Shown here one piece after another: positions 1-64,000 of a stretch of 64,000 nucleotides of DNA (the first letter of the stretch is position 1; each line of letters starts with the position of its first letter). A program made the position numbers and the translations under genes. This DNA is from Nocardia amamiensis NBRC 102102. Its GTDB lineage: Bacteria; Actinomycetota; Actinomycetes; Mycobacteriales; Mycobacteriaceae. The stretch spans positions 1 to 64,000 of the forward strand of contig NZ_BDBA01000012.1 of NCBI RefSeq assembly GCF_001612745.1, given 5' to 3'. The notes beneath the pieces were generated by a model, which saw only the letters and a list, made by a program, of their open reading frames with translations, searched no databases and was not told the origin of the DNA.

Positions 1-577
1 TCAGCTTGCGGGCAACGCGGACGCCGTCGGCGTCGGTGATCGAATCGAGCAGCGTGCCATCGGCGTGCTCGCCGCACAGCCGGATCGAGCGTGGACCGCG
101 CGCGCCCGCGTAGACCTTCGGCGGCGCCGCGGGCGGCCAGTCCAGCGCCACATCGTCGAGGTGCACGTAGCGGCCGGACGTGGTGACCCGCTCACCGGCC
201 AGCAGCGCACGCAGCGCGCCCAAATGCTCGCTGAGCAAGGTCACCGGCGACTCGACACGCGCGCCGACCTGCTCCATCCAGGTCTGCACACCATGTCCGA
301 TACCGAGGATCAGCCGGTCGGGGAACAGCCGGTAGAGCGTCGCGGCCTCCATGGCGGTGAGTGCGACATTGCGCAACGGCACCGGCAGCAGCCCGATGCC
401 GACACGCACCCGCTCGGTCCACGCGAGCGCCGCCGCAGCAGTGGCGATTCCGCTCTCCAGAAAGCAGTCCTCCCACAGCCACAACTCCTCCAGCCCCGTC
501 GCCTCAGCGACACGGACCGCCGCGCGGAGCGACTCGGGCGGATTTTGCGGACGGAACACAGCACCGAGAACAGTCAC
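1..577 (-). CDS. LLM-class (luciferase-like, probably F420-dependent) oxidoreductase, 3' end cut by window
   Basis: The reading frame runs left off the window edge, so the C-terminus is missing; 192 codons are visible. It starts at a GTG (577) with an AGGA-like site just upstream and opens VTVLGAVFRPQNPPESLR. Typical bacterial luciferase-fold features follow: the RVRVGIGLLPVPLRN strand-helix, RLILGIGHG, and PKVYAGARGPRS near residue 145. In actinobacteria most such proteins use coenzyme F420, but FMN cannot be excluded and the substrate is unknown. It is divergent from the SDR gene at 703. Confidence 0.8.
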   Translation of the reverse strand, partial: MTVLGAVFRPQNPPESLRAAVRVAEATGLEELWLWEDCFLESGIATAAAALAWTERVRVGIGLLPVPLRNVALTAMEAATLYRLFPDRLILGIGHGVQTWMEQVGARVESPVTLLSEHLGALRALLAGERVTTSGRYVHLDDVALDWPPAAPPKVYAGARGPRSIRLCGEHADGTLLDSITDADGVRVARKL

Positions 578-702
578 CCGGACATTCCTACCCGCCGCGT
601 CCGGTCGGCGCAGGCAGATTTCGCCCAACGCTGCCGATCCCAGTGAATGCCAGCTAGCCTCACTCAACAAGATCGCCCATTCCAGTCAGAGGACCACCCG
701 TT

Positions 703-1587
703 GTGAACAGGCCCCTACATACGTCCGCTCGAGGGGATTCGACCGAGGATCTGCTCAGGGGAAGGACCGCTGTCGTTACTGGAGCCAGCCGTGGCATCGG
801 CCGGGCGATCGCGATCAGATTCGCGGCGGAGGGCGCGAACGTCGCGATGATCGCCCGAACCCAGGAACCGCACCCCCGACTACCCGGCACGATCCACACC
901 GCCGCCGCTGAAGCCGAAGCCGCAGGCGGCGACGTGCTGCCCCTGGTCGCGGATGTGCGCGATGACAAGGCGCTGGCCGATGCGGTCGATCAGATCGTCG
1001 AACGGTTCGGCGGCATCGACATCCTGGTCAACAACGCCGGATCGGTCGATCTCACCGGCGCCGAGCAGATCGGCATGCGCCGCTACGACCACATGCAGGC
1101 CGTCAACCTCCGCGCCCCGTTCCTACTGTCCAAACTGGCACTTCCACACCTGCGCGCCTCCGCGCGAGCCGGGCGCAACCCACACATCCTCACGCTCTCC
1201 CCACCGCTCAACATGAACCCCGACCACATCGGCAACGGCGTCGCTTACACCATCTCCAAATATGGCGTCAGCCTTGCCTCCATCGGCCTGGCGCATGAGT
1301 TCCGCCCGTATGGCATCGCGGTGAACTCGCTGTGGCCCCGGACGAAGATCGATACCGCGGCGGTACGCAATCTGCTCGGCGGCGCGGAAGCCGTCGCGGC
1401 GTCCCGGACCGCCGACATCTGCGCTGACGCCGCTCTTTTGGTGGTGACCAGCCCCGCGGCGACCTACACCGGTCACCTGCTCTTGGACGAGGATGTCCTC
1501 GCTTCCCATGGCGTCACCGACCTGGACCGATACCGCGTCGTACCGGGCACCGGCGCGCTCGCCAACGATCTCTTCGTCGACGCGTAG
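703..1587 (+). CDS. SDR family oxidoreductase (HSDL2-like)
   Basis: A 294-residue classical short-chain dehydrogenase/reductase. The Rossmann motif TGASRGIG lies at residues 26-33, NNAG at 110-113, the catalytic Ser around 166 (in LSPPLN) and the Tyr182-x3-Lys186 pair in AYTISKYG. The LSPPLN stretch is typical of the HSDL2-like branch, often annotated as hydroxysteroid-dehydrogenase-like with unsettled substrates. The start is GTG at 703 with AGAGGA upstream. Its stop is only 6 bp from the left arm of a 37-bp inverted repeat that bounds the neighbouring regulator, so it may share transcripts with that gene if the segment inverts. Confidence 0.85.
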   Translation: MNRPLHTSARGDSTEDLLRGRTAVVTGASRGIGRAIAIRFAAEGANVAMIARTQEPHPRLPGTIHTAAAEAEAAGGDVLPLVADVRDDKALADAVDQIVERFGGIDILVNNAGSVDLTGAEQIGMRRYDHMQAVNLRAPFLLSKLALPHLRASARAGRNPHILTLSPPLNMNPDHIGNGVAYTISKYGVSLASIGLAHEFRPYGIAVNSLWPRTKIDTAAVRNLLGGAEAVAASRTADICADAALLVVTSPAATYTGHLLLDEDVLASHGVTDLDRYRVVPGTGALANDLFVDA

Positions 1588-1592
1588 ACCAC

Positions 1593-1629
1593 ACAACCGG
1601 CTGCTCGGCGAGCTGATGGCCGCGGAGCG
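1593..1629 (+). repeat. Left arm of 37-bp perfect inverted repeat
   Basis: These 37 bases are the exact reverse complement of 2383..2419. The arm carries a copy of the first codons of the HTH gene between the arms (NRLLGELMAAER, including ATG at 1616), here reading on the + strand straight after the SDR stop codon. Flanking bases on both sides do not match, so the repeat boundary is sharp. Confidence 0.9.
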
Positions 1630-1655
1630 CTGGAAATTGTGCTTCACCGGCGGCC

Positions 1656-2396
1656 TCATGCCGGTGCCTGCAGAACCAGCTGATCCCAAGGCCGGGGTGG
1701 GTATTTGAAGATGGATGCGCGCATCAGGTGCGTCACGAACTCCTCGCGGTACGGGTCCCACAGCACGACGCGCTGGTTGGTCACTTCGTCGTCGGTCGGA
1801 GTGCTGCGATACATCTCCATGAAGGCCGGCTCTACCTGGCAAGCTTGCACGATCTCATCGATCTGGCGCTGCGGCACAGCTCCGGGCGCAAGGGTTCCGA
1901 AAGCTGCCGCCATCAGCCGGGCGCGCAGGTCCCAGTTCGCAATGACCTTGCGGGCAAGGGGATTGGTGAACATCCAGACGATGAGACTGGCTGGTTGCTC
2001 AGCGTCGGGTGGGGCCGGCGCGAGTCCTGGAAAGCGATCGAGAAACGGTCTGTTGCAGCCGTATAGGTCGAACGTTATGCGGTCGTGGCAGCAAGCCGGG
2101 TCGAGGATGCGGTCGAGGCCTGTCTGATCCTCTGTGGTCCAGACCGGCGGCACGCTCGACCAGTCGAGGGTTTCGAGCGGTGCCCTGTGGGACAAGGACC
2201 GAACTCGCTGAATCACCACAATGAACCGTTGGCGCTTCCAGTTCGGTACGCCGACCACTTCGAACCACAGTCTCAGTGCCTCGCCGTCGGGCACTCGCAC
2301 GCCGGTCTCCCAGTAGTGCACCAGTTGCCGCGAGACGTGACAGGCTTCGGCGACGCGGGTTCTGCTCAGTTCGGCTGCCGCACGCTCCGCGGCCAT
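1656..2396 (-). CDS. XRE-family HTH regulator with MmyB-like C-terminal domain
   Basis: A 246-residue protein with an N-terminal helix-turn-helix (about residues 8-35, TRVAEACHVSRQLVHYWE) followed by a domain that resembles the MmyB-like ligand-binding region (CNRPFLDRFPGL, then PAFMEMYRS). The ATG at 2396 is the first usable start, but the family pattern continues upstream in frame (NRLLGEL), so the natural N-terminus may have been altered. The start region lies inside the right arm of a 37-bp inverted repeat whose other arm is at 1593; the reading frame would be intact in either orientation. The target genes are unknown; the upstream SDR is a plausible partner. Confidence 0.7.
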   Translation of the reverse strand: MAAERAAAELSRTRVAEACHVSRQLVHYWETGVRVPDGEALRLWFEVVGVPNWKRQRFIVVIQRVRSLSHRAPLETLDWSSVPPVWTTEDQTGLDRILDPACCHDRITFDLYGCNRPFLDRFPGLAPAPPDAEQPASLIVWMFTNPLARKVIANWDLRARLMAAAFGTLAPGAVPQRQIDEIVQACQVEPAFMEMYRSTPTDDEVTNQRVVLWDPYREEFVTHLMRASIFKYPPRPWDQLVLQAPA

Positions 2397-2419
2397 CAGC
2401 TCGCCGAGCAGCCGGTTGT
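2383..2419 (-). repeat. Right arm of 37-bp perfect inverted repeat
   Basis: Reverse complement of 1593..1629 with no mismatch. It covers the start codon and first codons of the HTH regulator. The two arms bound a 753-bp interior that holds essentially the whole regulator gene. Confidence 0.9.
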
Positions 2420-2588
2420 CAACTGGAATTTCTGCGTGATCCCGGGAACCGGAGCTAGTCCGGATGCGTCATTGAATAGTGACGGACCACGATTAACAGT
2501 GACTGGCCACGAGACGATGTAGGGACAGTCTCGCCGAGTCGGGTTCGGGGGATTGCCTGTGACGGTAGAGGCGAGCAACGGAGGTGCG

Positions 2589-3344
2589 ATGGCGACCGGA
2601 GTGCCGCGGCCTGTATTCACGGCCGAGTTGCTCGCCGACCTGCACGCCGACAATCTGACGCCAGAGCAGCGTGCGCAGTGGTGGCCGGCGATCTCCCACG
2701 ATCAGGAAGCGTTGTGTTTCCTGCGGTCGCTGGATGCGGTCAGCGCCGAACTGCGCACGCTGGGCAGCGACGAGCGCATCATTCACCCCATGCCCGCAGA
2801 CGTTGCTGCCCGGCTCACCCAGTTCCTCGACGAATTGGACCCACCCGGGGACCCCACCCCGCAGGACGCCACGATCCAGCCCCCGCCGACCGATTCCGAA
2901 GCCACGCCGCCGCCGGTCGCGCTCGCCGAGTACCGCCACCGCCGGGTGCGCTGGTTGGCCGCGGCAGCCGCGGCGATCCTCACCTTCGCCGCCGTGGGCG
3001 GGGTTGCCGCCACACTGCGCGGCGGTGAGAATCCCGCGCCCACTGCCCAACCTACCGCTGGAAACGACCAGCTCGGCGGCGATCTCACCGCTAGTGCACT
3101 CGCCGCACTCGGCCGCCACACCGTCACCGGTTCCCTCGCCAACCCGGCCGCGCTCGATCGCTGCGTGCAAGCCAACGGACTCGATCGGACCGTCCTCGGC
3201 TCCACCGACATCACCTTCCAGGGCCGCACCGCGGTCCTCATCCTGCTCAGCGGTACGCGTACACCGACGATCACTGCGCTTGTCGTCGGAACCGGTTGCG
3301 GCACAGGCGATCCGCAACGCAGGGCCGTGCAGGACATCGGCTGA
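2589..3344 (+). CDS. RsmA-like anti-sigma-type membrane protein
   Basis: About 251 residues. The N-terminus (VFTAELLADLHADNLTPEQR) resembles the cytoplasmic domain of actinobacterial anti-sigma-M (RsmA-type) proteins. One membrane segment follows (alanine-rich, about residues 128-150), then an extracytoplasmic domain with two cysteines. There is no zinc-finger HxxxCxxC motif and no sigma gene next to it, so the anti-sigma role is inferred from the N-terminal pattern only. ATG 2589 has GGAGGT just upstream; GTG 2559 and TTG 2553 are in-frame alternatives. It stands alone between the HTH regulator and a remnant of a similar regulator. Confidence 0.55.
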   Translation: MATGVPRPVFTAELLADLHADNLTPEQRAQWWPAISHDQEALCFLRSLDAVSAELRTLGSDERIIHPMPADVAARLTQFLDELDPPGDPTPQDATIQPPPTDSEATPPPVALAEYRHRRVRWLAAAAAAILTFAAVGGVAATLRGGENPAPTAQPTAGNDQLGGDLTASALAALGRHTVTGSLANPAALDRCVQANGLDRTVLGSTDITFQGRTAVLILLSGTRTPTITALVVGTGCGTGDPQRRAVQDIG

Positions 3345-3391
3345 CGCCCAAATACCCGCCACGACCGTGGGACATCCTGATCTCGCAGGGC
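3344..3391 (+). pseudogene. C-terminal remnant of a second MmyB-like HTH regulator
   Basis: The + frame encodes PKYPPRPWDILISQG, which mirrors the C-terminus KYPPRPWDQLVLQ of the HTH regulator at 1656..2396, although the DNA has diverged at third positions. No upstream part of such a gene remains in frame. The rest of 3392-3630 shows no convincing gene. Confidence 0.5.
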
Positions 3392-3630
3392 GAACATGGG
3401 TCAGGACATCGAGCTACCTACCGCCGAGCAGTGATCCTCCCTCCTGGCTCAGCTTTTCCGGGCGCATATGTCGTCCATGGACACCTCCGCAGCATCGAGC
3501 CAGTGCCTTGCACACGACTCCTGGACGAACAGGCGCGCGGCTGTAGTGCGCGCGAAATGCGGCCGGCATCGTGCAGGAACAGAGGAAACGCTTCGTCGTA
3601 TCGGACGAGCGGACTCTCGGCTCGGCCCGC

Positions 3631-4968
3631 TCAGGGCAGCTGCCGGGCGAAACGGGAGCCGCGCCGATGTGGCGGCCAACCGGCGTCCCCGACCTGTCCG
3701 GTGTGCACGAATTCGCCCCAGTATCTGCGGGTTTGAACGCCGAGCGTGTCGATCTCCTCGGGAGTGAGGGGCGCGAGCATCGGGGCGGCAGCCCAGGCCG
3801 AGCCAGTTCCGTACAGCAGCGGCAGGTCGATGCAGTGGCAGGCGCCGTATGGGTTGGCCGGATGCAGCTGTCCTACCCGGTAGCTGTAAACGGTCGCGCC
3901 CGCGTCGGACAGCTCGTCGGCGAAGCGGAAGAGGCCTTCCTCGAAGGCCTTTCGCCCGATCAGCCGCTCCACTGCGCGGGTCGCCTTGTCGCCGACCAGC
4001 GGCAGGCGCCCGACCTTGCCGAAGACCGGATGCGGGCCGCCGTAGTACGCCCGCGCCTCCTCGTCCGCGCAGCCGAGCACCACTCGCAGGCCTGCGGCCG
4101 CGTCGTGCACCGCCTGTCGCCAGGTGTGCTCGTCGGGCAGCGGATCCGATTCGGCTACCGGCAGGAAGGGCGGCGCCGAGTTCAACGCGCCCGGCCCCGC
4201 CATCCGGCGGACTGTACGACCCTGGGCGGCAAGGAATTCGGGCACGGGAGCGGTGAACGGGTCGGCGTCGAGTTCGGCGAGGAACATCGCCCCCACCCGT
4301 TCGGCGCGCTGGTGGCTCTGGAATCCGATGCCGAACGGTGCGCTCTGCACGATGGCCTGAGCGAACAGCGGTCTCGCTTCCGCGATGCCCAGCAGCGCGA
4401 CGACCGACTGTGCGCCCGCCGACTGCCCCGACACGGTGATGCGCTCCGGATCGCCGCCGAACTCGGCGATGTGCTCACGCACCCACCGCAGAGCGGCGAT
4501 CTGGTCACGCAAACCGAGATTGCCCGCCGAAACCCCCGGCGCCCGTAGGTATCCGAGGGCTCCGAGCCGGTAGCTCACCGACACCACGACGATGCGGGTC
4601 TCGCGCACGAGCTGGTCGGCGTCGTACAGATTCCACTGTCCACTGCCCGCGAGATACGCGCCGCCGTGCAACCACACCAGCACCGGACAGCTGCCGGGTT
4701 CGACGCCCTCCGGAGTCGTGACAGTCAAAGCCAAGCAATCCTCGGATTGATCCAGCGGGTCCGGCTTCCCCATCACGGGTTCGAGCCGCCCCGGCAGCTG
4801 CGGCGCGATGGCGTACCGCCGGGTCGCGTCGTACACCCCGTCGTGGGGTGCGACCAGCTGGGGCGCACCGAACCGCTCTGCCCGCGCATAGGGGATGCCG
4901 CGAAACACCGCTACCCCGCCGAGGGCTTCGCCCCGCCAGCGCCCCGAGGGCGCGACCACGTTGTCCAT
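3631..4968 (-). CDS. Type-B carboxylesterase/lipase family protein
   Basis: 445 residues of alpha/beta-hydrolase. The family markers appear in order: FRGIPYA (22-28), SEDCL (75-79), the oxyanion-hole HGGAY (101-105), and the nucleophile elbow GQSAG with Ser183. A histidine in the region CHCIDLPLLYG is the likely triad His. No signal peptide, so it should act in the cytoplasm on an ester substrate that cannot be named. It is divergent from the TetR at 5064, and two CGCAAG-N4-CTTGCG palindromes lie between them, so TetR control is likely. The length is slightly short for the family (often near 500). Confidence 0.85.
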   Translation of the reverse strand: MDNVVAPSGRWRGEALGGVAVFRGIPYARAERFGAPQLVAPHDGVYDATRRYAIAPQLPGRLEPVMGKPDPLDQSEDCLALTVTTPEGVEPGSCPVLVWLHGGAYLAGSGQWNLYDADQLVRETRIVVVSVSYRLGALGYLRAPGVSAGNLGLRDQIAALRWVREHIAEFGGDPERITVSGQSAGAQSVVALLGIAEARPLFAQAIVQSAPFGIGFQSHQRAERVGAMFLAELDADPFTAPVPEFLAAQGRTVRRMAGPGALNSAPPFLPVAESDPLPDEHTWRQAVHDAAAGLRVVLGCADEEARAYYGGPHPVFGKVGRLPLVGDKATRAVERLIGRKAFEEGLFRFADELSDAGATVYSYRVGQLHPANPYGACHCIDLPLLYGTGSAWAAAPMLAPLTPEEIDTLGVQTRRYWGEFVHTGQVGDAGWPPHRRGSRFARQLP

Positions 4969-4984
4969 GCCACTCTCCGCCTTC

Positions 4985-5006
4985 TATCGCAAGTCGACTT
5001 GCGATA
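4985..5006. promoter_or_regulatory. TetR operator 1 (perfect 22-bp palindrome)
   Basis: A perfect palindrome with core CGCAAG-N4-CTTGCG sits 16 bp upstream of the esterase start. The same core recurs at 5036..5051, 48 bp away centre to centre, in the same esterase/TetR intergenic region. Confidence 0.75.
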
Positions 5007-5035
5007 GCACCACGCTAGGCACCGAAACCGAGCAA

Positions 5036-5051
5036 CGCAAGAGGACTTGCG
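5036..5051. promoter_or_regulatory. TetR operator 2 (CGCAAG-N4-CTTGCG)
   Basis: Second copy of the CGCAAG-N4-CTTGCG core, 12 bp before the TetR start codon at 5064. The two sites together would let the TetR protein repress both itself and the divergent esterase. Confidence 0.7.
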
Positions 5052-5063
5052 ATAATTGGCGGC

Positions 5064-5639
5064 ATGGGCCAACCTCCGGCACAGATTCGCGGTGCCCGGC
5101 TGCGGAAAGCCGTCATCGACGCGACGCTCGCCCGCATCGAGTCGGTCGGCATCGGCAACGTGCGGGTCGCCGATGTCGCCGCGGACGCGGGCGTGCACGA
5201 GACCTCGATCTACCGGCGGTGGAAAACCCTGCCCAAGCTACTGCTGGACGCGCTGCTGTCCCGGATGGCCGAGGAGATCCCGCTCCCGGACACCGGGTCG
5301 CTACGCGGCGATCTGGAGCGATTCATGACCGACCTCATCCGCTTCGCGGAAACGCCGTCGGGCATGGCCTTGATCCGCGGCACGGTGATCGGCGACGCCG
5401 ACCCGGACGTCGACGCCACGCGGCGGGAGTTCTGGATGCGGCGGTTGTCGGTATCCGAGGAGATCGTCCGGCGTGGCATCGCCCGCGGTGAGATCGCGTC
5501 GACGGCGGACCCCCGGCTGACCATGCTGACCCTGGCTGGTGTGGTCCACCTGCACGTCACCCAGCTAGACGCGGCGCTGCCCCCCGGCCTCGCGCGCGAT
5601 GCCGTCGATCTCGTCGTGGGCGGGATCGCACCGCACTGA
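5064..5639 (+). CDS. TetR/AcrR family regulator
   Basis: 191 residues. The N-terminal HTH (about 20-62, with VRVADVAADAGVHETSIYRRW) is typical TetR; the C-terminal half is a helical effector domain with no recognised ligand signature. It is divergent from the carboxylesterase, with two palindromic operators between, so it is the probable local repressor of that gene. The stop codon lies at the beginning of a tandem 117-bp repeat that resembles the 3' end of this gene. Confidence 0.85.
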   Translation: MGQPPAQIRGARLRKAVIDATLARIESVGIGNVRVADVAADAGVHETSIYRRWKTLPKLLLDALLSRMAEEIPLPDTGSLRGDLERFMTDLIRFAETPSGMALIRGTVIGDADPDVDATRREFWMRRLSVSEEIVRRGIARGEIASTADPRLTMLTLAGVVHLHVTQLDAALPPGLARDAVDLVVGGIAPH

Positions 5640-5903
5640 ACACAGGCCGCACGTGCCACCCCAAGACGCTGATCGAAGCCTGGGTCCGCGGCTGGCGCGA
5701 TGTCCTGGCGCGTGAGGCCACCGATCCCGTCCCGGGGCGGAATCACACGGCGCTGAACGCAGGCCGCACGGCCACTTCGAAACACTGATGGAAACCTGGG
5801 TCCGCGGCTGGCGCGATGTCCTGGCGCGCGAGGCCGCCGATCCCGTCCCGGGGCGGAATCACACGGCGCTGAACGAGGCCGCACGGGCCGATATTTCGGA
5901 ATC
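5634..5903 (+). repeat. Tandem ~117-bp direct repeat downstream of the TetR gene (2.3 copies)
   Basis: Copies at 5634..5750 and 5751..5866, and a partial third copy from 5867. Each begins with a variant of CGCTGAAC(G)CAGGCCGCACG and ends GGGGCGGAATCACACGG. The unit end resembles the TetR 3' end (codons for GGIAPH and stop), so the array may come from duplication of that gene end. No coding function is apparent; 5904-6021 holds only the promoter side of the next gene. Confidence 0.85.
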
Positions 5904-6021
5904 TCTCAGGTAAGCCGACGATGATGGCGGCTGCAGCCCGGCCACCCGCAGATGTGGGCGGCGCATCTACGATCGTGGCGGCAGGTACCGTCCGGCGAGC
6001 GAAAGGCGTGGTGAGCGCACG

Positions 6022-6801
6022 GTGAGCAAAAACCAGGGTGGGAAGTCGAACCCGCTGCTGGCGGCGGAACGCGCCGACCGCAACCGCAAGATCCTGATCC
6101 AGGTCGGTGTCGCGGCCGTGCTGATCGGTCTGATCGCGGCCATCGGCATCGGCATCGCGGTCAAGAAGGCCCGCAAGGACGATCCCGGTCCCACCCCGTC
6201 CATCGCCGCGACCGGGAACCTGAACTCCGGCGGCGTTCCCGGCTCGATCACCGACAACGGCGCCGTCCGGCTCGGCAAGCCGGACGCGAAGGTCACCGTG
6301 CGCGTCGTGGCGGACCTGCAGTGCCCCGCATGCAAGGCCTTCGAGGCGGCCAACGGCAAGGTGCTGGAAGACGCGGTGAACAACGGCACCGCGGTCGTCG
6401 AGTACAACATCATCGCGTTCTTGGACAAGGCTTCCACCACGCGGTACTCGACGCGGGCGGCGAACGCCTCCTACTGCGTCGCCCAGGCCGACCCGACGAA
6501 GTACCAGGGCTGGCTGAAGACGATGTTCGCCCAGCAGCCGCCGGAGGGCGGCGCGGGCCTCACCGACGACCAACTGGTCCAGATCGCCAAGAGCGCGGGC
6601 TACACCGACGACGCGGTCGCCCAGTGCATCACCGGCCACACCTACGACAAGTACATTCAGGCCCGCACCAAGGACGTGCTGGAAAGCGGCATCCAGTCGA
6701 CCCCGTCGGTCTTCGTCAACGGCAAGCAGATCCAGACCGCCCAGGAACTGATGGCCCCCGGCGGTCTCGCTCCCGTGATCAGCGCCGCCGCGGCCCAGTG
6801 A
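6022..6801 (+). CDS. DsbA-like thiol-disulfide oxidoreductase, membrane-anchored
   Basis: 259 residues: a short basic N-terminus, one membrane anchor (about 25-47), then an extracytoplasmic thioredoxin-fold domain with the active-site CPAC (Cys101, Cys104) and a cis-proline loop in QSTPSVFVNG near residue 226. It should introduce disulfide bonds into exported proteins. The start is GTG at 6022. The next gene, a VKOR, overlaps by 4 bp (GTGA), so the pair forms a DsbA/VKOR relay in which VKOR re-oxidises this protein. Confidence 0.88.
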   Translation: MSKNQGGKSNPLLAAERADRNRKILIQVGVAAVLIGLIAAIGIGIAVKKARKDDPGPTPSIAATGNLNSGGVPGSITDNGAVRLGKPDAKVTVRVVADLQCPACKAFEAANGKVLEDAVNNGTAVVEYNIIAFLDKASTTRYSTRAANASYCVAQADPTKYQGWLKTMFAQQPPEGGAGLTDDQLVQIAKSAGYTDDAVAQCITGHTYDKYIQARTKDVLESGIQSTPSVFVNGKQIQTAQELMAPGGLAPVISAAAAQ

Positions 6802-7364
6802 TCACCGCGGGGCCGCGGGCCGCGTGGGTCCTGCTGATCGGTGGACTCGCCGGCTGGTTGGCTTCGGTCGCGCTGACCGTGGAGCGGTTCAAGCTGTTCA
6901 CCGATCCCGGTTACACCCCTACGTGCAGCATCAACCCGATCCTGTCCTGCGGGTCGGTCATGGTGACCGACCAGGCCGCGGCGTTCGGGTTCCCGAATCC
7001 GCTGATCGGCGTCGTCGCCTTCTCCGTCGTGGTCACCCTCGGCGTGCTGTCGGTGGCCGGGCTGGGGTTCCCGCGCTGGATCTGGGGCGGGTTGTGGCTG
7101 GGCACCGTGTTCGGCGTCGGCTTCGTCTGCTGGCTGATCTTCGAAAGCCTCTACCGGATCAACGCGCTGTGCCCGTACTGCATGGTGGTCTGGGCGATCA
7201 TCACGCCGCTGCTCGCGGTGAGCATCGACCAGTTGTGGGGCCGCTCCGGCGGCCCGCTGGGCATACTCGCCGAGTGGCGCTGGACCCTGGTCGCGGTGTT
7301 CTTCGCGGTGGTACTGCTGCTGGTTTTCCTGCGTTTCCAGGACTACTGGCTGTCGCTGGTCTGA
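6798..7364 (+). CDS. Vitamin K epoxide reductase (VKOR) family membrane protein
   Basis: 188 residues, hydrophobic throughout with four to five membrane segments. The loop cysteines Cys43 and Cys51 and the active-site pair Cys125-PY-Cys128 are all present, the full VKOR set. The GTG start overlaps the DsbA stop (GTGA), so translation is coupled. In actinobacteria this enzyme takes the place of DsbB, passing electrons from DsbA to menaquinone in the membrane. Its stop codon is part of a 16-bp palindrome shared with the convergent protease gene. Confidence 0.92.
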
Positions 7365-7377
7365 TCCGGCCGGATCA
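7362..7377. other. 16-bp perfect palindrome joining two convergent stop codons
   Basis: TGATCCGGCCGGATCA contains the VKOR stop (7362-7364) at one end and the stop of the convergent protease (7375-7377) at the other. There is no loop or T-run, so it is not a classic terminator; it may simply be a compact convergent junction. Confidence 0.6.
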
Positions 7378-8529
7378 ATTCGGCGGACCCGCGGTCAGCA
7401 CCACCGCAACCGTGCGCTCCCCGCCCGCGCCGATGACGCCCAATCGGACGGTGTCGTTCGGTTTGCGTGTGTTCAGCGCGGCCCGCAGGGATTGCACGCT
7501 GGTGACGGCGCGATCGTCGACCGAGGTGATCACATCGCCCGGACTCAGCCCCGCGGCGTGCGCGGGCATGCCGTAGATCGCCACATCCACCCGGGCGCCC
7601 GTGCCGGTGGGCAGCGCGTTGGAGATGAGCACACCGAGGGTGGCCGTCGGGCCGATGTGCACCGTATCGGTCGGGGTGCCGGATCGAATCTGGTGGACCA
7701 CCCGCATCGCCGCGTCGATCGGCACCGCGTAACCGTTGGGCGAGCGATCCTGGGCATGTTCCGGGTCCCCCGACGCCGCGGCGATGACCCCGACCACGAA
7801 CGCGTTCCGATCGACCAGTGCCCCACCGGACTGTCCCGAGGTGACCTCGGCCGCGACCTCCAGCATGCCGCTGAGCGCTTTGCGCGACAGATCGGCGACG
7901 TTGACCGCCACGATCTCGCTGTCCAGGTCGGTGAGCGGGCCGTGCACCGCGGACGGCGGGCCGCCGGTCCCGCCCGCGTTGCCGATCGCCAGGACCTCTT
8001 CGCGCAGCCGCAACCCGGCCGAGCTGCCGATGGTGGCGGTCGGCAACGCGGCCGCAGGAAGGTCGAGCAGCGCGATGTCGGCGCCGGAGTCGTAGCCGAG
8101 CACCACGGCGTCGTAGGCCTTCCCGCTGCCGACGTCGGTGACGGTCACCGTGTCCGCGCCCTTGACCACGTGGTGGCTGGTGAGCACCTCACCGTCGGCG
8201 GTCAGGACGATGCCGGAACCCGCCGCGCCGGGGCCGGCCAGCGTGGTGGACGCACTGATGTTGACCAGCGCCGGTTGCACGGCCGCCGTGACGAACGCGG
8301 GGTCCAACGGCTCGGCGAGGGCAGGCAGGACGGAGGCCGCGGTCCTGGTGGGGTCGGACACGTCGCGCCCGGGCAGTTCGCCGCGATACCCGAGAAACGC
8401 GGCAATGGTGAGCACGAAAGTGATCACCATGACGAGCGCGCGCCCGCCACCCCGCGCGCGCCGCGCGATGATCTGCTGCCGTCCTCCGTCCATGGCTCTC
8501 CCGCCTCGGCGAATCGCTGCCGTTTCCAT
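7375..8529 (-). CDS. S1C (HtrA/DegP-like) serine protease with PDZ domain
   Basis: 384 residues. An N-terminal membrane anchor (about 31-47) places the catalytic part outside the membrane. The trypsin-like triad is visible: His120 in TSHHVV, Asp151 in GADIALL and Ser234 in [14 protein letters not shown] domain occupies about 300-380 ([22 protein letters not shown]). This is the actinobacterial HtrA-like/PepD-type layout for envelope protein quality control. The start at 8529 may be slightly long; Met13 is an alternative. It is convergent with the DsbA-VKOR pair, which also acts on exported proteins. Confidence 0.85.
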
Positions 8530-8652
8530 TGTCGCCGCAGATCACCGGCGAAGATCATCGAACCGGAGATCGGACCGAAAGAATGGTTTGTGACCAGGTT
8601 GTTTACCTGTCATGGTTGGCAACCGCACACATGCGGCGGTAGGCATGTATCC

Positions 8653-9705
8653 ATGAGTACCGCTGCCGCCTACGCCCTGCCCGCCCCCGATGGCTCGTTC
8701 GAGAAGGTCACGATCGAGCGCAGAGGCCTTGGCTCCCACGACGTGCTGATCGACGTCAAGTACGCGGGAATCTGCCATTCGGACATCCACACCGCGCGCG
8801 ACGAGTGGGGCGGGACCCGGTACCCGTGTGTGCCGGGGCACGAGATCGCGGGCGTGGTCGCCGCGGTCGGATCCGCGGTGATGAAGCATCGGGTCGGCGA
8901 CCGCGTCGGCGTCGGGTGCATGGTCGACTCGTGCGGGGTCTGCGCGCCGTGCCTCGCAGACGAGGAGCAGTACTGCACCGCCGGCGCGACGATGACCTAC
9001 AACACCCCGGTCGATCCGGTGGTGCAGCCGGGCGGGCACACCCTCGGCGGTTATTCCACGCAGGTTGTCGTCACCGAGAACTTCGTGGTCCAGATCCCCG
9101 AGGGGATCGGGCTGGACGTCGCCGCGCCGCTGCTGTGCGCCGGCGTCACGCTGTACTCGCCACTGCGGCACTGGGACGCCGGGCCGGGCAAGAAGGTAGC
9201 GATCATCGGCATGGGCGGGCTCGGGCACGTCGGCGTGAAGATCGCCGCCGCGATGGGCGCCGAGGTCACCGTGCTGAGCCACTCGCTGAGCAAACAGGAC
9301 GACGGCAAGCTCTTCGGGGCCAGCGGCTACTACGCGACCAGCGACAAGCAGACCTTCCGCGATCTACGCGGCCGGTTCGACCTCATCCTCAACACGGTCT
9401 CGGCGGATCTTCCGCTGGACGATTACCTGCGGCTGCTCAACCTCGACGGCACCCTGGTGATCCTGGGCCTCCCCGAGAATCCGCTGCGCGTCAAGCCGTT
9501 CACCCTCGCCGGGTACCGGCGCTCGCTGGCAGGCTCGATGATCGGCGGCATCGCGCAGACCCAGGAGATGCTGAACTTCTGCGCCGAGCACGGCATCGGC
9601 GCCGAGATCGAGCTGATCTCCGCCGACGAGATCGACGGCGCCTACGACCGGGTGGTGGCCAGCGACGTGCGGTATCGGTTCGTCATCGACGTCGCCACCA
9701 TGTGA
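8653..9705 (+). CDS. Zinc-dependent NAD(P) alcohol dehydrogenase (cinnamyl/YahK type)
   Basis: 350 residues of medium-chain dehydrogenase. Catalytic zinc ligands are Cys41 (GICHSD), His63/Glu64 (GHE) and Cys162; structural zinc ligands are Cys94, Cys97, Cys100 and Cys108. The nucleotide fold carries GMGGLG at 186-191. It matches the cinnamyl-alcohol/YahK-like aldehyde reductase group, usually NADPH-dependent with broad aldehyde substrates. ATG 8653 is chosen because the family N-terminus ([14 protein letters not shown]) starts there. It is a single gene between the divergent protease and the AI-2E gene. Confidence 0.9.
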
Positions 9706-9772
9706 CCCGCCTGACCCGCGTGGCCACGCGTTCCGGGCCACGAATGGGTCGCCGCGTGGGTACGTTGGCTTT

Positions 9773-10972
9773 GTGCCTGCGGAGGACGAGGACGAAACCA
9801 CACAAGCCGCCGAACCCGAGGACGGCGGCACGCGCATGCCGCAGTGGTTGCCGCGCGCGTTCCTGCTCGCCGCGGCGACTATCGCGGGACTGATGGCGGC
9901 GGGCTGGGTGCTCCAGCGCTTGCAGGGTCTGCTGACGGTTCTGCTCGTCTCGCTGTTCCTCGCGTTCGCCATCGAGCCCGCGGTGAACTGGCTGGCCCGG
10001 CGTGGAATGCGCCGCGGTCTCGCGACCGGGCTGGTGTTCCTCGCCCTGATGGCACTGGTCGTCGCCTTCCTGTGGACGCTCGGCGCGCTGCTGGTGGAGC
10101 AGGTCACCACCTTGGTGAAGAACGCGCCCGAGTACGCCGACGGGGTTGTGGACTGGATCAACCGCACGTTCAAGACCGACCTGTCCAGCACCGACATCCA
10201 GAAGTACGCCACCGAGTGGAGTTCGACCCTGGAGGGCTACCTCACCGGATTGGCGGGCGACGTGTGGGGCATCGGCGCCGCCGCGATCGGCGCGATCTTC
10301 CAGGGTCTCGGCATCCTGTTGTTCACTTACTATTTCGCCGCGGAAGGCCCGCGCTTCCGCAATGCCGTCTGCTCGCTGCTACCGCCGCGGCACCAACGAC
10401 ATGTCTTGCGCGCCTGGGACATCGCGGTGGACAAGACCGGCGGCTACATCTATTCACGAGCTCTGCTCGCGCTCATCTCTACGATCGCGCATTATGTGAT
10501 GCTGCGGGTGCTGGACATGCCCTCGGCGTTCGCCTTGGCGCTGTGGGTCGGTGTGGTCTCCCAGTTCATCCCCACCGTCGGCACGTATCTCGCGGGTGCG
10601 CTTCCGGTGATCGTCGCGCTGGTGCACGGGCCGAGCACCGCGCTCTGGGTTCTCGGCTTCATCGTGCTCTACCAGCAGTTCGAGAACTACGTGCTGCACC
10701 CGCGCATCACCGCGAGCACGCTGGACATGCACGCGGCCGTCGCGTTCGGCGCGGTGCTGGCGGGCGCGGCGCTGCTCGGTGCGACCGGCGCGCTGCTCGC
10801 CATTCCGGTGACCGCGACTGTACAGGCGTTCTCCAGCGCGTATATCCGCCGCTACGACGTCGAGACCGACGAGGAGACCGACGCCCGGCGGCGGCCGCCG
10901 AAACGGCGCCGAACGTGGGCAAGGCAGTTGACTCTTCGCTTGGCGCGCGGCAACCCGCCACCAGCGGAATAG
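9773..10972 (+). CDS. AI-2E family transporter (PerM-like)
   Basis: 399 residues, with an acidic N-terminal tail, then the AI-2E/PerM topology of seven to eight membrane segments. A soluble segment sits at about 125-160 and the conserved helical region WVGVVSQFIPTVGTYLAG near 255-275. The C-terminus is a basic cytosolic tail. The family name is historical; Na+/H+ antiport and small-molecule export have been reported for different members, so the substrate is open. The start is GTG 9773. The TPR protein begins 18 bp after the stop, so the two are probably co-transcribed. Confidence 0.85.
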   Translation: MPAEDEDETTQAAEPEDGGTRMPQWLPRAFLLAAATIAGLMAAGWVLQRLQGLLTVLLVSLFLAFAIEPAVNWLARRGMRRGLATGLVFLALMALVVAFLWTLGALLVEQVTTLVKNAPEYADGVVDWINRTFKTDLSSTDIQKYATEWSSTLEGYLTGLAGDVWGIGAAAIGAIFQGLGILLFTYYFAAEGPRFRNAVCSLLPPRHQRHVLRAWDIAVDKTGGYIYSRALLALISTIAHYVMLRVLDMPSAFALALWVGVVSQFIPTVGTYLAGALPVIVALVHGPSTALWVLGFIVLYQQFENYVLHPRITASTLDMHAAVAFGAVLAGAALLGATGALLAIPVTATVQAFSSAYIRRYDVETDEETDARRRPPKRRRTWARQLTLRLARGNPPPAE

Positions 10973-10990
10973 AACTGGTTCTTCCCATAA

Positions 10991-12394
10991 GTGGCCAGAC
11001 ACTCGCCAGCCGATGTAGAACTCTTCGAAACGATCCGCACCACACGGTGCCGAGGCTGGATGGGAACAATGCTGAAGCGGCCGCCGGACCTGGCCTTCGA
11101 CCTCGGCAAGATGCACTTGCGGCGCAACGACCTGGCGGCCGCGCGCGAGGCATTCCAAATCGCCGTCGCTTCCGGGCACCCGGAATGGGCTCCGCTTGCC
11201 GCCGCCGAGCTGGGCGACCTGCTCAGCGCGCTTGGCGACAAACCGTCCGCGGAGGGCGCCTATCACGTTGCGGTCGATTCCGGCCACTCGGACGCGGCGC
11301 CGCGGGCCGCGTACCACTTCGGCCTGCTGCTGGCCGAGCGCGGCGATGCCGCCGCGGCCGAGGCAATGTACCAGCGCGCGGCCGAATCCGGGCACCCCGA
11401 CGCGGCGCCGCGCGCGTGGATCAATCTCGGCTATTCGCGGGCCAAGCGCGGTGATTCGGACGCGGCGCGCACGGCCTACGAGCACGCGATCGCCTCCGGT
11501 CCTGGCGAGATCGCCCGGCTCGCCCTGTCCAACCTCGCCTACCTGCTGCGCACCGAAGACGATCTGGACGGCCTGAAAGCCGCCTACCGTCCCGTCATCG
11601 AGGACTGGCCCGCCGAGCAGTCGCTGATTGCCGCTGGCGATCTGGTTCAGCACCTGAGCGACGCCGGGGACTTGGCCGGAGCCAGGGAGGCTGCCCGCTT
11701 CCTCGCTGAATCGGATGATCCGGCGGTCGCCGCGCGGGCCAGTTTCGACATCGGGGTGTTCAGCAGCAGGCTCGGTGAAGCGGAGACCGCGCTGGCGGCC
11801 TACCAGCGCGCACTCGATTCGACCGACACCGAAGCACGCACCCGAGCGGCGGACGCGCTCGCGCCGGTCTACCACGAGCGGGCGGCGACCGTGCTGCTGG
11901 AGACCGACTGGGCGGGGCTGGCCCATGCCCGTGGCTCCGCCTCCGATGCGCCCGCTATGCTCGCCGACCTGATCGGCGACGACGCCGAAGACCGGTCACG
12001 CAGCATCGACTTCCTGTATTCCGCAGTGCTGCACGAGGATTCGATCTACTCCGTGACAGCGCCCGCGATCTCGGTCGTGCTCGGCGCCCTGCTGCACGAG
12101 CGCACCGACGTGAGCTATGCCCGCGCCTGGCTCAGCGAGCCACAGCCGCTGCGCCTCGAGCTGTTGAACTGGCTGCACGAAGTGATCGACACCGCCGCAT
12201 GGCAATCGGCCGCCGACGCCGACGACGCGCTCACCCCGGCCGACCGCGCCGCCGCGGCGGCCTGTGTGGCGCTGTTCCCCGACATTCGCTTGGCCGCCGC
12301 GGCCGCGCTGGCCATGACGGAAACCGACTCCGTCGCCGATGCCGCCACCGAGGTGCTCGCGACGCTCAGCTCACTGGCCGCGGTCACCGAGTGA
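10991..12394 (+). CDS. Tetratricopeptide (Sel1/TPR-like) repeat protein
   Basis: Up to 467 residues. The N-terminal two-thirds is built of about six 34-residue alpha-helical repeats, for example AAAREAFQIAVASGHPEWAPLAAAELGDLL, each with the SGHxxxAPRA turn. The C-terminal part (about 310-467) is an alanine-rich helical domain without repeat signature. No signal peptide. ATG 11060 (MGTMLKRPPDLAFDLGKMH) is a likely alternative start, since the repeats begin just after it. Such proteins are protein-protein scaffolds; a role linked to the upstream AI-2E transporter is only suggested by proximity. Confidence 0.8.
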   Translation: MARHSPADVELFETIRTTRCRGWMGTMLKRPPDLAFDLGKMHLRRNDLAAAREAFQIAVASGHPEWAPLAAAELGDLLSALGDKPSAEGAYHVAVDSGHSDAAPRAAYHFGLLLAERGDAAAAEAMYQRAAESGHPDAAPRAWINLGYSRAKRGDSDAARTAYEHAIASGPGEIARLALSNLAYLLRTEDDLDGLKAAYRPVIEDWPAEQSLIAAGDLVQHLSDAGDLAGAREAARFLAESDDPAVAARASFDIGVFSSRLGEAETALAAYQRALDSTDTEARTRAADALAPVYHERAATVLLETDWAGLAHARGSASDAPAMLADLIGDDAEDRSRSIDFLYSAVLHEDSIYSVTAPAISVVLGALLHERTDVSYARAWLSEPQPLRLELLNWLHEVIDTAAWQSAADADDALTPADRAAAAACVALFPDIRLAAAAALAMTETDSVADAATEVLATLSSLAAVTE

Positions 12395-12507
12395 TCGTGG
12401 GCAGCACCGCGCCGCCGGCCGACCGCGCCAGCACCGTCAGCAGAATCCGATAAGGAGCGGGACCGTGTCGGATCGCCCCCCCGACACGGCCCGTGCGGGG
12501 TGCGGTG

Positions 12508-13692
12508 TCACGCGGTGATCGCCGGAGTCGACTCGGCGACCGTGATGCGACGGCGGCGGGACGGGAGCATCGATGTCGGATGCGAGATGCTCCAGGCCGC
12601 GCTCTTGCAGATCATCTCCTTGAGTCGCGCGGCCGCTTTGCCGGTGAGCGCGGAGGACTTGGGCTGATCGTCGGGGGTCACCCACTGCATGATCCCGTCG
12701 CGGCGGCCGAGGCTGATGCACTGGCCGGTGTAGCCGATCGAATTGCGGGGAACCTCGCGGGCGGTCAGGCGTGCGGCGATGGCGTCGGCCGCCTGGTAGC
12801 CCGTCGGGACCCCCGAGGCGCAGGACATCCGCAGCGGACTGCCGCTCGCGCCGGGAGCGAGCGCGGCGTCACCGATGGCGTACACATCCGGGTGCGATAC
12901 CGACCGCATCGTGTCGTCGACGACGATCTGCCCGGTCTGCGAAACCCGCAGGGTCGTGGCCGCGGCGATGGGATGCACGGCGAAACCGGCCGTCCACACG
13001 GTCAGCTGGGCCGGGATCGTTCGCCCGTCCGCGGTGACCGCGCCGGTCGGCTGGACGCGGGCGATGTCGGTGTGCTCGTGCACAGTGATGCCGAGCCTGC
13101 CGAACGCCTTGCGCAGATGCCGCTGGGCCTTCTCGCTCAGCCAATCGCCGGGAAAGCCGCGGGCGGCGAGCGCGACCGCGAAGTCCGGCCTGGCTTCGGC
13201 GATCTCGGTGGCCGATTCGATGCCGGTGAGGCCGCCACCGACGACCAGCACGGTTGCGCCCGCGGGGAGGTCTGCCAGACGGTCCCGCAGCCGCTGCGCG
13301 GACTGCTTGCCCGCGAGGTCGTAGGCGTGCTCGGCGACACCGGGCACGCCGCAGTCGTCGGCGGCGCTGCCGAGGGCGTAGACGAGGGTGTCGTAGTCGA
13401 TCTCGCCGGGGCCGTCGGCGTCGGCGAGATCGACGGTCTTGCGTTCGACATCGACGGCGGCGACCCGCGCCAGCCGCACCCGCACGCCCGTGCCGGTGAA
13501 GACGTCGGTCAGTGTGCGGCGTTTCAGGTCCTGACCGGTTGCGAGCTGGTGCATGCGGACCCGCTCGACGAACTCGGGATCGGCGTTGACGAGGGTGATC
13601 TCGGTGTCGGCGGGGTGCAGCCGCTTGGCCAGGCGGCCGGCGGCATTTGCTCCGGCGTATCCGGCCCCGAGGACGACGATGCGGTGCTTCAT
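12508..13692 (-). CDS. NAD(P)/FAD-dependent oxidoreductase (type II NADH dehydrogenase-like)
   Basis: 394 residues with two Rossmann motifs: FAD-binding VVLGAGYAGANAA at the N-terminus and NAD(P)-binding VVGGGLTGIESA near 150. A C-terminal FAD motif VYAIGDAAL follows. The overall plan is that of pyridine-nucleotide disulfide oxidoreductases related to NDH-2. It lies 82 bp downstream of sigJ in the same direction. ECF41 sigma factors are commonly linked to oxidoreductase or carboxymuconolactone-decarboxylase-like genes, so this is probably the SigJ partner. A GTGA-N6-TCAC palindrome lies 72 bp upstream of its start. Confidence 0.85.
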   Translation of the reverse strand: MKHRIVVLGAGYAGANAAGRLAKRLHPADTEITLVNADPEFVERVRMHQLATGQDLKRRTLTDVFTGTGVRVRLARVAAVDVERKTVDLADADGPGEIDYDTLVYALGSAADDCGVPGVAEHAYDLAGKQSAQRLRDRLADLPAGATVLVVGGGLTGIESATEIAEARPDFAVALAARGFPGDWLSEKAQRHLRKAFGRLGITVHEHTDIARVQPTGAVTADGRTIPAQLTVWTAGFAVHPIAAATTLRVSQTGQIVVDDTMRSVSHPDVYAIGDAALAPGASGSPLRMSCASGVPTGYQAADAIAARLTAREVPRNSIGYTGQCISLGRRDGIMQWVTPDDQPKSSALTGKAAARLKEMICKSAAWSISHPTSMLPSRRRRITVAESTPAITA

Positions 13693-13763
13693 GGGCTCAC
13701 TCCTGTCTGGGTGGGGTTCGCTTCCTGAACCGGACAGCGGCCCGAACCCTGACAGAAGTGGCA

Positions 13764-13779
13764 GGTGATCTAGGTCACC
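13764..13779. promoter_or_regulatory. CRP/GlxR-like site (GGTGA-N6-TCACC)
   Basis: GGTGATCTAGGTCACC is a near-match to the actinobacterial CRP/GlxR box TGTGA-N6-TCACA. It overlaps the sigJ stop codon and lies about 72 bp upstream of the FAD oxidoreductase start, the same distance as the perfect site upstream of sigJ. Confidence 0.45.
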
Positions 13780-14719
13780 ATTCTTCGACGATGGGGTCCC
13801 CGTGCTCGGACATGGCCCACTGGCGCGTGGCGCGTTCGAGCTTGCTCGGGTTGGCCTGGGTATGGACGGCCGCGATGCCGTCGGACGTCACCTCCAGGGA
13901 GATGACACCGACGACCCGATCACCGACCATGACCACCAGCGCGGGCACGCCATTGGCCACCGCGGCGAACATGGTGGCGCGACCGCCGATGGTCTCCCAC
14001 TTGGCGGCGGTGGGCTCGAACAGTCGGCGCAGGAACCGTGCCACCCGCAGCGCGCCCGTGACCGGCTGCGGCAGCGACACGACCACGCCGCCACCGTCGC
14101 CCGCGCTGATCGCATCGTCGGTCAGCAGCCGCACCAGTTCGTCGGTGTTGCCGCTCAGCGCGGCGGCGAGGAATTCTTCGACGATCTTGCGGGCGGCGGC
14201 CTCATCGACTTCCACCCGGGTCCGGTCGTTGGCCATGTGTTGTTTGGCGCGCCGGTAGATCTGCTGGCAGTTGGACTCGGTGACGTCGAGGATTTCGGCG
14301 ATCTCGCCGTGCGAGTATCCGAATGCCTCGCGGAGCACGTACACGACGCGTTCCTTGGCCGACAGCCGCTCCATCAGGGTGAGCATCGCGATCGACACCG
14401 ATTCGCGCTGCTCGACGGTATCGGCCGGACCGAGCATCCGGTCCCAGGCGAAGACCGGCTCGGGCAGCCACTGGCCCACATATGCCTCCCGCCGTGCCCG
14501 CGCCGAGGTGAGCTGGTTGAGGCAGATGTTCGTGAGCACCTTGGTCAGCCACGCCTCAGGTGTCTCGACGAATTGGCGGTCGGCGGCCTGCCAGCGCAGG
14601 AACGTATCCTGCACCGCATCCTCGGCATCGCTCGCCGAACCCAACAGGCGGTACGCGATCGCCTCCAATCGCGGCCTGGATTTTTCGAACACCTCGATGG
14701 CACGCTCACCAAGCAGCAT
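13775..14719 (-). CDS. sigJ: ECF41-type RNA polymerase sigma factor (SigJ-like)
   Basis: 314 residues. Sigma-70 region 2 lies at about 12-80 (RLLGSASDAEDAVQDTFLRW) and region 4 at about 120-175 (SHGEIAEILDVTESNCQQIYRR). A SnoaL-like C-terminal domain occupies about 190-310 and replaces a separate anti-sigma factor. This is the ECF41 layout, in which the C-terminal domain controls core-polymerase binding. It is the first gene of a probable two-gene operon with the FAD oxidoreductase. A perfect TGTGA-N6-TCACA box lies 68 bp upstream of the start. Confidence 0.9.
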   Translation of the reverse strand: MLLGERAIEVFEKSRPRLEAIAYRLLGSASDAEDAVQDTFLRWQAADRQFVETPEAWLTKVLTNICLNQLTSARARREAYVGQWLPEPVFAWDRMLGPADTVEQRESVSIAMLTLMERLSAKERVVYVLREAFGYSHGEIAEILDVTESNCQQIYRRAKQHMANDRTRVEVDEAAARKIVEEFLAAALSGNTDELVRLLTDDAISAGDGGGVVVSLPQPVTGALRVARFLRRLFEPTAAKWETIGGRATMFAAVANGVPALVVMVGDRVVGVISLEVTSDGIAAVHTQANPSKLERATRQWAMSEHGDPIVEEW

Positions 14720-14786
14720 GGCTCGAAGTTAACTGCTGCGAACTGCCGCCGAAGTCCCGACCCTGTGACAGGTGCGGAGATTTTAT

Positions 14787-14802
14787 TGTGATGCAGGTCA
14801 CA
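14787..14802. promoter_or_regulatory. CRP/GlxR box (TGTGA-N6-TCACA)
   Basis: TGTGATGCAGGTCACA matches the consensus for the cAMP-responsive GlxR/CRP regulators of actinobacteria exactly. It is 68 bp upstream of the sigJ start codon, consistent with a role at the sigJ promoter. Confidence 0.6.
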
Positions 14803-14857
14803 TCAAGCCGGCTTCAGCCCTGCCCATGGCCGGAGCGACAGCGGAGCTACGCCTGGC

Positions 14858-17173
14858 TCACTCGGCGGCGTCGGCGGATTCGACGCGCCTGCGGATGCGG
14901 CGCGCCGCCGCGACCATGTTCCGCAGCGACGGCTCGAGCTGCCAATAGTGGCGAGTCTTCAGGCCGCCGTCCGGATTGGCCCACAATCGCTGCGGCGTCA
15001 CCGCTTCGGCTGCCGCGGTGAGCAATTCGTCCAGCTCGTCGATGTCCGGAATGCGCGCGGACCGGCTCTCGTACACGCCGGGGCCGACGCCGTGGCTGAG
15101 CCCGTGCCCGGAGGCGCAGTCGTCCCGCAGCGCCCGCAGCACCCACTCGATGGAGCGGGTCGCCACGATCGCGGTGACGTCGGCGTCGAGTTGCTCGATC
15201 GCGTCGACCACCTCGGCGCGGCCGGAATAGCCGATGTGCGTGTGGATCTGGGTCTCGGCCTGCACACCGGAGGTGGCCAGCCGGAACGCGCCGACCGCCC
15301 AGCGCAGGTACTCCGCCCTGCCCTCCGGGCGCAGCGGCAGCATCTCCCGGATCGCCGGCTCGTCGACCTGGATGATCGAGATGCCCGCCTTCTCCAGATC
15401 CACCACCTCGTCACGGATGGCCAGCGCCACCTGGTCGGCGGTCTCGTGCAACGGCTGGTCCTGCCGGACGAACGAACGGGCGAGCATGGTGACCGGCCCG
15501 GTCACCATGCCCTTGACCGGCTTGTCGGTGAGCGACTGCGCGTAACTGATCCACTCCACCGACATCGGCGCTGGCCGCGACACGTCGCCGTAGAGGATCG
15601 GCGGCCGCACACAACGGGATCCGTACACCTGCACCCAGCCGAAATGGGTTGTCGCGAAACCGTCGAGCAGCTCGGCGAAGTACTGGATCATGTCATTGCG
15701 CTCGTGCTCGCCGTGCACCAGCACGTCCAGCCCGATGTCCTCCTGCAGCCGGATCGTCGCCTCGATCTCGGCCTCGATCCGCTTGCGGTACTCCTCGTAG
15801 GACAACCGTCCCTGACCGAGGTCGTAGCGCGCCTGACGGATGTGCGTGGTCTGCGGGAAGGACCCGAGTGTGGTCGCCGGCACCGCAGGCAGGTTCAGCT
15901 TGCGCTGCTGCGCTTCCCGGCGCACCTCGTAGGGCTCGCGTGAGCGCATGTCCGACGTGATCGCGTACACCCGTTGACGCACCGCGTGCTTCTGCTTGAA
16001 GTGCACCTCGGTCGGCCGCTTGCGCCACTTCTCCGACGGCCCCTCGGTGAGCGCCTTGGCGAGCGAAACCACTTCGCCCACCTTCTGTTTCGCGAACGCG
16101 AGCCGGTCGGCGACATTGCCCTCGATGTCGTATTCGATGAGCAGGTCGTAGGGCACGTGCAGCAGCGTGGTCCCGGTGGAGACGACCAGGTCCGGACACA
16201 CCTGAGCGAGTTCGTTGAGGTATTCCAGCGTCACGTAGCGGTCGGCGCGCCACACGTTGCGGCCACTGATCACGCCCGCGTACAGGCGCTTGCGACGGAT
16301 GCCGGGCACCTTCGCCAGGTCCTCCGGTCGCATCCGATGACTCGCCAGGTCCAGGCCGATCGCCTCGACACCGGTACCGGCCAAGATGGTCAACGCTTCA
16401 CCGAAATCGCCGTACTGCCCGGTGACCAGCATGCGCGGGCGCAGCGGCGCTTTGGACAGCCGGTGGTAGGCGGTCTCGAACGCGGCCAGTTCGGCGGGCG
16501 TGCGCTCGCTGGTGAACGCGGGCTCGTCCAGCTGCACGCACGTGGCGCCGCGCTTGGCGAGGATCTCGAACAGCTCCTCGTAGACCGGCAGCAGCTTGTC
16601 CAGCAGGCTCAGGACGTCGAACCCGCCCGGCTCGCCGGGGATGTGCCCGGCCTTGGACAGCAGCAGCAGCGAAACCGGGCCGAGGACGACCGGCCGCAGC
16701 TCGATGTCTTGCCGCTTGGCCCGGTCGAATTCGTCGAGCAACGCCTCGGGATGCAGCGAGAACTCGGTGTCGGCGTCCAGTTCCGGCTGGCGGTAGTGGT
16801 AGTTCGTGCCGAAGAACCGGACCAGCTCCAGGGGCGGCAGGTCCGGGCGGCCGCGCGCCATCAGGAAGTAGAAATCCAGCGGGTGCAGGCCCTCCCGGTA
16901 CGGCTCGAACCGCTTGGGCACCGCGCCGAACAGCAGCGCGTTGTCCAGCACGTGGTCGTAGAAGGAGAAGGTATTGCCAGGAACCTGGGTCAGGCCGGTC
17001 GCGGCCAGCTCGTTGAACTGGGTCTCCTGGATCTCGCGCCCGACCGCCAGCAGTTCGTCGCGGTCGATCCCACCGTGCCAGTAGGACTCCAGCGCCCGCT
17101 TGAGCTCGCGGTGCGGCCCGATCCTGGGATAGCCGAGGATGCTCGACCCGTAGCCGTCGGTCACGTTCACCAT
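14858..17173 (-). CDS. metE: MetE-family (cobalamin-independent methionine synthase) protein with degraded zinc site
   Basis: 771 residues, both barrels present and collinear with MetE. Substrate-binding stretches are intact: ESYWHGGIDRDELLAVGRE, FFGTNYHYRQPE, HGEHERNDMIQYF, GWVQVYGSRCVRPP and IIQVDEPAIRE. The catalytic zinc site is not: against E. coli His641, Cys643, Glu665 and Cys726, this protein has His646, Gly648 (HTHIGYS), Val670 (AIVATRS) and Gly736 (NPDGGLKTR). Three of four ligands are lost, so the normal transfer of methyl from methyl-tetrahydrofolate to zinc-bound homocysteine is doubtful. It may be a neofunctionalised paralogue. I see no cobalamin riboswitch in the 17174-17400 leader. 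Confidence 0.85.
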   Translation of the reverse strand: MVNVTDGYGSSILGYPRIGPHRELKRALESYWHGGIDRDELLAVGREIQETQFNELAATGLTQVPGNTFSFYDHVLDNALLFGAVPKRFEPYREGLHPLDFYFLMARGRPDLPPLELVRFFGTNYHYRQPELDADTEFSLHPEALLDEFDRAKRQDIELRPVVLGPVSLLLLSKAGHIPGEPGGFDVLSLLDKLLPVYEELFEILAKRGATCVQLDEPAFTSERTPAELAAFETAYHRLSKAPLRPRMLVTGQYGDFGEALTILAGTGVEAIGLDLASHRMRPEDLAKVPGIRRKRLYAGVISGRNVWRADRYVTLEYLNELAQVCPDLVVSTGTTLLHVPYDLLIEYDIEGNVADRLAFAKQKVGEVVSLAKALTEGPSEKWRKRPTEVHFKQKHAVRQRVYAITSDMRSREPYEVRREAQQRKLNLPAVPATTLGSFPQTTHIRQARYDLGQGRLSYEEYRKRIEAEIEATIRLQEDIGLDVLVHGEHERNDMIQYFAELLDGFATTHFGWVQVYGSRCVRPPILYGDVSRPAPMSVEWISYAQSLTDKPVKGMVTGPVTMLARSFVRQDQPLHETADQVALAIRDEVVDLEKAGISIIQVDEPAIREMLPLRPEGRAEYLRWAVGAFRLATSGVQAETQIHTHIGYSGRAEVVDAIEQLDADVTAIVATRSIEWVLRALRDDCASGHGLSHGVGPGVYESRSARIPDIDELDELLTAAAEAVTPQRLWANPDGGLKTRHYWQLEPSLRNMVAAARRIRRRVESADAAE

Positions 17174-17405
17174 GAGCGGGACAACCCCTTTCGATCACCT
17201 GCGCGACGCCGCCGAGACCGGCGGGCACGCCCCAGCGCTACGCCCTGGAAATTCAGCCGAGCGCTCACACGGCCCGACCCTTTGCAGCTTATGCCGATTG
17301 TCGTCACCGGCTGAGTTACCGCACCACCCGCAGGCCGCTACTTCGGCAAACCTGGTACCAACCGTCCGATGATCGGCTTCCCAGCCCCGTCGGGTGCGAG
17401 TCTTA

Positions 17406-17542
17406 CGAGCACCGTTCGTGGCCCGTCTCGGGTCCGAGTGTCCGATGCGCATGCGCCGCAGGCGCGAGCAGCGGATGCTCGGACGCGAGACTTCCCGGGG
17501 CCACGAACACGCAGCGCCGCAGGCGCTGCAAATCGAACACAG
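17406..17542 (-). repeat. 137-bp palindromic repeat element, copy 1 (abutting fadB2 stop)
   Basis: Reads CTGTGTTCGATTTGCAG... on the minus strand and matches copy 2 (18588..18724, + strand) over its full 137 bp at a level I judge near 85-90%. Each copy folds on itself: a GTTCGTGGCC...GTCTCG...TCCGAG half pairs with its complement around a CGCC-GGCG-CATGCG centre. The element starts at the base after the fadB2 stop codon, so it may also act as a 3'-end structure. MITE-like or REP-like; it carries no ORF. Confidence 0.85.
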
Positions 17543-18415
17543 CTAGCGGTTGTTGTACTGGTAGAAGCCCGCCCCGGTCTTCTTGCCGAGCAGCCCGGCC
17601 TCGACCATACGCATGAGCAGCGGCGGGGCCGAGTACAGCGGCTCCTTGAACTCCGCGTACATCGAGTCCGCGATGGACTTCACGGTGTCCAGGCCGACCA
17701 GGTCGGTCAGCGCCAGCGGGCCCATCGGGTGGGCGCAGCCGAGCACCATGGCCTTGTCGACGTCCTCCTTGGTGGCGAAGCCGGATTCCACCATGCGGAT
17801 GGCCGACAGCAGGTACGGCACCAGCAGCGCGTTGACCACGAAGCCGGAGCGGTCGGCCGAGCGCACCACCTGCTTGCCGAGCACCTCCCCGGCGAAGGCC
17901 TCGGCCCGCACGGAGACCGACTCGCTGGTCTTGAGCGTGGTGACCAGCTCGACCAGCGGCAGCACCGGGACCGGGTTGAAGAAGTGCATGCCGACCACGC
18001 GCTCGGGGTTCGCCGTGGCGACCGCGATCTTCATGATCGGGATGGAGGAGGTGTTGGAGGCCAGCACCGCCGACGGGTCGGTGACGACCTTGTCGAGTTC
18101 GGCGAAGATGCTCGTCTTCACCTTCTCGTCCTCGAGCACCGCCTCGACCACCAGCTGGCGGTCGGCGAAGTCGCCCAGGTCGGAGGTGAAGCGCAGCCGC
18201 CATGCGGCCTGTTCGCGCTCGCGCTCGGTGATCTTGCCGCTGCTCACGCCACGATCGAGGGACCGCAGGATGCGCGCACGGCCCGCGGCAGCTAGTTCGC
18301 GGGTCTGCTCGTACACCAGCACGTCGACGTGCGCGCGTGCACACACCTCCGCGATTCCTGCGCCCATCTGTCCGGCGCCGATGATCCCGACGCGTTGGAT
18401 CTTTTCGCTGCTCAC
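17543..18415 (-). CDS. fadB2: 3-hydroxybutyryl-CoA dehydrogenase (FadB2-type)
   Basis: 290 residues. The N-terminal NAD fold has GIIGAGQMGAGIAEV, the middle carries SNTSSI and the catalytic His region GMHFFNPVPVLPLVE (about 145-160), and the C-terminal helical domain ends KKTGAGFYQY. It oxidises (S)-3-hydroxybutyryl-CoA to acetoacetyl-CoA with NAD(P). In M. tuberculosis fadB2 is next to icl1, and the same pairing is seen here with aceA upstream on the same strand. Inverted copies of a 137-bp palindromic element lie on both sides of the gene. Confidence 0.93.
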   Translation of the reverse strand: MSSEKIQRVGIIGAGQMGAGIAEVCARAHVDVLVYEQTRELAAAGRARILRSLDRGVSSGKITEREREQAAWRLRFTSDLGDFADRQLVVEAVLEDEKVKTSIFAELDKVVTDPSAVLASNTSSIPIMKIAVATANPERVVGMHFFNPVPVLPLVELVTTLKTSESVSVRAEAFAGEVLGKQVVRSADRSGFVVNALLVPYLLSAIRMVESGFATKEDVDKAMVLGCAHPMGPLALTDLVGLDTVKSIADSMYAEFKEPLYSAPPLLMRMVEAGLLGKKTGAGFYQYNNR

Positions 18416-18587
18416 GTCCCGCTCCTGCTGGGTTGTCTGGCTCTGGGGTGGCTGGTCTGCGAAGGTGCCGCTCCGGTGTGAGCGAACGCCCTTCGATGGT
18501 CCAAGGTATAGGGATGCCCTCCCCGCCGGGGCTGTTCAGCGGGGAGGGCAGTACACCCCTACCGGAGTAGAGGATGGTCGGTATTCA

Positions 18588-18724
18588 CTGTGTTTGATTT
18601 GCAGCACCTGCGGCGCTGCGTGTTCGCGGCCCCGGGAAGTCTCGCGTCCGAGCGACCGAGACTCGCGCCTACGGCGCATGCGCTTCGGTCACTCGGATGC
18701 GAGACGGGCCGCGAACGGCGCTCG
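18588..18724 (+). repeat. 137-bp palindromic repeat element, copy 2 (between aceA and fadB2)
   Basis: Inverted relative to copy 1 and the same length. Differences cluster in the loop and as transitions, and paired positions of the stem tend to stay complementary (GTTCGCGGCC with GGGCCGCGAAC). It lies in the 384-bp gap between aceA and fadB2; the rest of that gap carries the fadB2 leader and no gene. Confidence 0.85.
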
Positions 18725-18799
18725 ATAGCCTCGCGCGTTCTGGTTGAGTCAGCCACGACGCTCACGGCTTTCGATTCCGCATGAGGGGGGTCGCCCAGC

Positions 18800-20089
18800 T
18801 CAGTGGAACTGGCCCTCTTCGGTGGAGCCCTTGAGGGCGGCCGTCGAGGTGTTCGGGTCCACGGTGGTGGCGATGGTGTCGAAGTAGCCGGCGCCGACCT
18901 CACGCTGGTGCTTGATGGCGGTGAAGCCACGCTCGGCGGCGGCCTTGAACTCGCGCTCCTGCAGGTCGACGAAGGCGGTCATGCCCTCGCGGGCGTAGCC
19001 GTGGGCCAGGTCGAACATGCCGTAGTTGAGCGAGTGGAAGCCGGCCAGGGTGATGAACTGGAACTTGAAGCCCATCGCGCCGAGCTCACGCTGGAACTTC
19101 GCGATGGTCGCGTCGTCCAGGTGGGCCTTCCAGTTGAAGGACGGCGAGCAGTTGTAGGCCAGCAGCTGGTCCGGGAACTCGCCACGGACGGCCTCGGCGA
19201 ACTTGCGCGCGACCTCGAGGTCCGGCACGCCGGTCTCCATCCAGATGAGGTCGGAGTAGGGGGCGTAGGCCTTGGCGCGCGCGATGCAGGGCTCGGTGCC
19301 GTTCTGCACACCGAAGAAGCCCTCGGGGGTGCGGGTGCCGTCCAGGAACTCACGGTCGCGCTCGTCGACGTCCGAGGTGATCAGGGTGGCGGCCTCGGCG
19401 TCGGTACGGGCGATGATCACCGACGGAACGCCGGCGACGTCGGCGGCCAGACGCGCGGAGGTCAGGGTGCGGATGTGCTGCTGGGTCGGGATCAGCACCT
19501 TGCCGCCCAGGTGGCCGCACTTCTTCTCGGAGGCCAGCTGGTCCTCCCAGTGCACACCGGCGGCGCCGGCGGCGATCATGGCCTTCTGCAGCTCGTAGGC
19601 GTTCAGCGCGCCACCGAAGCCGGCCTCGGCGTCGGCGACGATCGGGGCCAGCCAGTTGGAGACGGAGGTGTCGCCCTCGACCTTGGCGATCTCGTCGGCG
19701 CGCAGCAGCGCGTTGTTGATCCGGCGGACCACGGCCGGAACCGAGTTGGCCGGGTACAGCGACTGGTCGGGGTAGGTGTGGCCGGAGAGGTTCGCGTCAC
19801 CGGCGACCTGCCAACCGGACAGGTAGATGGCCTTCAGGCCGGCGCGGACCTGCTGGACCGCCTGGTTGCCGGTGAGGGCGCCGAGGGAGTTGATGTAGTC
19901 CTCGTTGTTGACGAGATCCCACAGGATCTCCGAGCCGCGGCGAGCGAGCGTGTGCTCCTCGACGACGGTGCCCTGGAGCTTCACCACCTGCTCCGCGGTG
20001 TAGTTACGGGTGATGCCCTTCCAGCGCGGGTTGGTGTCCCAATCCTGCTGGATCTCCGCAGCGGTCTTCGGGGTGCCGGTGGTCGACAT
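18800..20089 (-). CDS. aceA: Isocitrate lyase
   Basis: 429 residues, the usual length of the short bacterial and mycobacterial ICL1 form. It contains the active-site loop with KKCGHLGGK (about 190-198), the metal-binding [11 protein letters not shown], and NCSPSFNW near 312. It cleaves isocitrate to glyoxylate and succinate for growth on acetate and fatty acids. ATG 20089 is chosen for its site GGAAGTGGAG and because [17 protein letters not shown] is the family N-terminus; the frame extends upstream without homology. RamB-like boxes lie about 190-220 bp upstream. Confidence 0.97.
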
Positions 20090-20277
20090 CTGTGACTCCA
20101 CTTCCTCGTTCAGTCGAATGCCCAACGCTCGAGCTGGCAGACAACTCGAACTGCTGGAGCGGCAATTCGCAGGCTTGCTAGTGCCTGGGGGTGTACTTCC
20201 ACACGATGGCACACGAAGAAATAGGCGTCTACCTGTTGCTAATGCGAATCTGAGCTAGGTTTCCTACCCTCTTTGCT

Positions 20278-20308
20278 AACTCTGCAAAATTTGCCACCGA
20301 ATTGCAAA
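20278..20308. promoter_or_regulatory. Putative RamB sites upstream of aceA
   Basis: AACTCTGCAAA (20278-20288) differs by one base from the core AACTTTGCAAA of the RamB box known from Corynebacterium glutamicum, and a second TTGCAAA follows at 20302. A RamB homologue is encoded at 60349..61755. RamB is a known regulator of glyoxylate-cycle genes. Confidence 0.45.
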
Positions 20309-20592
20309 GGTCAAATCTACCCACCGGTAGCCCTGACGTGCGGTTTTAGCGTAACGCTCGTACTGTTAGCGGACCGCCAGCGGGGCACGCATGACACGTC
20401 CACCCATTCCCGGCTGTGAGCACCTTCACAAGTCCCCTGTGGTGCGCATCACCGGTGGGCAGCGGCCGGAATCGCGGGGTTCCAGCCGACCCAACCACCC
20501 ATGCCGAGCAAGAGCATGTACGCAGGGGTACCAAGAGGAATCGCTCGGGCCGCGGAGTTCTTTCCGCGTGCGGCCGTTCGATGTGCCGCCTC

Positions 20593-20796
20593 TCAGTCGG
20601 GACTTCCCCACAGACGATGCTGTCGCGCCGAGTCCGGGGTGATGCGTCCAGCCGCGACCAATACCTCGAACGCGGCGCGCTTGCGCGCGCAATCGTGCTC
20701 CCGATGCAACTGCATGGCGCGATGGGCGTCGACGATCGTCAGCGGTTGCTCCGGTCGATCGCACGCCCAGGCCTTCGGCCACACCACCGGGCGCAT
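20593..20796 (-). CDS. Small conserved hypothetical protein
   Basis: About 67 residues with a natural-looking core, TIVDAHRAMQLHREHDC followed by RKRAAFEVLVAAGRITPDS. Short proteins of this pattern occur in nocardioform actinobacteria and have no assigned function. The start (ATG 20796) is uncertain. The competing + strand frames here are arginine-rich shadows. Confidence 0.35.
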   Translation of the reverse strand: MRPVVWPKAWACDRPEQPLTIVDAHRAMQLHREHDCARKRAAFEVLVAAGRITPDSARQHRLWGSPD

Positions 20797-20926
20797 CGAG
20801 CAACGCCCTCGGCCGGGCTTGCCGACGGGGCCGGGGCGGCGCGGCCGACTGACCGGCCACACACACGCCACCCCCGACCATCGCGCACACACCAACCCCG
20901 ACCACAGCGAGAACACTCTCCACTAC

Positions 20927-21118
20927 GTGCCACGCGCACACGGCCGCTCGCCTGAGAGTGGGGGCCAATGCGTTGAGGTTGCCTGGCAGGATAGTGGCCG
21001 CGTCGGCGTCCGCGACTCGAAGAGCCCGACTGGCTCGGCACTGGTCTTCACTCCAGGCGCGTGGGACGCCTTCACCGCTGGCGTGGTCAGCGGCGAGTTC
21101 AACCGCCCGAACGCCTAG
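20927..21118 (+). CDS. DUF397 domain protein, possibly truncated at the N-terminus
   Basis: 63 residues from GTG 20927. The core SGGQCVEVAW...GRVGVRDSKSPTGSALVFTPGAWDAF is a clear DUF397 domain. The usual start of the domain (W-K-S-S-x-S) is replaced by HGRSPESGG, so the first strand may be damaged. DUF397 proteins normally sit beside an XRE/DUF5753 gene; none is next to this one. The flanking 20797-20926 holds nothing else I can support. Confidence 0.55.
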   Translation: MPRAHGRSPESGGQCVEVAWQDSGRVGVRDSKSPTGSALVFTPGAWDAFTAGVVSGEFNRPNA

Positions 21119-21142
21119 TCGGCCCGCGCTGTCTGATGTGGA

Positions 21143-21526
21143 TCAGGCAGCGCGCGCAGCGTAGTTGGGGGTGAGGGCGCTCATCGTGCACAACCAGGCG
21201 CCGTCCTCGCGGACGAACACCTCGGTGACCCACTCATCGGAGCTGAACGGCTCACCGCGCCAAGCTCCTTTGTTCGTCCCGTGCGCGAGGATCACCGCCA
21301 CCTCACCGAATACCCGCACTTCAAGCAGTTCGAACTCCATCTCCGAATGGGTCAGATCGCCGGAGGCGACGAGCGACAGGAACGTTTCCCGGTCGCCGGG
21401 GCCACCTTCTGGGCCGGTCAATATCCAGTCGGAGGTGGCGAAGCTGCCGATGGAGTCGGCATCGTTGGCGACAATCGCCGCCGCCCATTTGTCGAGCAGA
21501 GCCTGGAACCCAGTCTTGTCATCCAT
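21143..21526 (-). CDS. SnoaL-like / nuclear transport factor 2 family protein
   Basis: 127 residues. The pattern GFQALLDKWAAAIVANDADSI, then FATSDWILTGPEGGPGDRETFLSLVASGDL and the C-terminal strands DEWVTEVFVREDGAWLCTMSALTP, match the SnoaL/NTF2 fold (DUF4440-like). Such proteins bind or isomerise small molecules; no substrate can be assigned. ATG 21526 begins the domain; the frame is open further upstream, where it reads through a TPR-like remnant. Confidence 0.75.
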   Translation of the reverse strand: MDDKTGFQALLDKWAAAIVANDADSIGSFATSDWILTGPEGGPGDRETFLSLVASGDLTHSEMEFELLEVRVFGEVAVILAHGTNKGAWRGEPFSSDEWVTEVFVREDGAWLCTMSALTPNYAARAA

Positions 21527-21794
21527 ACGCCAAGGATCGACCGATCCGCTGCTCCTGTCTTGTACGAATGGAACTACCTGGAATATCGCAGCCCTCACAG
21601 CCGAGGCCGGGCATTTGATCGTGTCGGGTGCGCGGCACGGGTGACCCCGCCGGTCGGCGGACACCAACGAGCGAATACCTTCCCCAGCGCACCACTTCGA
21701 AACGCCACGATCCACAGTAGGAAAATGGTTGCTGCCGAGCGGTCCGACAACAGCCATTTCTCTACGTTCGAAGATCACATCCGTTCGCGCGCAG

Positions 21795-21905
21795 TGATTC
21801 CTAGGAACGGCGGGCTGGTAACCACGTTCGGCCTCGCCATAGTCGCCCCGGAGCTGAGCGAGAATACCCAACTGGTGGTGGCCGGTAGCCATGCCGGTGC
21901 TGGCC
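21795..21905 (-). pseudogene. TPR-repeat gene remnant
   Basis: The minus frame encodes MATGHHQLGILAQLRGDYGEAERGYQ (given in parts: HHQLGILAQLRGDY and EAERGYQPAV), one typical repeat of the NB-ARC/TPR proteins common in Nocardia. No neighbouring repeat or remaining domain is present, so this is a fragment. Confidence 0.4.
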
Positions 21906-21992
21906 CCGGCCGCCCCACCAACGGGAAACCGGTCTTTTCACCGCTAAGATCGGCGGTTCCATCAAAGCGGTATCGAATCAGGATTGCCAACA

Positions 21993-22448
21993 ATGACTTT
22001 CAATCCGCAGTCGCAGCGGCGGGCGTACCAGCAGGCGCAGGTGTGGGTGCCGGAGGAGGCGGGCGAGAACAGGCTGGGGCTGGCTGCGGTAGCGGACAGC
22101 TTGCTGGTGTTGTTCGTCGGTCTCGGTGTCTCTCAGCGCGTCTTTCCCGGCACCGATGGCGCTCTGGCGTTTCTCGCGGGCTGGGTCGTGTGTGTGCTCG
22201 CGCTGTCCTTCGTCAACCATGTGGTCGGCACGCTGCTGTTTCGCGGTAGTGCCGCCAAGCTCCTGTTCGGCATGCGCGTGCTGCGATGGAAGGACGGGCG
22301 ACGTCCACGCTTCTGGCAGACGCTGTGGCGGTGGCTGTTCGGCTTCGTTCTCATCGCCTTGCAATACATCTTGGAGGGCGAGAGCGTCGGGCAGGCGTGT
22401 GGTCTGCGCACTGTGCGCAGGCGTGATGAGCTGCGCCAGACGCCGTGA
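21993..22448 (+). CDS. RDD family membrane protein
   Basis: 151 residues with an RDD-like layout: helix 1 (LGLAAVADSLLVLFVGLGV), helix 2 (FLAGWVVCVLALSFVNHVV), then the conserved cytosolic stretch AAKLLFGMRVLRWKDGRRP and a last helix. RDD proteins are small integral membrane proteins, some linked to ion transport; the role here is unknown. ATG 21993 is preferred; TTG 21984 is in frame. Confidence 0.75.
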   Translation: MTFNPQSQRRAYQQAQVWVPEEAGENRLGLAAVADSLLVLFVGLGVSQRVFPGTDGALAFLAGWVVCVLALSFVNHVVGTLLFRGSAAKLLFGMRVLRWKDGRRPRFWQTLWRWLFGFVLIALQYILEGESVGQACGLRTVRRRDELRQTP

Positions 22449-22617
22449 ACGCCACACTGGCATGCATCCATGGGCACCAGAATTGGGGGCATAGACCTGA
22501 TAGCGCCCGGTTCGCGGGTCTCCTAGAGTCGGTCGTGCCGTCTACGGCGGATCGATGCTGTGCGCCATATTCGTTGCACCCGTGGGTAGTCCAGAGAGCT
22601 GCATAGAAGGAAAATCC

Positions 22618-23055
22618 GTGAAAACACGTACGTTGCTCGGTGCTGTGGTTACCGCGGCGGCTGTGTCGATGGCAGGCAACGCGGTTGCCGCTGCCGCGCC
22701 GGCGCAGATCGCGAATCAAGATCCGGCCGAGTATCTGGTCGGCGACACTGTGTATTTCGCCTACGCCAGTTCGAACTGCGCCATCCGGCCGAACGGTAAT
22801 GTGGGGTGCGATATCCCATTCGGCACGAACCTGTACGGCTTCACCGTCTACGACCTCTCCATCGATCTGCCGTTCCTGCCCGCCCATCCGACCTTCGGCC
22901 TGGTCGGTGCACACGGCCGCGCGGGCAGCCAACCTATCGCAGGCACTATCAACTACGCGGGCGCCAGCTGCACCGGCGGCGGCCGAGGCGCGCTGACCTG
23001 CACCTCGAAGGGCCACAGCTTCAGCTTCGGCTGGTCGGGCACCCAGATCAGCTGA
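22618..23055 (+). CDS. Secreted protein of unknown function
   Basis: 145 residues from GTG 22618, which has AGAAGGA upstream. A Sec signal peptide is clear: KTR, then the hydrophobic LLGAVVTAAAVSMAG, with cleavage near the AAAAP at about 27. The mature part has four cysteines (NCAIRPNGNVGCDIP and CTGGGRGALTC), so two disulfides are likely after export. I do not recognise a family. The 300 bp after it (23056-23355) hold no gene I can support. Confidence 0.7.
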   Translation: MKTRTLLGAVVTAAAVSMAGNAVAAAAPAQIANQDPAEYLVGDTVYFAYASSNCAIRPNGNVGCDIPFGTNLYGFTVYDLSIDLPFLPAHPTFGLVGAHGRAGSQPIAGTINYAGASCTGGGRGALTCTSKGHSFSFGWSGTQIS

Positions 23056-23355
23056 CGACGGTCCGGATGTCCACCGGCACCAGGCGCTTGTTGGAGACGA
23101 TGACCGCTGCGGGGCATGGCGTTTGCAACGTTCATGCAACCCCCTCCCCGTGTCTGGTCTCGACTGACCGTGCCGCGTCACAGTGTGCAAAAAGACAGAT
23201 GCCACCAAATCAGAGGTCGATAATGCGTTGTCTGGAACTGCCCGATGGTGTGCCGATGAACCACGAAGACCATGGGTGCGGCCGCCACACAACGATCTGG
23301 TCGCACGAGTGACCGACGGGGTGCGACGGCTGCCGGCACCGGCAGGAGAGGACTG

Positions 23356-23808
23356 GTGACACCGAGACCAGACCAAGGCACGCTTCCGGATCGGGAGGCG
23401 CTATTGGCGGCGTGCCGTGGTTGGCCGCCGCCAACCGACAGCCCGATCCTGGCGGCGGCCATTGAACTGGCGGAGCTGCACGAAATACGGATGAGCCGAC
23501 CGGACGGTGACGCATGGCAGCTTGATCGGGCACGGCTGCGGTGGACAGCTGCCATCGACCACCTGGTCGCCTCGAGCACACCGGCGCCGTCTTCGGATGC
23601 ACCTTTGCACACCGAGACACTCGGACAGATCATCGACCGAATGGCCCAGCTCACCGCACTCGCGTTCGCCATGCTGATCGACGGACTGGAGACCGTCTTC
23701 CACGACGTCCACACCCAGCTCAACGATCTGGCACAGGGCTATGAAGATCTCGCCGCCGAAGTGCTCGCCGGAACGAGGCGCCTACCTGTTCGTGACCCCA
23801 GCCGATAG
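23356..23808 (+). CDS. DUF4254 family protein
   Basis: 150 residues. The pattern ILAAAIELAELHEIR...AIDHLV...LHTETLGQIIDRMAQ...LNDLAQGYEDLAAEVLAGTRRLP matches DUF4254 and closely parallels the second copy at 56323..56763 (HTETVGMVIDRLAQ, LALGYEDLAYEVAAGVRRLP). GTG 23356 is chosen because AGGAGAGGA is just upstream. Function unknown; it is one of two diverged paralogues in this window. Confidence 0.65.
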   Translation: MTPRPDQGTLPDREALLAACRGWPPPTDSPILAAAIELAELHEIRMSRPDGDAWQLDRARLRWTAAIDHLVASSTPAPSSDAPLHTETLGQIIDRMAQLTALAFAMLIDGLETVFHDVHTQLNDLAQGYEDLAAEVLAGTRRLPVRDPSR

Positions 23809-23919
23809 TGCCGACTCCGTTGATCGCACGGCTCGCCCAGCTGTGCGACCGAACGGTGGACTACCAGCCGAACAATGCACGATTCCGGCAGCGAGAGAGA
23901 TGCGAGGAATCCAGCAGCA

Positions 23920-24816
23920 TCAGGCCGGGTGCGCGGTGCGCCAATGTTCGGCGATGTCGATTCGCCGGGTAATCCACACCTGGTCGTAGGACTGCACATG
24001 GTCGAGCAAGCGCTCCAGGGCTGCGGTGCGGGCGGGACGTCCGATCAGGCGGCAGTGCAGCCCGATCGACAGCATCTTCGGGCTGCCTTCCGCGCCTTCC
24101 CGGTAGAGCACGTCGAATGCGTCGCGGACGTGGGCGAAGAACTGCTCGCCGGTCGGGAAGCCCGCGGGCGAGGCGAAGCGCATGTCGTTGGTGTCGAGGG
24201 TGTAGGGCACCACCAGGTGGTCGCGGTCGTGCACGCGTACCCAGTACGGGAGGTCGTCGGCATAGGAATCGGCGTCGTAGACGAACCCGCCGTGCTCCAC
24301 CACCAGCTCCCTGGTGTGCGGCGAATCGCGCCCGGTGTACCAGCCCAGGGGTGCGGCGCCGGTCAGGTCGGTCAGGATGCGCACGGCCTCGGCCATGTGC
24401 GCGCGTTCGGTGTCGCGGTCGGTCAGCTGGTAGGACCTCCAGCGCAGCCCGTGGCAGGCGATCTCGTGGCCGAGTTCCCGGAAAGCGGCCACCGCCTCCG
24501 GGTTGCGCTGCAGGGCGCGGGCGACGGCGAAGACGGTCAGCGGCAGCCCGCGGCGTTCGAAGACGCGCAGCACTCGCCATAGTCCAGCGCGGGAGCCGTA
24601 CTCGTAGAGCGATTCCATGCTCATATGCCGGTTCGGGAACGCTTCCGCGGGTGTCATTTCCGACAGAAACGTCTCAGAATGTGCGTCCCCGTCGAGCACG
24701 TTGTTCTCGCCGCCCTCCTCGTAGTTGAGCACGAACTGGATCGCGATCCGCGCGTCGCCCGGCCACTTCGGGTCCGGCGGGTTCGGGCCGTAACCGACGA
24801 AATCCCGCTCGCTCAT
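23920..24816 (-). CDS. puuE: Allantoinase PuuE-type polysaccharide-deacetylase-fold protein
   Basis: 298 residues. The N-terminus DFVGYGPNPPDPKWPGDARIA and the NodB-fold core (VNYEEGGEN, HGLRWRSYQLTDRDTE, GWYTGRDSPHTRELV, DSYADDLPYW) match PuuE, the metal-independent allantoinase of Pseudomonas. It should open the hydantoin ring of (S)-allantoin to allantoate, the substrate of allantoicase, whose gene lies just upstream. Its ATG overlaps the stop of a 47-codon ORF that also overlaps the allantoicase stop, so all three are coupled. It is the last gene of the purine operon. Confidence 0.88.
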   Translation of the reverse strand: MSERDFVGYGPNPPDPKWPGDARIAIQFVLNYEEGGENNVLDGDAHSETFLSEMTPAEAFPNRHMSMESLYEYGSRAGLWRVLRVFERRGLPLTVFAVARALQRNPEAVAAFRELGHEIACHGLRWRSYQLTDRDTERAHMAEAVRILTDLTGAAPLGWYTGRDSPHTRELVVEHGGFVYDADSYADDLPYWVRVHDRDHLVVPYTLDTNDMRFASPAGFPTGEQFFAHVRDAFDVLYREGAEGSPKMLSIGLHCRLIGRPARTAALERLLDHVQSYDQVWITRRIDIAEHWRTAHPA

Positions 24817-24956
24817 ACCTGGACCTCGCTAACGCGAGGCTCCGGCACCAGCGAGTGCCCGGCCCGTCCGCTGCGCTCCCCCATGGCCTGCGCCTCACCG
24901 GCGCCCGGCTCCGGCACCAGCGAGTGCCCGACTGCATCGATGACACGCCCGCTCAT
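24813..24956 (-). CDS. 47-residue bridging ORF between alc and puuE
   Basis: It starts with an ATG that overlaps the alc stop (ATGA) and ends with a TGA that overlaps the puuE start (ATGA). The product is two copies of a 22-residue unit with the shared core GHSLVPEP, encoded by a 68-bp-spaced direct repeat. I know no homologue. It may exist only to carry ribosomes across the gap, or may be a decayed duplication of the puuE leader. Confidence 0.4.
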   Translation of the reverse strand: MSGRVIDAVGHSLVPEPGAGEAQAMGERSGRAGHSLVPEPRVSEVQV

Positions 24957-25930
24957 GCGCCGAGCTCTCCGTACAGCCGCAACCGCGCCAGTCCACCGTC
25001 GGGGTAGATGTCAAGGCGGACCTCTTCCACCGACGCGGCCATCGGTGCGATCGGGAACCGGTGTCTGGTGTCGGGCTGTAGCGCGGTGCGCGGCAACAAC
25101 TCCAGTTCGGTGCCGTCGGCGGTGCGGCCGGTGAGCCGAGCCGCGCCCGGGTTGTTGCCCAGGAAGTAGGAGGTGTCCAGCTCGGCGAGGCGGATCAGTC
25201 CCGGCCCGGCCAGACGGATACGCACCCAGTCGTTGCCCTCGTCCCTGCGGCGGGCGGTCTCCCAGCCGTCGCCCATGGACCGGGCCAGGCCGGGATAGAG
25301 CAAGTGGTTGGGCGAACTGTAGAAACGGTTGGAGCAGTCCAACACCAGTGCGCCGTTCTCCAGTGCGGCCAGGTCCAGCGGCCCGAGGCCGAGCAGACGC
25401 GGATCGGGTCTTCCCTCGCCGTGCACCCGCAACCGCGCCACACCGCCGTCGGGATGCATGGTCAGCTTCACGTGCGTCCAGCGTTTCTCGTTCTCGACGG
25501 TGAACAGGTTGCGGCGGTCGCCAGCGACCGGGGAACGGTCGATCAGGATCACCCAATCATCGCGTGCGGCAATGGTTTCCGCCGGAGGATAGTCCTCGAT
25601 CTCCAGCGCCGACACCGAAACCGCGGGCGGGTAGTTGCCCGAGAACCACGCGGTGTCGACCATGATGCCGCGGATCACGCCCGGCACGCCCAGCCGCACG
25701 ATCGCGGAATCGTCGCCCGGCTGCCCGCGGTGCCTGCGGGTCTCCCAGCCGTCGTAGATCTGACCCTTGTGCCCGAAGGTGGACGGCCGGTGCTCGGCGG
25801 GGCCGGGATTGATCAAATTCTCCTTCTCGGCGAAGAATTCGTCATCGGCCCAGATCACCGAGCCGCCGAGCGGGCGGACCGCCAGATCGGGCAGCAGCAT
25901 GAACTCGTCGTCCTCGACGCCGTCGTGCAT
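24953..25930 (-). CDS. alc: Allantoicase
   Basis: 325 residues, made of two related beta-jelly-roll modules (each with DGWET(A)RR and a following RLG/LAGPG-I-R segment), as in allantoicase. It hydrolyses allantoate to ureidoglycolate and urea. ATG 25930 is chosen for the site AGGAGGCGCG and the family start (FMLLPDLAVRPLGGSVIWADDEFF). A GTG at 26044 would add 38 residues and would overlap the stop of the preceding small ORF. It is followed without gap by a 47-residue ORF and puuE. Confidence 0.92.
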   Translation of the reverse strand: MHDGVEDDEFMLLPDLAVRPLGGSVIWADDEFFAEKENLINPGPAEHRPSTFGHKGQIYDGWETRRHRGQPGDDSAIVRLGVPGVIRGIMVDTAWFSGNYPPAVSVSALEIEDYPPAETIAARDDWVILIDRSPVAGDRRNLFTVENEKRWTHVKLTMHPDGGVARLRVHGEGRPDPRLLGLGPLDLAALENGALVLDCSNRFYSSPNHLLYPGLARSMGDGWETARRRDEGNDWVRIRLAGPGLIRLAELDTSYFLGNNPGAARLTGRTADGTELELLPRTALQPDTRHRFPIAPMAASVEEVRLDIYPDGGLARLRLYGELGA

Positions 25931-26040
25931 CGCGCCTCCTGGGTCTTCGCGGGACGCCCGCACCTGGTCGGGGCGATGAGGCGCTCCGCGATCGGCCACG
26001 CCTTCGGCGTCGTCCGGAGCCGCACCGTTCGGTAGGCCGC

Positions 26041-26124
26041 TCACAACTTCGCCTCGTTGGCGCTCGGCTCCGTCGTGCGCGGCCGCGCCCTGCGTCCCAG
26101 GTTCACTCGCTGACGCTCCATCAC
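26041..26124 (-). CDS. 27-residue bridging mini-ORF 2 (upstream of alc)
   Basis: GTG at 26124 overlaps the stop of mini-ORF 1, and its own TGA overlaps a GTG in frame with allantoicase. The product (ERQRVNLGRRARPRTTEPS...) is arginine-rich and aligns with mini-ORF 1 (RQRVNRGCRALPRTMELS), so the pair is a diverged tandem duplication. No RBS-based evidence for independent translation. Confidence 0.35.
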   Translation of the reverse strand: MMERQRVNLGRRARPRTTEPSANEAKL

Positions 26125-26198
26125 GACTGCACCTCGCCGACACTCAGCTCCATCGTGCGCGGCAGCGCCCTGCATCCCCGATTCACTCGCTGCCTCAC
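26121..26198 (-). CDS. 25-residue bridging mini-ORF 1 (after DUF6986 gene)
   Basis: GTG at 26198 overlaps the stop of the DUF6986 gene (GTGA) and the TGA at 26121 overlaps the next mini-ORF start. Together with mini-ORF 2 and the extended alc frame it leaves no untranslated base between the DUF6986 gene and alc. Whether the peptide matters is unknown. Confidence 0.35.
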   Translation of the reverse strand: MRQRVNRGCRALPRTMELSVGEVQS

Positions 26199-27541
26199 GT
26201 CGACTCCTCCGGAACCGGTGCGCGCGCCGCCAGTGCGCGCAGCACCCTCTCGGTCAGCTCGGGTACGCCCGCGGTCGGCCGGGCCCCGCAGTCGATGCCG
26301 CGCAGTACTGTGGCGGCCATCGCTTCCGCTGTGGCGGGCTCGTCCATGATGTCGCCGCCGCGGCGGGCCAGATAATCCAGCAGCCGCGGCACCGCCACCT
26401 CGATGGCCTGGCGGAAGAAGTCGTAGGTGGCCAGCCAGCGCGTGACCAGGTGACCGGGATGCATGTCCCAACCCTGGTAGTACCCACGCCGCAGGGCTCG
26501 GGCTACCAAGCGGTGATGATTGCGCAGCGCGGCCTCGGGGTCGGCGTCGGGCACGATCTGGGTGGAGCCGTCGCACACCCACACCCCGGTCTGGGCGGCC
26601 GCGACCTGCATGACCGCCTTGGCGTAATCGGCGGCCGGATGGTCCAGCGCCTGGTCCGGCGCGGCGACGCCGCACGCCGCGGTGTAGTCGTAGGTGCCGA
26701 AATGCAGTCCACTGCAACGTCCTTCGGCTAACGTCAGCATGGTGGCCACCGGAGCGGTGCCGTCCGCGGCGAGAATCGCCTGCGGGCTCTCGATCTGCAA
26801 TTCGAACCGCAAACTGCCTTCCGCGATGCCGTAACCGCGTTCCAGCCCGACGCACAACTGCACCAAAGCGGGGATTTGCCGCGCGGCACGAATTTTCGGA
26901 ACTGTGAAGACGAATCCCTCGGGCACGCCACCGGCGGCTTCCAACACCAGGTCCAGGGTGCGCAGGGCACGACGCCGCTCGCCACTCGACAAGCCCTTCA
27001 TCCGGATGCCGCTGCTCGCCGGGCGCGGTCGCTCCGCCCGCGCGTCGACGATCTGCTGCGACTGGTCGAAGTGCTGCTGGTGCGGGAGGCCCGGGTGAGG
27101 CTCGCCAGGTTCGGTGATGCCTGCCGCGACCACGGACTCGCCGACAGCCGAGCTACGGGAGCGCCGCGACCAGGCCGCGAGCACGGCACCCGCCGCCGTG
27201 GCCGCGCGGTCCTCCTCGGCATCCGTGCGCAGGCCGTAGCCGTCCTCGAAGTCGATGCGCAGATCTTGGACCGGGTCCTGTTCCAGCCGCTTGCGGACGT
27301 CGGGCAGCGACCCGGTTTCGTCGAGGGTGGCCAGCAGGTCCTGGTGGCGGTCGAGCAATTCGACCGCGGTGGCGCCCCATTCGGCAGGGGTCTCCTCCGC
27401 GACTCGGTCGGCCGGAACGTACACCGTGTGGATCGGCTGCGACCTGCCGTTCGATCCCGGATACCTCCGGCGCAGCTCGGCGTCCACCGTGTCGAGCATC
27501 GCCTCGATCCTGGCGCGGACATGCTCGGGCACCTTGGTCAT
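26195..27541 (-). CDS. DUF6986 family aldolase/lyase (HpcH/HpaI, citrate-lyase-beta fold)
   Basis: 448 residues. TIM-barrel CitE/malate-synthase-like features are visible: DLRIDFEDGYGLRTDAEED (metal or substrate acid cluster), RFELQIESPQAIL, and GRCSGLHFGTYDYTAACG. DUF6986 proteins occur next to ureide genes in actinobacteria. A plausible job is cleaving or condensing the C2/C3 product of the pathway (ureidoglycolate, glyoxylate), but this is inferred from context. Its ATG overlaps the xanthine dehydrogenase stop (ATGA). Confidence 0.75.
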   Translation of the reverse strand: MTKVPEHVRARIEAMLDTVDAELRRRYPGSNGRSQPIHTVYVPADRVAEETPAEWGATAVELLDRHQDLLATLDETGSLPDVRKRLEQDPVQDLRIDFEDGYGLRTDAEEDRAATAAGAVLAAWSRRSRSSAVGESVVAAGITEPGEPHPGLPHQQHFDQSQQIVDARAERPRPASSGIRMKGLSSGERRRALRTLDLVLEAAGGVPEGFVFTVPKIRAARQIPALVQLCVGLERGYGIAEGSLRFELQIESPQAILAADGTAPVATMLTLAEGRCSGLHFGTYDYTAACGVAAPDQALDHPAADYAKAVMQVAAAQTGVWVCDGSTQIVPDADPEAALRNHHRLVARALRRGYYQGWDMHPGHLVTRWLATYDFFRQAIEVAVPRLLDYLARRGGDIMDEPATAEAMAATVLRGIDCGARPTAGVPELTERVLRALAARAPVPEEST

Positions 27542-30500
27542 CGCGACTCCTTCTTCCGCAGCGCGGCCCACACCCGGTCCGCGGTCATCGGCAGGCGGTC
27601 GAGGCGGACGCCGACCGCGTCGCGGATCGCATTGGCCAGCGCGGGCGCGACCGGGTTGTACGGCGACTCGCTCATCGATTTCGCGCCCAGCGGCCCGAGG
27701 GTGTCGGCCGTATCGGCGAAGTACACCTCGGTGCGGGGCACGTCAGCGAACTGTGGCACGTGGTAGTGCCGCAAGGTCTGCGTGAGCACCACGCCGTGGT
27801 CGCTGCGCATGTCTTCGTACAGCGCGGTGCCGATGGCCTGCGCGACACCGCCTTCCACCTGTCCACGGCACTGCACGGGGTTGAGCACCGTGCCGGCGTC
27901 GGCCGTCTGGATCGACTGGAGGATGCGGACCGAGCCGGTGCCAGGATGCACCGCCACCCGGAAAGCGTGCACGTTGAAACTCACCGACCTGGGGCTGCCC
28001 GCGTGCTCGGCGCGCGCTGTCAGGTCGCCGGGAGCCAGCAGCTCGGTTGCGCCGAGTAGCTGGTCATCGCAGTGCACGCCGCCGGGTGTCAGCACGCAGT
28101 CGTGCTCCGGAACGCCCGACAGCTCGGCCGCTCTGGCCAGCAGCAACCCGCGCAAGGCGCCGGCTGCCGCGTAGACGGCCTTACCCGCGACCACGATGCC
28201 GGTGGAGCCGAACGCGCCGGTGTCGTACTCCACCAGGTCGGTGTCGGCATGCCGGATCACGATGCGGGACACGTCGGTGTCCAGCGCGGTGGCCGCGAGC
28301 TGCGCATGCACCGTCGTCGTGCCGTTGCCGAATTCCGCTGTGCCGACGCGGATCTCGTAGCGTCCGTCGGGCAGCAGCGACGCTGTCGCCGTCGATCGGT
28401 GGCCGCGCGGCGGGATGGTCGCGATCATCGCGGCGGCCATCCCGGTGCCGACGCGCCACTCCGGGCCGGGCGCGTGCACGTCATTGCCCCGCAGTAGTGC
28501 CCGCTCGGCCAGGTCCAGGCACTGATCCAAGCCATAGCTGCCGAACATCAGGTCGCCCTCGTTCACCGCGGCCCCGACGAACCGATCGCCGGGCACCACG
28601 ACATTGCGGCGCCGGAATTCGAATGGGTCGATGCCGAGCGCGTGCGCGAGCTCGTCCAGCGCCGACTCGACCCCGAAGATCACCTGCCCGAGTCCGTAAC
28701 CGCGGAATGCCCCGGAGGGAACGTTGTTGGTGTACACCGCTTGGGCGTCGACGCGCTTGTTGGCGCAGCGGTAGAGCTCCACCGACTCACCCACGCCGTG
28801 GAACATCACGCCGCCGCTGTGGTTGCCGTAGGCCCCGGTGTCCGCGAGTACGTCGACGGCCAATGCGGTCAGCACTCCGTTCGCGTCGGCGCCCGCCGTC
28901 ACGGCGACCCGCATCGGGTGCCTGCAGGTCGCGGCGGTGAACTCGTCGGAGCGGGTGAACTCGTACTGCACCGGCCTGCCGGTCCGCAGGACGGCCAGCG
29001 CGATCAGGTCCTCGGCCAGCATCTCCTGCTTCGCGCCGAATCCGCCGCCGACCCTGGCCGCGAACACCCGAACCCGCTCGGACGGCAGTCCGAAGACGCG
29101 ACACAGTTCGGCGCGCACCAGGAATGGAACCTGGGTACTGCATCGGATGACCAGCCTGCCCGTGTCGTCCAGCCATCCGACCCCGCCATGTGTCTCCAGG
29201 TGCACGTGCTGCCCGCGCGGTGAATGCCACACACCACGCACGATTTGGGCCGCTGCCGCCAGACCCGCCGCCATGTCGCCCACCTCGCCGTGCACTTCGG
29301 CGACCAGATTACGGCCGGGATCGTCGATCCGCGCCGAATCCGGCTTGTCACCATGCAGTTTCGGCGCGTCGGCTCGTAACGCTTCCTGCGGGTCGAACAC
29401 CGCGGGCAGCCTCTCGTAGTCGACGTGCAGCAGCCGGACCGCCGCGCGGGCGGTCGCCACGCTCTCCGCCACCACCGCCGCCACTCGCTGTCCGACGAAT
29501 CGGACCGTCCGGTCCAGTACGTAGGTGTCGTCGGGATCGTCCGTCCGCAGCTCATGCCGTGCGGTCGAGAACGCTACGTCCGGCGCGTCGGCGTAGGTCA
29601 GCACAGCATGCACGCCCGGCAATGCCTCGGCGTCCGCGGTGTGGATCGATCGAATTCGCGCGTGCGGGTATGGACTTCGCAAGACCGCGATATGTAGCGG
29701 TGCGGTCGGGGGCCCGTCGGCCATTCCTATGCTTTTCTCCGCGGCGGAACCGGCGACGAACTCGCCCCCCGTCGCGGCCTGCGGCACGACCGCGGTCGGG
29801 GGCACCGCGGCCACATCGCCCGTTCCGCGCCTGCTCTCCGCAGCGAAATCGGCGGCGAACCCGCCCGCGGTGGCGGTAGGGGGCACAGCCACGGTCAGCG
29901 GCGCGGCCGTGTCACCTATTTGCGGAGCGTCCATCGTGGCGGAAGTAGCGGCGCGCTCACCTGCGATGGCGGCAGGCGGCAGATCGAAGGTGAAGGGCTC
30001 GCTGCCGGTGACGATGCGCGGTCCGGCAAGGGCGCCGACTCCGGTGCCCGCGCCGCCAGCCGCCGTCACGGCCTGATCCGGCGCTATGGCTGCCGGGTCG
30101 TCCGGTGTCTGCGGCTCACCCAATGCCGCGCGGATCGCGCGGTAACCCGTGCAACGGCACAGGTTTCCCTTCATCAATTCAGCAAGTTCGCTCTCGCGTC
30201 CGCCAAGTGGTCCCTCCGGGGCGCACTCCAGTCCCGCGGCGGTGACGACCATGCCCGCGGTGCAGAAACCGCATTGGAATCCGGCGTTGTCGACGAATCG
30301 GCGCTGCACCGGATGCGGGTGCTCCGGCGTCCCGAGCCCGGCAGCCGTCGTGATGGAACGGCCGGCCGCGCGATAGGCGGGAAACACACAGGAGTGCAGC
30401 GCCATTCCGTCGACCAGCACCGAGCAGGCCCCGCAATCGCCCGCGTCACATCCCTTTTTCACGGCCAGGTGCCCAGTCTCACGCAAGGCCGTGCGCAGAC

Positions 30501-30561
30501 ACTGCCCTGGCCGCACCTCGAACTCGACGGGCTTGCCGTCCACTTCGAACCTGATCACCAT
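27538..30561 (-). CDS. xdh: Xanthine dehydrogenase: fused 2Fe-2S and molybdopterin subunits
   Basis: About 1007 residues. The N-terminal 160 carry two [2Fe-2S] clusters (CDAGDCGAC...C and CGFC...CRCTG). Residues from about 270 form the Mo-binding part: SPYPHARI, GQRVAAVVAE, ARVGGGFGAKQE, GAFRGYG, and the C-terminal SMSESPYNP glutamate. The linker (about 170-285) is alanine/proline-rich with three degenerate repeats (TVAVPPTATAGGF, AAVPPTAVVPQAATGG). The FAD subunit is the separate upstream gene. The enzyme oxidises hypoxanthine or xanthine to urate. ATG 30561 or GTG 30558; the GTG overlaps the stop of the preceding ORF. Confidence 0.9.
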   Translation of the reverse strand: MVIRFEVDGKPVEFEVRPGQCLRTALRETGHLAVKKGCDAGDCGACSVLVDGMALHSCVFPAYRAAGRSITTAAGLGTPEHPHPVQRRFVDNAGFQCGFCTAGMVVTAAGLECAPEGPLGGRESELAELMKGNLCRCTGYRAIRAALGEPQTPDDPAAIAPDQAVTAAGGAGTGVGALAGPRIVTGSEPFTFDLPPAAIAGERAATSATMDAPQIGDTAAPLTVAVPPTATAGGFAADFAAESRRGTGDVAAVPPTAVVPQAATGGEFVAGSAAEKSIGMADGPPTAPLHIAVLRSPYPHARIRSIHTADAEALPGVHAVLTYADAPDVAFSTARHELRTDDPDDTYVLDRTVRFVGQRVAAVVAESVATARAAVRLLHVDYERLPAVFDPQEALRADAPKLHGDKPDSARIDDPGRNLVAEVHGEVGDMAAGLAAAAQIVRGVWHSPRGQHVHLETHGGVGWLDDTGRLVIRCSTQVPFLVRAELCRVFGLPSERVRVFAARVGGGFGAKQEMLAEDLIALAVLRTGRPVQYEFTRSDEFTAATCRHPMRVAVTAGADANGVLTALAVDVLADTGAYGNHSGGVMFHGVGESVELYRCANKRVDAQAVYTNNVPSGAFRGYGLGQVIFGVESALDELAHALGIDPFEFRRRNVVVPGDRFVGAAVNEGDLMFGSYGLDQCLDLAERALLRGNDVHAPGPEWRVGTGMAAAMIATIPPRGHRSTATASLLPDGRYEIRVGTAEFGNGTTTVHAQLAATALDTDVSRIVIRHADTDLVEYDTGAFGSTGIVVAGKAVYAAAGALRGLLLARAAELSGVPEHDCVLTPGGVHCDDQLLGATELLAPGDLTARAEHAGSPRSVSFNVHAFRVAVHPGTGSVRILQSIQTADAGTVLNPVQCRGQVEGGVAQAIGTALYEDMRSDHGVVLTQTLRHYHVPQFADVPRTEVYFADTADTLGPLGAKSMSESPYNPVAPALANAIRDAVGVRLDRLPMTADRVWAALRKKESR

Positions 30562-31025
30562 CCCCATCCCCCTTCCCAGGTGACCTCGCGCCAGCCACTC
30601 ACACCCATGGCCGAGCGCAGGCACCGGCCCGATCGCGGCTCGATCCAGACGCGCCTACCGTCCACCCGGAACCGCATCACCAATCCCACCCCTGCGGCCC
30701 TCCAGCGACCTCGCGCCGACCGCTCAGGCACTGGCCCCGCCGCGGCTCGAATCCGACGGATCTGCCGTCCACTCCGTACGGCACCAGTTCCGCTCCCCCG
30801 GTTCCAGCGACCTTCCGATGGCCGCTCACAGCCAGGGCCGTGCGCAAGCGCTGCCCCGACGCCTCGATTCAGGCGGGTCTGCGGTCCGCTCCGAACCGCA
30901 GCACGACTCCCGTTACCCGGTTCCGGCGACCTCACGATCACTGCTCGCGCACAGGGTCCTGCGTAGGCGCTGGCCCGACGGCACCTCGAACTCGACGAGC
31001 TTGTTGTCCACTCGAGCCGCGTCAT
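30555..31025 (-). CDS. 156-residue bridging ORF made of decayed copies of the xdh 5' end
   Basis: Stop-free from an ATG overlapping the FAD-subunit stop (ATGA) to a TGA overlapping the xdh start. The DNA holds four degenerate copies of the first ~75 bp of xdh, spaced 107-123 bp (minus-strand GTGGAC anchors at 31012, 30889, 30772 and 30665, and 30543 in xdh itself). The last copy still reads MRFRVDGRRVWIEPRSG, against MVIRFEVDGKPVEFEVRPG in xdh; the others are out of register, so the product (W/R/S-rich) is not a ferredoxin domain. Possibly untranslated; possibly a coupling spacer. Confidence 0.4.
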   Translation of the reverse strand: MTRLEWTTSSSSSRCRRASAYAGPCARAVIVRSPEPGNGSRAAVRSGPQTRLNRGVGAALAHGPGCERPSEGRWNRGSGTGAVRSGRQIRRIRAAAGPVPERSARGRWRAAGVGLVMRFRVDGRRVWIEPRSGRCLRSAMGVSGWREVTWEGGWGW

Positions 31026-31870
31026 GATGCGCGTTCCCGTAGTTCACCGGCGACCTCGCGGGCGAGCAGCCCGGCGACGTGCCGCCGCCACTCCGGCGAA
31101 CCGTGCGGGTCGTCGAACCAGAGCGTGGTATCGATCGCGTCGAGGGCGTCCCGCAGCTCGGGGTCGCTCGGCGGTGCGGCGAAGTCCAGGACGACCGGCT
31201 TGGTCGTGGCGGCCGTGATGGTGACCGCGCTGCGGCCGTCCGGATCCCGCCGCCCCATCACCAGCGCACCGGACCGGCCGAGTGGAGCAAGCGCGATCTT
31301 CCGAAAGCTGGTGTGCGCCAGCAGACTCGATTGAGGCAGGTAGATCGAGCGCAGCACCTCGCAGGGCCGCAGGGCGGTGTATCCAGGACCGAGGACGAAG
31401 TCCCGCAAGGGAATACCGCGATCGATGCCGTCCGCCGCCCACACCAACGCCAAACCGTCGAGCGCGACCAGCGCGCCGAGCACCGCGCCGGCGGGCAGCG
31501 CGAGACAGACGTTGCCTCCGACGGTCGCGGTGCGCCAGATCTTGTGTGAGGCCAGCAGCGCCCGGCAGGACTGCGCGAACAGCGCCGTCCCCGGCCACTG
31601 GTCGCGCAAAACCGGCGCGCCCAGCTCACGCCCCTGCGCCGCCCCCGCGAAATCGGCCAACGTACAGGTCGCGGCGATCTCCAGGCCGTCGTCCACCACC
31701 TCGAACGCGGGCCAGCCCATGGTCGTGATGTCGACCAGGCGCACCAGCTGATCCTGCGGTTCGGAGAACAGAAAGGTGCCGCCGGCGAGCACCGCGGCCG
31801 ACTCGCCGAGCAGGGTCAGGTCCGCTCGCTCGCGGGCGATCACCACTTCCCGGATCGTGTCCAGGTCCAC
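31022..31870 (-). CDS. Xanthine dehydrogenase FAD-binding subunit
   Basis: 282 residues of the CoxM/XdhB-type FAD-binding fold. Flavin motifs are LLGESAAVLAGGTFLF near the N-terminus and TATVGGNVCLALPAG in the middle, with the CO-dehydrogenase flavoprotein C-terminal domain after about 180. It passes electrons from the Fe-S clusters of the fused subunit to NAD+. The start is GTG 31870 with CGAGGTGAG upstream, and it is separated from the deaminase gene by an 829-bp repeat-filled gap. Confidence 0.85.
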   Translation of the reverse strand: MDLDTIREVVIARERADLTLLGESAAVLAGGTFLFSEPQDQLVRLVDITTMGWPAFEVVDDGLEIAATCTLADFAGAAQGRELGAPVLRDQWPGTALFAQSCRALLASHKIWRTATVGGNVCLALPAGAVLGALVALDGLALVWAADGIDRGIPLRDFVLGPGYTALRPCEVLRSIYLPQSSLLAHTSFRKIALAPLGRSGALVMGRRDPDGRSAVTITAATTKPVVLDFAAPPSDPELRDALDAIDTTLWFDDPHGSPEWRRHVAGLLAREVAGELRERAS

Positions 31871-31899
31871 GTCTCACCTCGTTCCTGCCTCTCCGTCAC

Positions 31900-32699
31900 G
31901 GTAGAGCCAGTCGGTTGCCGCCACATTGCGCGCGACGCACGCCAGATTGCGCGGCCGTTACCTCGCCGCGCGACGACCGCCCGCGGCAGGGAGCTACCGC
32001 TGCCGCGCCCTTCCCAGGCGCGCCATCCGCGATCCAGAGCTCCCGCCCGCCTCCGCGAGTCGTCCGAGCCGACACTGCTTCAGTATCTCGCGTACAACCT
32101 GACCAGGCACGACACCTCGCTCACCGCCGCGATTGCGCACCGCGCCCGCGCTGCTTACCAGCACCGCAATCCGATCACGGCGTCTCACCATCGCGCGTGC
32201 GCGACCTCCCAGCCAGACACCGGTGACAGCGTCCACCGCACCGCCTCGCCCAGCGCGTTTTCGCACATCACCAGCAAGTTTGTAGCGTCAACACCCGCAT
32301 CCCCGATCAGCCCGCCGCCTCCCCCACGACGTCGAGGTACACGGCAACGCCGGCACGCCGGATCGCCATAGCACGGACCCGACAGCCGGTCCGGGATCGT
32401 CTTCGACTAGCGCTTGGAACGGCATCAGCCACACCAGAGCGGTCTCGCCAACAGCCTGCAAGTCCCTGTCCCGACACCCGCGCTACGAGTGGCGCGACCC
32501 GCTCATCACGCCTTCCAACACCCGCCACCCGCGCGCGACGCCGACGTGCATCGCAACGCCGTCACGGCGGATCGCCATGGCGGGCAGCCGACATGCCGGT
32601 CCGCGATCGGCCCCGACCAGCGCTCGGAACAGATCGCCCACACCGGAACGGTCTCGCGCATCACCAGCAAGCTCGCGCTGCTCCACTACCCACGCCCGA
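31900..32699 (-). repeat. Degenerate ~210-bp tandem repeat array between two purine genes
   Basis: The 829-bp gap has no recognisable gene. On the minus strand, a unit with the core RDRSGV.D...(R)AMAIRR.GVA is seen at about 32686-32483 and 32477-32307, and a weaker third copy (RARAMVRRRDRIAVL) near 32170. Small ORFs of 67 and 56 codons follow the copies. The first unit begins at the deaminase stop. The origin of the unit is not recognised. Confidence 0.65.
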
Positions 32700-34052
32700 T
32701 CATCCCGCTTTCGCGAGCAACGCCGCCTGTGCCCGGGCCACCTCGGTGGCGACCACGTCCGTGGCGACCGTGCGGATCTCGCCGTCGCGGACCACCTCGC
32801 GTCCGTTCACCAATAGCGCGGCCAGCGGTGGCTGTGCGCCGAGCACCAGTGCGGTCACCGGGTCATCGATTCCGGCGTGTGCGGCGGTGTCCAGGCGCCA
32901 CAGTGCCAGATCCGCCAGCTTGCCCACTTCGATCGAGCCGATTTCGGCGGCGCGGCCCAGCACTCGCGCGCCGCCGATGGTGGCCAGTTCCAACGCTGTG
33001 CGCACCGTCATCGCGCGGGGCCCGCCTCGGTTGCGGGCCCACAGCAGCGCGTGCCTGAGCTCCTCGATCATCGAGCCGGACTCGTTGCTGGCCGCACCAT
33101 CGACGCCGAGCCCCACCGGGACGCCCGCGCGCACCAAGTCGGCGGTCCGCGCGATACCGGCCCCGAGCCGCGCGTTCGAGGTGGGGCAATGCGCGACGCC
33201 GGTGCCGGTGCGCGCCATGGCGTCGATCGCGTCGTCGTCGAGATGGACGGCGTGCGCGTACCAGACGTCCGGGCCGAGCCAGCCGAGCCGCTCCAGGTAC
33301 TGCGCGGGCGTGCAACCGAAAGTCTGTGCGCAGTAGTCCTGCTCTTCGATCGTCTCGGCGAGATGGGTGTGCAACCGGACTCCGGCGGTGCGGGCCAGGG
33401 CCGCCGACTCGCGCAGCAGTTCCGGCGTGACCGAGAACGGCGAGCACGGTGCCAGTGCGATCCGCAGCATCGAGTCGTAGGACGGGTCATGCCAGCGCTC
33501 GACGGCCGCCGCACTCGCGGCGAGGATGTCGTCCAGGCTCTCCACGACCTCGTCGGGCGGCAACCCGCCGGCACTCACCCCCAGGTCCATCGAGCCGCGG
33601 CAGGGATGGAACCGCAGGCCCACCTCAGCCGCCGCGGTGATCTCCGCCCCGAGCAGGTCACCGCCCTCGCGCGGAAACAAGTAGTGGTGATCGGTGGTGG
33701 TGGTACATCCGGTGCGGGCGAGCGCGGCCAGCGCGCCCGTGGCGGCGACGCGCACCGCGTCCTCATCGATGCCGGCCCAAATGGGATAGAGCGTCGTGAG
33801 CCACTCGAACAGCGTGTGGTCCGTGGCCAAGCCGCGGGTGATCCACTGGTAGAGGTGATGGTGGGTGTTCACCAAACCGGGAGTCAGCAGGCAGCCGCGG
33901 CCATCGATGCGCCGCGCGCCCGCGTCGGCTTCCGGCGCGTCACCCTCCCCGACCGCCTCGATCCGGTTGCCGCGCACGACGACGTAGCCGCGCGAGTACT
34001 CGGTGCGGCGGTCGTCGACGGTCGCGATGGCACAGCCGGCGATGACGGTCAC
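32700..34052 (-). CDS. 8-oxoguanine deaminase (amidohydrolase family)
   Basis: 450 residues. The metal motif NTHHHLYQW lies at about 65-73, followed by RTGCTTTTDHHY, HPCRGSMDLGVSAGG, LHTHLAETIEEQ, YAHAVHLDDD, CPTSNARLGAG and GVDGAASNE. This matches the 8-oxoguanine deaminase branch of the ATZ/TRZ amidohydrolases, which converts 8-oxoguanine to urate and so feeds urate oxidase directly. GTG 34052 overlaps the urate oxidase stop (GTGA) and is chosen over the longer open frame. Confidence 0.9.
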   Translation of the reverse strand: MTVIAGCAIATVDDRRTEYSRGYVVVRGNRIEAVGEGDAPEADAGARRIDGRGCLLTPGLVNTHHHLYQWITRGLATDHTLFEWLTTLYPIWAGIDEDAVRVAATGALAALARTGCTTTTDHHYLFPREGGDLLGAEITAAAEVGLRFHPCRGSMDLGVSAGGLPPDEVVESLDDILAASAAAVERWHDPSYDSMLRIALAPCSPFSVTPELLRESAALARTAGVRLHTHLAETIEEQDYCAQTFGCTPAQYLERLGWLGPDVWYAHAVHLDDDAIDAMARTGTGVAHCPTSNARLGAGIARTADLVRAGVPVGLGVDGAASNESGSMIEELRHALLWARNRGGPRAMTVRTALELATIGGARVLGRAAEIGSIEVGKLADLALWRLDTAAHAGIDDPVTALVLGAQPPLAALLVNGREVVRDGEIRTVATDVVATEVARAQAALLAKAG

Positions 34053-34954
34053 CTGGTCCACGCGAGACCCGCTTCCGGTGCGTCGGCACGCGCCACCGTG
34101 GCGTGGATCAGACCGTAGGGGCGGTCGTCGGCGTGATAGACCTCGCCGCGGTTCTCGATGCCGAAACGAGCCAGGTCGTAGTCGAAATGGTGCTTGTTCG
34201 GCGCGGCGAGCCGGATCTCGGCCAGCACCGGGAACGCCGCCAGCGCGGCTTTGCCCATCTCGAACAGCGTCTGCTGGAGCGCCTTCGAGTGCAGCGTCGC
34301 GAAGGTCTCCACCAATCGCGCCCGCACTCCCGCGTAGACCTCGTCCCAGTCGATGCCGCCGGTGCCGGCGAAGCGCCACTCGGCGACCAGCGAGGTGGCC
34401 AGCATCCGGTCGTCGGTCGGCGCGAGCACGGTGAAGTCGTCGGTCAGGAAGCCCGTGAACTCCGACCCGGTCGACTTCAGGATGGTCAGGTCCTTCACTC
34501 CGCCCACGACCCAGGCCAGCCGATCCGCGCCCGCACCGGCCACGGTGACCGCCGCCGTGCGGACCTCGGCCCCTTGGCGCACCCAGGTGTGGTCGTGCTC
34601 GACCCCGCCGACCGGCACCCGCAGCCAGGCGTATTCGTCGACCTCGACCCGTGCGCTGGTCACCGGTTCGATCTCGGTGACGAAGTGGTCGGCCAGCGCC
34701 AGCGCGTAGTCCTCGATCGTGCGCAGTCCCGGCTGTTTCGCGAAGGCGTAGGCGGTCTGCTTCTGCGTGTCGGTGGGCAGTACCTTCGCCTGGTCACCCG
34801 TGACGTACGCGTCGGCGAAATCGCCGCGCAGCACCGTGGAGACGTTCACGTCACGGATCTCGTGGCGCGCGGTCTCCCGGTAGATCCGGACGATCCGATT
34901 CTCCGCCTTGCCGTAACGGTGGTCCGACAGCACGATCGGCCCGGTCAGTTCCAT
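34049..34954 (-). CDS. Urate oxidase (uricase)
   Basis: 301 residues, normal length. Two T-fold halves are seen, with the catalytic Lys in RYGKAENRIVRIYR, NVSTVLRGDFADAYVTGD, the Thr region VLPTDTQKQTAYAFAK, LTILKSTGSEFTGFLTDDFT and PNKHHFDYDLARFG. It oxidises urate to 5-hydroxyisourate with oxygen and no cofactor. It is followed without gap by 8-oxoguanine deaminase and preceded by HIU hydrolase and OHCU decarboxylase, so the next two steps are in the same transcript. Confidence 0.96.
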   Translation of the reverse strand: MELTGPIVLSDHRYGKAENRIVRIYRETARHEIRDVNVSTVLRGDFADAYVTGDQAKVLPTDTQKQTAYAFAKQPGLRTIEDYALALADHFVTEIEPVTSARVEVDEYAWLRVPVGGVEHDHTWVRQGAEVRTAAVTVAGAGADRLAWVVGGVKDLTILKSTGSEFTGFLTDDFTVLAPTDDRMLATSLVAEWRFAGTGGIDWDEVYAGVRARLVETFATLHSKALQQTLFEMGKAALAAFPVLAEIRLAAPNKHHFDYDLARFGIENRGEVYHADDRPYGLIHATVARADAPEAGLAWTR

Positions 34955-34961
34955 GCTCGGC

Positions 34962-35279
34962 TCAGCTCCCTCGATAGGTGGAAAAGGCGAACGGCGACAA
35001 CAACAACGGGACGTGGTAGCGCCGCTCCTCGGTGACGGTGAACGCGACGACGACCTCGGGATAGAAGGTTTCGACCTCCTGGCGCGCGAAATAGGCGCCG
35101 GTGTCGAACACCAGACGATAGGTTCCCGGTTCGAGCGCCTCGCCCAACGCCCTGATCCGGCCGTTTGCGTCGGTTTCCCCCGAATCGAGCTGCCGCGCTT
35201 GCTGATACAGCGTCACCGTGACGCCCGCGGCCGGTACACCGCGCACCGCGTCCAGCACATGGGTGCTCAGAGTACTCAT
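34962..35279 (-). CDS. uraH: 5-hydroxyisourate hydrolase (transthyretin-like)
   Basis: 105 residues. The HIU-hydrolase hallmarks are present: the N-terminal LSTHVLD, the internal arginine region GRIRAL, and the C-terminal tetrapeptide YRGS. It opens the 5-hydroxyisourate ring to OHCU. Its ATG overlaps the OHCU decarboxylase stop (ATGA), and the urate oxidase starts 7 bp after its stop. Confidence 0.96.
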   Translation of the reverse strand: MSTLSTHVLDAVRGVPAAGVTVTLYQQARQLDSGETDANGRIRALGEALEPGTYRLVFDTGAYFARQEVETFYPEVVVAFTVTEERRYHVPLLLSPFAFSTYRGS

Positions 35280-35779
35280 GACCGCTCCTCCAGCAGCGCC
35301 CGCAGCCGGATGCGGTTGATCTTCGCCAGTTCTGTTCGCACGACTCGCCTTTCGGTCTCGGGATCATTGCGCAGCCGAGCGGTGAGCAGCGCGAGCAGCT
35401 CCTCGGCCGACTTTCCGCTCGCGCACACCAGGTAGATGTGCCCGAACCGTGCCTCGTAGGCGCGATTGCCTTCGGCGAGCGCCGCGCGGACCGCGTCCGC
35501 CGCACCCGCCACCCCGGCCTGCTCCCGCGCCGATGCCACCGAACGCGGTCGCTCCCCGATCCGGGGGTGACCGGCGAGCGCCGCGTCGAGCTCGGCGTCC
35601 GGCAATCGCTCCAGCACCGCGTCGGCGGCGTCGAGCAGTGCCTCGACACTCGGGTACGGACGGCCCTCGACCAGCGACCGCGCGAAGCCCGGCGACGAGC
35701 AGCAGCCGAGCACCGCTTGGTAGGCCGCGTCGTCGGACAGCGCGCCGAACGCCGCGAGTCCAGGTCGCTGATCCGTCAT
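35276..35779 (-). CDS. uraD: 2-oxo-4-hydroxy-4-carboxy-5-ureidoimidazoline (OHCU) decarboxylase
   Basis: 167 residues. The all-helical OHCU fold is visible: LLDAADAVLERLPDAELDAALAGHPRIGERP with the catalytic His in GHPRIG, SAREQAGV, and FGHIYLVCASGKSAEELLALL. It decarboxylates OHCU to (S)-allantoin. ATG 35779 begins the family domain; the open frame extends upstream without homology. It is the first gene of the operon that runs down to puuE. The 138 bp upstream separate it from the divergent mocA-like gene and must hold both promoters. Confidence 0.93.
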   Translation of the reverse strand: MTDQRPGLAAFGALSDDAAYQAVLGCCSSPGFARSLVEGRPYPSVEALLDAADAVLERLPDAELDAALAGHPRIGERPRSVASAREQAGVAGAADAVRAALAEGNRAYEARFGHIYLVCASGKSAEELLALLTARLRNDPETERRVVRTELAKINRIRLRALLEERS

Positions 35780-35917
35780 CCGACCAGCATCGAATACGAC
35801 CACGCGGGCCGCCACCGGAAACGGGAGGTCACCTTCGGCGTGTCGCGCAGGTGAACGCGGCCCGAGGAGTGGTTTTACGTCGTGCGGCGCAGACCGCCCG
35901 GTATTACCGTCATAACC

Positions 35918-36505
35918 ATGGCTGATCAGGACCGCCCCGCTGTCGCGGGCGTTGTTCTCGCCGCCGGTGCGGGAACACGCTACGGGCGGCCGAAAGTGCT
36001 CGCCGAGGGCGGCGCGTGGCTGCGCGCGACGGTGGCCGCGCTGCGTGACGGCGGCTGCGATCCGGTGATCGTCGTGCTCGGCGCGACCGGCCCCACGCCG
36101 CAGATCGTCGATCTGCCGCCGGGCGTGCAGCACGTGTGGGCCGACGACTGGGCCACCGGGCTCAGCGCCGCGCTCCGCGCAGGCCTGATCGCCGCAGCCC
36201 GCACGCCCGCGCGCTACGCCGCGATCATGCCGGTCGACACCCCCGACGTCGGCGCTGATGTAGTCGCCCGGGTCCTCGCCGCCGCGGTGGCGGCCCCCAG
36301 CGGCCTCGCGCGAGCTGTGTTCCACGACACACCTGGGCACCCAGTTGTTATGACGCACAAGCACTGGAACGGCGTTTGTGCAGCCGCAGCAGGAGATTCC
36401 GGAGCTCGTACCTATTTGACAGGCAGAAACGATATGGTGTGCGTCACGTGCGACGATTTGGCGACGGGGATCGATCGTGACTTTCCGGCCACGACCGCAC
36501 GGTGA
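35918..36505 (+). CDS. MocA-like molybdenum cofactor cytidylyl/nucleotidyltransferase
   Basis: 195 residues. The nucleotide-binding N-terminus VVLAAGAGTRYGRPKVL and the metal-binding MPVDTPDVGADVV match the MobA/MocA-like transferase family. In this setting it probably makes the dinucleotide (cytosine) form of the Mo cofactor needed by the xanthine dehydrogenase of the divergent operon. ATG 35918 is chosen because the family starts there. XdhC follows after 13 bp. Confidence 0.85.
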   Translation: MADQDRPAVAGVVLAAGAGTRYGRPKVLAEGGAWLRATVAALRDGGCDPVIVVLGATGPTPQIVDLPPGVQHVWADDWATGLSAALRAGLIAAARTPARYAAIMPVDTPDVGADVVARVLAAAVAAPSGLARAVFHDTPGHPVVMTHKHWNGVCAAAAGDSGARTYLTGRNDMVCVTCDDLATGIDRDFPATTAR

Positions 36506-36518
36506 TCGGAGCTAGCTG

Positions 36519-37556
36519 ATGCGGGACATCATCGACGACCTGTTGCGGGTGTGGCACTCGGGCCGGACCGGGGGGCTGGCCACCGTCGTGCGCACGGTGG
36601 GATCGGCCCCGCTACCGGTGGGCTCCGCGATGCTGGTCGACCCGGACGGCGGCGTGTACGGATCGGTCGCCGCGGGCGGGCTGGAGGACATCGCGTACGA
36701 GGCGGTGCTCCAAGCCGTCCGCACCGGCCAGCGCGTGTTGCACCGCTACGGCGTGGCCACCGGTCTGGAAGCGGGCGCGAACACCGAGGGGATGATCGAT
36801 GTCTTCACCGAACCGTTCTCCCGAAGACATTTCCCCGAGTTCCCCGATGTTGCCGCCGAGATCGCGGCACACCGGAGAGTCACCGTCTTCACGGTGGTGT
36901 GGAACTCCGACCCCGACCTGATCGGCCAGCACCTGATCACCGACCGAAGACACCCCACCGAACTGCTCGCGCTGCCGGATTCCGATGTATTCGTCGCTTC
37001 GTTCGCTCCGCCCCCGCGCCTGATCATCTTCGGCGCCAATTCGTTCGCCGCCGCCCTCACCGTCCAGGCCAAGCTGCTCGGCTACCGGGTGACGATCTGC
37101 GACTCGCGCCCTAATTTCGCTACGCCGGAATCGTTTCCGGGTGCCGAGGTCGTGGTCGACTGGCCACACCGCTATCTCAACACCCTCTCCTCGGCCGGTG
37201 AAATCGATAGCAGCACAGCCATCGTCGTGCTCTCACACGATCCCGCGTTCGAAATCCCGCTGCTCACCGTGGCGCTGCGACTACCCGAGCTGGGGTACCT
37301 CGGCGCCATGGGTTCACGCCAAGTACACATCCGGCGCATGGAGGACCTCAGGGCAGGCGGTTTCGGCGACCAGACCCTCGCCCGACTACATTCGCCCGCG
37401 GGCTTCGACATCGGAGCGCGCACGGCCCCCGAAGTCGCGGTCTCGATCGCGGCCGAACTTCTTGCCGCACGCGCGGCACAACCGGCACGACCGTTAGACC
37501 CCTACAGCGGCGAAATCCCGATCACGCCGAAAGCCGCTGTGGGGCTCGGAATCTAG
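36519..37556 (+). CDS. XdhC/CoxF-family Mo-cofactor insertion protein
   Basis: 345 residues. The N-terminal XdhC/CoxI domain (VRTVGSAPLPVGSAMLVDPDGGVYGSVAAGGLE) is followed by a Rossmann-like XdhC C-terminal domain (LIIFGANSFAAALTVQAKLLGYRVTICDSR; VLSHDPAFEIPLL; LGYLGAMGSRQVH). XdhC proteins carry the sulfurated Mo cofactor to xanthine dehydrogenase. It forms an operon with the MocA-like gene. Its stop abuts the stop of the convergent ABC binding-protein gene. Confidence 0.9.
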   Translation: MRDIIDDLLRVWHSGRTGGLATVVRTVGSAPLPVGSAMLVDPDGGVYGSVAAGGLEDIAYEAVLQAVRTGQRVLHRYGVATGLEAGANTEGMIDVFTEPFSRRHFPEFPDVAAEIAAHRRVTVFTVVWNSDPDLIGQHLITDRRHPTELLALPDSDVFVASFAPPPRLIIFGANSFAAALTVQAKLLGYRVTICDSRPNFATPESFPGAEVVVDWPHRYLNTLSSAGEIDSSTAIVVLSHDPAFEIPLLTVALRLPELGYLGAMGSRQVHIRRMEDLRAGGFGDQTLARLHSPAGFDIGARTAPEVAVSIAAELLAARAAQPARPLDPYSGEIPITPKAAVGLGI

Positions 37557-38645
37557 TTATTTCAGGCCGGGATTCTCGGCATACACCTCGCGCAGCACGG
37601 ACAGGTCGAACAACTGCTGGGCCTTGATATCGATCTTCGCGGTGCGCAGCGCGGCGATATTCTGCTCGATCAGCGCGTCGGTCATCGTGAGCAGGCCGTT
37701 GGCGGCGGTATCCGGCGAGACCACCAGATCGTTCTGCGCGATGGCCTCTTGCGTCTGCTCGGCCAGATCGAGCTTCTGATCCTTGCCGTACACCTCGACC
37801 GCGAGCCGGGCCGACTCTGCCGGATTCGCCACCGCGTCCTTCCAGCCCTTGATCTCGGCGGCCAAAAACGCCTTCAGCTTGTCACGCTCTTTGTCGATGG
37901 TGGACTGCGCGACCGTCAGCGTCTCGGCGACCAGCGGCAGGTTGAAGTCGGCAAACAAGAAATGCGTGTTCTGGAAGCCCTTGGCGGCCAGCACGATCGG
38001 CTCGTTTGTCACATAGCTGACCCATCCGTCGACCTCACCGTTGGCCAGCGGGGTCGGATCGAACTGCGCGGGCACGACGGTGACGTCGCTCGGCTTCATC
38101 CCGTTGGCGGTGAGCAATGCGTTGAAGATCAGCTGGTTGGTGTCCTGCACGCCGATCTTGCGGCCCTTCATATCCGCCGGCGTCCGGATCGGCTTGGCCG
38201 CGGAGCTGACGATCGCGAACGGGTTCTTCTGGTAGGTGGTCGCGACGATCTTCGCGGGCAGGCCCTCCAGGATCGCCGGTGCGGTGGTCTGCGGCGCCGA
38301 CAGTCCGAGCCACACCTTCCCGGTGTCCAATCCCGCTTCCACCGACGTGCTCGCCGCGCCGCCCGCGATGAGATCGACCGCGCCGAAACCGGCTTCCTTG
38401 AAATAGCCTCTGGCGTCGGCGAAGTACTCGCCCGCGAATTCGATGTTCTTCAGCCAGGACAGCTGCACCGCGACCTTTCCGTACTTCGAGCCGTCCGGGG
38501 TCGAGCCGCCTGAGGTGTCGCTCGTCTCACCACCGCAGGCGGCAAGGGTCGCCGAGCCGCCGAGCACGGCCGCGGTGAGCGAGGAGTAACGGAGAAAGGT
38601 GCGTCGGTTCAAGTGCCCGAACGTGGAGCGCTGCACGGGTGTCAT
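37557..38645 (-). CDS. NMT1/SsuA-type ABC transporter substrate-binding lipoprotein
   Basis: 362 residues. The N-terminus has a twin-arginine-like RRTFLRYSS and a lipobox LAAC with Cys37, so it is an exported lipoprotein. The rest is a periplasmic-binding-type-2 fold of the NMT1/THI5/RibY group (VQLSWLKNIEFAGEYFADARGYF). The ligand is unknown: such proteins bind thiamine precursors, riboflavin precursors, taurine or nitrate. Placement against the purine cluster makes a purine or ureide ligand possible. It is the last gene of the four-gene importer operon. Confidence 0.85.
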   Translation of the reverse strand: MTPVQRSTFGHLNRRTFLRYSSLTAAVLGGSATLAACGGETSDTSGGSTPDGSKYGKVAVQLSWLKNIEFAGEYFADARGYFKEAGFGAVDLIAGGAASTSVEAGLDTGKVWLGLSAPQTTAPAILEGLPAKIVATTYQKNPFAIVSSAAKPIRTPADMKGRKIGVQDTNQLIFNALLTANGMKPSDVTVVPAQFDPTPLANGEVDGWVSYVTNEPIVLAAKGFQNTHFLFADFNLPLVAETLTVAQSTIDKERDKLKAFLAAEIKGWKDAVANPAESARLAVEVYGKDQKLDLAEQTQEAIAQNDLVVSPDTAANGLLTMTDALIEQNIAALRTAKIDIKAQQLFDLSVLREVYAENPGLK

Positions 38646-38734
38646 GGGCCGAATCTATGTGCACCGCGTTTCAAATTCTTTACTTTGACGTTCCGGGCCT
38701 GAATTTGCGGGAATTTCGCCGGCCGACCGCGCGG

Positions 38735-39532
38735 TCAGTATCGTCCCGCCTCCGGTCCGAAGCGCGCGAGCACCACGTTCTCGATGACGCCGACGATGGC
38801 GTACAGCACCACCGAGACCAGCGTGACGATGACGATCGAGGCCCACAGCTTGCTGTACTGGAAGGTCGGGATGGCCCGGATCAAGCTGGCGCCGAGCCCG
38901 GTCCCGCTGCCGAGCCATTCGCCGAGCAGGGCGCCGATCAGCGCGCCGGGCACCGAGATCCGCGCGGCGGCGAACACCGAGGGCAGCGCCGCAGGCACGG
39001 CGACCATGCGCAACCCGGTCCACCGGGATCCGCCGTAGGCGGCCACCAGTTCCAGCGCCTGCCGCGGCGCGTTGCGCAGTCCCGCCATGATCATCACCAG
39101 GGCGGGGAAGAACACCACGATCGCGGCGAGCACGGCGACCCCGGCCAAGCCGCGGCCGAAGACCAGCACGATGATCGGCGTCAACGCCACCAGCGGCACC
39201 GAGCGCAGCAGCATCGCCACCGGAAGGAAGGTCTGCTCGACCGCGGCGAACGACACGAACAACGCGGCGACCACGAGTGCGGCGAGCATGCCCGCGCCGA
39301 ACCCGATGGCCGCGTCCCGCAGGGTGATCTGGAGATCGTCGAGGATGGCCTGACGCGCGGTCTCCGCGTTGGGCGCGGTCACCAGATAGGCCCAGATATC
39401 GCCGGGTGTCTTGCCGACTCGCGGACCGACCTGTGGGAACGCCTTCAGGAAGACATACCAGATCACCAGCATCAGCAGCAGCGAAGTGGCCAGCGGGAAC
39501 AGGAACCGCCCGATCCGGCGCAGGACATTCAT
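38735..39532 (-). CDS. ABC transporter permease (BPD type)
   Basis: 265 residues, six membrane helices and the EAA-type loop (ELVAAYGGSRWTGLRMVAVPAALPSVFAA). ATG 39532 is chosen for its AAAGGATG site; it also overlaps the stop of a 37-residue ORF that starts at the other permease stop. It forms the membrane channel of the NMT1/SsuA-type importer with the permease at 39639. Confidence 0.88.
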   Translation of the reverse strand: MNVLRRIGRFLFPLATSLLLMLVIWYVFLKAFPQVGPRVGKTPGDIWAYLVTAPNAETARQAILDDLQITLRDAAIGFGAGMLAALVVAALFVSFAAVEQTFLPVAMLLRSVPLVALTPIIVLVFGRGLAGVAVLAAIVVFFPALVMIMAGLRNAPRQALELVAAYGGSRWTGLRMVAVPAALPSVFAAARISVPGALIGALLGEWLGSGTGLGASLIRAIPTFQYSKLWASIVIVTLVSVVLYAIVGVIENVVLARFGPEAGRY

Positions 39533-39642
39533 GCCGCATCCTTTCCCAGCACACGTGCTCGCCCGCGGCTTCTCATCGCGCATGCGGCAATCCGCGCCCA
39601 GACATGGTTGGTGTGACAAGGCGCTTCATGCCCGTCCATCAT
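39529..39642 (-). CDS. 37-residue bridging ORF between the two permeases
   Basis: The ATG overlaps the upstream permease stop (ATGA) and its TGA overlaps the downstream permease start (ATGA). The product (MMDGHEAPCHTNHVWAR...) has no recognised family. The same arrangement is found at 40382..40516 in this operon. Confidence 0.35.
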   Translation of the reverse strand: MMDGHEAPCHTNHVWARIAACAMRSRGRARVLGKDAA

Positions 39643-40385
39643 CGCTGCTCCTGCGCGGTCCACGGCGCGACCACCCGGGCGGCCAGCGCCACCAGCACGT
39701 AGCCGAGTCCGGCCAACGCCGCGGCGGCCAGCGCCATGCCCCAGGTGCGCGGCACGTTGTAGGCGGTCTGCGCGGCGGTCAGCGCCACCCCGATGCCGCT
39801 GTCCACGCCGCCGAGGTACTCGCCGATGATGGCGCCGAGCACGGCGGACGGCGCGGCGATCTTCAAGGCCGCGAAGGTGCTCGGCAGCGCCGCGACCGCC
39901 TGGACCCGGTAGAGCTGTTGCCAGCGTCCGCCGCCATAGGCGCGCACCAGGTCGAGGCTGGTGCGGTCAGCCGAGCGCAATCCGGCGACGGTGCCGACCA
40001 TCGTGGTGAAGAAGCAGTACATCGCGGCGAGGAACACGGTCGGGGTGCGCCCGCCGAAGACGACCAGAATGATCGGGCCGAGCGCGAGCAGCGGCGTGCA
40101 GTAGCTCAGGATCGCCAGCTGGGTGGCCAGCGATTCGATCGGCGGGACGAGCACGATCACCACGGCCAGCGCGATGGCCAGCCCATTGCCCCAGACGAAC
40201 CCTTGCAACGCACCGAGCGCGGTGATCCGGAAATTGGGTCCGTACAAGCCCCATCCGTCGGTGAACATGGTGTGCAGCACCAGCCATGGGCTGGGTATGG
40301 TGCCGCCCGCGACCTCGAACGCCGCGAGAATCCACCACACAGCGACCAGCCCGAGCACGCCGAGCACACCGCCATAGCGCTTCAT
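39639..40385 (-). CDS. ABC transporter permease (BPD type)
   Basis: 248 residues with six membrane segments and the permease loop DLVRAYGGGRWQQLYRVQAVAALPS. ATG 40385 has GGGAGGCG upstream and overlaps the stop of a 44-residue ORF. Paralogue of the permease at 38735; together they make a heterodimeric channel. Confidence 0.88.
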   Translation of the reverse strand: MKRYGGVLGVLGLVAVWWILAAFEVAGGTIPSPWLVLHTMFTDGWGLYGPNFRITALGALQGFVWGNGLAIALAVVIVLVPPIESLATQLAILSYCTPLLALGPIILVVFGGRTPTVFLAAMYCFFTTMVGTVAGLRSADRTSLDLVRAYGGGRWQQLYRVQAVAALPSTFAALKIAAPSAVLGAIIGEYLGGVDSGIGVALTAAQTAYNVPRTWGMALAAAALAGLGYVLVALAARVVAPWTAQEQR

Positions 40386-40516
40386 GACGCGCCTCCCGCC
40401 CGCCGGATGCACCGCGCGAGCGGGTGCCGCCGCACCGGTTGCATATGCGTGCTCACCCGCTGCCATCCCGGCTTGCGATGGCGTAGACAGCGCCATCTCA
40501 TGCTGCCTCCATTCAT
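40382..40516 (-). CDS. 44-residue bridging ORF between ATPase and permease
   Basis: Starts with an ATG overlapping the ATPase stop and ends with a TGA overlapping the permease start (ATGA at both ends). The predicted peptide is very basic ([26 protein letters not shown]) with two cysteines. No family is recognised. Confidence 0.35.
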
Positions 40517-41316
40517 GCCACGCCTCCCTTCCCCGACTTCCCGAACAGCAGCTCGGACAGATAGTCGTGCAGCTTGTGGAACTCCGGCGTGCGCATCATC
40601 TCCGGCAGCCGCGGGCGCGGCAGGTCGATCTCGACCAGCTCCAGCACCCGGCCCGGCCGCGGGCTCAGCACGGCCACCACGTCGGACAGGAACACCGCCT
40701 CCGCGATGCCGTGCGTGACCATCAGCGTGGTTGCCGGTTTCTCGGTCCAGATCCGCAGCAACTCCAGATTGAGCCGCTGCCTGGTCATGTCGTCGAGGGC
40801 GCCGAACGGTTCGTCCAGCAGCAGCACGGTCGGCTTCACCACCAGCGCCCGCGCGATCGAGACCCGCTGGCGCATACCGCCGGACAGTTGCGCGGGTTTG
40901 GCCTTCTCGAAACCGTCCAGCCCGACCAGCCGGATCAGCTCGGCGATCTGACCCGGCTCCGGTGTCATCCCGGCGACCTGCAGCGGCAGCTTGATGTTCG
41001 ACTCCACCGACCGCCACGGCAGCAGCGCCGAATCCTGGAACGCGATGCCCAGCTCGTGGTGCCCGCGCAATTCGGCGGGCGTCTCGCCGTTGATCAACGC
41101 CCGGCCCGCGGTCGGCGTCTCCAGACCGGCGAGAATGCGCAGCACCGTCGACTTGCCGCAGCCGGAGGGGCCCAGCAGCGACAGGAACGCGTCCTGTTCG
41201 GTGTGCAGATCCACGGAATCCAACGCCTGCACCGTTTTCCGGCCTACCCGGAAGGTCTTGGTCAACCCGCTGAGATGAATTCCGGTCCCCCCGGCGGTAC
41301 CGCTTTCCGTGCTCAT
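40513..41316 (-). CDS. ABC transporter ATP-binding protein (SsuB/TauB-like)
   Basis: 267 residues. Walker [10 protein letters not shown], the Q-loop region [11 protein letters not shown], the signature LSGGMRQR, Walker [14 protein letters not shown] and the switch His (VTHGIAEA) are all present. It powers the importer with the two downstream permeases and the NMT1-type binding protein. ATG 41316 is chosen (AGGGTG upstream). It is divergent from PnuC. Confidence 0.93.
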
Positions 41317-41471
41317 GACGGTCACCCTAGGAGCACCTGGTTGCGCGGATATTGCGAATGGCGTCGTCAGATTGCGCAATCGTTACGGTGCGCACGACGG
41401 CCGCCGCGCGGATTTCGAATCGCGGCGATCGGATGTGGATGAGATGCGCCCCGCCACTGGTTGCACGACAG

Positions 41472-42164
41472 GTGAACCCGATCATCACGCTGCTCGACGC
41501 CAAGCTGCACATCGCGGGCTCGGAGATCCTCTGGCGCGAAGTGATCGGCAACGGCTTCGGCCTGGCCTCCGCCATCGGCGGCATGCGGCGGCGGGTCTGG
41601 GCCTGGCCGATCGGCATCACCGGGAACGCCCTGCTGTTCACGGTGTTCGTCGGTGGCGTGTTCCATACCCCACAGCAGCTGAATATGGCGGGGCAGGCCG
41701 GACGCCAGCTGATGTTCATCGTGGTCAGCGTCTACGGCTGGTGGCGGTGGTATCGGCACGCGACCCGGGAAACCGGACTCGAGCATCGCGGGGTCGATCC
41801 GCGCTGGGCCAGTGCGCGCGAACGCGTGGCCCTGGTGGCGGCGATGCTGCTCGGCACGGTGTTGTTCGCCCAGCTCTTCGCATCGATCGGCTCGTACGGT
41901 CCGTGGGCGGAGGCGTGGATCTTCACCGGGTCGGTACTGGCCACCTATGGCATGGCACGCGGGCTGGCCGAATTCTGGTTGATCTGGATCGCGGTCGACT
42001 TCGTCGGCGTTCCGTTGCTTCTGCGGGCCGGTTACTACCCGTCCGCCGCCATGTATCTGGTTTACGCGGGCTTCGTGGCCTGGGGATTCCTCGTTTGGGC
42101 GCGCAGCATGCGACCCAGCGACGAGAACGTTCGGCTACGGCTGCCGGTCGCCGCTCCGGACTGA
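41472..42164 (+). CDS. PnuC-like nicotinamide riboside/mononucleotide transporter
   Basis: About 230 residues. PnuC features are visible: ILWREVIGNGFGLASAIGGMRRRVWAWPIGI, the Gln-rich YGWWRWYRH motif after helix 3, and FWLIWIAVDFVGVPLL. It moves vitamin B3-type nucleosides across the membrane by facilitated diffusion. GTG 41472 gives the family length; ATG 41433 is an alternative. Divergent from the ABC operon, which might also handle a vitamin or nucleobase. Confidence 0.8.
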   Translation: MNPIITLLDAKLHIAGSEILWREVIGNGFGLASAIGGMRRRVWAWPIGITGNALLFTVFVGGVFHTPQQLNMAGQAGRQLMFIVVSVYGWWRWYRHATRETGLEHRGVDPRWASARERVALVAAMLLGTVLFAQLFASIGSYGPWAEAWIFTGSVLATYGMARGLAEFWLIWIAVDFVGVPLLLRAGYYPSAAMYLVYAGFVAWGFLVWARSMRPSDENVRLRLPVAAPD

Positions 42165-42185
42165 CTCCCGGGAAGCGTTGTCCGC

Positions 42186-42977
42186 TTACACCACGTCGAC
42201 CCGCACGCCCGCCGCGCGGATGGTCGCGACCGCCGCGGGGTCGGCGTCGGTGTCGGTCACCAGTAGCTGTATCTGCTCGATGCCGCAGATGCGGGCCAGC
42301 GCCGTGCGTTCCAGCTTGTCCGCGGTGGCCACCACAAGCACCCGCCCGGAACGGCGGACCATCTCGGTGGTCACCCCGGCCTCGTCGATGTGCCTGCACT
42401 GCGCGCCGCCCTCGGCGGAGATCGCGTTCACACCGAGAATGAGATCGTCGAGCCGCAATTCGGCCAGGGAGCGTTCGGCCAGCGGTCCATGCAGCTCGTA
42501 GGACTCCCGCCGCGCCACACCGCCGAGCACGATCGTGCGCACGTGCGGCCGCAGCACCAGCTCGCCCGCGATGTTCAGCGCGTTGGTGACGATGGTCAGC
42601 TGCTCGTCGCCGGACAGTCCGAGATCGGTCCGTCCGGCCAGCGCCCTGGCCACCGCCGTGGTGGTGGTGCCGCCGTTCATCCCCACCACCGCGTGCGGAT
42701 CGATCAGGGCGGCGGCGTGTTCGGCGATGCGCTGCTTGGCTTCGCCGCCGGACTGGCGGTAGCGGGCGGGCAGGTCGTAGGCCACCGCGGTGGCCACCAC
42801 GCCGCCGTGCGTCCTGGTCGCCAGTTGCTGTTCGGCGAGTGCAGTGAAATCGCGGCGCACGGTCGCGGCGGACACACCGAGCCGCTCGGCGGCTTCCTCC
42901 ACCGACAGCCGGCCGGATTCGGCGAGCAGTTCCAGCAACCGGTTCCACCGTTGCGGACGGTCGGTCGGCCCGGTCAT
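42186..42977 (-). CDS. DeoR/GlpR-family sugar-metabolism regulator (AgaR-like)
   Basis: 263 residues. The DeoR-type winged helix (RLSVEEAAERLGVSAATVRRDFTAL) is followed by the sensor domain with GMNGGTTTTAVARAL and LGVNAISAEGGAQCRHIDEAGVTTEMVRRSGRVLVVATADKLER, which binds sugar phosphates. It lies near the amino-sugar import and catabolism genes and is the best candidate for their repressor. A likely operator is the inverted TCAAAT/ATTTGA array at 46943-46991. Confidence 0.87.
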   Translation of the reverse strand: MTGPTDRPQRWNRLLELLAESGRLSVEEAAERLGVSAATVRRDFTALAEQQLATRTHGGVVATAVAYDLPARYRQSGGEAKQRIAEHAAALIDPHAVVGMNGGTTTTAVARALAGRTDLGLSGDEQLTIVTNALNIAGELVLRPHVRTIVLGGVARRESYELHGPLAERSLAELRLDDLILGVNAISAEGGAQCRHIDEAGVTTEMVRRSGRVLVVATADKLERTALARICGIEQIQLLVTDTDADPAAVATIRAAGVRVDVV

Positions 42978-43052
42978 TTCAGGCCGTCCCGGTCGTGTGA
43001 GAAACCCGCTGTTTCGCTGAGCACGCGAACAATATGACCACAGGCATTCCGC

Positions 43053-43712
43053 TCAAGTGAGCGCGAGGCCGGAATTCACGAAATACGCAATTTCCTCGCA
43101 TATTTCGTCGAGTCCGAGTGCCGCGTCCGGCGCCGTGCTCTGCACCAACTCCTGGGCAAGGGAATTGACCGCACCGATCACGGCCAGAGCGAACAGATCG
43201 AAACGCCGCCGCGACCCGGTCTCGCCGCGCTCGATGGCGCGTTCGGCCTCGCCGATCAGCAACTTCGACAGCAGGCGGCGCTGCTCCCTGCGCCACTCCT
43301 CCACCGCGCTGCTCACGCCGACCACCTCGACGTAGCACACTCGGGCTCGGCGCGGGTCGGCGCAGGTGACTCCGAGATACGCCCGGAAACTGGCCACGAC
43401 ACGGGTGGCCAGGGGCTTGTCCGCGGTTTCCGCGAGCGCGGCGAGCGCGCGGTCCAGGGCCTGCGTGGTGATGCGATTCGCCAGCGCGATGAGCAATGCC
43501 TCGCGGCTGCCCATGTCCTCGTAGAAACTGCGCGTGGAGACATTGGCGAAGGAACAGAGCCGTTCGATGGACGTGGCCGCGTAGCCCTGGGTGCCGAATA
43601 GTTCGAGCGCGGCGTCGATCAGCCGGGTCTGCCGCTGGGCCACCCTTTGTTCCTTGGTCAGGCCGCCGTAGTGGCGACCGTCGTTGGCTCCGTGATCCTG
43701 CCGTGTCACCAT
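43053..43712 (-). CDS. TetR/AcrR family regulator
   Basis: 219 residues with a TetR HTH (YAATSIERLCSFANVSTRSFYEDMGSREALL) and a helical C-terminal domain of the TetR_C type seen in lipid and xenobiotic regulators. It stands between the DeoR gene and the sugar ABC operon, all on the same strand. Its link to the amino-sugar pathway is not evident; it could be an independent regulator. Confidence 0.85.
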   Translation of the reverse strand: MVTRQDHGANDGRHYGGLTKEQRVAQRQTRLIDAALELFGTQGYAATSIERLCSFANVSTRSFYEDMGSREALLIALANRITTQALDRALAALAETADKPLATRVVASFRAYLGVTCADPRRARVCYVEVVGVSSAVEEWRREQRRLLSKLLIGEAERAIERGETGSRRRFDLFALAVIGAVNSLAQELVQSTAPDAALGLDEICEEIAYFVNSGLALT

Positions 43713-43820
43713 TCGATGCTACCGCGCGGCAATCGCTGGTCTGCGCCACGAACGTCGCTCCCTTCGGGTGGTCCGCGGAGGTTCCGGCCATGGACGGCAA
43801 GGGATCTGGCCAAATCCCGG

Positions 43821-44720
43821 CTATTTGAGACTGCCCGCTGTGAGCCCCGCCACCAAGCGCTTCTCGATCACCGCGAACAGCAGCACCACCGGAATGATGC
43901 CGACGGTGGAAATCGCGAACACGTACTGCCACGCCGTGTCGTACTGACCGACGAACTTGGTGAGCGCCACCGACAGCGGCTGGTTCTCCGGCGTGGTCAG
44001 CACGACCAGGCTGGCGGCGAACTCGTTCCAGCACGCCACCACGACAAAGATCGTCGCCGTGACGATGCCCGGCCACACCAGCGGCAGGCTCACCCGCAGC
44101 AGCGTCTGCCATCGATTCAACCCGTCGAGCAAGGCGGCCTCCTCGATCTCGATCGGGATCGCCGCGAAGAAGCTGTGCAGGATCCACACCGCGAACGACA
44201 GGTTGAACGCCGCGTTCACCAGGATCATCGCCAGCCAGGTGTCGTTGATGCCGAGCGCGAAGAACTGCCGGATCAACCCGGTGACCAGGACGGTGGGCTG
44301 CAACATCTGGGTGACCAGCACCAGGCCGAGAAACACTCCGCGGCCCGGAAAGCGATGGCGGGCGGTGTAATACCCCGCTGGTATCGCGACCAGCAACACC
44401 AGCGCGGTGGCGCAGACCGCGATGATGATCGTGCTGGCCAGGTTGAACGGCAGCGGCGTCTCCGGCGTGTCCCACATGGTCACGTAGTTGTCCGGGTGCC
44501 AGGACTGCGGCAGGTACGTCGGCGGGATGCGCAGGATCTCGGCCCTGCTCTTCAGCGAGCCGAGCACCATCACGACGAACGGCAGCAGGAACGCCGCCGC
44601 CAGCACCACCCCGACCGCGGTGAGCTCCCAGCGCCTGCGTTTCGCCCGTGCGCGAACGGCGACGGGTCGCGTCGTGTCGGGAACCTGCTCGATTCCTGCC
44701 ACCTCGGTGCGGGTCGTCAT
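43821..44720 (-). CDS. Carbohydrate ABC transporter permease (MalG-like)
   Basis: 299 residues with six helices and the MalG-type loop EEAALLDGLNRWQTLLRVSLPLVWPGI. ATG 44720 overlaps the stop of the upstream permease (ATGA). The last gene of the operon; no ATP-binding subunit is encoded nearby, so it probably shares a multi-operon ATPase such as MsiK. Confidence 0.9.
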   Translation of the reverse strand: MTTRTEVAGIEQVPDTTRPVAVRARAKRRRWELTAVGVVLAAAFLLPFVVMVLGSLKSRAEILRIPPTYLPQSWHPDNYVTMWDTPETPLPFNLASTIIIAVCATALVLLVAIPAGYYTARHRFPGRGVFLGLVLVTQMLQPTVLVTGLIRQFFALGINDTWLAMILVNAAFNLSFAVWILHSFFAAIPIEIEEAALLDGLNRWQTLLRVSLPLVWPGIVTATIFVVVACWNEFAASLVVLTTPENQPLSVALTKFVGQYDTAWQYVFAISTVGIIPVVLLFAVIEKRLVAGLTAGSLK

Positions 44721-45598
44721 CGGTCGATCTCCTGGGTCGGGCGGACCACCTTCACGTAGATCGCGATGACGACCACGATCAACGCGAAGTTCAGCACGCT
44801 CATCGCCGCCGCCGTGTCGACCTGCTGATTCTGCCTGATCAGCTTGAAGGTCAGCGTGGTCGTGGTGTCGGCGGAGAAGCCCGCGATGCTTCCGGTGATC
44901 ACCTGCAGAATCGGCAGGGAGTTGAACACGTTGATGATGTTGATGATGGTCGCCACCGCGATCGCCGGGCGCAGCTGCGGCAGCGTGAGGTAGCGGTAGC
45001 GCTGCCATGCGCTCGCCCCGTCGACCCGGCCCGCCTCCTCGATCTCCGCCGGAATCGACTGCAGTCCGGCCAGCATCGTGTAGGTCGTGAACGGCACCGA
45101 GACGAACACCGCGACGCCCATCGCCACCAGGAACGCCTGCGTCGGTTGCTTGGTGAAGCCGTAGCCCCGGTCCAGCAGGCCGATATCGACCAGGAACCGG
45201 TTGGCGATGCCGACATCCGGATCGAGCATGTAGTAGAAGATCGTCGTCGTCATCACCACCGACGCCGCCCACGGCACCAGGATCGCCATCCGCACCGCCG
45301 TGCGGCCGGGGAATTCCTTGTTCAGGAACTGGGCCAGCGCCGCGGACAGCAGCAGCGTGATCAGCACCACGCCGACCACCCAGACCACGGTGTGGACCAG
45401 CACCGAGCCCAGTTCCGATATCCCGAACAGGGCCCGGTAGTTGGCCAGCCCGGCGTTGCCGCGGTCCTGACCGTAGGCGCTCAGGTCCCTGGTGCTGGTC
45501 CACACCATGTAGCAAGCCGGGAAGGCGACGATGGCCGCGATCAGGACCAGCGACGGCCCGATCCACGGCAGTGCCGCCAGTATTCCTCTGCGCCGCAC
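44717..45598 (-). CDS. Carbohydrate ABC transporter permease (MalF-like)
   Basis: 293 residues with six membrane helices and the loop EEAGRVDGASAWQRYRYLTLPQLRP. The GTG start follows the binding-protein stop by one base, and its own stop overlaps the MalG-like start. It forms the sugar channel with that protein. Confidence 0.9.
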   Translation of the reverse strand: MRRRGILAALPWIGPSLVLIAAIVAFPACYMVWTSTRDLSAYGQDRGNAGLANYRALFGISELGSVLVHTVVWVVGVVLITLLLSAALAQFLNKEFPGRTAVRMAILVPWAASVVMTTTIFYYMLDPDVGIANRFLVDIGLLDRGYGFTKQPTQAFLVAMGVAVFVSVPFTTYTMLAGLQSIPAEIEEAGRVDGASAWQRYRYLTLPQLRPAIAVATIINIINVFNSLPILQVITGSIAGFSADTTTTLTFKLIRQNQQVDTAAAMSVLNFALIVVVIAIYVKVVRPTQEIDR

Positions 45599-45599
45599 G

Positions 45600-46850
45600 C
45601 TACTTCGCGGCTTCCTGGATCCGCCGCAATACCTGCGCCGGGTCCGCGCCCTGGGCGATGGTGCCCATCTGCTGCCGGATGGCGCCCTGCGCCGCCGCCC
45701 ATTTCGGGTTGTTGCTGGGATAGAACCGCGCCACCGGGAGCGTGGCGGCGAACGCCTTGGTGACCGGGTCGTCGGCGAGCGCGGCCGCTGCGCTGTGCGT
45801 GATCGGGATGAAGCCCTCGTGCTTGACGAAATTCGCGTACACGGCGGCGGAGTAGAAGTAGTCGAGGAACTTCCTGATCGACTCGGTCTTCTTGCCGTCC
45901 TTCTTGAACGCCATCAGGTGATCGGCGACCCCGAGAGTGACCGGCGCGCCGGTCTTGGTCGGCGACGGCGCGGTCGCGTAGCGCAGGCCGGGATTCTTCG
46001 CGGCGATCTGGCCGATGGTGGGCGGTAGCGCCTCGATCATGCCGATCTTGCCCTGGATGAAGGCGTTGATCACGTCCTTGCGGTCGGTCGCGCCCGGATT
46101 CGGCTGCGTCGCGCCCGCATCGATGAGCGCACGCATGGCCCGCACGCCATCCAGGTTCTCCGCGGTGTCGACAGTGATCTTGTCGCCGTCCGCCCAGGCG
46201 CCGCCCGCGCCGAACGTCCAGATGGAGGTCTCCCCCTGTGCCTCCTCGCTGCCCAATGGCAGTCCGTACCCGGAGACACCGTCGCCGAGTGCCTGGATCT
46301 TCTGGGCCGCGTCGGTCAGCTCGGCCCAGGTCTTCGGCGGCCGGGTGATGCCTGCCTTGTCGAACAGCTCGGAGTTGTAGAACAGCGTGCGGGTGGAGGC
46401 GAACAGCGGCAGAGCGTACTGGGTGCCGTTCAGCGCGGCGTTCTGCGCGAAACCCGGCTGGATATCGGCCAGCACCGGCGCGGAGACGACCTCGGCCGCC
46501 GGGTAGAGCATGCCGTCGCCTGCGAAGCTGGCGTAGGCGTCGATATTGAGGATGTCCGGGGTGGTCGACGTGGACTGGAGCTTCGTGCGCACCACGTCAT
46601 TGATCGAATTCCAGGACTCCATCTGCAGATTGACGGTGATTCCCGGGTTCTGCTTCTGGAACTCGGCGATGATGCCGTCCCACAGAGCCTTGGTGCCCGT
46701 CGCGCCGTCGCTGTAGGTGGGCGCGAGGAAGTTGATCGTGGTGTCGGAGTCCGCGGCGTCTTTCGAACCGAACCCGCAGGACGAGAGGGCCAGCGTAAGG
46801 CCGGTGACCATCGCGACTCCGGCAAGCACGCGGTGGAATGGTCTTTTCAC
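45600..46850 (-). CDS. Carbohydrate ABC transporter substrate-binding lipoprotein
   Basis: 416 residues with a lipoprotein signal (basic MKRPFHR, hydrophobic core, LALSSC with Cys25) and a type-1 extracellular solute-binding fold (IIAEFQKQNPGITVNLQMESW). Given the catabolic genes that diverge from it, the ligand is likely N-acetylgalactosamine, another N-acetyl-hexosamine, or an oligosaccharide containing it. First gene of the import operon. Confidence 0.9.
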   Translation of the reverse strand: MKRPFHRVLAGVAMVTGLTLALSSCGFGSKDAADSDTTINFLAPTYSDGATGTKALWDGIIAEFQKQNPGITVNLQMESWNSINDVVRTKLQSTSTTPDILNIDAYASFAGDGMLYPAAEVVSAPVLADIQPGFAQNAALNGTQYALPLFASTRTLFYNSELFDKAGITRPPKTWAELTDAAQKIQALGDGVSGYGLPLGSEEAQGETSIWTFGAGGAWADGDKITVDTAENLDGVRAMRALIDAGATQPNPGATDRKDVINAFIQGKIGMIEALPPTIGQIAAKNPGLRYATAPSPTKTGAPVTLGVADHLMAFKKDGKKTESIRKFLDYFYSAAVYANFVKHEGFIPITHSAAAALADDPVTKAFAATLPVARFYPSNNPKWAAAQGAIRQQMGTIAQGADPAQVLRRIQEAAK

Positions 46851-46942
46851 GAGCAGAACCTTTCAGATTTACCCACCCGGCGCCAACGGAGGAACCGATG
46901 ATGGGAGGACGCACCGTCCGTGCACCTCAATCTAGCGTGGCC

Positions 46943-46991
46943 GGTGATCAAATGTGACCGATTTGAGCGTAAATTTGACATGAACGATCAC
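46943..46991. promoter_or_regulatory. Candidate DeoR-family operator array in the divergent amino-sugar promoter
   Basis: Between the binding-protein gene and the SIS gene lie TCAAAT (46948), ATTTGA (46961) and ATTTGA (46973), forming TCAAAT-N7-ATTTGA plus a third half site, all inside an outer GTGATC...GATCAC pair (46945-46991). This AT-rich cluster is unlike the surrounding DNA. A DeoR/AgaR-type protein (42186..42977) is the likely binder. Confidence 0.45.
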
Positions 46992-47010
46992 GCGGGGTGA
47001 AGCTGTTCGT

Positions 47011-47916
47011 GTGCCTGCCGAACACATCCCCGCGCCGCATCTAGTCACCGAGGTAGCCACCCAGCCGGATGACTGGGAACACGCCGAGACCGTTGCCGCC
47101 GACTACCGCGCCGTGCTACCCCGAGCGGGTGAGCGTGTGGCCATAATTGGTTGCGGTACTTCATTTTTCATGTCCCGAGCGATCGCCGCCCTACGCGAGG
47201 ACGCGGGTCACGGCGTCACCGACGCATGGCCCGCCAGCGCGGTTCGCGATCGCGACTACGACCGCTACCTGGTGATCTGCCGGTCCGGAACCACCACCGA
47301 AGTCGTGCGCGCGATGCGGGCCATCCCGGCGGACATTCCCCGGGCCGTGATCTGCTCCACCCCGGGCACACCCGTGCTCGACCTCGGCGATCCGATCCTG
47401 ATCGATCAGGTCGACGAACAGTCGGTGGTGCAGACCCGCTTCGCGACGACCACCCTCGCCATCCTGCGCTGGCACCTGGGCCAGAACCTGACACCCGTGA
47501 TCGCCCAGGCCCGCGCGGTGCTCGCCGAGGATCTCGCCGAGTCTCTGACCGCGGTGCGCGCCGCGGAGCAGATCAGTTTCGTCGGCATGGGATTCGCGGC
47601 GGCCATCGCCGACGAAGCGGCGCTCAAACTGCGCGAATCCTGCCAGTCCTGGACCGAGGCGTACTTGGCGACCGAATATCGCCATGGTCCGATCAGCATC
47701 TCCGCGCCGGGCCGCGCGGTCTGGGCGTTCGGGCCGCTGGAGCCGGACTTCGCCGCGGATGTCGCCGCCACCGGCGCACACCTGGAACACCGCGACATCG
47801 ACCCGATGGCCGATCTGATCCGGGTGCACCGGCTGTGCGTAGTGCGCTCCACCGACCTCGGACTCGACCCCGACCGCCCGCGCAGCCTGAACCGCTCCGT
47901 TGTCCTGAAGTCATGA
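47011..47916 (+). CDS. SIS-domain amino-sugar phosphate deaminase/isomerase (AgaS-like)
   Basis: 301 residues with two SIS domains. Key stretches are IIGCGTSFFMSRAIAAL, VICRSGTTTEVVRAMRA and the C-terminal EAYLATEYRHGPISI, the sugar-phosphate-binding signature of the GlmS-isomerase/AgaS group. With NagA, a tagatose-6-P-kinase-like PfkB and a class II aldolase in the operon, the likely reaction is galactosamine-6-P to tagatose-6-P plus ammonia. GTG 47011 is the start. Its stop overlaps a six-codon ORF. Confidence 0.82.
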   Translation: MPAEHIPAPHLVTEVATQPDDWEHAETVAADYRAVLPRAGERVAIIGCGTSFFMSRAIAALREDAGHGVTDAWPASAVRDRDYDRYLVICRSGTTTEVVRAMRAIPADIPRAVICSTPGTPVLDLGDPILIDQVDEQSVVQTRFATTTLAILRWHLGQNLTPVIAQARAVLAEDLAESLTAVRAAEQISFVGMGFAAAIADEAALKLRESCQSWTEAYLATEYRHGPISISAPGRAVWAFGPLEPDFAADVAATGAHLEHRDIDPMADLIRVHRLCVVRSTDLGLDPDRPRSLNRSVVLKS

Positions 47917-47933
47917 CCGGGGCCGGGCGATGA
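47913..47933 (+). CDS. Six-codon bridging ORF (MTGAGR) between SIS and ROK genes
   Basis: ATG 47913 overlaps the SIS-gene stop and TGA 47931-47933 overlaps the ATG at 47930 of the ROK frame. It is the shortest of the double-overlap ORFs in this window. Confidence 0.25.
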   Translation: MTGAGR

Positions 47934-49705
47934 CTCCCGTCCGGGGCTGTCGATGCCGCCGAACCGCGGCCGCACTCCACGCCGCAACACCGGCAACAAG
48001 CGCGCCACCGCGCGCGCCCGTCCGATTCCGCGCCACACTTGCCCTGCACACACCGGAATCCCCGCCGCCCGACGCGGGCGTCTCCTTTCCTGCCGCGTGT
48101 GCGGCGGCATGGGCGCTACCAGGAACTACTGTGCCGAACATGGGAACAGAACAGCCGGAGACTCCCGCACCCTCCGGCGTAACCAGACCCGGATCGCCCG
48201 GGCCGGAGTTCGCCTGCTCCGGCGCCACACCGGACATGGCCGCACAGTCCGCGACCACACCTGTCCCGGCCGCTGCGACTCGATCGGCCGCGCCATCACC
48301 GACCCCGGACGCGGTCGAACAGCACCGGGGACCCTCGCACTCCAGCACTACCAGGCCAACCTCGCACACGGAGGAGTTGAGACGCTCCGCCGCACCGGAT
48401 ATGGCCGCACAGTCCGCAACCACGCTCGGCCCGGCCTCGACTCGATCAGCCACGCCATCACCGGACGCAGCCGCGGTCGAACAGCACCGGGGACCCTCGC
48501 ATTCCAGCGCTACCTGGCCCAGTGCGCACACGACGACGAAGTCGACCCGCTATGCCGCACCGGACATGACCGAACAGTCCGCAATCACGCTCGGCCCGGC
48601 CGCTGCAACTCGATCAGCCGCGTCATCACCGGAACCGGACGCGGTCGAACAGCACCGGATGCCCCCGCACTCCAGCACTACCATGCCAAGCTCGCACACA
48701 ACAGAGGTGACCGGCGATACCGGACTGGACATGGCAGCACAGTCGGCGACCCCGCTCGGCCCGGCGGCTATCACGAGATCTGCCGCGCCATTGCCCAGTG
48801 ACGCGCTTGTGCTCGGGTTGGATGTCGGTGGAACCACCATCAAAGGAGAGATCACCGATGCTGGAGGCACGGTGCTGGCCGTCGCCGCGGTCGCCACGCC
48901 GCGCGGCGCGGCCGCCTTCGACGCCATGGGCGAGCTGGGTGAGCGATTGCTGGCCGAGTTAGCGGAATCCGACCGGGGCCGCGTCGCCCGTGCGGCCGTG
49001 GTGCTGCCCGGAATCGTCGACCCGGGCCGATCCATCGCGGTGTTCAGCAGCAACGTCGGCTGGCGCGACGTGCACGTCGGCGACCGTTTCACCAAGCGCT
49101 GGGGCATGCCTACCCTGATCGAACACGATGTCGCCGTCGCGGGTTGGGCGGAAGGGCACTACGGCGCCGGACAGGGCCACGAGAACGTGTGCGTCGTCAT
49201 CCTCGGCACCGGCATCTCCGGCACGCTGTCCGTCGGCGGTCGGCTGGTGCGCAGCGGCTACGGACAGGTCGGCGAATACGGGCACATACCGGTACGGCGC
49301 GACGGATTGCCCTGCCCGTGCGGCAACACCGGCTGCGTCGAGACGATCGCCTCGGGCGCGGCGATCGCACGGGCCTACACCCGTCGCACAGGACGCGAGA
49401 TCGACGGTGCCGCCGATGTTTTCGAGCGCATACCCACCGATCCCGACGCCGCGGCCGTGCTCCAGGACGCGATCGACGCACTCGCCGACGGACTGGTGGG
49501 CATCGTGCACGCGGCCTGCCCCGAACTGATCGTTCTCGGCGGCGGACTCGCCGGAGCCGGCGCCGCACTCACCGAGCCACTACACCGAGCACTGGCCGAC
49601 CGCCTCCGCCTGGTCCCCGCACCCCGTGTTGTGCTCGGCGAATTCGGCGCACGCGCAGGTCTGGCGGGCGCAGCGCTCCTCGCACGGAAGGGGGCGCTGG
49701 CATGA
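47930..49705 (+). CDS. ROK-family sugar kinase with long repeat-bearing N-terminal extension
   Basis: 591 residues if started at ATG 47930. The C-terminal ~310 are a complete ROK kinase: VLGLDVGGTTIKGE (phosphate loop), GIVDPGRSIAV, LIEHDVAVAG (catalytic Asp), and the zinc motif CPCGNTGCVE. It probably phosphorylates imported N-acetylgalactosamine or -glucosamine. The first ~267 residues hold three 55-residue units (MAAQSATT...VEQHR.P.HSS) that repeat every 165 bp, at 48236, 48401 and 48566; the fourth start, at 48731, precedes the kinase domain. ATG 48731 may therefore be the real start, with the extension a stack of duplicated leaders. Confidence 0.8.
   Translation: MTPVRGCRCRRTAAALHAATPATSAPPRAPVRFRATLALHTPESPPPDAGVSFPAACAAAWALPGTTVPNMGTEQPETPAPSGVTRPGSPGPEFACSGATPDMAAQSATTPVPAAATRSAAPSPTPDAVEQHRGPSHSSTTRPTSHTEELRRSAAPDMAAQSATTLGPASTRSATPSPDAAAVEQHRGPSHSSATWPSAHTTTKSTRYAAPDMTEQSAITLGPAAATRSAASSPEPDAVEQHRMPPHSSTTMPSSHTTEVTGDTGLDMAAQSATPLGPAAITRSAAPLPSDALVLGLDVGGTTIKGEITDAGGTVLAVAAVATPRGAAAFDAMGELGERLLAELAESDRGRVARAAVVLPGIVDPGRSIAVFSSNVGWRDVHVGDRFTKRWGMPTLIEHDVAVAGWAEGHYGAGQGHENVCVVILGTGISGTLSVGGRLVRSGYGQVGEYGHIPVRRDGLPCPCGNTGCVETIASGAAIARAYTRRTGREIDGAADVFERIPTDPDAAAVLQDAIDALADGLVGIVHAACPELIVLGGGLAGAGAALTEPLHRALADRLRLVPAPRVVLGEFGARAGLAGAALLARKGALA
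48236..48730 (+). repeat. Three exact-length 165-bp tandem units upstream of the ROK domain
   Basis: Unit starts (ATG) at 48236, 48401 and 48566, with the ROK-proximal copy at 48731: spacing is exactly 165 each time. The units differ at many bases and unit 2 has a one-codon deletion offset by a one-codon insertion, yet none has lost the frame. Each resembles the first codons of ROK plus its upstream leader. Confidence 0.85.
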
Positions 49706-49947
49706 CGCGCACGCCCGCCGGTCGACTTCGCCTGGTCCCCACACCTGGAATCGCGTCCGCCGAGCGCGACACAAACGCGGACCAGGCGGGCACCGCATTT
49801 CGCCCGGGACCGAACACCGGCACGACGCGCACGCCCGCCAATCGGTTCCACCCGGGCCCCGCACCTCGAATCACGTCCGCCGAATGCGGCACACATGCGG
49901 CCCCCGTGGGCGCCGCACAATTCGCGCAGCAGGGAGCACTGGCATGA
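49702..49947 (+). CDS. 81-residue bridging ORF made of two decayed copies of the ROK 3' end
   Basis: ATG 49702 overlaps the ROK stop and TGA 49945-49947 overlaps the nagA start (ATGA both ends). The product aligns twice with the ROK C-terminus (RLRLVPAPRVVLGEFGARAG): RLRLVPTPGIASAERD and RFHPGPAPRITSAECG, and it ends QQGALA as ROK ends KGALA. The copies are spaced about 121 bp. The frame is intact but the fold is unlikely to be that of ROK. Confidence 0.45.
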   Translation: MTRTPAGRLRLVPTPGIASAERDTNADQAGTAFRPGPNTGTTRTPANRFHPGPAPRITSAECGTHAAPVGAAQFAQQGALA

Positions 49948-51104
49948 CAGAGCAGTCCGAGCTGACGATTCGTGGGCGCATCGTTTCGGCGAGTGTCACG
50001 CTCGATGACGGTGTGGTGATGACTTCTGGGGAGCGGATCACGGCGGTGCGGTCGTTCGCGCAGTGGCGGGCGGTCCACCTGGATTTACCCGAGCCGCCAT
50101 TTTCCGGAATCCTGCTGCCGGGGCTTGTAGATACTCACAATCACGGCGGGTTCGGGCATCGGTTCGACACGGTGGACGCCGCGCAGGCGAGAGCTGCGGC
50201 CGAGTCGCATCATGCGAGCGGCTCCACCACGGTGGTGGCGAGCGTGGTCACCGGGCCGGCCGCGGAGATGGTGGCGCAGACCGCCGTACTGCGCGAACTG
50301 GCAGAGGAAGGCGTGCTCGGTGGCATCCACGTCGAGGGGCCTTTCCTGGCCGAGGCGCGATGCGGAGCGCAAGATCCGCGTTTTCTGCGGCACCCCGATC
50401 TCGACCTGACCGATCAGCTGCTGGGCGCGGGCGGCGCGTGGCTACGCGCGATGACGCTCGCGCCGGAGCTTTCCGGATACGCGGAGGTCGCACGGCGATT
50501 GGTCGACAACGGCGTGGTAGTCGCGCTTGGCCACAGCGACACCGACTACGAAACTTTCCGTTCTGCACTGCACCCCAGCGGATCAGCCCGCATCGTCACT
50601 CATCTGGCGAACGGGATGCCACCGCTGCACCACCGCAACGCGGGCCCGGTCGCCGCGGCTCTCGTCACCGCGGCCGCCGGTGACGTGACCGTGGAACTGA
50701 TCTGCGACGGCGTGCACGTCGATTCGGGCTTCGCCGCGCTGGTGTTCGCCTCCGCGCCGGGGCGGGTCGCGCTGGTCACCGATGCCATGCAGGCGGCGGG
50801 GCTCGGGGACGGCGAATACCGGCTGGGCCCACAGTCGGTCAGGGTGCGCGACGGAGTGGCGCGAATCGCCAATCGGTCGATCGCGGGTGGGGTCAGCACG
50901 CTGTTGCAGTGCGTGGCGCGAGCGGTGCGCGAATCGGATGTCCCATTGCGGGACGCGGTGCTGGCGGCCACTTGCACTCCTGCCACCGCACTGGGGCTCG
51001 CGGACGTCGGTGACCTGCGGCCCGGCTACTTCGCCGACATATTGACAGTCAGTGACAATCTCCAGTTGCGCCGGGTGCTCAGACGTGGACAGTGGTTGTC
51101 GTGA
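49944..51104 (+). CDS. nagA: N-acetylhexosamine-6-phosphate deacetylase (NagA/AgaA)
   Basis: 386 residues. Metal and substrate motifs: LPGLVDTHNHGGFGH, the catalytic GIHVEGPFLAEARCGAQDPRFL, LGHSDTDYETF, THLANGMPPLHHR, ICDGVHVDSGF and LVTDAMQAAGL. It removes acetate from N-acetyl-amino-sugar 6-phosphates. In this operon the product goes to the SIS deaminase/isomerase. The next gene starts on a GTG overlapping its stop. Confidence 0.93.
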   Translation: MTEQSELTIRGRIVSASVTLDDGVVMTSGERITAVRSFAQWRAVHLDLPEPPFSGILLPGLVDTHNHGGFGHRFDTVDAAQARAAAESHHASGSTTVVASVVTGPAAEMVAQTAVLRELAEEGVLGGIHVEGPFLAEARCGAQDPRFLRHPDLDLTDQLLGAGGAWLRAMTLAPELSGYAEVARRLVDNGVVVALGHSDTDYETFRSALHPSGSARIVTHLANGMPPLHHRNAGPVAAALVTAAAGDVTVELICDGVHVDSGFAALVFASAPGRVALVTDAMQAAGLGDGEYRLGPQSVRVRDGVARIANRSIAGGVSTLLQCVARAVRESDVPLRDAVLAATCTPATALGLADVGDLRPGYFADILTVSDNLQLRRVLRRGQWLS

Positions 51105-52054
51105 TCCTCACCGTGACAATGAATCCCGCGTACGACATGACCTACCGGGTCGAGCGCTTCGAACGCGGGCAGCCCCACCGGGTCCGCTCGGTGGAGCAGC
51201 GCATCGGCGGCAAGGGCATCAATGTGACCCGGGTGCTGAACCAGCTCGGCAAATACGCCAGGGCCACCGGTTTCTCCGACCACGCTTTCGCGGCCGCCGC
51301 CGAACTAGAGATGCCGGTAGACTTCGTGCACGCGCTGCCCTGGGTGCGCCGCACCGTGGTGATCAGCGAGTCCGAGGACGGCACCGCCACGGCGCTGTGG
51401 GAACCGGGCGCCCGCGTCTCCAATCCCCATGCGGCCGAGCAACTGGCCGTCCGGGTGGCCGGGCTGCTACCCGAGATCGCGGGGCTGGTCATCTCCGGTT
51501 CGTTGCCGGGCGGCATCGAACCCTCGCTTCCCGCCGAGATCGCGCGCACCGCCATCGCGGCCGACGTACCGACCATCGTCGACGTCGACGGCGAGGCGTT
51601 GCGCCTGGCCGCCCAGGTGCCGGGCATCGTGCTCACGCCGAACCGCGGGGAAGTGCACCGTCTCACCGGGATCGAACCCGACACCGCCGACGCCATCGCG
51701 ACCGCCGCCTACCCCCTCGTCGAACAGGGTGTGCGCGCGGTGATCGCCACCCGCGGTGCGGAAGGAATGGTCGCGGTAACCGCAGACGGCGCGTGGTCGG
51801 CCGCGCTGCCCGAACCTCTCGCCGGAAACCCGACCGGCGCGGGAGATTCCGTAGTGGCTGCGGTGATCGCGGCCCTTTCCACGGACTCCAGCCCGGACTG
51901 GGCGGCCCTGCTCACCGACGCGGTGGCGACTTCGGCTGCCGCCGTGGTCATCCCGGTGGCCGGTGAGATCGACCGCGGCCTGCGGACCCGCCTCGCCCCG
52001 ACCGTCCGAGTCGAACGACTCGATTTACCGAAAACCCAGGTAACTTCCCCATGA
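51101..52054 (+). CDS. PfkB-family kinase (1-phosphofructokinase / tagatose-6-phosphate kinase)
   Basis: 317 residues. PfkB signatures are GGKGINVTRVLNQLGKYARATGF (N-terminal), ISGSLPGG, LTPNRGEV, and the catalytic GNPTGAGDSVVAA near 245. The LacC/FruK branch uses ketose phosphates; operon context favours tagatose-6-P to tagatose-1,6-bisphosphate. GTG 51101 overlaps the nagA stop (GTGA), which favours this start over one 9 bp upstream. Confidence 0.88.
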   Translation: MILTVTMNPAYDMTYRVERFERGQPHRVRSVEQRIGGKGINVTRVLNQLGKYARATGFSDHAFAAAAELEMPVDFVHALPWVRRTVVISESEDGTATALWEPGARVSNPHAAEQLAVRVAGLLPEIAGLVISGSLPGGIEPSLPAEIARTAIAADVPTIVDVDGEALRLAAQVPGIVLTPNRGEVHRLTGIEPDTADAIATAAYPLVEQGVRAVIATRGAEGMVAVTADGAWSAALPEPLAGNPTGAGDSVVAAVIAALSTDSSPDWAALLTDAVATSAAAVVIPVAGEIDRGLRTRLAPTVRVERLDLPKTQVTSP

Positions 52055-52398
52055 CAGTCGCTCACCGCAACGGCTGCGGAAAAATCCACGACATCGACTC
52101 TCGGCCGCCCGCGATCCGGACCGGCGTCGACTTCACCGGGGCCACCAGTGCCGAAGCCCACCGGGAAAGTTCCGGCCGCGTGTGCAAGCGCTCCGGGCCA
52201 GGCAGGCACGCGGCAGACCGCCATGACCGTCGCGACCGGCCCGCAGCGCATCAAAGCAGCCGCTACAGCGGTCATAGCCTTCGGCATGGCCGCCCAGCGC
52301 GCCCACCCTCAGCTGCGGCAAAGCATCGCCCTGCCTGCCGAGCCAGGCCGATCCGCTCCACGCGCCTGGCTGCACGAAGGCACGAACTATGCCGCTGA
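52051..52398 (+). CDS. 115-residue bridging ORF between pfkB and aldolase
   Basis: ATG 52051 overlaps the kinase stop (ATGA) and the frame stays open to a TGA 10 bp inside the aldolase gene. The product is rich in Arg and His with no recognisable domain, so it may be non-functional. It covers a 334-bp gap in which I see no other gene. Confidence 0.25.
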   Translation: MTVAHRNGCGKIHDIDSRPPAIRTGVDFTGATSAEAHRESSGRVCKRSGPGRHAADRHDRRDRPAAHQSSRYSGHSLRHGRPARPPSAAAKHRPACRARPIRSTRLAARRHELCR

Positions 52399-53213
52399 CC
52401 TCTGTTCCGGAGCTGATCGCAGCGGCCCGACCCGGCGGGCTCGGCGCGTTCAACGTGATCACCCTCGAGCACGCCGAGGCGATCGCCGTCGCAGCCGAAT
52501 CGGCGAAAAGACCAGTGGTCTTGCAGCTTTCGGAGAACACCGCGATCTACCACGGAAGCATCGCCCCGCTCGCGCTCGCCTGTTTGCGCATCGCCGCCGA
52601 CAGCAACGCGGCCATCGCGGTCCATCTCGACCATGCCACCACCGCCGAATTGGTCCATGAAGCAGTCGACCTCGGTATCCGCTCGGTCATGTACGACGGC
52701 TCCACCCTCGACTACGCCGACAACCTCGCCGCCACCGCCGCCATCGCCCGCTGGTGCCACGACCGCGGCGTGCATATCGAAGCCGAACTCGGCGAAGTCG
52801 GCGGCAAAGACGGCGCCCACGCCCCCGGCGCACGCACCGACCCGGACGAGGCCGTCGAATTCGTCGAGGTCACCGGCGTCGACGCGCTCGCGGTAGCCGT
52901 CGGCTCCGCACACGCCATGCACACCCGCACCGCGCAGCTCGACAACGACCTGATCGCCTGCCTGGCGGCAAAAGTCCCCGTCCCCCTCGTACTACACGGC
53001 TCCTCCGGCGTCCCCGACGACGGCCTCCGCGCCGCCATCACCCACGGCATGACCAAAATCAACATCGCCACCCGCCTCAACATCCAAATGACCACCACCA
53101 TCCGCACCACCCTCACCACCAACCCGACCCTCTCCGACCCCCGCAAATACCTCACCCCCGCCCGCACCGCCATCCAGTCGGAAGTCGAACACTTCCTCCA
53201 CCTCCTCGCCTGA
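52389..53213 (+). CDS. Class II ketose-bisphosphate aldolase (GatY/KbaY/Fba-like)
   Basis: 274 residues. Zinc and catalytic stretches are IAVHLDHA, YDGSTLDYADNLA, EAELGEVGGKDG, AVGSAHAMH and the phosphate loop VLHGSSGVPDDGL, with INIATRLN at the C-terminus. Family members cleave fructose- or tagatose-1,6-bisphosphate; with the tagatose-6-P-kinase-like gene upstream the tagatose form is likelier. ATG 52389 with GAAGG upstream. A 55-bp hairpin repeat begins just after its stop. Confidence 0.88.
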   Translation: MPLTSVPELIAAARPGGLGAFNVITLEHAEAIAVAAESAKRPVVLQLSENTAIYHGSIAPLALACLRIAADSNAAIAVHLDHATTAELVHEAVDLGIRSVMYDGSTLDYADNLAATAAIARWCHDRGVHIEAELGEVGGKDGAHAPGARTDPDEAVEFVEVTGVDALAVAVGSAHAMHTRTAQLDNDLIACLAAKVPVPLVLHGSSGVPDDGLRAAITHGMTKINIATRLNIQMTTTIRTTLTTNPTLSDPRKYLTPARTAIQSEVEHFLHLLA

Positions 53214-53218
53214 CCCCC

Positions 53219-53277
53219 GCGAGTGGCACACCACGGAGAGGCCTTCTCGCGTTTCGCCGCAGCCATGTGCCACTCGC
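53219..53277. repeat. Hairpin repeat, copy 1 (GAGTGGCACA...TGTGCCACTC)
   Basis: Perfect 12-bp inverted ends (GCGAGTGGCACA and its complement) surround about 35 bp containing CCTTCTCGCGTTT. It starts 6 bp after the aldolase stop. It matches copy 2 (54181..54235) at 49 of 55 positions. Confidence 0.85.
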
Positions 53278-53312
53278 GAAGGATGTCGGGGGTGGTGGGG
53301 AGGATGGGGTGT

Positions 53313-54179
53313 ATGGGGGAGATGGATGAGCCTTTTCCGGGTAGTTGGGCCGTTCGTGCTGGGAGGGTGAGCGTTTGGGAGTTGCGTAAGGATTTCGGGC
53401 GTGTGTGTCCGGATGTGTACGTGCGGAAGGGGATTCGGTTGGGCGCGCGGGGCCGCGCTCAGGCGGCCGCGCATTGGGCAAAAGGGGCTGGCGTACTGGT
53501 CGGGTTCTCCGCCGCCGCGATGCACGGCACGCTATGGCTGGACGACAAGCCCGCCGAGATCACAGTGCCCACCCGTGCTCGACCGCCACAGGGCGTGCTG
53601 GTCTACCGCGACGCGATCCCGGACGACGAAGTGTGCACTATCGGCGGGTTCCGGTGCACCACACCGGCACGCACCGCGTTCGACCTGGCACGACGGCTCG
53701 ATTTCAGTGAGGCGGTCGAAGTCGTCGATGCCCTCTGCAACGCGACCCGGCTGGGTACCGAAGAAATTGAGCGGCTCTCGAATCGCCACCCTGGCGCACG
53801 CGGTGCCAAAAACCTGCGCAGAGCACTGCCCTATGTCGACGGCGGCGCCGAGTCCCTCCAAGAGACGCGCACCCGATTGTTGCTCCGGCACGCCGGGCTG
53901 CCCGCACCGGAAACCCAGATACGCGTCTCGGCCCCGGACGGGCTGTCTGTCGCACGCATCGACATGGGTTGGCGGAGTTGGCAAGTCGGTGTCGAATACG
54001 ACGGAGCGCACCACTGGACCGACCGCCACCAGCGGGCCTGGGACATCGACCGCACAGCCGCCCTCGAATCCCTGGGCTGGTCCCTCATCCGAGTAAGCGC
54101 CGCCCTCCTGACCACCCGCCCCCACGTCATCATCGCCCGAACCCGCCACGCCCTCCGCCGCCACGGCGCAGACATTTGA
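53313..54179 (+). CDS. AbiEi-like / DUF559-type protein
   Basis: 288 residues. The N-terminal part (VSVWELRKDFGRVCPDVYVRKGIRL; GVLVGFSAAAMHG) resembles the AbiEi/type IV antitoxin-like winged-helix head common in actinobacteria. The C-terminal ~110 carry the DUF559 (Vsr-like endonuclease fold) pattern VGVEYDGAHHWTDRHQRAWDIDRTAALESLGWSLIRV. The role is unknown; defence or DNA repair is often suggested. ATG 53313 has GGAGGA upstream. It is framed by two copies of a 55-bp hairpin repeat, which suggests that it arrived, or can move, as a unit. Confidence 0.75.
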   Translation: MGEMDEPFPGSWAVRAGRVSVWELRKDFGRVCPDVYVRKGIRLGARGRAQAAAHWAKGAGVLVGFSAAAMHGTLWLDDKPAEITVPTRARPPQGVLVYRDAIPDDEVCTIGGFRCTTPARTAFDLARRLDFSEAVEVVDALCNATRLGTEEIERLSNRHPGARGAKNLRRALPYVDGGAESLQETRTRLLLRHAGLPAPETQIRVSAPDGLSVARIDMGWRSWQVGVEYDGAHHWTDRHQRAWDIDRTAALESLGWSLIRVSAALLTTRPHVIIARTRHALRRHGADI

Positions 54180-54180
54180 C

Positions 54181-54235
54181 GAGTGGCACACAACGGAGGG
54201 ACCTTCTCGCGTTTTGCCTCAGCAATGTGCCACTC
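54181..54235. repeat. Hairpin repeat, copy 2 (GAGTGGCACA...TGTGCCACTC)
   Basis: Begins one base after the stop of the DUF559-type gene. Ten-base perfect inverted ends and the same central CCTTCTCGCGTTTT as copy 1, in direct orientation. The following 54236-54432 holds no gene. Confidence 0.85.
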
Positions 54236-54432
54236 ACGCTAGGAGCGGCCGGCGGCGCGGGCGAGGGAAGTCGGCGCCGCCGGCCGGTCGGGTGGTGGAG
54301 CAGGGCAGTTGTCCACCGGCCGTGCTGTCGGTTGGTTGCACCGACGGGGCTACTCTTCCCGGTTCGGCTGAGTGTTGCTTGTAGCCGAGCTGAGAGTCAG
54401 CTGGGAGTAGGGCGGTTGCGGTTGTCGCTCAA

Positions 54433-54631
54433 CTAGGCAAGTTCGGCGGATCGAATCGCCGACATGAATGCGGACCCCTGGGCTGGTGTGAACGCAAGGA
54501 CGGGTTCAGCGCCCGGCGTGCCATGAAACTTGCTGTCACCGACCAGTACTCGGTCGCCGGACGAAGCACACCTGGACGCAGGTCTGGCTGTCGTTGGAAT
54601 GTGATGACTCGAGCCAGCTGGTCGCCCCCAT
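54433..54631 (-). pseudogene. DUF397 gene with frameshift, distal copy
   Basis: The first half reads MGATSWLESSHSNDSQTC, a canonical DUF397 start, then hits a stop. The second half reads VLVGDSKFHGTPGAEPVLAF in another frame, ending AIRSAELA. A single-base change near 54560 would restore one DUF397 protein. Confidence 0.6.
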
Positions 54632-54689
54632 GCCAATCAGGCTACAGCGCAGCGGTATGTGCCTTCGATAGCCGTTATCAGCTCATACC

Positions 54690-54888
54690 GTGGGAGTGCC
54701 CGCAATGGATACAGTCCGCCCAGGCAAGTTCGGCGGATCGAATGCGGACCACTGGGTGGGTGTGAACGCAGCGACCGGCCGGACATCCTCGCATCCTTGA
54801 AACTTGCTGTCGCGAACGATGACTCAGCTGCCAGCGAAGCGACCTCGACGCAAGGCCGACTTCGCTGGAGTGGGTCGACTTGAATCAT
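54690..54888 (-). pseudogene. DUF397 gene with frameshift, proximal copy
   Basis: ATG 54888 with GGGAGG upstream, 39 bp below the XRE stop. It opens MIQVDPLQRSRPCVEVASLA; the conserved VIVRDSKFQG and AAFTPTQWSAF continue in a different frame. One missing base between them explains the break. It is a sibling of the distal copy (shared TTCGGCGGATCGAAT-type 3' ends). Confidence 0.6.
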
Positions 54889-54927
54889 CCTCCCACAGGG
54901 AAACTCCAGCTATCCACAACCGCGAGC

Positions 54928-55788
54928 TTACAAGCCGTTTGCTCTGGTCTCGATCAACGCGAGCGAATCGACCCGGGATAATGCGTGATCGACGAGCACG
55001 TTGTCGAACATGATGCTGAGATGCCCTACCCGCTCAGCATCCTCGATCAGCCCGAACTGGACAAGGGTCTCACTCCATCCGATGTCTGGCAGGAGTGGGC
55101 TCTCGAAGCCGATCACGTGAAAGGTTGCCCCGCCGAGCACCACTCCACCTGGTGCGTTGAACGGAATGACCCTGATGTCCACGTTTTCTTGATGCCGCTG
55201 GATCAGCGACGCGAGATGGCGAAGTTGGGCCCCGAGTATTTCGGCACCACCAGTACGATGTGTGAGCGCGGCTTCACCGATTACGGCCACCAGGCGGAGC
55301 GGATCGGGTCCGGTCAATCTTTCCTGGCGGCGCATACGCACATCGACCAACCGATCGATCTCGACCCTTCGAACACGAGCCAGGTCATTGGTGTATAGGG
55401 CCCGTGCGTAATCGCGTGTTTGCAACAGACCAGGTATCAGCACACTGTCGTAGGTGTGGATACGCTGCGCTCCGTATTCCAATCCGTAAAGTCGTGCCAA
55501 CTCATCCGACAGCAGTCCGGCATACTCCGACCACCACCCGCGCCGCTTCGCGATTTCGCGCAGCCGCAGCATTTCCTCGCGTTCGTCCGCGTCGAATTCG
55601 AGCAGGTTCATCAGCTTTCGAAGCTTGTCTTCGGCGAGGATCCGGTCCTTCTCCACCTTCGACCAGTACGACAGCGTGAAGCCGAGTTCTTTGGCGATCA
55701 CGGCGCCGGTGACGTCGAACTCGGTGCGGCGGCGCTTGATTCGGAGCATGAGCTCCCAGCGCGCGACCGTCGGCGAGAGTGGTGCCAT
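54928..55788 (-). CDS. XRE-family regulator with DUF5753 domain (Scr1/antitoxin-like)
   Basis: 286 residues. The N-terminal HTH (VTGAVIAKELGFTLSYWSKVEKDR) is followed by DUF5753 from about 100 (VLIPGLLQTRDYARALY; VVIGEAALTHR-like; FESPLLPDIGWSETLVQFGLIED). Such genes normally precede a small DUF397 protein, together forming a regulator pair sometimes described as toxin-antitoxin-like. Here both DUF397 copies downstream are frameshifted, so this regulator may have lost its partner. ATG 55788 is chosen as the family start. Confidence 0.82.
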   Translation of the reverse strand: MAPLSPTVARWELMLRIKRRRTEFDVTGAVIAKELGFTLSYWSKVEKDRILAEDKLRKLMNLLEFDADEREEMLRLREIAKRRGWWSEYAGLLSDELARLYGLEYGAQRIHTYDSVLIPGLLQTRDYARALYTNDLARVRRVEIDRLVDVRMRRQERLTGPDPLRLVAVIGEAALTHRTGGAEILGAQLRHLASLIQRHQENVDIRVIPFNAPGGVVLGGATFHVIGFESPLLPDIGWSETLVQFGLIEDAERVGHLSIMFDNVLVDHALSRVDSLALIETRANGL

Positions 55789-55973
55789 CGTCCGATGCGT
55801 CCTTCCGGCTCCGGCTGTTCGTGCAGATGACCGTACCCGCACGCATGGCGGACCGAGTTTGTCAAAGTGACTGGTCAACTTGACTATTCGATGGACTGGC
55901 CGTAGCATCTTTGTGTCGCGCATCACAGGCGGGGGCTTCCGGTCCCGCTCGGCGGGGTTGGAGGGGGTTCTGA

Positions 55974-56267
55974 ATGTCTGTGCATGTCATCGACCGGGTT
56001 TGGATGGTGAGTGATCGGTCGCCGCATCAGGCGCGGCGGGTCAGTGCGGACGCGTGGGTGGTGTCCTATCTGCGCGGTCGGACGGTGACGACGGAGCAGG
56101 CGACGGCGGCTATTCAAGCGGCGGAGGCGGTTTCGCTGATGGAGGAGTTGGCGAGCCGGATCGGGCTCACCGCGATGGAAGCGCTCGGCCTGGTCGTCAT
56201 CGAGAAGCCTTGGGATGCCCGTCACGGGTACCGACTGCCGCGCCCGGGCGGGCGGCATCGGCGATGA
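55974..56267 (+). CDS. Small hypothetical protein
   Basis: 97 residues with a strong GGAGGGGG site before the ATG. The sequence (MSVHVIDRVWMVSDRSPHQARR..., helical ATAAIQAAEAVSLMEELASRIG, VVIEKPWD) looks like a real globular protein but I do not recognise a family. A 17-codon ORF overlaps its stop (ATGA at 56264) and ends 5 bp before the DUF4254 start, so the two may be co-expressed. Confidence 0.6.
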   Translation: MSVHVIDRVWMVSDRSPHQARRVSADAWVVSYLRGRTVTTEQATAAIQAAEAVSLMEELASRIGLTAMEALGLVVIEKPWDARHGYRLPRPGGRHRR

Positions 56268-56322
56268 CTCGCGCGTTTCGCGTACTGCCCGGCAATACCA
56301 GTCGATCGAGGGGGTAATCGCG

Positions 56323-56763
56323 GTGCGACCGCTGCCGACCAAAGAACTTGTCCTGCATGCCTGCCGCGCGGCGCCGCGCGGCGACCATCCGCTCCTTGCG
56401 TCCGCGCACCTACTCGCGGGATTGCACCAGCGTCGTCTGCTTACCGAGCCGGGCGCGGCGAACCAGATCGATCAGCACCGGGCCGGGCTCGTCGTCGCGA
56501 TCGACCGCTGGGTGGCGACCGAGATGCCGCTTCCGCACGGCGGCGCCCTCATGCACACCGAAACCGTGGGCATGGTGATCGACCGGCTCGCCCAGTTCTC
56601 CGCGTCCGCACACGACATCCTGCCCGCCGCACCGGAATGGGCCGTGCACGACGCCTGGGAGCGCCTGTCCGAACTCGCGCTCGGTTACGAGGACCTCGCC
56701 TACGAAGTCGCGGCGGGCGTGCGCCGCCTGCCCTACCTCAGCGCCCCCCGCTCGGGGGCATGA
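56323..56763 (+). CDS. DUF4254 family protein
   Basis: 146 residues, paralogue of the gene at 23356..23808. It has LLASAHLLAGLHQRR, the central LVVAIDRWVATEMPLPHGG, MHTETVGMVIDRLAQ and LALGYEDLAYEVAAGVRRLP. GTG 56323 is chosen by alignment with the paralogue. Function unknown. It lies in the accessory region next to the XRE/DUF5753 gene. Confidence 0.7.
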   Translation: MRPLPTKELVLHACRAAPRGDHPLLASAHLLAGLHQRRLLTEPGAANQIDQHRAGLVVAIDRWVATEMPLPHGGALMHTETVGMVIDRLAQFSASAHDILPAAPEWAVHDAWERLSELALGYEDLAYEVAAGVRRLPYLSAPRSGA

Positions 56764-57106
56764 ACCTCCGGAACCGGCCAGGCGCGCGCCTCGACGCAGG
56801 CGTGCACCCGAGCGACGTCGGCTTCGCACGGCATAACGTTGGTGATCTTGGTGATAGTGATCTGGATATCTGTCGTGTCACCGGAATCGATGATCGCGTT
56901 CAGGCAGAGGCATCGGCGATCGGCTTCTGGTTCAGCCGGAATCGGGCGGATGCCAAGTGCCAGCCACCTGCCGCCAGAGGGAGGCGGCACGATAGCGCTG
57001 TCGCCCGGTCGCTCCTTGGCGAACCGGCGCTGGCCTGCTCGATCTCCGCGCGGGTGATCCCGGTTTCCGGATTCGAGGCGGCCAGCTCCGCGGCGATCGC
57101 GGCCAC
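56764..57106 (-). pseudogene. Possible broken small gene
   Basis: Two overlapping minus-strand frames look partly protein-like: IAAELAASNPETGITRAEIEQ (57106 side) and DTTDIQITITKITNVMPCEAD (56860 side). They would join through one frameshift near 56920. No family is recognised and no RBS is evident, so this may also be non-coding. Confidence 0.25.
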
Positions 57107-57175
57107 CGGCGACTACGAGTGCCGCCCGGTTGCCGCGCGTCGTTCGTCCAGGATGAGCTACCTGGTTTGCTCTGC

Positions 57176-58432
57176 TCAGCCGAATCGGGTGCAGCCGGAA
57201 GCTACCGGCCGACCTGCGAAGCGATCGTCGATCCAGTCCGTCGCTCCGGGGATGCCGCTCAGCCCGACAAGGAAGTGTTCGCCGAGATAGACCTGGAAAT
57301 CAACCGGCGTCCCGGCGCGACACCAGTCCGCGTAGAGATTCTCGGCACCGGCCAGCGGTACCCACGGATCGTGCGTGGCGTGATAGAGGAACACCGGTAC
57401 CGTCGGCGCGGCAGCGCCCAACCGATTGGCAGCCAGGATCTCCTTGATCACCGGCAGATCGGTGGGCGCGGCCGCGTCGGTGAGCACCTGCACCGGGATC
57501 GGTGCCACGACCCCGGCGAACTCCTGCGCGGACATGCAGAAATCCTTGCCGATCTGAGCCAGGCGCCAGCCGTTGTCGTTCATCAACTCGAGCATCTCCG
57601 GGTACTCCCGCGCCAGCCCGAGCGTCGCGGCCAGGAAGACCCCGGACGCGAGGTTGCGGCCGTTCATGGTGTCCAGCAGCATGCCGAAATCGGCAGGAAT
57701 GCCGCCGAACGCCGCACCCACGAGATTCAGCTCCGGCGCGTACTCCGGCGCCAACTGCGCGGCCCACCCGCTCGCGATGGCGCCACCGGAGTATCCCGTG
57801 ATCACCGTCGGCGTATCCGGCTGTAATCCGAACTCCGGCGTTCCGACCGCGGCCCTGATCCCGTCGAGCACCGCGTGCCCGGCCATCACGCCCGCCCCGT
57901 ACGCCTGCCGCGGGCCCTGATGGTCCGGCACGAGCACGGCATAGCCCTTGGACAACGGAATCTGGGCGGCCCACAGCTTGCCCGACAGCTCAGTCTTCAG
58001 CTCGTAGGACGGCGCGCACCGATGCCCGAGTGAATCGATGGCGGCATTGAACGTCAACAGCGGGCGCGGGCCCGGCCGGGTCCATGGCGTCTTCGGCACC
58101 AGCAGCGTCGCGACCACCGGGACCGGGTGACCCTTGGCGTCGGTGGACCGGACCAGCACTTCGGTCGAGGTCAGCGGAAACGCCGTCAGGCCGGTGCCGC
58201 CCGGACGGGTCGCGAGAACCGTTCCCGGCGGCTGGCTCTCGAACTCCGGCGGCGGCGTGTAGAACGGATCGCCCAGCGGCGTGGGCAGAATTCCGCTGTA
58301 CTCGCGCGAGGGGGTGAGTAACTGCTCGATCGGATTCGCCTGCGCGGGCGTCCCGACCACACTCACCGCCACGGCGCCGAGCAGCGCCACCAGCAATCGG
58401 GCAGACCGCCCGCGCAGCAACTTTCGCATCAT
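57176..58432 (-). CDS. Secreted LIP-family lipase
   Basis: 418 residues. A Sec signal peptide (MRKLLRGRSARLLVALLGAVAVSVVG, about 27 residues with AQA near the end) precedes an alpha/beta hydrolase of the LIP (secretory triacylglycerol lipase) family. The nucleophile is in TGYSGGAIASGW and the His region near AAPTVPVFLYHATHDPWVP / GEHFLVG. It should cleave host or environmental acylglycerols outside the cell. ATG 58432 or 58429; the frame is open further upstream without a signal-peptide pattern. Confidence 0.88.
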   Translation of the reverse strand: MMRKLLRGRSARLLVALLGAVAVSVVGTPAQANPIEQLLTPSREYSGILPTPLGDPFYTPPPEFESQPPGTVLATRPGGTGLTAFPLTSTEVLVRSTDAKGHPVPVVATLLVPKTPWTRPGPRPLLTFNAAIDSLGHRCAPSYELKTELSGKLWAAQIPLSKGYAVLVPDHQGPRQAYGAGVMAGHAVLDGIRAAVGTPEFGLQPDTPTVITGYSGGAIASGWAAQLAPEYAPELNLVGAAFGGIPADFGMLLDTMNGRNLASGVFLAATLGLAREYPEMLELMNDNGWRLAQIGKDFCMSAQEFAGVVAPIPVQVLTDAAAPTDLPVIKEILAANRLGAAAPTVPVFLYHATHDPWVPLAGAENLYADWCRAGTPVDFQVYLGEHFLVGLSGIPGATDWIDDRFAGRPVASGCTRFG

Positions 58433-58740
58433 CCCACCCACCGCCGATTCCTTGTCCGGAAGCACGAACCGACCGGACCAATGCATTGCGGCGGCCATCC
58501 GGAACCTTGCGCTGCCCATACTTACCGTGGCGCGAGAGGGTTCGCACGCCCGACACGCGCCCTCGGCCGATCGGGCGCGCTTCACTTCGCGAGTGGGACA
58601 GCGCACCGCAGTTCGACTCGCCCCACGACCGCACCCGTTAACAAGCCGCACGCCGTGACCACGGCATAGCTGGCCGCGCATCAGGCCGCCGACGGACGCC
58701 GGTGAGCATCGCCCGCACGCGGCGTCGAGAGGAAGGACGC

Positions 58741-60252
58741 TCAGGGCAAAAGGGAGCGAACGGTGTCGATGGTGTCGGCCTCGGCGGGTTCCTTATCCGG
58801 GCGGTAGCGCACCACGCGAGCGAAGCGCAGTGCGACGCCGCCGGGATAGCGCGGGCTGACCTGCACCCCGTCGAGAGCGATCTCCACGACCAGCCGCGGC
58901 CACAGGTACACGGTGTACTGATCGCGGGATCGCTCGTGCCGCGGGAATTCGGCGGTCTGCCAGTGCAGGAGCGCGTCGGTGAGCCCTTTGAAGGTCTTGC
59001 CGACCATGACCGGGTCGCCCGTGTCCGGATCGCGGGCGCCGAGGTGCAGATTCGACAGGTAGCCCGTGCGGCGGCCGTAGCCCCACTCCGCGCCGAGCAC
59101 GATCAAATCGAGCGTGTGCGTCGGCTTGATCTTCTGCCAGGCCCGGCCGCGCCTGCCCGCCGCGTACGGCGCGGTCAACGACTTGACCATGACGCCCTCG
59201 TGCCCTGCCGCGAGCGCGCCGTCGAAGTATTCGGCGGCCGCCTCCGCATCCGGCCGCAGCAGCGCGGGAATGCTGTGCTCGCCCGCCACTTCGGTCAGCG
59301 CGGCGCGCCGCTCCGCCAACGGAGCGTCCAGCAGGTCCCGGCCGTTCAGGTGCAAGCAGTCGAAGAAGTACGGGTGCAACAGCAGTTCGCGGGTGGAGCT
59401 CACCTCGGCGAAGCGGCTCATGGTCTCCTGGAACGGGCGCGGGCGCCCCGCATCGGTGAGCGCGAGCGTCTCCCCGTCCAGCACCACGCTCGTGCAGGCC
59501 AGACCGGCGACCAGCTCGACCAGCTCCGGGACACCGGCGGTGATGTCACGCAGCGTCCTGGTGAACACCCGGACCTGATCCCCGTTTCGGTGCACCTGGA
59601 TACGGGCGCCGTCCAGCTTGTGCTCGACGCTCACCTCGCCCTCGAATTCCAGCAGCGCCTCGTCCAGCGTCGCACCCGGGGAGGCCAGCATGGGCTGGAT
59701 AGGACGACCGACCTCGAGCCGGAACGCGGCGAGCGCGGCTGCGCCGCCGGTGAGCGCGGCCGCGGCGGTGACCGGCAACTGGCCCGACAGCATGTACGCC
59801 CGGCGAACCAGGTCGGCGGGCACGCCTGCGGCGATCGCCACGGCTTCGGCGACGACAGCCGTCAACGCGCCCTGGCGCAGCTCCCCGGTCAGCAGGCGCA
59901 GCAGAAAGCCCTGCTCATCCGTGGTGGCGGCGGACCAAAGCGCGGTGAGCAGTTCCTTGCGGCGGGCCGCCGAACCGGTGCCGGAAGTCTCGGCCAGATC
60001 GCTCAGCGCGGCATGCACCGCGGATACCGTCAGCGTCGCCGCGACCGCCGGTGGATGATCCAGCCCGGCGAGTGTGCGCCAGCCCGTCCCGATCCGGCCC
60101 TGCGGCAGTTCACCGGACACCCAGGCGACCACAGGCGCCAGTTCCTGCGGTTCGGCCGACGTCAGCAACACCGCCAACGTGGCGATCTTCGTCTTTCGTG
60201 ACCTGGTCGCCCGAACAGTCTCCGAGGCCAGGACGACATCCGAGAACAACAC
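58741..60252 (-). CDS. ligB: ATP-dependent DNA ligase (LigB-type)
   Basis: 503 residues, the size of mycobacterial LigB. An N-terminal DNA-binding domain is followed by the nucleotidyltransferase domain with adenylation motif SVEHKLDGARIQ, motif III region VVLDGETLAL, EGVMVKSL and KIKPTHTLDLIVLGAEWG, then an OB domain (RFARVVRYRPDKEP). The GTG start at 60252 fits the family (LFSDVV...TRSRKTK); the stop-free frame continues to 63426 but that part is antisense to other genes. Likely used in DNA repair besides NAD-dependent LigA. Divergent from ramB. Confidence 0.93.
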   Translation of the reverse strand: MLFSDVVLASETVRATRSRKTKIATLAVLLTSAEPQELAPVVAWVSGELPQGRIGTGWRTLAGLDHPPAVAATLTVSAVHAALSDLAETSGTGSAARRKELLTALWSAATTDEQGFLLRLLTGELRQGALTAVVAEAVAIAAGVPADLVRRAYMLSGQLPVTAAAALTGGAAALAAFRLEVGRPIQPMLASPGATLDEALLEFEGEVSVEHKLDGARIQVHRNGDQVRVFTRTLRDITAGVPELVELVAGLACTSVVLDGETLALTDAGRPRPFQETMSRFAEVSSTRELLLHPYFFDCLHLNGRDLLDAPLAERRAALTEVAGEHSIPALLRPDAEAAAEYFDGALAAGHEGVMVKSLTAPYAAGRRGRAWQKIKPTHTLDLIVLGAEWGYGRRTGYLSNLHLGARDPDTGDPVMVGKTFKGLTDALLHWQTAEFPRHERSRDQYTVYLWPRLVVEIALDGVQVSPRYPGGVALRFARVVRYRPDKEPAEADTIDTVRSLLP

Positions 60253-60348
60253 CCTGCCGACGGTAGCGGCGGGGTATGACACCCGTGCAGCAACCCGAGT
60301 GCTAATTGTTCCTTGGCACGGATGCGAAACCGCCCATAGGCTTGGCCC

Positions 60349-61755
60349 ATGGCCAAGACTTACGTCGGAGCGCGGCTGCGCCAGCTGCGGACCGAACGCG
60401 GGCTGAGCCAGGTCTCGCTGGCACAGCAACTGGAGATCTCGGCGAGCTACCTCAACCAGATCGAGCACGACGTGCGCCCGCTGACCGTACCGGTACTGCT
60501 CAAGATCAGCGACGTGTTCGGCGTTGACGCGACCTTCTTCGCCGCCCAGGACGACACCAGGCTCATCGCCGAGCTGCAAGAAGTCGTCATGGACCAGGAG
60601 CTGGGTATCGATGCCGACGCCCAGGAGATCGCGGACATCGTCTCGGCGCATCCGAGCATGGCCCGCGCGCTGGTCAACATGCACAACCGCTACCGCAACA
60701 CGTCCGCGCAGCTGGCCGCGGCGACCGAGGACCGGTTCGCCGACGGCGCGGGCAGCGCGGCGATCAGCAAGCCGCACGAGGAAGTGCGCGACTACTTCTA
60801 TCAGCGCCAGAACTACATCCACGAACTGGACACGGCTGCCGAAGAGCTCACCGCGCGCATCCGCTTCCACGGCGGCGACGTGAACAGCGAGGTCGCCAGG
60901 ATGCTGCGCGCGCACGACGTGCGGATCACCGAACGCATCGATCTCGGTGAGGGCGTGCTGCACCGCTACGACCCGGAGACCCGGAATCTGGAGATCGCCC
61001 CGCATCTGTCCGGAGGACAGCGCACCTTCAAGCTGGCCGCCGAGCTGGCCTACTTCGAATGCGGCGACCTGCTGGAAAAGCTGGTCGAGGAGGGCAATTT
61101 CGCCTCCGAGGACGCACGCAAGCTGGCCATGCTCGGCCTGGCCAACTACTTCGCGGCGGCGACCGTGCTGCCGTACACGCACTTCCACGAGGTCGCCGAG
61201 GATTTCCGCTACGACATCGAGCGGCTGTCGGCGTTCTTCACCCAGAGCTACGAGACCATCTGCCACCGGCTCTCCACGCTGCAACGACCGTCGCTGCGCG
61301 GCGTCCCGTTCTCGTTCGTCCGGGTGGACCGGGCGGGCAACATGTCGAAGCGACAGTCCGCCACCGGTTTCCACTTCTCCGCCAGCGGCGGGACCTGCCC
61401 GCTGTGGAACGTCTACGAGACCTTCGCCTACCCCGGCAAGATCATGACGCAGATCGCCCAGATGCCCGATGGCCGCAAATACCTGTGGGTGGCCCGCACG
61501 GTCGAGCGCCGCGCCACCCGCTACGGCCAGCCGAGCAAGACCTTCGCCATCGGCCTCGGCTGCGAGCTGCGGCACGCGGGCCGCGTGATCTACGCCGACG
61601 GCATCGATCTCGACGAAGTGCAGCCGACACCGATCGGCGCGGGCTGCCGGGTATGCGAGCGGGCCAACTGCCCGCAGCGCGCGTTCCCGCCCCTGGGCAA
61701 GGTGCTCGACATCAGCGAACACCGGAGCTCGGTGTCGCCGTACGTGTTGAAGTAG
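60349..61755 (+). CDS. ramB: RamB-type regulator of acetate/short-chain fatty acid metabolism
   Basis: 468 residues. The XRE-type HTH (GARLRQLRTERGLSQVSLAQQLEISASYLNQIEH) is followed by an ImmA/IrrE-like middle (LAAELAYFECGDLLEKL) and the DUF2083 C-terminus with cysteine motif GCRVCERANCPQRAFPP. This is the layout of M. tuberculosis Rv0465c and C. glutamicum RamB, which control isocitrate lyase and other acetate genes. In this window aceA (18800..20089) has RamB-like boxes upstream but is 40 kb away, unlike in M. tuberculosis where the genes are neighbours. Confidence 0.92.
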   Translation: MAKTYVGARLRQLRTERGLSQVSLAQQLEISASYLNQIEHDVRPLTVPVLLKISDVFGVDATFFAAQDDTRLIAELQEVVMDQELGIDADAQEIADIVSAHPSMARALVNMHNRYRNTSAQLAAATEDRFADGAGSAAISKPHEEVRDYFYQRQNYIHELDTAAEELTARIRFHGGDVNSEVARMLRAHDVRITERIDLGEGVLHRYDPETRNLEIAPHLSGGQRTFKLAAELAYFECGDLLEKLVEEGNFASEDARKLAMLGLANYFAAATVLPYTHFHEVAEDFRYDIERLSAFFTQSYETICHRLSTLQRPSLRGVPFSFVRVDRAGNMSKRQSATGFHFSASGGTCPLWNVYETFAYPGKIMTQIAQMPDGRKYLWVARTVERRATRYGQPSKTFAIGLGCELRHAGRVIYADGIDLDEVQPTPIGAGCRVCERANCPQRAFPPLGKVLDISEHRSSVSPYVLK

Positions 61756-61803
61756 CCGCCCGCCGGGACCCATTCGCTCGGCCAGAACGCGTAGGTTGTC
61801 GTC

Positions 61804-62103
61804 ATGGCGCGAGAGGAGAATTCGCGCTATCCGATGCCTGCGTCGATAGTTCTGGTTGCGACGCAGGACGGTTGGCGCCACAGCATCCTGACCACGCAGG
61901 GCGGGATGCTCTGCGGTCGCCTCGCGCGGGTTGCCGCTGACGCCACTCCTGAGCGGGCGCGCGCCGCCGCAGTCACGATGCTCCGCGCGGTGGCTCGCGA
62001 GTTCCACGACACCGGGATCGAGGTCACCTGGAAACGTGCGGAGTGCACGAATTCCTGGACGGGCCAGGTGGTTCCGGCGAGGCGGACCAACAGCCCTACC
62101 TGA
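61804..62103 (+). CDS. Small hypothetical protein
   Basis: 99 residues. The core SIVLVATQDGWRHSILTTQGGMLCGRLARV followed by a helix (TPERARAAAVTMLRAVAREF) and GIEVTWKR looks like a real small alpha-beta protein, but I do not recognise a family. It follows ramB by 48 bp on the same strand. The start is ATG 61804. Confidence 0.5.
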   Translation: MAREENSRYPMPASIVLVATQDGWRHSILTTQGGMLCGRLARVAADATPERARAAAVTMLRAVAREFHDTGIEVTWKRAECTNSWTGQVVPARRTNSPT

Positions 62104-62153
62104 CCGTCCGGCCGGTATCGGGAGCACCGATGCCGGCCGGACATCATGTCCGA

Positions 62154-63386
62154 TCAGGCGGGCTGCACCACCCGCTGGACACGCAAGCCGACCAACGTCA
62201 TGACGAGGGCGGCGATGAGCAACAGCGCCAAAACCCAGGCGAGCACCGCGAATCCGTGGGGCGCTGCGGCCGCCGCGACGAGCGGGCCGATGGTGGCGCC
62301 GACATAGAAGCTGAACATCGCGACGGACATGGCAGCGGCACGGGATTCGCCGCCCAGTTCGCCCGCGCTCTGCAATACCGCAGGAGCGACGACGCCGACG
62401 CCGCCGACCAGGACGGCGAGCAGGACGGTCAGCACGACCGGATGCGTTCCCTCGAAGGTCGCCACCACCATCGCGGCCGCCGCGACCAGTACACCCAGCA
62501 CGATCTGACGGTGCTTGGACAGTCTGGCCAGTGGGACCGCGACAAATGGCAGTGCGATCATCACCGGCAGCGCGCCCGCGCGCAGGGCGAGCAGTTCCCC
62601 CGAATTCTCGATCACGCCGGTCAACTCGAGGCCGGTGTACACGCCGACCATCGCAGCCATGCTCATCGCACCCGCGAGCAGCAGCGGCAGCAGTGCCCGA
62701 ATGCGCAGCACCGCGGGAATCGCGGCGTAGCTGTGCCGTAGCGGCCGGTCCAGCCCGGCCGGGCGGTCGGCGACCAGCATCGAGTGCAACACCAACGCCA
62801 GTACGGCGAAAGCGACTGCGGAGGCGATGAATACGGTGCGCCAAGGGAACGCGCCGACCATCGCCTGCGACACGATCTGCGCGATCACCGTCGCCGCGAG
62901 GAACGCCGTGGATACCGACATGATGGCCACCGCCCGGTGCGCGGGATCGAGGCGGGTGGCGATGTAGGCCATGATCGCGGGCGGCATCGAGCCGACCACC
63001 AGGCCCTGGACGACCCGCAGGCCGACGGCCAGCGGCGCGCTGACCGCCAAACCGGTCAACAGTGTGACCACTGCGGCGACCAGCATTCCGGTGACCAGCA
63101 CCCGCCGGTGACCGTAGCGGTCGGACAGCGGACCGAACAGAATGAAGCCGCCCGCGTATCCGAATGCGAACGCGCTGATGATCCAGGTCATCACGGCCGA
63201 GCCGACGCCCCAGTCGGCCTTCATGGCGGTGAACAGCGGGATAGGGACGTACATCTGGCCGGTGGCCAGCAGGGCGGCGAGGACGAAGAAGGGGAGCGTG
63301 CGCTGGGTGTGGGCACGAGATGACCCGCCTGGGGTGCGCGCCGCGGCCGACGCGTGGGCCGCGGGCTGAACGATGGGCATTGCCAT
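62154..63386 (-). CDS. MFS transporter
   Basis: 410 residues, twelve membrane segments, with the MFS loop 2-3 motif FGPLSDRYGHRRVLVTG and the repeat SKHRQIVLG after helix 8. The plan is that of drug/H+ or aromatic-compound MFS exporters (YnfM/AraJ-like); the substrate is unknown. ATG 63386 is preferred. It is divergent from a TetR gene, with an AACCAA-N4-TTGGTT palindrome between, so it is probably a regulated efflux pump. Confidence 0.88.
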   Translation of the reverse strand: MAMPIVQPAAHASAAARTPGGSSRAHTQRTLPFFVLAALLATGQMYVPIPLFTAMKADWGVGSAVMTWIISAFAFGYAGGFILFGPLSDRYGHRRVLVTGMLVAAVVTLLTGLAVSAPLAVGLRVVQGLVVGSMPPAIMAYIATRLDPAHRAVAIMSVSTAFLAATVIAQIVSQAMVGAFPWRTVFIASAVAFAVLALVLHSMLVADRPAGLDRPLRHSYAAIPAVLRIRALLPLLLAGAMSMAAMVGVYTGLELTGVIENSGELLALRAGALPVMIALPFVAVPLARLSKHRQIVLGVLVAAAAMVVATFEGTHPVVLTVLLAVLVGGVGVVAPAVLQSAGELGGESRAAAMSVAMFSFYVGATIGPLVAAAAAPHGFAVLAWVLALLLIAALVMTLVGLRVQRVVQPA

Positions 63387-63420
63387 GCGTCGAAGGTATG
63401 CCCGCCCGAGCCACGATGTC

Positions 63421-63436
63421 AACCAAATAGTTGGTT
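63421..63436. promoter_or_regulatory. TetR operator (AACCAA-N4-TTGGTT)
   Basis: A perfect inverted repeat in the 74-bp gap between the MFS and TetR genes, 25 bp before the TetR start and 34 bp before the MFS start. Its position would allow control of both promoters. Confidence 0.65.
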
Positions 63437-63460
63437 TAACGACCTGGTAAAGTCTTGGTC

Positions 63461-64000
63461 ATGACGGCCACGGTGAAACGCAGTGACGTGACCAGGCAAG
63501 CCCTGTTGCGCGCCGCTCGCGACGAATTCGCGCAGTACGGGCTGGCCGGCGCCAGGGTCGACCGCATCGCGGAGGCGGCGGGCGTCAACAAGGAGCGCAT
63601 CTACGGGCTGTTCGGCAGCAAGGACAAGCTGTTCGACGTCATCCTGATCGAGACGCTGCGCGAGTTCATCAGCGTGGTCGAACCGCTGGCCGACACCGAA
63701 CCCGGCGCCTACGTCGGGAAGCTGTTCGACTACCACAGGAACAATCCCCAGCTGCTGCGGCTGATGCTGTGGGAGGCGCTGCATCGGGGCGCCGACGCGC
63801 ACGACATCGACGGTTGGCGGGCCCAGCACTACGTGCGCAAATCCGACCGCGCCCAAGAGCAATTCGACGTGGACCCCGACAACGCGGGCCGCCTGCTGAT
63901 CGCTCTCTGCGGCCTGGCCAACTGGTCGCTCGCGGTGCCGCAGACCACCAGGCTGCTGCTGGGCGAGGCCGCGGAGGACACCGACGGCACCCGGCAGTTC
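63461..64000 (+). CDS. TetR/AcrR family regulator, 3' end cut by window
   Basis: 180 residues visible; the frame is open at the window edge. The TetR HTH is complete (GARVDRIAEAAGVNKERIYGLFGSKDKLF), followed by a helical domain (LLRLMLWEALHRG). It is divergent from the MFS transporter and the likely repressor of that gene. Confidence 0.85.
   Translation, partial: MTATVKRSDVTRQALLRAARDEFAQYGLAGARVDRIAEAAGVNKERIYGLFGSKDKLFDVILIETLREFISVVEPLADTEPGAYVGKLFDYHRNNPQLLRLMLWEALHRGADAHDIDGWRAQHYVRKSDRAQEQFDVDPDNAGRLLIALCGLANWSLAVPQTTRLLLGEAAEDTDGTRQF

Follow-up and report, generated by a model that had tools for sequence, protein, structure and literature searches.

We consider it likely that, of three spacers occupied by small open reading frames (ORFs) in the purine operon of Nocardia amamiensis NBRC 102102, two are copies of a dispersed start-codon repeat, analogous in function to the mycobacterial interspersed repetitive units (MIRU), and the third is a local duplication, with selection acting on translational coupling and register rather than on a peptide. 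The mini-ORFs probably pass ribosomes on from each gene to the one downstream. The operon was analysed in a window of 64,000 nt, the whole stretch of DNA under study (Table 1). Re-reading of the coordinates bore out an earlier note on this DNA, which had reported that small ORFs span the three junctions with a 4-nt stop-start overlap at each end and zero untranslated bases and that the spacers are made of repeats: these are copies of the xdh 5' end before xdh and units of a dispersed repeat before alc and puuE. Within the ORF of 156 codons, the opening ~80 nt of xdh recur four times in diverged form; the two units before alc are 82% alike over 72 nt, and the two truncated units before puuE are 82% alike over 44 nt. 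What had been taken for an in-frame extension of alc was a misreading of the native alc start, given that a GTGA overlap also opens alc in relatives (loci L091-L096 and genome G005).

Table 1. Genes, spacer ORFs and repeat units of the purine operon (window positions)
Feature	Positions	Strand	Remarks
FAD subunit gene (PF00941)	31022..31870	-	Pfam; 5' of the first spacer
156-codon spacer ORF (ORF156), ATGA to GTGA	30555..31025	-	ATG at 31025; ends at xdh 30558
xdh 5'-end copy 1	30944..31018	-	local score 62 (shuffled maximum 29)
xdh 5'-end copy 2	30825..30897	-	local score 43
xdh 5'-end copy 3	30722..30779	-	local score 46
xdh 5'-end copy 4	30595..30680	-	local score 52
xdh, fused Fe-S and molybdopterin subunits, GTG start	27538..30558	-	Pfam
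DUF6986 gene (PF22484)	26195..27541	-	Pfam; stop at 26195
Relay unit A, 25 codons, GTG 26198	26121..26198	-	dispersed repeat; R1 match 26120-26199
Relay unit B, 27 codons, GTG 26124	26041..26124	-	ends on GTGA 26044; R1 match 26040-26125
Terminal hairpin of unit B	26043..26076	-	columns 53-87 of alignment A1, row L001
alc (PF03561), native GTG start 26044	24953..26044	-	Pfam; relatives
47-codon spacer ORF (ORF47), ATG 24956, ATGA at puuE 24816	24813..24956	-	two truncated units; R1 matches 24880-24957 and 24812-24885
puuE-like polysaccharide deacetylase gene (PF01522)	23920..24816	-	Pfam

In this GC-rich Nocardia genome, no single junction is striking when compared with shuffled sequence. Dinucleotide shuffles at fixed length and with fixed ends produced a full relay with a chance of 0.086, 0.33 and 0.56 at the three junctions, and with 0-2 bases added the chances were 0.087, 0.287 and 0.251 (product 0.006). 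The case rests on the repeat family, its register and the comparison across species.

The DUF6986-alc and alc-puuE spacers are diverged copies of a dispersed ~80-bp repeat, for which we built the model R1. At least 133 matches were found at E≤1 and at least 124 at E≤0.01, in at least 96 arrays, and the repeat is present in at least 54 of 59 Nocardia genomes. Copies per genome range from 0 to at least 76, and several contigs end in arrays. With up to 29 candidates scored per genome, R1 occurs, among the matches listed, only in Nocardia and two further genera (g13 and g16) of the 31 sampled from the family, and none fell in the other 28. Single units are mostly 60-81 nt long, and 28 of the 96 listed arrays hold two to four units. 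A unit spans from one RTGA to the next with a length that is typically 2 mod 3, so that stop-start coupling survives. In 53 of the 96 listed arrays, a downstream sense gene has the terminal RTG as its in-frame start; on the downstream side of the other 43, the gene call was weak (19), another sense gene (10), an antisense gene (10) or a contig edge (4). The first RTGA coincides with the upstream stop in 25 arrays, of which 18 relay, two fuse in frame, two have no standard start at one end and three run off contigs; no frameshift was seen among these 25. Genes around the arrays were called with a home-made codon model, which gave no confident call on the upstream side of 36 of the 96; many R1 copies may therefore lie in leaders rather than between coupled genes.

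Arrays adjacent to a start relay in 39 of 53 cases and fuse in 7, compared with 4 and 5, respectively, of 26 arrays that are not start-adjacent (Fisher 1e-6 for relay), a contrast that leaves out 17 of the 96 arrays (other sense start, contig edge, or upstream-coupled with a weak downstream side) and is partly built in, because "start-adjacent" demands an intact terminal RTG. The register is right in 36 of the 53 start-adjacent arrays, against an expectation of 1/3 (p 5e-7). When start-adjacent arrays are set against the others at ≥60 bits, the difference in relay persists (27/36 vs 2/10, p 0.003) and that in register is not significant (25/36 vs 4/10, p 0.14).

The R1 units also carry signals at the downstream start. 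GAGG stands 7 nt upstream of the terminal start in 69 of 91 units, compared with 19 of 2996 RTGA sites; the unit-level tests skip 42 of the 133 matches (below 45 bits, with unread bases or shorter than 60 nt). The terminal start lies in a covarying hairpin with two-sided changes, and in unit B the 3' arm of this hairpin contains bases 1 and 2 of the alc start codon. Pairing of the start codon is 0.82 in R1 units; it drops to 0.55 when the units are shuffled, and 25 ordinary junctions give 0.53. Of five covariation measures, two are unexceptional: five pairs show two-sided change (3.9 in shuffles; reached by 112 of 500), and there are 16 further pair types (14.3; reached by 56 of 500). Much of the covariation signal comes from two subfamilies.

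Relatives with a bare RTGA overlap and no insert provide empty sites. G005 has such an overlap at DUF6986-alc, and L091 is one of several loci that have it at alc-puuE; among the other loci read, it occurs in 11 of 28 for thrS-HIT and in 18 of 29 for moeA-moaCB. Filled sites, by comparison, include L254, with a mini-ORF of 25 codons, and two sites in the N. amamiensis genome itself (L253 and L283), both relayed; at all three, the last mini-ORF ends exactly on the downstream start. One orthologous site holds two, two and three units in three genomes and is relayed in all. Outside Nocardia, 10 of 13 copies in G070 and all three in G099 relay, and one G070 copy (L245) overruns at a coupled-looking site. 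Frameshifts in relatives, which the earlier note had held would count against a conserved frame, were absent from the close relatives' inserts read at alc-puuE and FAD-xdh; elsewhere, relay-free gaps do occur, at DUF6986-alc (L104, L106, L108, L110, L111 and L113), at xdh-DUF6986 (L097 and L098) and at FAD-xdh (L104-L106, L109 and L110).

The proposal that such spacers arose by tandem duplication of the junction is supported at FAD-xdh and not at DUF6986-alc and alc-puuE, where copies of the dispersed repeat sit at the overlap. As judged from the sequence, the FAD-xdh spacer appears to be a local tandem duplication across the junction in which the relay was retained. In the nearest relative, G005, this spacer is shorter and likewise in frame; the FAD-end part of the repeat scores below the 99% shuffle level.

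We further identified a second, unrelated Nocardia repeat family that shares the R1 design (family 2). Its units are mostly 74 or 75 nt long, and of 17 coupled sites, 15 have an array that ends in frame with the gene, a count that omits L341, with no RTGA in the stretch examined. Together, the register of the R1 arrays, the inserts of close relatives, the copies in other genera and family 2 support the earlier suggestion that the frame is kept for stop-start coupling.

Under the mechanism that we favor, the ancestral junction is a bare RTGA overlap, and an R1 element leaves an RTGA at each end with a mini-ORF, mostly of 20-27 codons, in between. With RTGA at both ends and a length of 2 mod 3, a ribosome finishing the upstream gene could reinitiate first on the mini-ORF and afterwards at the downstream gene, and with GAGG and the start-pairing hairpin at the R1 3' end, translation of the mini-ORF should unmask and open the downstream gene. 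Selection would maintain the coupling and the total register, not the peptide sequence.

The relay might instead be a passive product of GC-rich, stop-poor selfish repeats that insert at RTGA, inherited from a unit whose length chanced to be 80 nt. The shuffled inserts of the window, which relay in 9-56% of cases at fixed length, the 9 of 26 copies away from starts that relay or fuse, and the open 80-nt form common to many units all fit this explanation, which we nevertheless regard as unlikely, given that 15 of 18 single units of 60-77 nt at starts have a length of 2 mod 3, compared with 4 of 18 (all lengths) away from starts, that one site keeps its relay at 160, 161 and 242 nt via different routes, that the family 2 arrays reach the frame of the gene at nearly all coupled sites, and that the FAD-xdh relay is kept in two species with differing copy numbers. 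A functional role of the encoded small peptides, the other possibility raised in the earlier note, is very improbable and was rejected on the codon-position and synonymous tests. Synonymous change in the relay frame (0.222 in 39 units) is not in excess of that in the other frames (0.335 and 0.372), and in subfamily 2 it is intermediate (0.273 vs 0.204 and 0.431); GC by codon position is flat in ORF156, which is not coding-like; neither ORF156 nor ORF47 has a Pfam match at E≤0.001; and the middle of the peptide differs between subfamilies and the sequence of family 2 is different, even though the peptides of many units open alike with SER and close with an EPSASEAQ-like stretch, and GC by codon position is gene-like in the short units of the window.

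REP/RAYT elements are dispersed, short and hairpin-forming, and R1 resembles them in all three respects. The elements were presumably spread by a mobilizing enzyme. R1 could be a REP-like palindrome that a RAYT (Y1) transposase disperses, the position at start codons reflecting purging elsewhere. The copy-rich genomes G009 and G053 each have one match to Y1_Tnp (PF01797), in favor of this origin; however, the domain was found in only 9 of 59 Nocardia genomes, the 50 without it including the N. amamiensis genome itself (0 matches) and the copy-rich G005, G017, G041 and G045, whereas G055, with three matches, lacks R1 copies. RAYT mobilization is not supported, and we consider this origin highly unlikely; an ancient or external Y1 source is possible.

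Coupling by a start-codon repeat has a precedent in MIRU, reportedly described by Supply et al. in 1997. PMC12548453, PMC3914561 and PMC2734929 cite Supply et al. 1997 for MIRU, which are presented there as chromosome-scattered repeats of 46-101 bp, partly in tandem (PMC3914561), and are reported to insert at start codons, bringing an internal ORF whose coupling is at -4 nt (PMC12548453). R1 is likewise short, both dispersed and in tandem, and located at start codons, with the same -4 nt coupling of its mini-ORF, and it falls within the MIRU description in size and dispersal. The units differ in length (~53 nt in MIRU, ~80 nt in R1), and MIRU occur in Mycobacterium, whereas R1, among the matches listed for the 31 genera sampled, was confined to Nocardia, g13 and g16. 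Among 401 genomes, copies of the MIRU core were detected in 19 of genus g29 and in one of g6; at ≤1 mismatch, none of 52 Nocardia genomes had the core. Genus g29 is presumably Mycobacterium, and there the NTGA-type ends are 50 or 53 nt apart, again 2 mod 3, in 9 of 12 readable loci (two of these nine can also be read another way; seven further loci unreadable). Comparison of R1 and MIRU with nhmmer in both directions was not significant (lowest E values 0.11 and 0.01, both from small sets), and by eye one short GAGCGNAGCGA-like string is common to both.

The junctions show the 4-nt stop-start overlap of translationally coupled ORFs and resemble termination-reinitiation at ATGA, as described in PMC12548453, in their -4 nt overlaps and in a start codon within an RNA fold that may be melted by translation from upstream. 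Unlike ordinary ATGA coupling, an inserted R1 repeat would rebuild the coupling and hand it on via one to several mini-ORFs. Among the open-licence matches listed for Nocardia repeats or coupling, titles and abstract beginnings do not describe the R1 family; the repeat string, sought in open-licence text, returned nothing on such repeats by title, and no description of family 2 was found in that literature, in which interspersed repetitive units together with translational coupling are treated only in a 2025 review.

These results carry the MIRU principle beyond mycobacteria, for which it has been described until now, to two or more repeat families of Nocardia, and the Nocardia cases add empty sites, a test of register and, as a contrast set, copies that do not lie at start codons. 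The alc-puuE, thrS-HIT and moeA-moaCB junctions, with zero to three inserted mini-ORFs across genomes, offer a natural experiment on termination-reinitiation, and loci with variable copy numbers might serve for Nocardia typing. Annotators should bear in mind that a short ORF lying between two operon genes may be a relay and not a gene. Tentatively, MIRU, R1 and family 2, among which no kinship was detected, might have converged within Mycobacteriales on one portable design for coupling at start codons, conceivably consisting of NTGA-type ends and a mini-ORF path into the frame of the gene, to which R1 adds a purine-rich motif and a start-masking hairpin. Such convergence, if true, would point to a common insertion machinery that recognizes translation start or coupling sites, and coupling cassettes would then be a general, low-cost way for DNA to enter operons.

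All three purine spacers of the window (FAD-xdh, DUF6986-alc and alc-puuE) are indeed crossed by ORFs that overlap their neighbours by 4 nt at either end, as the earlier note had described. The purine genes lie on the minus strand throughout, on contig C12 of the 8.24-Mb, 487-contig Nocardia amamiensis genome, and their products match FAD_binding_5, xanthine dehydrogenase domain, DUF6986, allantoicase and polysaccharide deacetylase models; the nearest named relatives of the alc protein are from Nocardia (N. araoensis, N. exalbida and others). A complete relay, that is, one or more mini-ORFs leading by 4-nt stop-start overlaps onto the downstream start, was present in 8.6% (FAD-xdh), 33% (DUF6986-alc) and 56% (alc-puuE) of dinucleotide shuffles of the spacer with both ends and length fixed, and in 8.7%, 28.7% and 25.1%, respectively, when the length was varied by 0-2 bases (product 0.006). 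All nine insert-bearing junctions from the window and its relatives were relayed, with the downstream start in multi-part inserts placed by homology with an empty site, and the corresponding shuffle product of 7e-7 is not a fair p-value because the nine were picked among junctions already known to hold such inserts. Relay-free gaps occur in relatives at DUF6986-alc (six loci), FAD-xdh (five) and xdh-DUF6986 (two).

Tandem duplication, proposed earlier as the origin of the spacers, was not borne out for the two that flank alc: BLAST places DUF6986-alc and alc-puuE at 47 and 45 sites across the genome (self and weak matches counted), and on sequence grounds we regard both as a dispersed, non-local repeat. 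A profile model of this ~80-bp repeat (R1; units running from RTGA to RTGA, R = A/G), built from 35 aligned units, gave at least 133 matches with E ≤ 1, at least 124 of them with E ≤ 0.01, an incomplete census because the best 150 of 16134 first-look candidates were scored; none of the scored matches fell in the FAD-xdh spacer. The matches group into 96 arrays (68 single, 21 double, 5 triple and 2 quadruple), the flanks of which were classed by a codon model trained on 123 long ORFs. Downstream, the terminal RTG is the in-frame start of a sense gene in 53 arrays, the remaining sides being other sense (10), antisense (10), too weak (19) or contig edge (4). On the upstream side, 25 arrays start on a sense-gene stop, and the others are classed as other sense (20), antisense (7), too weak (36) or edge (8). 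Thus, a 3'-terminal start codon is the general pattern, and coupling to an upstream stop applies to a subset. Repeat units also lie within a few bases of the ends of eight contigs, so that the assembly seems broken at arrays and the copy numbers are probably underestimates.

The motif GAGG is located exactly 7 nt 5' of the terminal start in 69 of 91 well-scored units, compared to 19 of 2996 RTGA sites in 240 kb. In the RNA consensus, the first two bases of the start codon are in a stem whose opposite arm covaries, ATG having one arm and GTG another. Hairpin cells are paired in 94.7% of cases (86.8% in shuffles) and 43 are two-sided (19 in shuffles, 2-6 in slid controls); shuffles can reach the numbers of pairs with two-sided change (5 vs 3.9) and of further pair types (16 vs 14.3), and the two sequence subfamilies leave few independent covariation events. 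In single folds, the mean pairing probability of the start codon was 0.82 for 41 units, 0.55 for shuffled sequences and 0.53 for 25 ordinary coupled junctions, and pairing of the GAGG region was no higher than in controls (0.52 vs 0.56 and 0.65).

Among the 25 arrays starting on an upstream stop, 18 relay via at least one mini-ORF to the downstream RTG and 2 run into it in frame; in 2, CTG replaces the standard start at one end, and no frameshift was seen among the 25, 3 of which run into unread contig-end bases. The start-adjacent arrays, a class that by definition presupposes an intact terminal RTG, comprise 39 of 53 that relay, 7 that fuse to the gene in frame, 6 in which the 5' start is missing and 1 that breaks, compared to 4 that relay, 5 that fuse, 11 without a start, 4 that overrun and 2 that break among 26 arrays lying away from starts (with an antisense or weak downstream side and no upstream coupling; 17 of the 96 arrays are in neither class), a contrast in relay (Fisher 1e-6) that persists for arrays of at least 60 bits (27/36 vs 2/10, p 0.003). 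The register (2 mod 3 length per unit) is kept in 36/53 start-adjacent arrays, against an expectation of one third (p 5e-7) and 8/26 not at a start (p 0.003), the latter contrast falling short of significance at 60 bits or more (25/36 vs 4/10, p 0.14).

Selection for coupling and peptides with a job had been offered as alternative explanations for the retained frame. Retention of the frame stands, and the peptide itself is apparently not conserved. Across 39 distinct 80-nt units, the synonymous share of codon pairs that differ by a single change is 22% in the relay frame, compared to 34% and 37% in the other two, and third codon positions are not the most variable; the respective values are 25%, 33% and 29% for subfamily 1 alone and 27%, 20% and 43% for subfamily 2 alone. 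ORF156, the 156-codon ORF of the FAD-xdh spacer, has a codon-model score below zero and flat GC by codon position.

In G005, the nearest relative found (FAD protein 93% identical), DUF6986-alc is a bare GTGA overlap with like flanks, so that the two units of the window at this junction look recent. The alc-puuE junction is a bare overlap in several relatives (including L091, L097, L102, L103, L105, L107 and L113) and contains inserts, all relayed, in the window, G005 and L092-L096, those of L093, L094 and L096 being related. Two other R1-bearing junctions, which we take from their protein sequences to be thrS-HIT and moeA-moaCB, contain two and three units, respectively, in N. amamiensis; at the former, 11 of the 28 other loci read (29 compared, one without the upstream gene) have the 4-nt overlap bare, with the alignment beginning at the first residue, and some of the rest have other inserts; at the latter, a bare overlap was found in 18 of 29. 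At a further site, the gene of which is presumably SepF, two N. amamiensis units are relayed as 27 + 27 codons, and two units in G138 and three in G165 make up a single 54-codon and an 81-codon ORF, respectively, both ending exactly on the start. Separately, the thrS-HIT junction of G047 (L266) holds three tandem ~75-nt units of another sequence, with TAG directly followed by ATG at the joins and purine-rich GGGAGGCG preceding each start, possibly a third type of relay, without overlap.

Local duplication does account for the FAD-xdh spacer, in which the 5'-terminal ~80 nt of xdh occur four more times, with scores of 43-62 where shuffled sequence reached at most 29; matches suggestive of FAD 3'-end pieces lie between the xdh-derived copies. 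Six close relatives have a bare TGATG overlap here. A search of 20 further genomes brought up a long homologous insert in G005 alone; it is 67% identical and 350 nt long, and its ORF runs in register from ATGA to GTGA over 117 codons. We interpret this spacer as a duplicated junction that has kept its relay, another way of reaching the arrangement seen around alc.

Other repeated segments of the window
Position	Feature	Unit or spacing	Copies
32327-32671	Diverged direct duplication upstream of the FAD gene	~209-bp spacing	
48224-48791	Tandem repeat	165 bp	3.4
5588-5886	Tandem repeat	116 bp	2.6

Of 59 Nocardia genomes, 54 carry R1, with copy numbers across the set running from 0 to at least 76. 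In the family at large, where the best 29 candidates per genome were scored, at least 12 of 151 genomes have it: ten from Nocardia (N. amamiensis included) and the others from genera g13 and g16. In the g13 genome G070, 10 of 13 copies relay, 1 fuses, 1 lacks a start and 1 overruns; in the g16 genome G099, 3/3 relay. A second Nocardia repeat family (family 2; core CCCGGAGG(A/C)GGCAGCG, units mostly 74-77 nt with RTGA ends) differs from R1 in sequence and is alike in its relay plan. If as many as two mismatches are allowed, its core occurs in 54 of the 59 genomes, and the family is noted at L342, L343, L345-L364 and alc-puuE of G005 (L339). In a frame test of 23 loci (L342-L364; 20 picked from the core matches, favouring tandem clusters), 15 of the 17 that start on an upstream stop finish in the frame of the gene (12 by mini-ORFs, 3 by read-through), L345 and L362 being the exceptions; among the other six, only L349 gains this frame, from a stop within the unit. 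At L346, L347, L351 and L358, successive 75-nt units are read in a common frame, and the overlap is regained by a last step of 74 nt.

Mycobacterial interspersed repetitive units (MIRUs) are described, in a 2025 review (PMC12548453) that cites Supply 1997, as apparently mobile, inserting at start codons and bringing an ORF coupled at -4 nt. The R1 element would work in the same way; comparison of the R1 and MIRU profiles showed no significant kinship. A pattern search for the MIRU core found it in 20 of 401 genomes: 19 belong to genus g29, probably Mycobacterium, and one to g6, and with this pattern none of 52 Nocardia genomes contained it. Among 19 loci, 12 were readable, and copies at 9 of these measured 50 or 53 nt end to end, one lying between the genes of a histidine kinase and a response regulator. 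The REP/RAYT-type transposase domain Y1_Tnp is absent from 50 of the 59 Nocardia genomes, including N. amamiensis, and has one match each in the copy-rich genomes G009 and G053.

Judging from these comparisons of sequence, DUF6986-alc and alc-puuE are best explained by a MIRU-like element at start codons, through which translation would be relayed, and FAD-xdh by a frame-kept duplication of the junction. A repeat-borne coupling ORF at start codons is an established principle. What appears new, as far as the literature searches made go, are the Nocardia families and the comparative tests. R1 copy number differs from 0 to at least 70 between G011, G020, G021, G033 and G055, on one side, and G000, G005, G009, G017 and G041, on the other, and this wide contrast among Nocardia is useful for finding the presumed mobilising gene.
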